Part shown: positions 1 to 20,277 of the stretch, in pieces
Position numbering within the stretch: position 1 is the stretch's first letter
Layout of the letters: every line of letters starts with the position of its first letter
Origin: a virus
Reading direction: 5' to 3' (one strand)
Virus record (IMG/VR): IMGVR_UViG_3300020469_000335
Coordinates: 1 to 20,277 of that record
Length of the DNA stretch: 20,277 nt
Program-made: the position numbers and the translations under genes
Notes under the pieces: model-generated
Databases searched by the model: none
The model's input: only the letters and a program-made list of their open reading frames with translations
Told to the model about the DNA's origin: nothing

Positions 1-26
1 AGTAAAGAGAGTAGTCTTTCTTCCAT
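1..26 (-). CDS. Start of a further gene, cut by the window edge
   Basis: An ATG at 26 on the minus strand opens a frame that stays open to the window edge and gives MEERLLSL. It lies 30 bp downstream of the resolvase stop, in the same direction. Upstream is an AT-rich leader with a weak AGAA ribosome site. Only eight residues are visible, so the product cannot be named. The call rests on position and spacing in a packed one-strand gene block, and the ATG could be fortuitous. Confidence 0.35.
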
Positions 27-56
27 ATTGTTCTAAATATACAAAAAATATTTGAA

Positions 57-482
57 TTAACCAAAGAAATTTACTTTTTCTTTTTCATCTATCCATTCTT
101 GTGGGATTTCTTTTTTAGCCCATTTGAATCCGTTCTTCTCACACCATTGTGCATATGTGGTTTTAGAACCTTTGTATATTTTTCCATTTGGAGATTGTAA
201 TACGAACCTTAAATCCATATCAGGATTCTGTTCTTTGATTAGTAAATGTTTCTTTCTATCTTCAGGTAAGAACCATCCTTTTGATTCTATAAAGATATTG
301 TTAGGTAATCTAAAATCAGGTTTGTAAGAATGAGTAGTTGCTGGAATTGTATATGATACTTCATGCTCTTCGTATTCACCATCAATACCTTGCGATTTAA
401 GTTGTTCATCTATGCGAGTTTCCAACCCACTTTTGTGGCCTTTCATCTTTTGGATGTGAGACCAATTTCCTTTTTTATTCAT
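57..482 (-). CDS. T7 endonuclease I-like Holliday-junction resolvase
   Basis: A 141-aa protein of the phage T7 endonuclease I (gp3) type, which cuts four-way and branched DNA. T7 endonuclease I is about 149 aa. The PD-(D/E)xK-type active site is visible as Glu21 in SGLE, Asp56 in YKPDF, and Glu66 and Lys68 in FIESKG. These fit the T7 catalytic set Glu20, Asp55, Glu65, Lys67 with a constant offset of one. The C-terminal half has the family-like KIYKGSKTTYAQWCEKNGF stretch and IPQEWIDE. A purine-rich AAAGAATAAG precedes the ATG. It sits directly downstream of tail-type structural genes. In T4 the equivalent job, resolving replicative DNA before packaging, is done by the unrelated endonuclease VII (gp49). 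The family call is firm; the role in packaging is inferred. Confidence 0.9.
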   Translation of the reverse strand: MNKKGNWSHIQKMKGHKSGLETRIDEQLKSQGIDGEYEEHEVSYTIPATTHSYKPDFRLPNNIFIESKGWFLPEDRKKHLLIKEQNPDMDLRFVLQSPNGKIYKGSKTTYAQWCEKNGFKWAKKEIPQEWIDEKEKVNFFG

Positions 483-503
483 AACTTATTCTTTTTTTCT
501 ATT

Positions 504-2615
504 TTATCTTCTTAGGTCTTTACTAGGATTATATCCGTTTGGTTTACCTTTAGTGTTTTGAGGTCCTTCAGTATCATCTGGTGGTAAATCACCATGTGGT
601 AAAACATCAGGAGAATCCATATTAGCGTTTCCATCAATAGGTGGTTCATATGCTTCACCAAAATCACCATCAACTAAAATATCAGGTCTATCTAATTTAC
701 CCCAAACATATTTACTTGTAAGTTCACCATTTTCTTTTATTGATTGAACCTCAGTAATTGTAGCAGTGTTACCACTCATTAGAGAACCAGTACCTGGTGC
801 TCCAAACGGGCCATCCATATCCATTCTAACTTTAACAGTTATATCTACATCACTTCTATTTTGAATTGCCGATGCTAATTTACCAATCGCAACTAAATCA
901 CCATTTGGATTATATAATCCAATTGTTGTAAAGTAATTTCTAAAATCAGAACCAGTTACGAACCCTTTCATTTCAGAAGCTTCTACATCATTATTTATTT
1001 TTAGTGTTGGATTTTGTGATACATTAAATTCATCCGCCCCAACTTCACATAATACATTTAATTCATGTAATCGTTTAGATGATTTATATTTTGTTAACCA
1101 CCCATATTCAGATGAGTTTGGTACATCATCATTTTCGTTATCAACTTCGTTACCATAGTTCCATGTACCACTCTGTCCAGTCCAAATATATCTGTACTTT
1201 GGTCTTGGGTCTGATACTACCATTATTCCGTGATTGTAAAATACTTCACCAACAGTATCAGTTTGATATGCTGAACCTGTTACGAAATCATTATTTGCTA
1301 ATCCTTTGATTTCTGCTTCTGTTAATCCTTTGTTGTACATACGGAATTCATCTAAAGAACCACTTAAACTAGCAAAGTTTGATGTTTTATCAAATCCACC
1401 ATCAGAAATAAATCTACTACCTAATAATATATCATATGTATTAGAGATTCCTCTCATTATTATATTATCAATACTACCACTTGTTGGTAATGAACCAGTA
1501 ACTTCCTTTACACCATCAACCCAAAGTTCCATATGAGAACCTGTTTTATTAAAACATATGTGATGTGGTTCGTTATCGTTTATCTTAGTACCCGATGTTG
1601 CAAGTATACGTGTGATTCCGTTAGATAATGATATTCTAACTTTACCATTATTAGAACCTGCTGTTTGATTGAATACTTCTATATCAAATGGGAAGTTACT
1701 ACTTCCAACATTTCTTCTTCTAAGGATTTGATGTCCTTTTCTAGTAGTACCATAATCTTTTTGAGTACCTCTTTTGGATACTATTGAGTTATGAGTTCCA
1801 GATGCATCTGATTGAGATGTTGGTAATACAGTCCATACCGATACTGAGTAGTTGTTAGTTTCGAAAAACTTATAATTTGGTTTGTTATCGATTAATACAT
1901 ATGAATCCGAACCATTGAATTGTACCATTTTTCCAGATGGTAATTGAGTCGGGCCTGTTGTTTTTATACCATCTATGTATTTTAGATTCTTACCAACCCC
2001 ATTGTTTATGTAACCACTTCTATCTTCAATTATATTATCAAAGGTAGTTTCTCTATCAACAACCTCATCATTAAATCCCCAATATCCAATTAAGTTACCA
2101 AATGGAACATATGAACCTGTTGGTAGTGTTGTATCAATTAATTTACCATGATACTCATCTAACTTTATATCTTTGATTGTTATATTAGTTAAATCGCTTG
2201 ATGTAACTGAAGTATCTACTACTTCAATTGTTCCTGGCCTAACACCATCACCTAATCTATTATGTGGTATTGAAAATATAGATGCTGTCGCAAATAAATC
2301 TCTTTCGGTTCTAGCTCTATGTTTAAAAAACATTTGATTTAAACTAGCCCATACAACTTTCTGATGTTTAACTTTTAGAAAATCTGTTGAGTTGGAATTT
2401 AGGTTATCTAATTGGTCCGTTTCTCTATATGCTGGTAAACTAATTGACTCTGAAACATTAATCTTTTCACCGAAATTTGGGGATATACCTTTTATTACCG
2501 ATGTTGAATAATAGTCTTGCCTAAAATTCAAATCAGTAACTACCCACCTTTTATGGGTGTTGAATGGTCGTAATTGAATACCACCCCCGTTGATTGGTTT
2601 GTAAGCTGTTGCCAT
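504..2615 (-). CDS. Tail/fibre-type structural protein with an inserted LamG domain
   Basis: A 703-aa structural protein. Residues about 174-442 look like a LamG/concanavalin-like fold: it starts near LIGYWGFND, passes through MVQFNGSDSYVLI and HHICFNKTGSHMELWVDG, and ends with SGSLDEFRMYNKGLTEAEI. The flanks resemble the 360-aa neighbour upstream: residues about 88-135 match its 103-150 region, and YFTTIGLYNPNGDLVAIGKL (561-580) matches its YITTVGLYNSSQELLAVAKL (321-340). The simplest reading is a shared scaffold with a LamG domain placed inside it. LamG folds often bind sugars, so a cell-surface contact role is plausible but inferred. After residue 600 there is a tail rich in Pro, Asp and Gly ending in LRR. 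No strong ribosome site precedes the ATG. No transmembrane segment or signal peptide is seen. Confidence 0.8.
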   Translation of the reverse strand: MATAYKPINGGGIQLRPFNTHKRWVVTDLNFRQDYYSTSVIKGISPNFGEKINVSESISLPAYRETDQLDNLNSNSTDFLKVKHQKVVWASLNQMFFKHRARTERDLFATASIFSIPHNRLGDGVRPGTIEVVDTSVTSSDLTNITIKDIKLDEYHGKLIDTTLPTGSYVPFGNLIGYWGFNDEVVDRETTFDNIIEDRSGYINNGVGKNLKYIDGIKTTGPTQLPSGKMVQFNGSDSYVLIDNKPNYKFFETNNYSVSVWTVLPTSQSDASGTHNSIVSKRGTQKDYGTTRKGHQILRRRNVGSSNFPFDIEVFNQTAGSNNGKVRISLSNGITRILATSGTKINDNEPHHICFNKTGSHMELWVDGVKEVTGSLPTSGSIDNIIMRGISNTYDILLGSRFISDGGFDKTSNFASLSGSLDEFRMYNKGLTEAEIKGLANNDFVTGSAYQTDTVGEVFYNHGIMVVSDPRPKYRYIWTGQSGTWNYGNEVDNENDDVPNSSEYGWLTKYKSSKRLHELNVLCEVGADEFNVSQNPTLKINNDVEASEMKGFVTGSDFRNYFTTIGLYNPNGDLVAIGKLASAIQNRSDVDITVKVRMDMDGPFGAPGTGSLMSGNTATITEVQSIKENGELTSKYVWGKLDRPDILVDGDFGEAYEPPIDGNANMDSPDVLPHGDLPPDDTEGPQNTKGKPNGYNPSKDLRR

Positions 2616-2645
2616 GCGTAGTCATTATCGTTCTTAAAATATTAT

Positions 2646-3728
2646 TTAAAAGTCTAACTTAACTTTCACCAATACTTCATTCGAAAACGATTTTAGAATT
2701 GGTTTAGATAACTTAGCTACTGCTAATAGTTCTTGTGAACTATTATATAACCCAACAGTTGTTATATAGGATTTAGGATTATTTGCAAATGTTGGTTGTG
2801 CAAATGCTCCATTTGAACCTGATGTATATGATGGATTATTTGAGAAGTTATACTCACCATTCTTAGCTCTTACAAAATAGAATGTTGATTGTACTCTTTC
2901 TTCGTTTCTTGCAGCAAATCCGTTATTTGCGTTAATTACTGCTGAACCACTTAGTGATGTGTATAACTTAAATGCGTTATCACCATTAATGTTTGAACCA
3001 GTAACAGTACCAAAGTTTAATTTAGTGTTTAATGTATCAGCGTTTAATACAATCACACCTTGCTCTGGATAAACTTGTCCATAATAAGTTTTAGGTGAAT
3101 GAACTCCGTTTAAGATTGAACCTGAAACTAAGTTGTAAACTCTACCGATTTGTGTTGCTGCTTGTTGTGTATCACCACTATCATCAATTAGTTCGTGAAC
3201 TAAGTTTGAAGAATGAATGTGAACATTAGAACCAGTATTAACATTGTTAGCGATAGCAGTACCATCTAATTTTCCTAACGTAAGTTCGAAGTTTCCAGGG
3301 TCTAATCTATCTTTTAATCTTGCTCTGTTAAGATTGATTGCGTAAATGTGTTGAGATGCAACATCATTAAAACTAAATATTCTTTGATTATCTGGTAGTA
3401 GGATTTGTGCGTACTGAGAATAGATAGCGTTTGAAGGAGAATCTTCATTCTGTCCTAAAGAACCACTACCATCATTATGTCCGTATGTGATTGAAAACTG
3501 AGATTCTGATGTAGCATCTGTTGATACCTTATCAAAAATCTCGTAATAATATTGTTTTTGTGTATCTGATTGTGCAGAAGATGTAAAGAATGTAGTTAAC
3601 GTTCCTACGTTACCACTCCATAGACCTCTGGTCACTTTTTCTACACCACCTTCTACAACATCCCCTACTTTGAATGCCGTATATACTCTCTTTGATGTAT
3701 TAAACGAACCTGCTGGTAAAATTGCCAT
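2646..3728 (-). CDS. Virion structural protein, paralogue of the 703-aa neighbour
   Basis: A 360-aa protein beginning MAILPAGSFNTSKRVYTAF, preceded by a good AAAAGGGA ribosome site. It is rich in Ser, Gly, Asn and Thr with alternating hydrophobic residues, as expected of a beta-rich virion protein. Residues about 103-150 (IYSQYAQILL, then a segment ending RLDPGNFELTL) and about 214-230 (YYGQVYPEQGVIVLN) resemble parts of the 703-aa downstream protein. The C-terminal 80 residues, including YITTVGLYNSSQELLAVAKL, match it best. It therefore probably represents the uninterrupted version of that scaffold. A peripheral baseplate or fibre role is inferred from position and composition; no enzyme motif is visible. 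Confidence 0.75.
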   Translation of the reverse strand: MAILPAGSFNTSKRVYTAFKVGDVVEGGVEKVTRGLWSGNVGTLTTFFTSSAQSDTQKQYYYEIFDKVSTDATSESQFSITYGHNDGSGSLGQNEDSPSNAIYSQYAQILLPDNQRIFSFNDVASQHIYAINLNRARLKDRLDPGNFELTLGKLDGTAIANNVNTGSNVHIHSSNLVHELIDDSGDTQQAATQIGRVYNLVSGSILNGVHSPKTYYGQVYPEQGVIVLNADTLNTKLNFGTVTGSNINGDNAFKLYTSLSGSAVINANNGFAARNEERVQSTFYFVRAKNGEYNFSNNPSYTSGSNGAFAQPTFANNPKSYITTVGLYNSSQELLAVAKLSKPILKSFSNEVLVKVKLDF

Positions 3729-3752
3729 ATCTTATTCCCTTTTAAATTATCC

Positions 3753-4415
3753 TTATAATGTTGAATCTAATGTGTTACCTACTGAAATATCAGGATTGTT
3801 AGTAACAGTTAAATCAATTTCCGTACGTCCACCAGTTTCATTTCCTACAACAAATATTTTAGTTGATATATCAGTATTATCTGCTAATACCTTAGTTGTA
3901 ATTGTAAATGATTGATTTGTACTAATCGTAACACTTCTTCTATCTTCGTTAGCACCAACAGTATCTGAGTTGTTTGCTATACCACTTCCATCACCAACGA
4001 TACTTGCCGCATCTGAGTTAAGTAATGTAACGGTAAATCCTAACGTATCATTACCACCATTTTTAGTAGTAAGAGTTACAGATTGTTGTTGTCCACCTTC
4101 TTCTAAACTAATTGAGCTTGGGTTAGATTGAATGATTGGGATTCTAATTGTATTTTTTGGAAGTGTTAACAACTTATATCTTAATGAGTAGTTCTCATCT
4201 GTTACTGCCTCTACTATCGGCATGTTTTCAATTATGATTCCATAATAGTCTGAACCTAGCGGATGTGCTGGATTCCATAGTTCGTAATCTACTTCGTCAT
4301 CTGCCAATGCGAATTGACTGATTACAAAGAAGTCCCTACCCTTTGCTAATAACTCTCGACCTTTCTTAGTTAGAATAGCGTCTACTGTTATTGATGAATT
4401 ATCTAAATATCCCAT
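3753..4415 (-). CDS. Structural protein with a conserved-looking N-terminus and an Ig-like C-terminus
   Basis: A 220-aa protein. The first roughly 110 residues (beginning MGYLDNSSITVDAILTKKGR, then FALADDEVDYELWNPAHPLG) look compact and strongly patterned, and I associate this type of N-terminus with virion genes of T4-like phages from aquatic environments. Its function is not known to me. Residues about 112-212 are Thr-, Ser-, Asn- and Val-rich with alternating strands (SVTLTTKNGGNDTLGFTVTL, RRSVTISTNQSFTITTKV), consistent with an Ig-like beta-sandwich. AAAAGGG lies just before the ATG. It follows the longest gap in the window (75 bp), which holds the AT-rich element described separately, so it may head its own transcript together with the two genes after it. 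Confidence 0.75.
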   Translation of the reverse strand: MGYLDNSSITVDAILTKKGRELLAKGRDFFVISQFALADDEVDYELWNPAHPLGSDYYGIIIENMPIVEAVTDENYSLRYKLLTLPKNTIRIPIIQSNPSSISLEEGGQQQSVTLTTKNGGNDTLGFTVTLLNSDAASIVGDGSGIANNSDTVGANEDRRSVTISTNQSFTITTKVLADNTDISTKIFVVGNETGGRTEIDLTVTNNPDISVGNTLDSTL

Positions 4416-4443
4416 ATTATTACCCTTTTACAATTTGTTTTCT

Positions 4444-4460
4444 TATATAAATATTAAAAA
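4444..4460. promoter_or_regulatory. AT-rich 17-bp element, copy 1 (candidate late promoter)
   Basis: A 17-bp sequence, TATATAAATATTAAAAA on the plus strand, identical to the one at 16406-16422. It sits about 30 bp upstream of the start of the 220-aa structural gene, in the longest gap of the window. It contains TATAAATA (4446-4453), the T4 late-promoter octamer, but on the plus strand, facing away from the genes. Read on the gene strand it is TTTTTAATATTTATATA. Either a different promoter form acts on the gene strand or the resemblance comes from AT richness. The flanks also form a weak all-AT inverted repeat around a run of eight A. No terminator-like GC hairpin is seen in this gap. Confidence 0.4.
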
Positions 4461-4490
4461 AAATATTTTTACACTAACTTTTATAATTTT

Positions 4491-5594
4491 CTATCTTCTT
4501 CTGCTTTTTCTATCTTGCTTATCCATCTTTACAATGAAATCTTCTTCACTTTTATTGTTAGATAATGTTTGTCTTAATACTTCCAATACATCTCTCTTTT
4601 CTTCATAATTTTCAAATGGAGATTTTTGAGATGGTTTAATTAATATATCTGTAGATTTTGTTGCTCTTTCAGAATCAAAATCCGAATCTTCACTTTCAAC
4701 AATATCTCTATGAGGAATGATTGGTCTACCCAATCTAATCTCCATAGCTTTTACTTCTTTAATAGTTCTTTCAACTTCATTCAACCCATCCAATTCAGGA
4801 TTTCTATCCTTCTTCTCCTGTTGTTCTATAATTATCTCTTCTTCTAAAAAAGTTGAAACGTTTGCTTCTGTTTTGGTATTTGTAACCATTCTAATTTCTT
4901 TTTGCTTTCGTATCTTTTCTTCTTCAAGACGAATAACCATATTTTGTTTGAGTTTTTCTTTTTTAATTCTAATTTCTTCAGCTAAACGAATAGCTTCTTC
5001 TTTTTTCTTTTCAATATCTTTATCTTTGATATTTTTTTCACCAACGATATCTGGATACTTTTCTTTTAGATACAAATAAAACTCTATCTTCATTTGCTCT
5101 AATTCTTTTTTGAAAGCTATCCTTCGTTCTTTTTCATCTTCAAATGCTTCTTGAATCTTTCTGAATCGTTCATCTTCAATTGCTCTTCTTTCTTTTTCTT
5201 CTGCAAAGATTCTACGTTTATCTTCTTCGTTAAAATCTTTTGTATCCAATATTGGGTCTACTTTTATTTCAGTAGTTTTTGGATTTAATATAGCAGATAC
5301 AATTGAATTTACATTCCCATCATTTGTTGGTAATGGTTTTACTAAATTAATTAACTCAGCTTCTGATACTTTATCCTCTTTAGTAATTACTATATTATCT
5401 TCTAAAGGTTTTCCTGTTTTTACTAAAACTTCAGGTTCTTTTATAATTTTAGAAATCTTCGTAGCTTCTTCTAAAGGTCTTTTTGGATTTTTTATTAATG
5501 GTTTTGACATACGGTCATTCAATCTCTTTTCAATTAGATTGTTTAATCTACCCTTATCCCGTCTATCTCTAAATTTTATATTTCTTCTTGCCAT
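4491..5594 (-). CDS. Highly charged coiled-coil protein, function unknown
   Basis: A 367-aa protein very rich in Lys, Glu, Arg and Ile. A long heptad-like charged helix covers roughly residues 120-260 (pieces such as EEDKRRIFAEEKERRAIEDE and KKKEEAIRLAEEIRIKKEKL). Both ends are basic: MARRNIKFRDRRDKGR at the start and RKSRRR at the end. There is no signal peptide, membrane segment or enzyme motif. It lies between the 1600-aa structural protein and the Ig-like protein, 10 bp after the former. The C-terminus of the 1600-aa protein is a similar charged helix, so the two may interact. It could be a tail scaffold, chaperone or connector; I do not recognise a named family. TGGATAA precedes the ATG. 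Confidence 0.75.
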   Translation of the reverse strand: MARRNIKFRDRRDKGRLNNLIEKRLNDRMSKPLIKNPKRPLEEATKISKIIKEPEVLVKTGKPLEDNIVITKEDKVSEAELINLVKPLPTNDGNVNSIVSAILNPKTTEIKVDPILDTKDFNEEDKRRIFAEEKERRAIEDERFRKIQEAFEDEKERRIAFKKELEQMKIEFYLYLKEKYPDIVGEKNIKDKDIEKKKEEAIRLAEEIRIKKEKLKQNMVIRLEEEKIRKQKEIRMVTNTKTEANVSTFLEEEIIIEQQEKKDRNPELDGLNEVERTIKEVKAMEIRLGRPIIPHRDIVESEDSDFDSERATKSTDILIKPSQKSPFENYEEKRDVLEVLRQTLSNNKSEEDFIVKMDKQDRKSRRR

Positions 5595-5604
5595 TACTTA
5601 TCCA

Positions 5605-8600
5605 TTAAAAAGGTGAACCATTTTTTATATCAAATTCTTTTCTTCTAAACATCTCAGCTTCTCTTAGTTGTAATTCTTTTTTGTATCGTAAATCAAATTC
5701 ATCTGCTCTTGCATCTTCAATCTCAATCATCTTTTCAATCTTACGTCTGAATTCTCTAAGTTCTCTTCTGTATTCTTGCAGTCGTTTCCAATAAATATCA
5801 TCATCTACAACTAAATCTTTAATATCTAATACATCTAATCCAGTTGCAGTATCTACATCTAAGTTTCCTTCAGCTGCAGTTTCTGATGTATATAGTAGTA
5901 CATTAGGGTCTGCTTTGAATATTTCTATTACAGGTTTGCCATCAGGCGTATCTGGTGAATTAGTAGTTAAAGAATCAGATGTAGCCTTACATCCTAAGAA
6001 TCTTAAATTCTCTACCGATAATGGTAATTCATCTGTTCCTACTTGCGCTGGTTCTAATGATGATGAGTTTGGAAGTCCTAATGATGCCGATAACGCTGAA
6101 CTATAGAATAACTTAGTAATCTTAGCGTATTGAGCTGCTTTATTTTCTACAATAGTTGTTGCAATTGGATTGTAATTCCAACTACCATTAGAACCCGTAT
6201 TCCAATTTAAACCATAACCTACATCTGCTCCTGATTTATAAACAGGTATTACATATTTGTATTGAGATGGTGCGTACATATCTTTAATTTGTGGATTTCC
6301 AACATCCTCTACATCATCCTTTTGTGATGAAATAACAAGTAATGTAGATACATCGATTGGGTTACCTTCTAAAGTAAGTTCTTCTGAAGATAAAGTATAT
6401 GAGCTTGAAATTTCAGTTTCATATTGTTCTGTTTCAGCTGATAAACTATATGAGTTTGTAACTTCAGTTTCTAATATATGTTTAGATGCCGATAACGGTC
6501 TTTCCATAGTAGGAATGTGTGCATCGTACATTGGTCTTGTTTGAGTTACCTTAGTTAACGATTTAGCTTTTGGTCTTTCTAAGATATGTGGTTCAATCAA
6601 AATACCCGAGTTGTAATCAACTCTAGCGGGCATTGTTTGTCTGATTTGTTCAAATACCGACATATCGTATTTAGCAAGAATATCAATCGTACTATTGATT
6701 AAGTTTCTAGAACTATATTTTTTAAATACTTGTCTACGGATATAATCTAATTCTTCGTTTTGTTCGGTGTATCCACTTCTTTGGTCTGGATTACCAATAT
6801 AATCATCAATATCAAAATATCCCGTATGATTTATAATATCATCATTATACATTTTAGTAGCGGCTAAGTAAACACCAACCACATTTGAATCAACTGGCGC
6901 TGAATCGTATTGTGATTTTTCCATTTTGTTTTCAGGATTAAGAATACCAGTCAATGGGTTTGCTTCAGTTCTAACTTTATTGTTAAGGATATTGTTAGCA
7001 CCTGCTGATGGAACTTTTGTGTAATATTCCTCAGTAACACCAATCAAATCATCATTCTCAAAATTAAATAACGATGCAGTTAAATGAGAACCATTTACAG
7101 AACCTGTTATTTGTTGATTAGGATGTTGTGATAGATGTGAATCAGGATTACTAATTGTTTTTAAATTAGAATCTGGAATAAATCTAAACTTCAAATCAAA
7201 ATAAGATGAGGTTACAGAATTACCATGATAAGATTCTCTTGATAGAGTATGTTCATCAATAACAATATCTTTTAGTGGTTCAGCCCAATATCTTATTTCT
7301 TGAATAGAACCACTCATAGGTTGTGCACTACCCCATAATGTTGGAGCGCCACTTATTGTTCCAAACGAATTACCAAATTCAACAACACCACTACCAGTCC
7401 AAGCCGCATTATATGATGATTCAGTTGAACCATTAATCGATATACTTGCTGATTTACTTACTTGGATTCTATCTTTTCTGTTTCTTCTATATTGTAATTT
7501 GTAAACAGTATCTTTTGTTATATCATTTCCAGAGGTTTCTCTTTCTATCAAAAGAGTTCCCATATTAGAATCAAATAAATTTGGAACTGCTATAGATGCT
7601 GATTTATATCCACTACTACCACTTAGGTAGAAATGTATGTTACCTTTTTTGCTATAAAAATCAGTTGGGTATGTTGATTCAAACAATACTCCGAAATCAC
7701 TACCCTTACGAATAACACCAGTATGTCTGTTTAGGTTTTGAGCTACTTGTAATTCAATAACATCAATTGGGTTTGGTCCACCCACATTGATTGTGATATT
7801 ACCACCCATACCACTATGACTACTACAATAGTATTTTAAAGTAGGGGTTGCGTTTGATACTACTATTTGAACAGTTGAGTTAGCTTGTCCTTGCGTTCCA
7901 GTTACAGTAACACCAGTTGTATAAGATGAATTATCAGATGCTTTTTGGAATCTAAATGGATGTGAACCATTTGATGAATCACTTACATCGAATTTATAAG
8001 TGTTACCAGCTAACAATGTTAATGTTGGTTGTTTTACCTCATCAATTTCAAATACCCCATCAACTACTTTAACAACTTTAGTTATAGTTGAACCATTACC
8101 AGGAGTATTAGTATTAATTTCATATGTTACTGGATTTATATCTGCTACTTTATCCCAAGGAACTGTAATGTAATTATCTTTATCCATTCTTAAATGGTAA
8201 ACAAATCTATCATGTTCCCAATATGGTCTTACATCATGCTCAATTACAGGCCCACCATATTCTCTAATTGATAAGAATGTTTGTGGAATACCATATGTAG
8301 CTATTAATGCTTTAACGGCTCTTGCTGAACCTTTTGTTTTTAGAAGGTATGGGATATTGTTAACAATCCTTCTCCATACTTCATTGTTAATATCTTCGTG
8401 TGATTTAGATGGTAGTGAACCACTATTAGGTACATTACCGAATTTATCAGTTCCTAATCCAAACTCCCAAAGATTAGATGTATCTTTACCATGCGTTAAT
8501 TTCCAACCCATAGATTTTGCTACATCATAAAGAAGTTCGTTTGGCATACCATCATAAGGATGTTCTTCTCTTTCATTGATAGATGTTAATGCGTGTATGT

Positions 8601-10407
8601 AAGACCAGGTAATATCAAAGTGATGTCCAATCATATCTACGAATAAAACATATTCTTTGTTTAACGGGTCCTCTACAATTGATGCTGGTACTACTTTTGT
8701 TAATCTAGCATCGTTCATTGCGTCGTGAATACTTGCTGAATCTATTAACCCATTATAATGTGCTATACCTTGCGATGAGGTAACACTATAATTTACATTT
8801 GGGTATGTGCTTGATTTAGGCCAAGGTTCTAATGGAGTTGCAGATGATGTATAATGAGTGTATAATGAACCTGTAGATTCGGTGTACATCCAACGTTCCC
8901 AACCATCAAATCCACTTACTACCGCATCACGTCTACTAATTGATTGTGATATATTTGTTAATGCTTCAGAACCACTTACAGATTCTAACGTTTTAACTCT
9001 AGCATCAAATGATTCTATTAACTCTAATTTATATTTTAAATTATTTACTCTCTCTACTGCTGAAGAGTATTTAACGAATGAACCAAAAGATGTGAAATCT
9101 AAATTTAATTTTACACCACCAAATGAACCACTAATATACTTATCAATAATTTGTTGTGATGTTGATAAGTTTGTATCTAATAAATCATTCCAACTTTTTA
9201 AATCAGTACCTTGGGATTTTCCATAGTTACCCATATCGATTTTAAAGTTAGGTGGTGAAAAGTTTGCCTGCTCTTCAGGTTTTTCGATATTATAAAGTAA
9301 TATTCTTTCTATGTAAGAATCTCTAATTACTTCTTCAATCATTATTTGTTTCCCTGATAACCCATCTTCTAATGGTTTATATAACTTTACAACTACAGTT
9401 TTAAGTTGTGTTGAATCATAGTTTGGGTCATAATATCTAATTTTAGCAGAACGTGGTATGCTAGACCAAGTCGTACCCGCTCTGGGCGGTCCACTAAAAT
9501 ATTGAGACTCTTTTGGAATTGATATTGGATATACTTTCTCTTCCGGTCTACCATCGTAATCATCATCGTAGTAGTAATCTACATCTTCAGTTCCCTCAAT
9601 TTTTATTAACTCATAGCGAGGATTTCCGTTTTCATCGAATGTTATTTCAGCTTTTGCAAATCTACCAGTTGTTTTGTGAATGGTTGCAGGTGGGTCAAAA
9701 TCATTTTGTTGGGGAGCATTATAAAATTCTATCCAAAAATTATTTTCTGCTTCTTGTTCTGATGGTGCAAAGAATGTTGGTAACTCTGAATGTGTATCTG
9801 TTGGAAATGGGATACTTCCTGTCTGTATTCCTATTCTTGGATTGTTTTCAAAACTTACAGCCGTAACTACTGCAAGTTCATTACCACCAAAATTTAAAAC
9901 TAAATTTGGTTGTAAAAAATTTTGTCCATTATTAGGGTCAGCGACTGGGTTATCAATAAAAGTTTTTAGTTGAGTTAAATTATGATTAGGATTTACAAAC
10001 TCTAATTCTAATTCTGTATTATCTGAATTAGTATTTATAACCCTCATATGACTTGTAAGAGGTTTTGTAAAATTGTAAACAATACTATAATAACCTGTAT
10101 CCAATGCGGTACTTCTGATTTGCATTTCAGGTCTTAACAATATATTTGTTTCAAGCGGGTCATCACCTTGATTTAATTCATATTGAATCATACCAGTCAA
10201 CGATTCAACTAATTTATCAGCTGAGTACATGTGTGCTTCTGTTTTACAGAATGTATCATAATCAGATGGTTGTAGATTTACTTTTGTAAAAGTTGCCCCA
10301 TCGTTTATTAAGTTGTTAACATCTTCTAAGGAATATACTTGCGCACTATCTACAGGAACCTTTGAGGTAGTTAAAATATCTTTATTTTGAAATCTATTTA
10401 TTGCCAT
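5605..10407 (-). CDS. Giant baseplate/tail protein with tail-protein-I-like, LamG-like and cupredoxin-like modules
   Basis: A 1600-aa protein, the largest in the window. Residues about 560-720 resemble phage tail protein I regions, including EVWRRIVNNIPYLLKTKGSA followed by VKALIATYGIPQTFLSI. Residues about 730-1060 look like a LamG/concanavalin-like fold (SGSIQEIRYWAEPL near its end). Within it, about 757-880, is a cupredoxin-like module with His816, Cys861, His864 and Met867, ending KYYCSSHSGMGGNITI. Residues 1313-1346 are two 17-residue repeats. The last 70 residues form a charged helix (RRELREFRRKIEKMIEIEDA). Position downstream of gp6 and size suggest a wedge or peripheral baseplate role such as T4 gp7, but I see no direct gp7 similarity. 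AAAGGT precedes the ATG. Structural role fairly sure; copper binding inferred from ligands. Confidence 0.8.
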   Translation of the reverse strand: MAINRFQNKDILTTSKVPVDSAQVYSLEDVNNLINDGATFTKVNLQPSDYDTFCKTEAHMYSADKLVESLTGMIQYELNQGDDPLETNILLRPEMQIRSTALDTGYYSIVYNFTKPLTSHMRVINTNSDNTELELEFVNPNHNLTQLKTFIDNPVADPNNGQNFLQPNLVLNFGGNELAVVTAVSFENNPRIGIQTGSIPFPTDTHSELPTFFAPSEQEAENNFWIEFYNAPQQNDFDPPATIHKTTGRFAKAEITFDENGNPRYELIKIEGTEDVDYYYDDDYDGRPEEKVYPISIPKESQYFSGPPRAGTTWSSIPRSAKIRYYDPNYDSTQLKTVVVKLYKPLEDGLSGKQIMIEEVIRDSYIERILLYNIEKPEEQANFSPPNFKIDMGNYGKSQGTDLKSWNDLLDTNLSTSQQIIDKYISGSFGGVKLNLDFTSFGSFVKYSSAVERVNNLKYKLELIESFDARVKTLESVSGSEALTNISQSISRRDAVVSGFDGWERWMYTESTGSLYTHYTSSATPLEPWPKSSTYPNVNYSVTSSQGIAHYNGLIDSASIHDAMNDARLTKVVPASIVEDPLNKEYVLFVDMIGHHFDITWSYIHALTSINEREEHPYDGMPNELLYDVAKSMGWKLTHGKDTSNLWEFGLGTDKFGNVPNSGSLPSKSHEDINNEVWRRIVNNIPYLLKTKGSARAVKALIATYGIPQTFLSIREYGGPVIEHDVRPYWEHDRFVYHLRMDKDNYITVPWDKVADINPVTYEINTNTPGNGSTITKVVKVVDGVFEIDEVKQPTLTLLAGNTYKFDVSDSSNGSHPFRFQKASDNSSYTTGVTVTGTQGQANSTVQIVVSNATPTLKYYCSSHSGMGGNITINVGGPNPIDVIELQVAQNLNRHTGVIRKGSDFGVLFESTYPTDFYSKKGNIHFYLSGSSGYKSASIAVPNLFDSNMGTLLIERETSGNDITKDTVYKLQYRRNRKDRIQVSKSASISINGSTESSYNAAWTGSGVVEFGNSFGTISGAPTLWGSAQPMSGSIQEIRYWAEPLKDIVIDEHTLSRESYHGNSVTSSYFDLKFRFIPDSNLKTISNPDSHLSQHPNQQITGSVNGSHLTASLFNFENDDLIGVTEEYYTKVPSAGANNILNNKVRTEANPLTGILNPENKMEKSQYDSAPVDSNVVGVYLAATKMYNDDIINHTGYFDIDDYIGNPDQRSGYTEQNEELDYIRRQVFKKYSSRNLINSTIDILAKYDMSVFEQIRQTMPARVDYNSGILIEPHILERPKAKSLTKVTQTRPMYDAHIPTMERPLSASKHILETEVTNSYSLSAETEQYETEISSSYTLSSEELTLEGNPIDVSTLLVISSQKDDVEDVGNPQIKDMYAPSQYKYVIPVYKSGADVGYGLNWNTGSNGSWNYNPIATTIVENKAAQYAKITKLFYSSALSASLGLPNSSSLEPAQVGTDELPLSVENLRFLGCKATSDSLTTNSPDTPDGKPVIEIFKADPNVLLYTSETAAEGNLDVDTATGLDVLDIKDLVVDDDIYWKRLQEYRRELREFRRKIEKMIEIEDARADEFDLRYKKELQLREAEMFRRKEFDIKNGSPF
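6370..6471 (-). repeat. In-frame tandem repeat of 17 residues inside the 1600-aa protein
   Basis: Two adjacent 17-residue units, ETEVTNSYSLSAETEQY (1313-1329) and ETEISSSYTLSSEELTL (1330-1346). Nine of the 17 positions are identical (ETE, S, Y, LS, E and another shared S position), with further conservative changes. The DNA still shows related blocks (both start from TTCAGTTTC on the plus strand), so this is a diverged local duplication. It lies in a linker-like region before the C-terminal helix. Confidence 0.6.
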
Positions 10408-10415
10408 AATTACCT

Positions 10416-11489
10416 TTAACTATCCGATGTTTCTGCAGCATCTCGCGCTACATCATTAACAACACCTTGTACACCACCAACAAAGGAATTAGTACCTGAG
10501 TTATTATTTGCTGGGTAGAATATTACTGGGTCTGAAGGTAATGGACAATTAACCTCAAATACACACTTATCACCCATAATGTAAACACCATCATTAGCCG
10601 AACCAAAGTTAGATGTTATTTGATACAAATCATTTATTTGTAATGCCGAATTAGGAATTGTTAACTCTAAAACATGCATAGGATAAAATGGTTGGTCTGA
10701 ACCAAGTACTGTGCTACCCTCTGTTTTTACACGCTTTCTATTTTCTTCATTAGTTCTTCCAGCTCTCTTTCTCATAATAGCTGCATATGCTCCTACAGGT
10801 GAACCACCACTATGCCCTATTCTAAAACTAACTACTGCTCTAATGAAAAGGTCTCTTCCTGAAGCTTTTAATTCTTCAGTAACTCTATACCCATATTGGT
10901 CTAAGTCGGGTCCGAACATTTTTTTATCCCAAGCAAGTTCTTTATGTCCTTTAAATGTAATATAACCATCGGTTGCACTTCTAACGCCATCGTTATGATA
11001 ACTTATACCACCAAAGTGAGTATTACCAAAATCTCTTTGGCTATTTGAAATTTCAGATGTGTTTATATATCTGTAAGAAGGTGCGTTTGGTGTTAATTCA
11101 TATCTTGCACTAAATTCATCTTTAGGTTCTTCTTCTTCTGAACCTCTTACTGACCTTAAAGATTGGTTTTGTGCTTTATAAATCTTCGCTTCATCTAATC
11201 TGTTTTGTTCAATTATTTGACTTTCAAATTCAACAGGCGTTATGATTAATTCGTTTGATAGTTGTGGAATAGTACGTTCATATTGTACTTTATTAAACAT
11301 ACCAATTGAACCTGGTATTCTTTTAAATCCAAACTCATCTAACCCATTTGCTATATCTTTTTCAGATAGTGGATAAGACACAATTTGATTTGAACTATTA
11401 CGTCTTATTTTACGATAGTTTTCAGATTCATTTTGAACTGTTATGTTCAACTGATTTGCGCTATTACTTGGTGAATTATCTGCTGCCAT
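10416..11489 (-). CDS. Unassigned baseplate-region structural protein
   Basis: A 357-aa protein between the DNRLRE-like and the 1600-aa proteins, overlapping the former by one base (TAATG), which suggests translational coupling. The first 30 residues are polar and Asn/Ser-rich; residues 40-110 look helical; an acidic patch (GSEEEEPKDE) sits near 117-126; the rest looks beta-rich, with FGGISYHNDGVRSATDGYI and FIRAVVSFRIGHSGGS. No enzyme motif, signal peptide or membrane segment is seen. Its length is close to T4 gp8 (334 aa) and its position fits a wedge component, but I see no residue pattern that supports a gp8 call, so it is left unnamed. Confidence 0.7.
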   Translation of the reverse strand: MAADNSPSNSANQLNITVQNESENYRKIRRNSSNQIVSYPLSEKDIANGLDEFGFKRIPGSIGMFNKVQYERTIPQLSNELIITPVEFESQIIEQNRLDEAKIYKAQNQSLRSVRGSEEEEPKDEFSARYELTPNAPSYRYINTSEISNSQRDFGNTHFGGISYHNDGVRSATDGYITFKGHKELAWDKKMFGPDLDQYGYRVTEELKASGRDLFIRAVVSFRIGHSGGSPVGAYAAIMRKRAGRTNEENRKRVKTEGSTVLGSDQPFYPMHVLELTIPNSALQINDLYQITSNFGSANDGVYIMGDKCVFEVNCPLPSDPVIFYPANNNSGTNSFVGGVQGVVNDVARDAAETSDS

Positions 11490-13513
11490 TATCTAACCAC
11501 TTTAAATATAAACCCATCGAAATATTGTTGATTACCAGTTCGGTCAACTCTAAATTCGAATTGATAAAATCTTTCAGGTTGTAATGTATTAAATCTAAAA
11601 TCAAAGAAGTTTCCATTTGAATCACAACTAACCTTTGTATAAGTTGTATCGAATGGAATCAACACTAAATTTGTTTCTACATCTCTAACCTGGTAATAAG
11701 TAGTTGTGGGTAGATATTTAATTTGGTTATATGGTGCTGAGTTCGTAAAACTTCTTTGAGGATATGTTTCTCTACCAACAACTCTCAATTTAGCTCTTGA
11801 TAATTCTTTATATTCGGTTTTGAGATTCTTCATATATAATGTAATATCATCAGCCGTTAGTTCTGTAAGTGAACCTGTTGCGAATGATGAATCATCCCAC
11901 TTAGCTTCTAATGTAGGAACATATATCGTATGAGTATCATTTGAGAAGAACTTTGATGAACCATATTTAGTAGAACCACTTTCTTCTAAAACAGGTCTTT
12001 TAATAAGGAATCCATCATTAGGTCTACTCCCACCTAACATATCTTGTACATATGCAGTAACATCTACATTTAAGTCTGATGTTGATTTTGTAAATGATTG
12101 AGAATATTTATCACCATGTAGTGATGATGTGTACCAAGTTGCTCCACCTGAATTTTTAATGAAACCGGCTTCACTTATCTCTGGCGAATCCAATGAACCT
12201 GAATACTCTATTTTAAAATCATCTATAGAACCACTTTTTGGTGAGCTTGATGTATTATAGTATGTATATGCGAATATATAATCACCATTTACTGCTGGTG
12301 TAAATGATATTGATTGTGTTGCGTTAGCAGTATATGATGATGTAAGGTTTGTTATACCTGTTCTTAATGGTAATCCATTATTATCATATATTAAGAAATC
12401 TATCTTATCAAAATTACCTGGTGTAATTGATGCTGATACTGAGTATTGTAATCCGGCTTGCAGATTTACTGAGTATTGTGCATCTGCTCCGCCATCATCA
12501 GCGTATAAATTTAATTTAGATTCGGATGCGAACATTCTAACACTATTAGTTAAAGAATCATTTACTCTATTTCTTAATTTGAAGTTACCTTCATTTTGAG
12601 TAAAGGTTTCCCATACTATTAGGTTACCTTCTTTTTGATAAACATATACTTCATCAAATGTACCTGTTGTTGAAGTACCATCACCACTCCCATCAAAGAA
12701 TGTAAATCTTAATTCATGCTCCCCAGTTACTGTAGCACCCAAATCAAATGATTGAGTAGATGATGCTGTTATAGCACCTACCATACCTTCGTAATCACCT
12801 TGATTCTTTAAAACCCCATTAGGGTCTTTAATTCTAAATGTAACATCATCAAATGAGTTAGGGTCTATTTGAAATTGAACACCATATGTAATCCCAGTTT
12901 GTAGATATGCTGGGAACACTAACGTAGTTCCAGCAAAGTTTGATGCTGATATAACTAATTGTTCGTTAACAAGGGATGTGAATGGTGCGTTACCATTAAA
13001 GTCATTAATAGATTCTGTTAGAAATGCCGAACCACTTCCATCTGCAAATGATTCGTATAATACAACACCACTCTTTGGAGTTGTTTCAATATCTTTACCA
13101 TTAAGTATAGCTACAGAACCTACACCCCATAAATTATCTGTATTTCTTCTTTCCCAACTACAACCATTTGTGATATTCGGAGAATTGTTATACTGACCCA
13201 TGCCTTCAGACCAACTCTGTGAAACGGGATATACTTCTAATGTATATTCAGATTGTACTTCACTAGAATCAATTGATGTTAAGTTTAGTTGATACTTAGA
13301 AGAAGTTGGTATATCACCTGCCACAATTGATTGTGATATATCTGCTAAATCAAATTGTGTAAGTATTCTACTGTTACCAGTCAATACAGTATTTGAATCT
13401 TCATCGAAGAACTTGGTAACTTCCAACACTTCATCTAAACCTGTGTTTTGAGCTTTACGAGTATTTAACTCATAAATTGTAGTATCTTTTTGTCCGTATA
13501 TTCTATAAATCAT
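11489..13513 (-). CDS. DNRLRE-like structural protein carrying two inserted jelly-roll modules
   Basis: A 674-aa protein directly downstream of gp6. The N-terminus (KDTTIYE, SRILTQFDLADI, YPVSQSWSEG, NGCSWERRNTDNLW) and residues about 455-540 (GGATWYTS, VDVTAYVQDMLGG, NDGFLIKRPVLEES, FFSNDTHTIYVPTLEAKWDD) together follow the order of a DNRLRE-type beta-sandwich. Between them, about 150-295 and 296-440, lie two similar modules with the same order of elements: an opening VVLYESF or LIVWETF, then LQTGITYGVQFQI or LQAGLQYSVSASI, then FDEVYVYQ or IDDFKIEY. These look like carbohydrate-binding jelly-rolls of the CBM_4_9 kind. The rest (about 560-674) is unassigned. A peripheral baseplate or fibre role is inferred. 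GAGGATAT is a good ribosome site before the ATG. Confidence 0.75.
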   Translation of the reverse strand: MIYRIYGQKDTTIYELNTRKAQNTGLDEVLEVTKFFDEDSNTVLTGNSRILTQFDLADISQSIVAGDIPTSSKYQLNLTSIDSSEVQSEYTLEVYPVSQSWSEGMGQYNNSPNITNGCSWERRNTDNLWGVGSVAILNGKDIETTPKSGVVLYESFADGSGSAFLTESINDFNGNAPFTSLVNEQLVISASNFAGTTLVFPAYLQTGITYGVQFQIDPNSFDDVTFRIKDPNGVLKNQGDYEGMVGAITASSTQSFDLGATVTGEHELRFTFFDGSGDGTSTTGTFDEVYVYQKEGNLIVWETFTQNEGNFKLRNRVNDSLTNSVRMFASESKLNLYADDGGADAQYSVNLQAGLQYSVSASITPGNFDKIDFLIYDNNGLPLRTGITNLTSSYTANATQSISFTPAVNGDYIFAYTYYNTSSSPKSGSIDDFKIEYSGSLDSPEISEAGFIKNSGGATWYTSSLHGDKYSQSFTKSTSDLNVDVTAYVQDMLGGSRPNDGFLIKRPVLEESGSTKYGSSKFFSNDTHTIYVPTLEAKWDDSSFATGSLTELTADDITLYMKNLKTEYKELSRAKLRVVGRETYPQRSFTNSAPYNQIKYLPTTTYYQVRDVETNLVLIPFDTTYTKVSCDSNGNFFDFRFNTLQPERFYQFEFRVDRTGNQQYFDGFIFKVVR

Positions 13514-13526
13514 ACTATATCCTCGT

Positions 13527-15467
13527 TTAGAATTGTTGTGTTACAACCTGTCCTCTAATATCTTGATTAGGAAACTTCACTTCAAATATAGATGGGTCTT
13601 TAGGTGGATATATAATACCACCCTTAGTCGCATTTAATATACTATATTTGTTTGATGAATAGTTTCCGTTAAATTTGTTTACTATCTGTAATCCACCTTT
13701 TCCATCTCTATCAGGTCTTACTACAGTTTGTACACCATCTACCTTATCAATTTCAACATAAATTTTCGATAAATTAATTGGTTCATTAATTCTCCAATTA
13801 TCAATATCAAAATAATCCTTTAATCTATCAATAACTCTTAATAACACCTCATTAGAGTTAAATTCTGGCATAACTATGATTTCAAAGGTACATCCTATGT
13901 TTACTATATGTGCATTTTTTATGTTTACTGCATCTGTTAGTATTCTATGATAAGAAATGTAATTTTTTAAATTGTATTTAGTTGCAGCATTGAGATGTGT
14001 TAGATTCTTTGTGTTATCATACCCACAAGTATATAAATTTAATGCTAATGGATTTGGAATCTCAGTATTGATATACTGCCCATCTTGCTTAGATTGTTCT
14101 AATTGATAATCTTGAACTAAATATGCTTTTGCTACTGACCCGAATTGTGGTGGAAGAGAGTAACATCTCATTACATAATCTTCTCTAGTTACAGTTCTAT
14201 TTTGTGCAGCAAAGAATGCCATAGCATTCTGTCTAATTTCTTCTTGCGATTCTGTAGTCTTACCACCAACGGCAGCTGATTGATTTGAACAAGCTAATGA
14301 TTGTCTACAAAACGATACTACATTTCTATTTAGATTTATTTCGTTTTTAAATTCAGTATTGCTTGATATTACATCAACCAAATCATTAGCAGGAACATTA
14401 TCTATAATACCATTACCAACTAAGTAGGTAACAGTCAAAGTTGTATTTTGTGGTGCTACCCCATATGTTTTTGTATATAAGAAGTTAGATGGGTCTAATG
14501 ATGAATCTAAGTTTTGGTGTTCTGTATAAAGACCAGAACCAACATTATCAGGATTAGGAATTATTTCTTCATCTGCATTTGAAGATATACCTGCTCCAAA
14601 ACAAATTTGTAAAACTCCATCATCTTCAAACTTAGTTACATATCGTTTAGGAACTCTATTTAATTCTAATAGGTAAGGAGTATCACCACTATACTGATGT
14701 AAGTATGTTGAGTTATCTTCGTTATTATCTATTTGTTCAAATACAGTATCTTGTGCTAAATAAGGAACTCTTGTCCAAGTATCACCATCAGAATCTTTTA
14801 TACTTTTTACTCTAATTAAGTTATCTTCTTCAATTTTAATTTTATCATAAATCTTTGGTGCGGTGAATGTAAAGTCTTGTGTCTTTTCTTTACCACTTGT
14901 AGCTTTAACCTGCTTCTTTAGTAAGTAGTAAACAGGTAGATTTGTACTTTCATCAATCTGATAAACTGATACTTCAGTTGGACTAAATGATGATGAGAAT
15001 GAAAAATCAATTGATGATATTGTTGTAAATTCTACATCAGAAAAATCAGTAGAACCTATTATCATACCTTCACTTAAAACCATAGCATAATCAAAATCAG
15101 GTTTTACATCATCACCAACACCAGTTGCTGGTACTAATTGAAATACATCCATTGTTACAGATGCTGGTATAATGTTTTTTGGTTTGTATCCTAATGAGTT
15201 TACAATATTAAATAAGTTTACATTCTCTTCTGCTGTACTTAATAGAGATTCTCTTAATTGTGTATCTGTATAAAATGATAATACATCACCTACATATGAT
15301 GCCATTTCCATAAACATCATACCAGGAGATGATTCGTTAAAATCGTTAAATGTATTTGGGAAATAATTTTTAGAAAACTCAACTAAGTTTTTTCTAAATT
15401 CACCAAAATCTCTACCGATTAACGATACATCCTTTTGTACTAAATCTGATTTCTTTTTGTTTGCCAT
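13527..15467 (-). CDS. gp6: Baseplate wedge protein, gp6/baseplate J-like
   Basis: A 646-aa protein matching T4 gp6 in size (660 aa) and character. gp6 proteins form the wedge ring that clamps the hub and links the inner baseplate to the periphery. The N-terminal region has the typical SSPGMMFMEMASYVGDVLSF, followed by TQLRESLLSTAEENVNLFNI and SLGYKPK (about residues 45-100). The baseplate J-type segment near residue 400 reads TTESQEEIRQNAMAFFAAQN followed by RTVTREDYV. It lies 9 bp downstream of the gp25-like gene, the same functional pair as in many contractile tails. An AATAGGTTTAAG leader precedes the ATG. Confidence 0.9.
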   Translation of the reverse strand: MANKKKSDLVQKDVSLIGRDFGEFRKNLVEFSKNYFPNTFNDFNESSPGMMFMEMASYVGDVLSFYTDTQLRESLLSTAEENVNLFNIVNSLGYKPKNIIPASVTMDVFQLVPATGVGDDVKPDFDYAMVLSEGMIIGSTDFSDVEFTTISSIDFSFSSSFSPTEVSVYQIDESTNLPVYYLLKKQVKATSGKEKTQDFTFTAPKIYDKIKIEEDNLIRVKSIKDSDGDTWTRVPYLAQDTVFEQIDNNEDNSTYLHQYSGDTPYLLELNRVPKRYVTKFEDDGVLQICFGAGISSNADEEIIPNPDNVGSGLYTEHQNLDSSLDPSNFLYTKTYGVAPQNTTLTVTYLVGNGIIDNVPANDLVDVISSNTEFKNEINLNRNVVSFCRQSLACSNQSAAVGGKTTESQEEIRQNAMAFFAAQNRTVTREDYVMRCYSLPPQFGSVAKAYLVQDYQLEQSKQDGQYINTEIPNPLALNLYTCGYDNTKNLTHLNAATKYNLKNYISYHRILTDAVNIKNAHIVNIGCTFEIIVMPEFNSNEVLLRVIDRLKDYFDIDNWRINEPINLSKIYVEIDKVDGVQTVVRPDRDGKGGLQIVNKFNGNYSSNKYSILNATKGGIIYPPKDPSIFEVKFPNQDIRGQVVTQQF

Positions 15468-15476
15468 ATCTTAAAC

Positions 15477-15914
15477 CTATTCTATTGTACTTCCAGCTGA
15501 ATCATAAAACACTATTATTTGTTGGTTCGCACCCTGCTCTGTAACTCTAAACCTTAATTCAATTTTTACAAAATTTCTATCAGGTTCTGTTTGAACATCT
15601 ATATTGTCAATAACTATATAAGGTAACCAAAATTTGATATCTTCTGAAAGAGTATCTGAAATTCTTTCGTTCAAGTCTAAATCTATATTTTCAAAAAGCA
15701 AAGAATACACATCCGACCCGAATTCAGGTTGAAATGGTCTTTCACCTTTTCTGGTCAATAATAGATTCTTTAGATTAGATGTTGCTTGCTCTTCTGTTGT
15801 ATAACTTTGAGCAAATAATCCGTTGGGTTTACCGAATGGTAATTTGACACCAACTGCTACATCTTTTTCAAAATCTATTGGATTATAGAAAAACGTTTTT
15901 CTTTCTTTAGCCAT
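15477..15914 (-). CDS. gp25: Baseplate wedge protein, gp25/GPW-like
   Basis: A 145-aa protein of the GPW/gp25 family (T4 gp25 is 132 aa). gp25 sits at the centre of the wedge, binds gp6 and is thought to start sheath assembly. The family core is clear: NLLLTRKGERPFQPEFGSDV (about 50-69) followed by YSLLFE, then a helix-rich stretch (ISDTLSEDIKFWLPYIVID) and a strand pair (VKIELRFRV, QIIVFY). The conserved Arg-Pro and FG in the loop are present. GGGAAGATAG precedes the ATG. It is placed between the small 157-aa protein and gp6, four bases after the former. Confidence 0.92.
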   Translation of the reverse strand: MAKERKTFFYNPIDFEKDVAVGVKLPFGKPNGLFAQSYTTEEQATSNLKNLLLTRKGERPFQPEFGSDVYSLLFENIDLDLNERISDTLSEDIKFWLPYIVIDNIDVQTEPDRNFVKIELRFRVTEQGANQQIIVFYDSAGSTIE

Positions 15915-15918
15915 TTAA

Positions 15919-16392
15919 CTATCTTCCCTTTTTCTTATCAATCGCTTTCATCAATTGAGAATAATCTTTTGTTATAGCACCCACCACATTAGCCACTTCA
16001 GGATTAGATGTATCAACAGGTCTACCATCGATATCTTGCGTTGGTGCTGTTACCATAGAACCACCCTGCACAAATCCTTGCGCTTGATTGGATGTATATG
16101 GATTTGCATCTAAGTTTCTCCACTCACCACTTTGAGCTACATCATTTAACATTTCATTTAACATTTCATTCTTAACAAATGATTTTGGTTTAGATGTTTT
16201 TTTATTTTCTTCTATTGCTAAAATCTTACCCATATCAATTTCCAATGGGTCTACTTCAACCTTTTTAGATTTGATTTCTTTTATAATCGGTTTCTGAGAA
16301 TTCTTTATCTCTTTAAGCATAGGTTTTAGTTCTTCACGAACTACCTTTCTTACGATTACTTCTAATAATTGTGCTAAATCTTTTGCCTTCAT
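15919..16392 (-). CDS. Small helical protein of the baseplate operon, function unknown
   Basis: I place the start at 16392 (MKAKDLAQLLEVIV), giving 157 aa. The longer in-frame ATG at 16449 would add 19 residues (beginning MGWTSIKRKF) read through the AT-rich 17-bp element and would overlap the preceding gene by 19 bp. Residues 1-45 form a basic amphipathic helix (VIVRKVVREELKPMLKEIKN). After a Lys-rich linker comes the repeat EMLNEMLNDVAQSGEWR (76-92) and a Gly/Thr/Gln-rich loop, ending in ITKDYSQLMKAIDKKKGR. No named family is recognised. The position between hub and gp25 suggests a small baseplate or assembly factor. Confidence 0.75.
   Translation of the reverse strand: MKAKDLAQLLEVIVRKVVREELKPMLKEIKNSQKPIIKEIKSKKVEVDPLEIDMGKILAIEENKKTSKPKSFVKNEMLNEMLNDVAQSGEWRNLDANPYTSNQAQGFVQGGSMVTAPTQDIDGRPVDTSNPEVANVVGAITKDYSQLMKAIDKKKGR
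16143..16166. repeat. Perfect 12-bp tandem repeat inside the 157-aa gene
   Basis: CATTTAACATTT occurs twice in direct succession (16143-16154 and 16155-16166) and is followed by a third partial CATT. It is in frame and encodes the doubled EMLN EMLN in the protein. Perfect identity suggests a recent slippage duplication. Confidence 0.85.
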
Positions 16393-16405
16393 AATTTCTG
16401 CTTTA

Positions 16406-16422
16406 TATATAAATATTAAAAA
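16406..16422. promoter_or_regulatory. AT-rich 17-bp element, copy 2 (candidate late promoter)
   Basis: Identical over 17 bp to 4444-4460 (TATATAAATATTAAAAA on the plus strand). It lies 14 bp before the chosen start of the 157-aa gene, in a 38-bp gap. It contains TATAAATA at 16408-16415 on the plus strand, opposite to the genes. With a gp55-like sigma factor encoded nearby, a late-promoter role is possible, but orientation argues for caution. Its presence supports the shorter start of the 157-aa gene. Confidence 0.4.
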
Positions 16423-16430
16423 CTTTCTTT

Positions 16431-17069
16431 TTATACTAGTCCAACCCAAGGTTGTGGCGATGGGAATGGTGGAAGTGGTGTTATTGGTGTTCCAGGTGTT
16501 ACTAATTCTGTATGTAAACCACCAATTGTTGTTAAATGAATTGTAAATGCATTTACTAATTTAGTAGCAAATGGAATACCATATGGTATCTTTTGTGGTG
16601 CATGTGTAAATGCTTTTAACAACCCCGCTTTAAGTCCTGGCACTACTCCACCATTGTTTATGATATGTGTTATCGGTGCAGGTATTCCCACCGTTCCAGT
16701 TGATAATCCAATATTAATTGGGTGAAATGGTGTTGGGGACATTTTAGTTTGCAACCAATAGGTTGATGTTGTTTGGGCCCAATCTGAAAAATGATTTAGT
16801 TTAGGTCTACCTTCAGATTTTTTTATATCATCTAAAGTTTTTTTGATAGCATTTTTAATTGGAGTGTATGGTTTCGGAGCGGATGGGCTTGGCATATAAC
16901 CTAATACTAATGGCATATTACCCGGATGAACAAGTGTATTGGCAGTTTTTACTGCTTTATGATACTCCGATGCTATCTTCTCTGCAATTTCATCGTGAGT
17001 TTTTTTTGATGATGTAGAATTAAGATAGTTACCTACTGCTGGTATGAATGTGGGCCAAAGTGCGGGCAT
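16431..17069 (-). CDS. Unassigned 212-aa protein next to the hub gene
   Basis: The start is MPALWPTFIPAVGNYL, 4 bp after the hub gene stop. The protein is rich in Pro, Thr, Ile and His. Residues 20-45 look helical (KKTHDEIAEKIASEYHKAVK); the middle has SPTPFHPINIGLSTGTVGIP, followed by a Gly/Ile-rich stretch that could be weakly hydrophobic. The end is proline-rich (TPGTPITPLPPFPSPQPWVG). No signal peptide or catalytic motif is evident and I do not recognise a family. In T4 the region after gene 5 holds small tip proteins such as gp5.4 (PAAR), so a tip or hub accessory role is possible, but I see no clear PAAR repeat. No strong ribosome site is visible, so coupling to the hub gene is likely. 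Confidence 0.7.
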   Translation of the reverse strand: MPALWPTFIPAVGNYLNSTSSKKTHDEIAEKIASEYHKAVKTANTLVHPGNMPLVLGYMPSPSAPKPYTPIKNAIKKTLDDIKKSEGRPKLNHFSDWAQTTSTYWLQTKMSPTPFHPINIGLSTGTVGIPAPITHIINNGGVVPGLKAGLLKAFTHAPQKIPYGIPFATKLVNAFTIHLTTIGGLHTELVTPGTPITPLPPFPSPQPWVGLV

Positions 17070-17073
17070 AATA

Positions 17074-18078
17074 TTATTGTTTCATTTTTTGTATATCACT
17101 CAATATCTTAGAAACCTTACTAGCATTAGTAGCAGGTCCAGTCGGTCCAACACCAGTCGCATATGTTGCTTTAGCTGATGTTAAATCTGTTAACTCACTA
17201 GCTAACTGTTCTATTAATGTGAATAGTTTATCCATTTCCATCTGCCAACCGGGTGTTGCGTTTATGATATCTTTCTTTGCAGCTATAATAATATTTTCTT
17301 TTCTAGCATTTAAAAATACCCTATCCGAATTTAATATGATTTGAGGTTTGTTGTACGATGATGGTTTATCTGCAGGTCCAATTCCTTTTTGAGCTGGTGT
17401 TAGTTTTATTTTTTGTGATGAACCTAACCATATAGATGAAAGGTCATCATTAACATCTTCTATAATAAATTTATTGTAAGAACCACCACTCTTTCTACCA
17501 TTAGATATAATTGTAATTGGGTCGTTATCTGTAGATGAACTCCACGATGGTTTCTCAGTTGTTTTACTTCCTTTAGGAGTATATCCAAATCTCATTGAAT
17601 GTCCAAATCTACCTTCTAAAAGAACATCACCAATGAATGGTTGAATTGAACCTATATCAGTTCTTTCTGAAAACCCTGCTCCTAATTCAGAATCTCCACC
17701 ACCACCACTTACACCTGGAATACCAGCGGCAGCTGCTGCGTATCCTGCTACTGCCCCTGCTGCTGATAGTAATGTTTTGGAAGTTGGTAATGCGTTATTG
17801 TGAGGATTTTTTTGTATTGATACTGGGTTGAGGTAATAATATGTTGTATTAGAATTTCGTTTATCGGGTGAAGATTCGCCAGATGCACCCTGCATTATAA
17901 TAACAGTTTCACCAATCAATGGAATCCTTCTCATAGACATATCCATTGGATATGCTTTTATTTGTTGGTTAACTGTAGTTTGACTATATGCTTGAATAGC
18001 GTATAATTCATTTACATCAGTATCTTTAAGATTTATTCTTTTAACAGTAGCTACTGTTATCTTACCTTGGCGAGCCAT
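17074..18078 (-). CDS. gp5: Baseplate hub/spike protein, gp5-like, without a lysozyme domain
   Basis: A 334-aa protein. Residues 1-90 fit an OB-fold hub domain (GKITVATVKRINLKDTDVNE, RRIPLIGETVIIMQ). Residues 148-167 carry the typical FIGDVLLEGRFGHSMRFGYT. Residues about 187-275 contain beta-rich pieces, including NKFIIEDVNDDLSSIWLGSS and SDRVFLNARKENIIIAAKKD, like the start of a spike. A helix (EMDKLFTLIEQLASELTDLT) follows. T4 gp5 is 575 aa with a lysozyme domain in the middle; here that domain is absent, and an Ala/Gly-rich linker (about 103-137) sits in its approximate place. The start codon overlaps the previous stop by one base (TAATG), with GGGAGAAG upstream. Confidence 0.85.
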   Translation of the reverse strand: MARQGKITVATVKRINLKDTDVNELYAIQAYSQTTVNQQIKAYPMDMSMRRIPLIGETVIIMQGASGESSPDKRNSNTTYYYLNPVSIQKNPHNNALPTSKTLLSAAGAVAGYAAAAAGIPGVSGGGGDSELGAGFSERTDIGSIQPFIGDVLLEGRFGHSMRFGYTPKGSKTTEKPSWSSSTDNDPITIISNGRKSGGSYNKFIIEDVNDDLSSIWLGSSQKIKLTPAQKGIGPADKPSSYNKPQIILNSDRVFLNARKENIIIAAKKDIINATPGWQMEMDKLFTLIEQLASELTDLTSAKATYATGVGPTGPATNASKVSKILSDIQKMKQ

Positions 18079-18449
18079 TAATCTTCTCCCTCTTCTGTAT
18101 TACTTAGGGCATCAATCTTATCATCGATTTCTTTTGCGTTTTCCAAAAGTTGTTTCTTCTCATCTTCGGATAAAGATAATCCACCTTCATCAGATGAGTT
18201 AACATCTTTCAACATTCGTTGAACAATTGCTGCTAACTTTACAATCTGCTCATCGTTCTTAATTGATACTTCCATATACTCTTTAATCAAAGGAACAATC
18301 ACAGTCGCATCTTGTAGATTCTTTACTAATGGTTCTAATTGTGCGATAAGAAGTTTTAGTTGCCTATCCTTCTTTTTAGAATTGTTATAAACATCAGACA
18401 TAATATCTGCAAATGTTTTTCCTTTAAATAATTCAGTATCCTTATCCAT
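18078..18449 (-). CDS. Conserved-looking helical protein between sigma factor and hub, function unknown
   Basis: A 123-aa, almost entirely helical protein: FKGKTFADIMSDVYNNSKKK, then QLKLLIAQLEPLVKNL, DATVIVPLIKEYMEVSIKND and EQIVKLAAIVQRMLKDV, ending in an acidic tail (EEGED). No membrane segment or enzyme motif is visible. It overlaps the sigma gene by 8 bp and the hub gene by 1 bp, so it is translationally coupled to both. I have the impression that proteins with this pattern are shared among T4-like phages from aquatic hosts, without a name. Its size resembles the T4 late co-activator gp33 (112 aa), and its place beside a gp55-like gene makes this worth considering, but I see no residue evidence for it. 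AAAGGATAG precedes the ATG. Confidence 0.8.
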   Translation of the reverse strand: MDKDTELFKGKTFADIMSDVYNNSKKKDRQLKLLIAQLEPLVKNLQDATVIVPLIKEYMEVSIKNDEQIVKLAAIVQRMLKDVNSSDEGGLSLSEDEKKQLLENAKEIDDKIDALSNTEEGED

Positions 18450-19164
18450 TACTATCCTTTAATTTATATCTTAGAGATAATGAGCCTTTTTGATTATATT
18501 CGGTATATAACTCTACATAAATACCTTTTAGTTTACCAACTACTTTTGTTATATACTGAGTATGTACACCCGTTCTCTCCCTAATAAGTATGTAGAGTGC
18601 CTTCTTATTGTACGAATATAAATCATATCTGTTCTTAAATAATTCATTTATTGAATCAGCTATTGCTCTATCTCTATCTTTTAAAAATATTTCATACAAA
18701 TGGAAATCTATGTATTTTGTATAGTGGTCAATAAAATCTGATTTTGCTTCTTTGTTGTTTTGGTCTACAATCTCATTTACTATATTACGAGAACTATCAA
18801 TATACTTTACTTCAGTTTTTGATTTCATCCTAGCGTAGTTTGCGTTATTCTCATTGAATAAATAATTTCTTGCTACTACTGTGAAATAGGAAAATGCTCT
18901 ACCATTCTCACCATTGAACTTATGAATCTTTTCATTCAAAAATGCAACTACACTTGCTTTCACATCTTCATATGGTACATCAAAGTAATATGTTTTATAA
19001 GTGTGGATTACATTCTCTGCTAACTTATCAAATGGATAATGAATGAATCTATTATAGATTTTGTTCTTTAGCTGGTTATCATCACAACCATTATATGCGT
19101 TGATTGCGATTTCGGTGATTTTGGTAAAATATCTTTTACTCCTTTTTCTTCTTTTTTTAGGCAT
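18442..19164 (-). CDS. gp55: Late-transcription sigma factor, gp55-like
   Basis: A 240-aa protein with a sigma-70 region 2-like core at about 45-112 (FDKLAENVIHTYKTYYFDVP, then VKASVVAFLNEKIHKFNGEN, GRAFSYFTVVARNYLFNENN). This is the pattern of T4 gp55-type sigma factors that direct host RNA polymerase to late promoters. It is longer than T4 gp55 (185 aa) and has a basic N-terminus (MPKKRRKRSKRYF). Residues about 188-215 (IRERTGVHTQYITKVVGKLK) look like a helix-turn-helix. The T4 gp55 C-terminal clamp-binding motif (SLDFLYE type) is not evident; the end reads SLSLRYKLKDSNG. The start overlaps the preceding gene by 8 bp. Confidence 0.85.
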   Translation of the reverse strand: MPKKRRKRSKRYFTKITEIAINAYNGCDDNQLKNKIYNRFIHYPFDKLAENVIHTYKTYYFDVPYEDVKASVVAFLNEKIHKFNGENGRAFSYFTVVARNYLFNENNANYARMKSKTEVKYIDSSRNIVNEIVDQNNKEAKSDFIDHYTKYIDFHLYEIFLKDRDRAIADSINELFKNRYDLYSYNKKALYILIRERTGVHTQYITKVVGKLKGIYVELYTEYNQKGSLSLRYKLKDSNG

Positions 19165-19438
19165 TCGGATTTATTTCATTGTTTAACTTATCTAATGCGG
19201 TTTGTATTTCTTTAAACACAAAACCACTTTCATCATCAGCTTCAAAAGAACCAATTCTATCTACTTCTTTCATTCTAGCTAATGCTCTTTTTACAGAGGT
19301 CTCTACAGAATCCAACACTTCATCCTGCTCTTCAATACTATCTTCTAACTTTTCAACTTTACGGAGTAAGTTCCATACTATATAAAGTAAGATAAATATT
19401 ATTACCAACGGTAAAACTATGTGTTGTATTATTTCCAT
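19157..19438 (-). CDS. Small single-pass membrane protein with a coiled coil
   Basis: A 93-aa protein. Residues about 5-24 are a hydrophobic segment (QHIVLPLVIIFILLYIVWNL), followed by a charged helix (RKVEKLEDSIEEQDEVLDSV) and a further helix ending at INPNA. The short N-terminus and the Arg/Lys just after the hydrophobic segment favour N-out/C-in topology with the coiled coil in the cytoplasm. It starts one base after the HD hydrolase stop and overlaps the sigma gene by 8 bp. Possible roles are membrane anchoring of a complex or a spanin- or holin-like accessory; no specific lysis signature is seen. Function unknown. Confidence 0.75.
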   Translation of the reverse strand: MEIIQHIVLPLVIIFILLYIVWNLLRKVEKLEDSIEEQDEVLDSVETSVKRALARMKEVDRIGSFEADDESGFVFKEIQTALDKLNNEINPNA

Positions 19439-19439
19439 A

Positions 19440-20213
19440 TTAAGCCTCTTCTACTTCACCAAATATAGATTTAAAATCAATCTTCTCTGGCATTTTTACG
19501 TTTTCTAATTTTTGTTTCTTAGCTGGTCTACCACCTACATTCTTTGTAGTAACTTCACCTTGCTTCATCTTCATCCATCTTTCGTTTTCGAATCTAGCCG
19601 CCATAATATCAGCTTGGTGCATTACAAATGGTAATCCAGTCTTTAGTGCGTTATCTTTATTATATGAGATATAATATTCTTTATTAGCTTCATCATATAA
19701 TCCATCAGTAAGTTTGATACCTATGTATTCAACTTCTGAGATTTTGATTCCGAAATGATTCAACATCCAAACTGTTCTATCATTCAGATTCATCCAATGC
19801 ATCGATGGGTTGGTTTTGTAAATCTTTCCTTGATTCTCAACATGCCATTGTGAATCATTTGGAATATACCAACTCTCATCAGCGTTACCAACTTTACCTA
19901 AGTCGTGGTGAAGGGCTGTAAAGATTACAGTTTCCTTATCGTATCCACCATCACCGATTCCTAACTCAGTATGTAAATCAAATACCTTAACTGCGTTTAG
20001 AGTAACTCTAAGTACGTGGTCAATGTATCCACCAGCAAATGCGTTGTGGAAGTGTTCCGTTGAGGATGCTGGGGTTAGAACGATTCTATCTTCAAGATGG
20101 TCGTACATCTTATTAAGAGATTCCAATCTCTCACCTGTAAAGGTTTGGTTAATTAATTTTCTGAACTTCTCGTAGTTCTCTTTGATTTTATTTTCATCTA
20201 AAATATGTACCAT
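19440..20213 (-). CDS. HD-domain phosphohydrolase
   Basis: A 257-aa protein with the metal-binding HD signature: His66 in GGYIDHVLRVT, the His103-Asp104 pair in TALHHDLGKVG, and Asp202 in MHQADIMAAR. His54 and His56 lie just before. HD proteins hydrolyse phosphate esters such as nucleotides or cyclic nucleotides; the substrate cannot be read from sequence. Residues 226-235 (NVGGRPAKKQ) hold a GRP core flanked by basic residues, like an AT-hook, and the end IDFKSIFGEVEEA is a hydrophobic/acidic tail. It is the first complete gene of the block and is followed by the membrane protein gene one base later. No clear ribosome site precedes the ATG. A role in nucleotide metabolism during infection is likely but inferred. 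Confidence 0.85.
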   Translation of the reverse strand: MVHILDENKIKENYEKFRKLINQTFTGERLESLNKMYDHLEDRIVLTPASSTEHFHNAFAGGYIDHVLRVTLNAVKVFDLHTELGIGDGGYDKETVIFTALHHDLGKVGNADESWYIPNDSQWHVENQGKIYKTNPSMHWMNLNDRTVWMLNHFGIKISEVEYIGIKLTDGLYDEANKEYYISYNKDNALKTGLPFVMHQADIMAARFENERWMKMKQGEVTTKNVGGRPAKKQKLENVKMPEKIDFKSIFGEVEEA

Positions 20214-20223
20214 AATTTAATTT

Positions 20224-20277
20224 TTATTTGTTAACTAATTGATTATCAATGTGTTGTGATGATAGTGATAGTGTAAC
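20224..20277 (-). CDS. C-terminal end of an upstream gene, cut by the window edge
   Basis: From the window edge one minus-strand frame stays open and ends at a TAA at 20224-20226, giving VTLSLSSQHIDNQLVNK. The stop lies 10 bp before the HD hydrolase start, a spacing normal for this block. Other frames here are also open for 9-13 codons, so frame choice is uncertain. Product unknown. Confidence 0.3.
   Translation of the reverse strand, partial: VTLSLSSQHIDNQLVNK

Follow-up and report, generated by a model that had tools for sequence, protein, structure and literature searches.

Amicyanin, plastocyanin, pseudoazurin, and rusticyanin are blue copper proteins of the cupredoxin fold, whose copper ligands follow the order His...Cys-x2-His-x2-Met. 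In amicyanin, for example, Cys92, His95, and Met98 provide the Cys-x2-His-x2-Met spacing, while Gln is an alternative axial ligand, as in stellacyanin. Phage structural proteins, on the other hand, are decorated by the Ig-like and BACON domains. For metals on phage tails, the Trojan Horse or Ferrojan Horse hypothesis invokes iron held by HxH motifs in T4 gp37 and similar fibres (PMC11705849). Cupredoxins and phage decoration domains are each known, whereas a combination of the two on the baseplates and fibres of marine phages, in which the copper ligands are conserved, is apparently new; our literature search, of partial coverage, found no cupredoxin or blue copper domain on phage tail fibres or baseplates, and an earlier mention is possible. 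We here describe such a module, which shares fold, profile, and ligand order with the four proteins above, in a 20,277-nucleotide virus fragment (IMG/VR record IMGVR_UViG_3300020469_000335, hereafter the window).

A cupredoxin domain in a 1600-residue protein

The module lies in a 1600-amino-acid structural protein encoded on the minus strand (5605..10407). The stretch assigned there to the module, 7768-8139, corresponds exactly to residues 757-880, and the motifs and ligand numbering given for it were likewise exact when checked against the translation. Thus, TLTLLAGNTYKFDV occupies residues 795-808, GSHPFRF residues 814-820, and KYYCSSHSGMGG residues 858-869. The predicted copper ligands are His816 of the HP motif (7960..7962, minus), Cys861 (7825..7827, minus), His864 (7816..7818, minus), and the axial Met867 (7807..7809, minus), with the C-x2-H-x2-M spacing of amicyanin, so that the predicted type-1 set is complete and in the blue-copper order originally proposed. 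The whole protein contains only three cysteines, and the pattern H-x30-60-C-x2-H-x2-M appeared in 4 of 20,000 shuffles of its sequence, indicating that the ligand motif is not a product of chance. Chance was also ruled out by the structural matches in the PDB and by the profile matches to Copper-bind and amicyanin described below.

An AlphaFold2 model of the module, built with 15 relatives, reached a pLDDT of 86 (most of the core above 90) and a pTM of 0.79, and showed nine strands arranged as a Greek-key beta-sandwich. In this model, the first His precedes a strand, the Cys lies at a strand end, and the second His and the Met are located in the next loop. A Foldseek search of the PDB with the model was led by rusticyanins (E 2.4e-4, probability 1.00), followed by plastocyanin, pseudoazurin, laccases, and nitrite reductases; up to E 1e-2 the matches were cupredoxin-fold proteins without exception, and the best were nearly all blue copper proteins. 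TM-scores against single cupredoxins were about 0.5. The predicted structure is therefore the cupredoxin that had been proposed, and not the non-Greek-key fold named as the contrary outcome.

We also compared profiles. By hhalign, the family profile matched Copper-bind domains (prob 95, E 3.3e-8) with the HP and C..H..M motifs aligned. A second profile, of gp9-type domains from cyanophage relatives, gave amicyanin as its best sequence match in the PDB (E 1.1e-4), and matched Copper-bind (prob 98, E 5e-15), the module family of the window (prob 99, E 9e-20), and the window itself (E 5.1e-17). Furthermore, a bridging protein from a cellular Bacteroidetes genome (L240) matched both PF00127 (2.7e-7) and the phage family profile (6.8e-6). 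Homology of the module to known cupredoxins such as amicyanin and plastocyanin is thus detectable at the sequence level through profiles.

The window sequence alone was less telling: it scored 13.6 bits against Pfam PF00127 (Copper-bind), under the curated cut-off of 21.2, and we therefore file the module under the cupredoxin superfamily rather than under PF00127. PDB searches with the single module sequence (plastocyanin, 0.54) and with the first family profile (pseudoazurin, 0.49) were not significant. The suggested HMM search for blue copper proteins accordingly succeeded with the family and gp9-type profiles, but not with the window sequence by itself. Scores under the Pfam cut-off also explain why annotation pipelines miss the module. 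An Ig-like domain was considered in view of a weak match to Pfam Big_13 (E 0.006, under the cut-off), but the structure and profiles favour a cupredoxin. Weak matches to PF25489 (At5g54830-like), also under the cut-off, provide a lead. Taken together, residues 757-880 contain a cupredoxin domain of the plastocyanin/amicyanin type with His816, Cys861, His864, and Met867.

The carrier protein and the site of insertion

The gene for the 1600-residue protein stands in a run of tail genes. Upstream of it are genes for a gp25-like baseplate wedge protein (15477..15914, minus; PF04965, 2.4e-12) and a gp6-like one (13527..15467, minus; PHROGs match, with a weak TIGR02243 match). Flavobacterium phage immuto has the same order of gp25-like protein, gp6-like protein, two further proteins, and large protein. 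Based on these neighbours and the order kept in immuto, we infer that the 1600-residue protein is a baseplate protein. Comparison with one T4 gp7 sequence found no similarity, and a gp7-like identity is suggested solely by the position of the gene after the gp25-like and gp6-like genes.

Other genes of the window, all on the minus strand, were read as well. A 703-residue protein (504-2615) has a Laminin_G_3/ConA-like domain (2e-10) and gives the tail cluster a second lectin-like member, and a 674-residue protein (11489-13513), encoded one gene from the module protein, has a DNRLRE domain (6.9e-9, exceeding the cut-off). An endonuclease is encoded at 57-482 (phrog_945, 4e-51). The 240-residue protein at 18442-19164 has no family match; its sequence may resemble a T4-type late sigma factor gp55. 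For the gene at 15919-16449, the listed start is a TTG overlapping the previous gene, and a start roughly 19 residues further in, at the ATG of MKAKDLAQ, is likelier.

Comparison with homologues delimited the module as a clean insertion of residues 765-876 (7780..8115, minus). Module-less relatives have one residue where the window has 112, as in TYEIN-D-PNPIDVIEI against TYEIN-(112 residues)-PNPIDVIEL, and this empty site was found in about 30 related proteins. Among about 37 distinct close homologues, the carriers are the window, the near-identical contig L001, L002, L005, L006, and L008, together with L003, L004, and L007, which were counted because their matched stretches equal those of L008 in length and identity. 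Relatives at about 80% identity exist without the module, indicating that it is not needed for assembly of the 1600-residue protein. The homologue alignment was built without the module rows, which misaligned in a combined alignment. A tree built from the flanking protein groups the carriers into a single clade of eight, inside which two empty members are nested (support 0.83), consistent with either one gain and one loss of the module or two gains.

The protein around the insertion appears lectin-like. In an AlphaFold2 model of residues 600-1115, the part after the insertion (residues 879-1055; 7243..7773, minus) was well modelled, with a pLDDT of about 90, whereas the helical residues 600-730 (8218..8610, minus), the conserved core common to distant homologues (NNIPYLLKTKGSARAVKALIATYGIP), were modelled poorly. 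Foldseek matched this model to LamG, pentraxin, and CBM40 folds, assigning the first strands of a LamG-like domain to residues 739-751 before the insertion (8155..8193, minus; model strands 140-142 and 147-152) and the remainder of the LamG/pentraxin-like domain to residues 879-1055, so that the jelly roll is found on both sides of the module. Several of the structural alignments exceeded the target in length by at least 80 columns, which is what a LamG-type fold interrupted by the module after its first strands would produce. Laminin_G_3 matched 2 of 32 homologues (best 6.5e-6). The empty sites in relatives and the flanking LamG fold of the model together identify the module as an optional insertion in a loop of a predicted lectin-like domain of the LamG/pentraxin type. 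Neither this insertion nor the recurrence of the module across marine phage tails was noted in the preliminary description.

Conservation of the ligands and spread of the module

Most relatives were collected by a scan seeded on TY[KR]FD, and not on the ligands. Of 156 domains, 147 carried HCHM at the ligand positions. When clustered at 60% identity, 28 of the 33 clusters with all four positions were HCHM and one was HCHQ, while all four ligands were lost in three clusters and three of them in one; these degenerate copies number four, and their alignment is less sure. Across 35 clusters, the ligand columns ranked 6th, 7th, 9th, and 11th in conservation, the axial Met being kept about as strongly as the Cys and His residues. 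None of 1365 control sets of well-conserved columns was lost together as cleanly as the ligands, and a permutation test, which ignores relatedness, gave 0 of 200,000. The gp9-type domains that were read kept the ligand set in 15 of 15 cases, one with its Cys-His spacing lengthened by two residues. Hence, the four ligands are kept or lost as a set, and the free variation of Cys and His that the preliminary description had named as contrary evidence was not seen. In these alignments, the all-or-none pattern, unmatched by the controls, points to selection on a metal site.

Some individual copies deserve mention. The HCHQ copy (L251) comes from a Prochlorococcus single-cell genome; its contig also has a plastocyanin gene and may be cyanophage. 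Three proteins from flavobacterial metagenome-assembled genomes (L194, L195, and L247) have two cupredoxin-like copies each; one copy is HCHM, and the other has other residues at all four ligand positions (YDYR, YDFG).

A tblastn search with the module returned 74 phage records, mainly from Synechococcus, Prochlorococcus, Pelagibacter, and Methylophilales phages, under the product names tail fibre, virion structural protein, baseplate wedge, and hypothetical. A gp9-type query returned 332 records, cyanophage or marine throughout, and the two sets overlap. The family phrog_677 (gp9, fibre connector), with more than 300 cyanophage records, includes a module-type domain at its C-terminus. The module is also present in podoviral tail fibres, its position within fibres varies, and some proteins have three copies, while in IMG/VR at least 575 stretches encode relatives. 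The structural proteins that carry the module are diverse, and close homologues differ in having it, as for a phage decoration module. Matches in "cellular" genomes may in part be phage sequence in single-cell assemblies, although at least one lies in a 5494-residue protein on a 1-Mb Bacteroidetes contig. Virion proteomics has been published for S-SM1, S-PM2, and Syn9 (PMC3037559).

Possible roles of the predicted metal site

We propose, at about even odds, that the inserted cupredoxin with its predicted type-1 site serves at the surface as an accessory module, stabilised by copper and oriented towards the host or the fibres. In this proposal, a cupredoxin domain with a predicted His-Cys-His-Met site has been inserted into a loop of a lectin-like domain in a marine phage baseplate protein, and would be one of a mobile family that in marine phages decorates tail fibres, the connectors of fibres, and further proteins of the baseplate. 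Copper would be acquired after lysis, either from sea water or at the surface of the host, and the bound metal would lock the beta-sandwich in a compact form. This sandwich would add to the distal surface, giving an accessory contact with the host envelope or with neighbouring fibre parts. Copper occupancy, exposure on the particle, and the contact role are presumed here, beyond the observed motif, fold, profile homology, insertion with its empty site, recurrence in tail proteins, and joint retention or loss of the ligands. Several points count against this proposal: degenerate, ligand-less copies persist, indicating that the fold can serve without metal; the window sequence by itself stays under the Copper-bind cut-off; and TM-scores to single cupredoxins are about 0.5. 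In addition, the cytoplasm in which phage proteins fold offers little free copper, so that loading must be later or partial. Nevertheless, a metal-stabilised accessory module on the distal face explains the mobility, the optional presence, the ligand pattern, and the retention of Met with the fewest assumptions. Among the structural, signalling, and borrowed-sandwich roles raised at the outset, the evidence therefore favours a mobile accessory module whose metal site is under selection and whose metal may stabilise the fold or serve in sensing or as bait.

Working type-1 copper centres on host-facing tail parts, whose metal or redox state aids host recognition or baseplate triggering, are an unlikely alternative, though they would be the more striking result. 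Copper would be a bait or trigger here, with the loaded site docking to a copper-handling or redox protein of the host, or a change in surface copper or redox state signalling to the baseplate. Since Met is kept about as well as Cys and His, and the sole single substitution is Gln, copper suits the site better than a generic structural metal, and both gp9-type connectors and tail fibres carry the module. Among published ideas, the Trojan-horse proposal of iron on tail fibres comes closest to such a role (PMC11705849), which would be its copper counterpart. However, there is no known receptor or partner, the relatives at about 80% identity do without the module, and it occurs in many different proteins of phages of unrelated hosts.

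We consider it equally doubtful that the module is simply a structural beta-sandwich comparable to the Ig-like domains of phage proteins, its ligands being a relic or holding zinc or nothing. Its promiscuous occurrence, the several copies in some proteins, the ligand-less copies, and the permissive insertion loop would all fit, and a purely structural role accounts for mobility and optional presence, but not for the all-or-none ligands or the kept Met. A relic would be expected to decay residue by residue, whereas the ligand columns are among the most conserved and their joint loss far exceeds that of the controls.

A docking or assembly module that joins baseplate and fibre proteins inside the virion is improbable; it is suggested by the gp9 connector of cyanophages, which has the module as its C-terminal domain, but the module is also in podoviral tail fibres, lies at varied positions in fibres, and differs in presence among close homologues of the 1600-residue protein. 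An electron carrier like free plastocyanin, which the complete predicted ligand set would allow, is hardly credible for a domain anchored in a large structural component of a particle outside the cell, and the window contains no gene for a redox partner.

Since the module recurs on tail proteins of hundreds of marine phages, many phages may bear copper where they contact the host. Should the sites hold copper, the copper-bearing particles among known marine phages would number in the hundreds and include many cyanomyovirus genera, with relevance to the trace-metal chemistry of the sea and as a handle on host recognition. The domain, previously filed under "tail fibre", "gp9", or "hypothetical", now has a name.

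Compared with the known systems, the module is set apart from free blue copper proteins, which are exported electron carriers, by being inserted in a virion structural protein; its middle section is longer than in single-domain blue copper proteins, and it has no known electron-transfer partner. Like the Ig-like and BACON domains, it is a mobile beta-sandwich added to structural proteins that some close relatives have and others lack, but those belong to another fold family and have no conserved metal ligand set. For both the gp37-type HxH sites and the module, the proposal is that tail parts of marine phages that face the host bear metal ions, the former as octahedral iron in the HxH motifs of a fibre, the latter as a predicted type-1 copper-type site in a folded domain. 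PetE, the cyanophage plastocyanin, is also a cupredoxin encoded by marine phages, but its gene stands alone, derives from the host, and has a metabolic role in photosynthetic electron flow, whereas the module is part of a tail protein. In the cyanophage gp9 connector (phrog_677), the C-terminal domain is a divergent member of the module family, terminal and very common there, whereas the module of the window is internal, optional, and in another protein.
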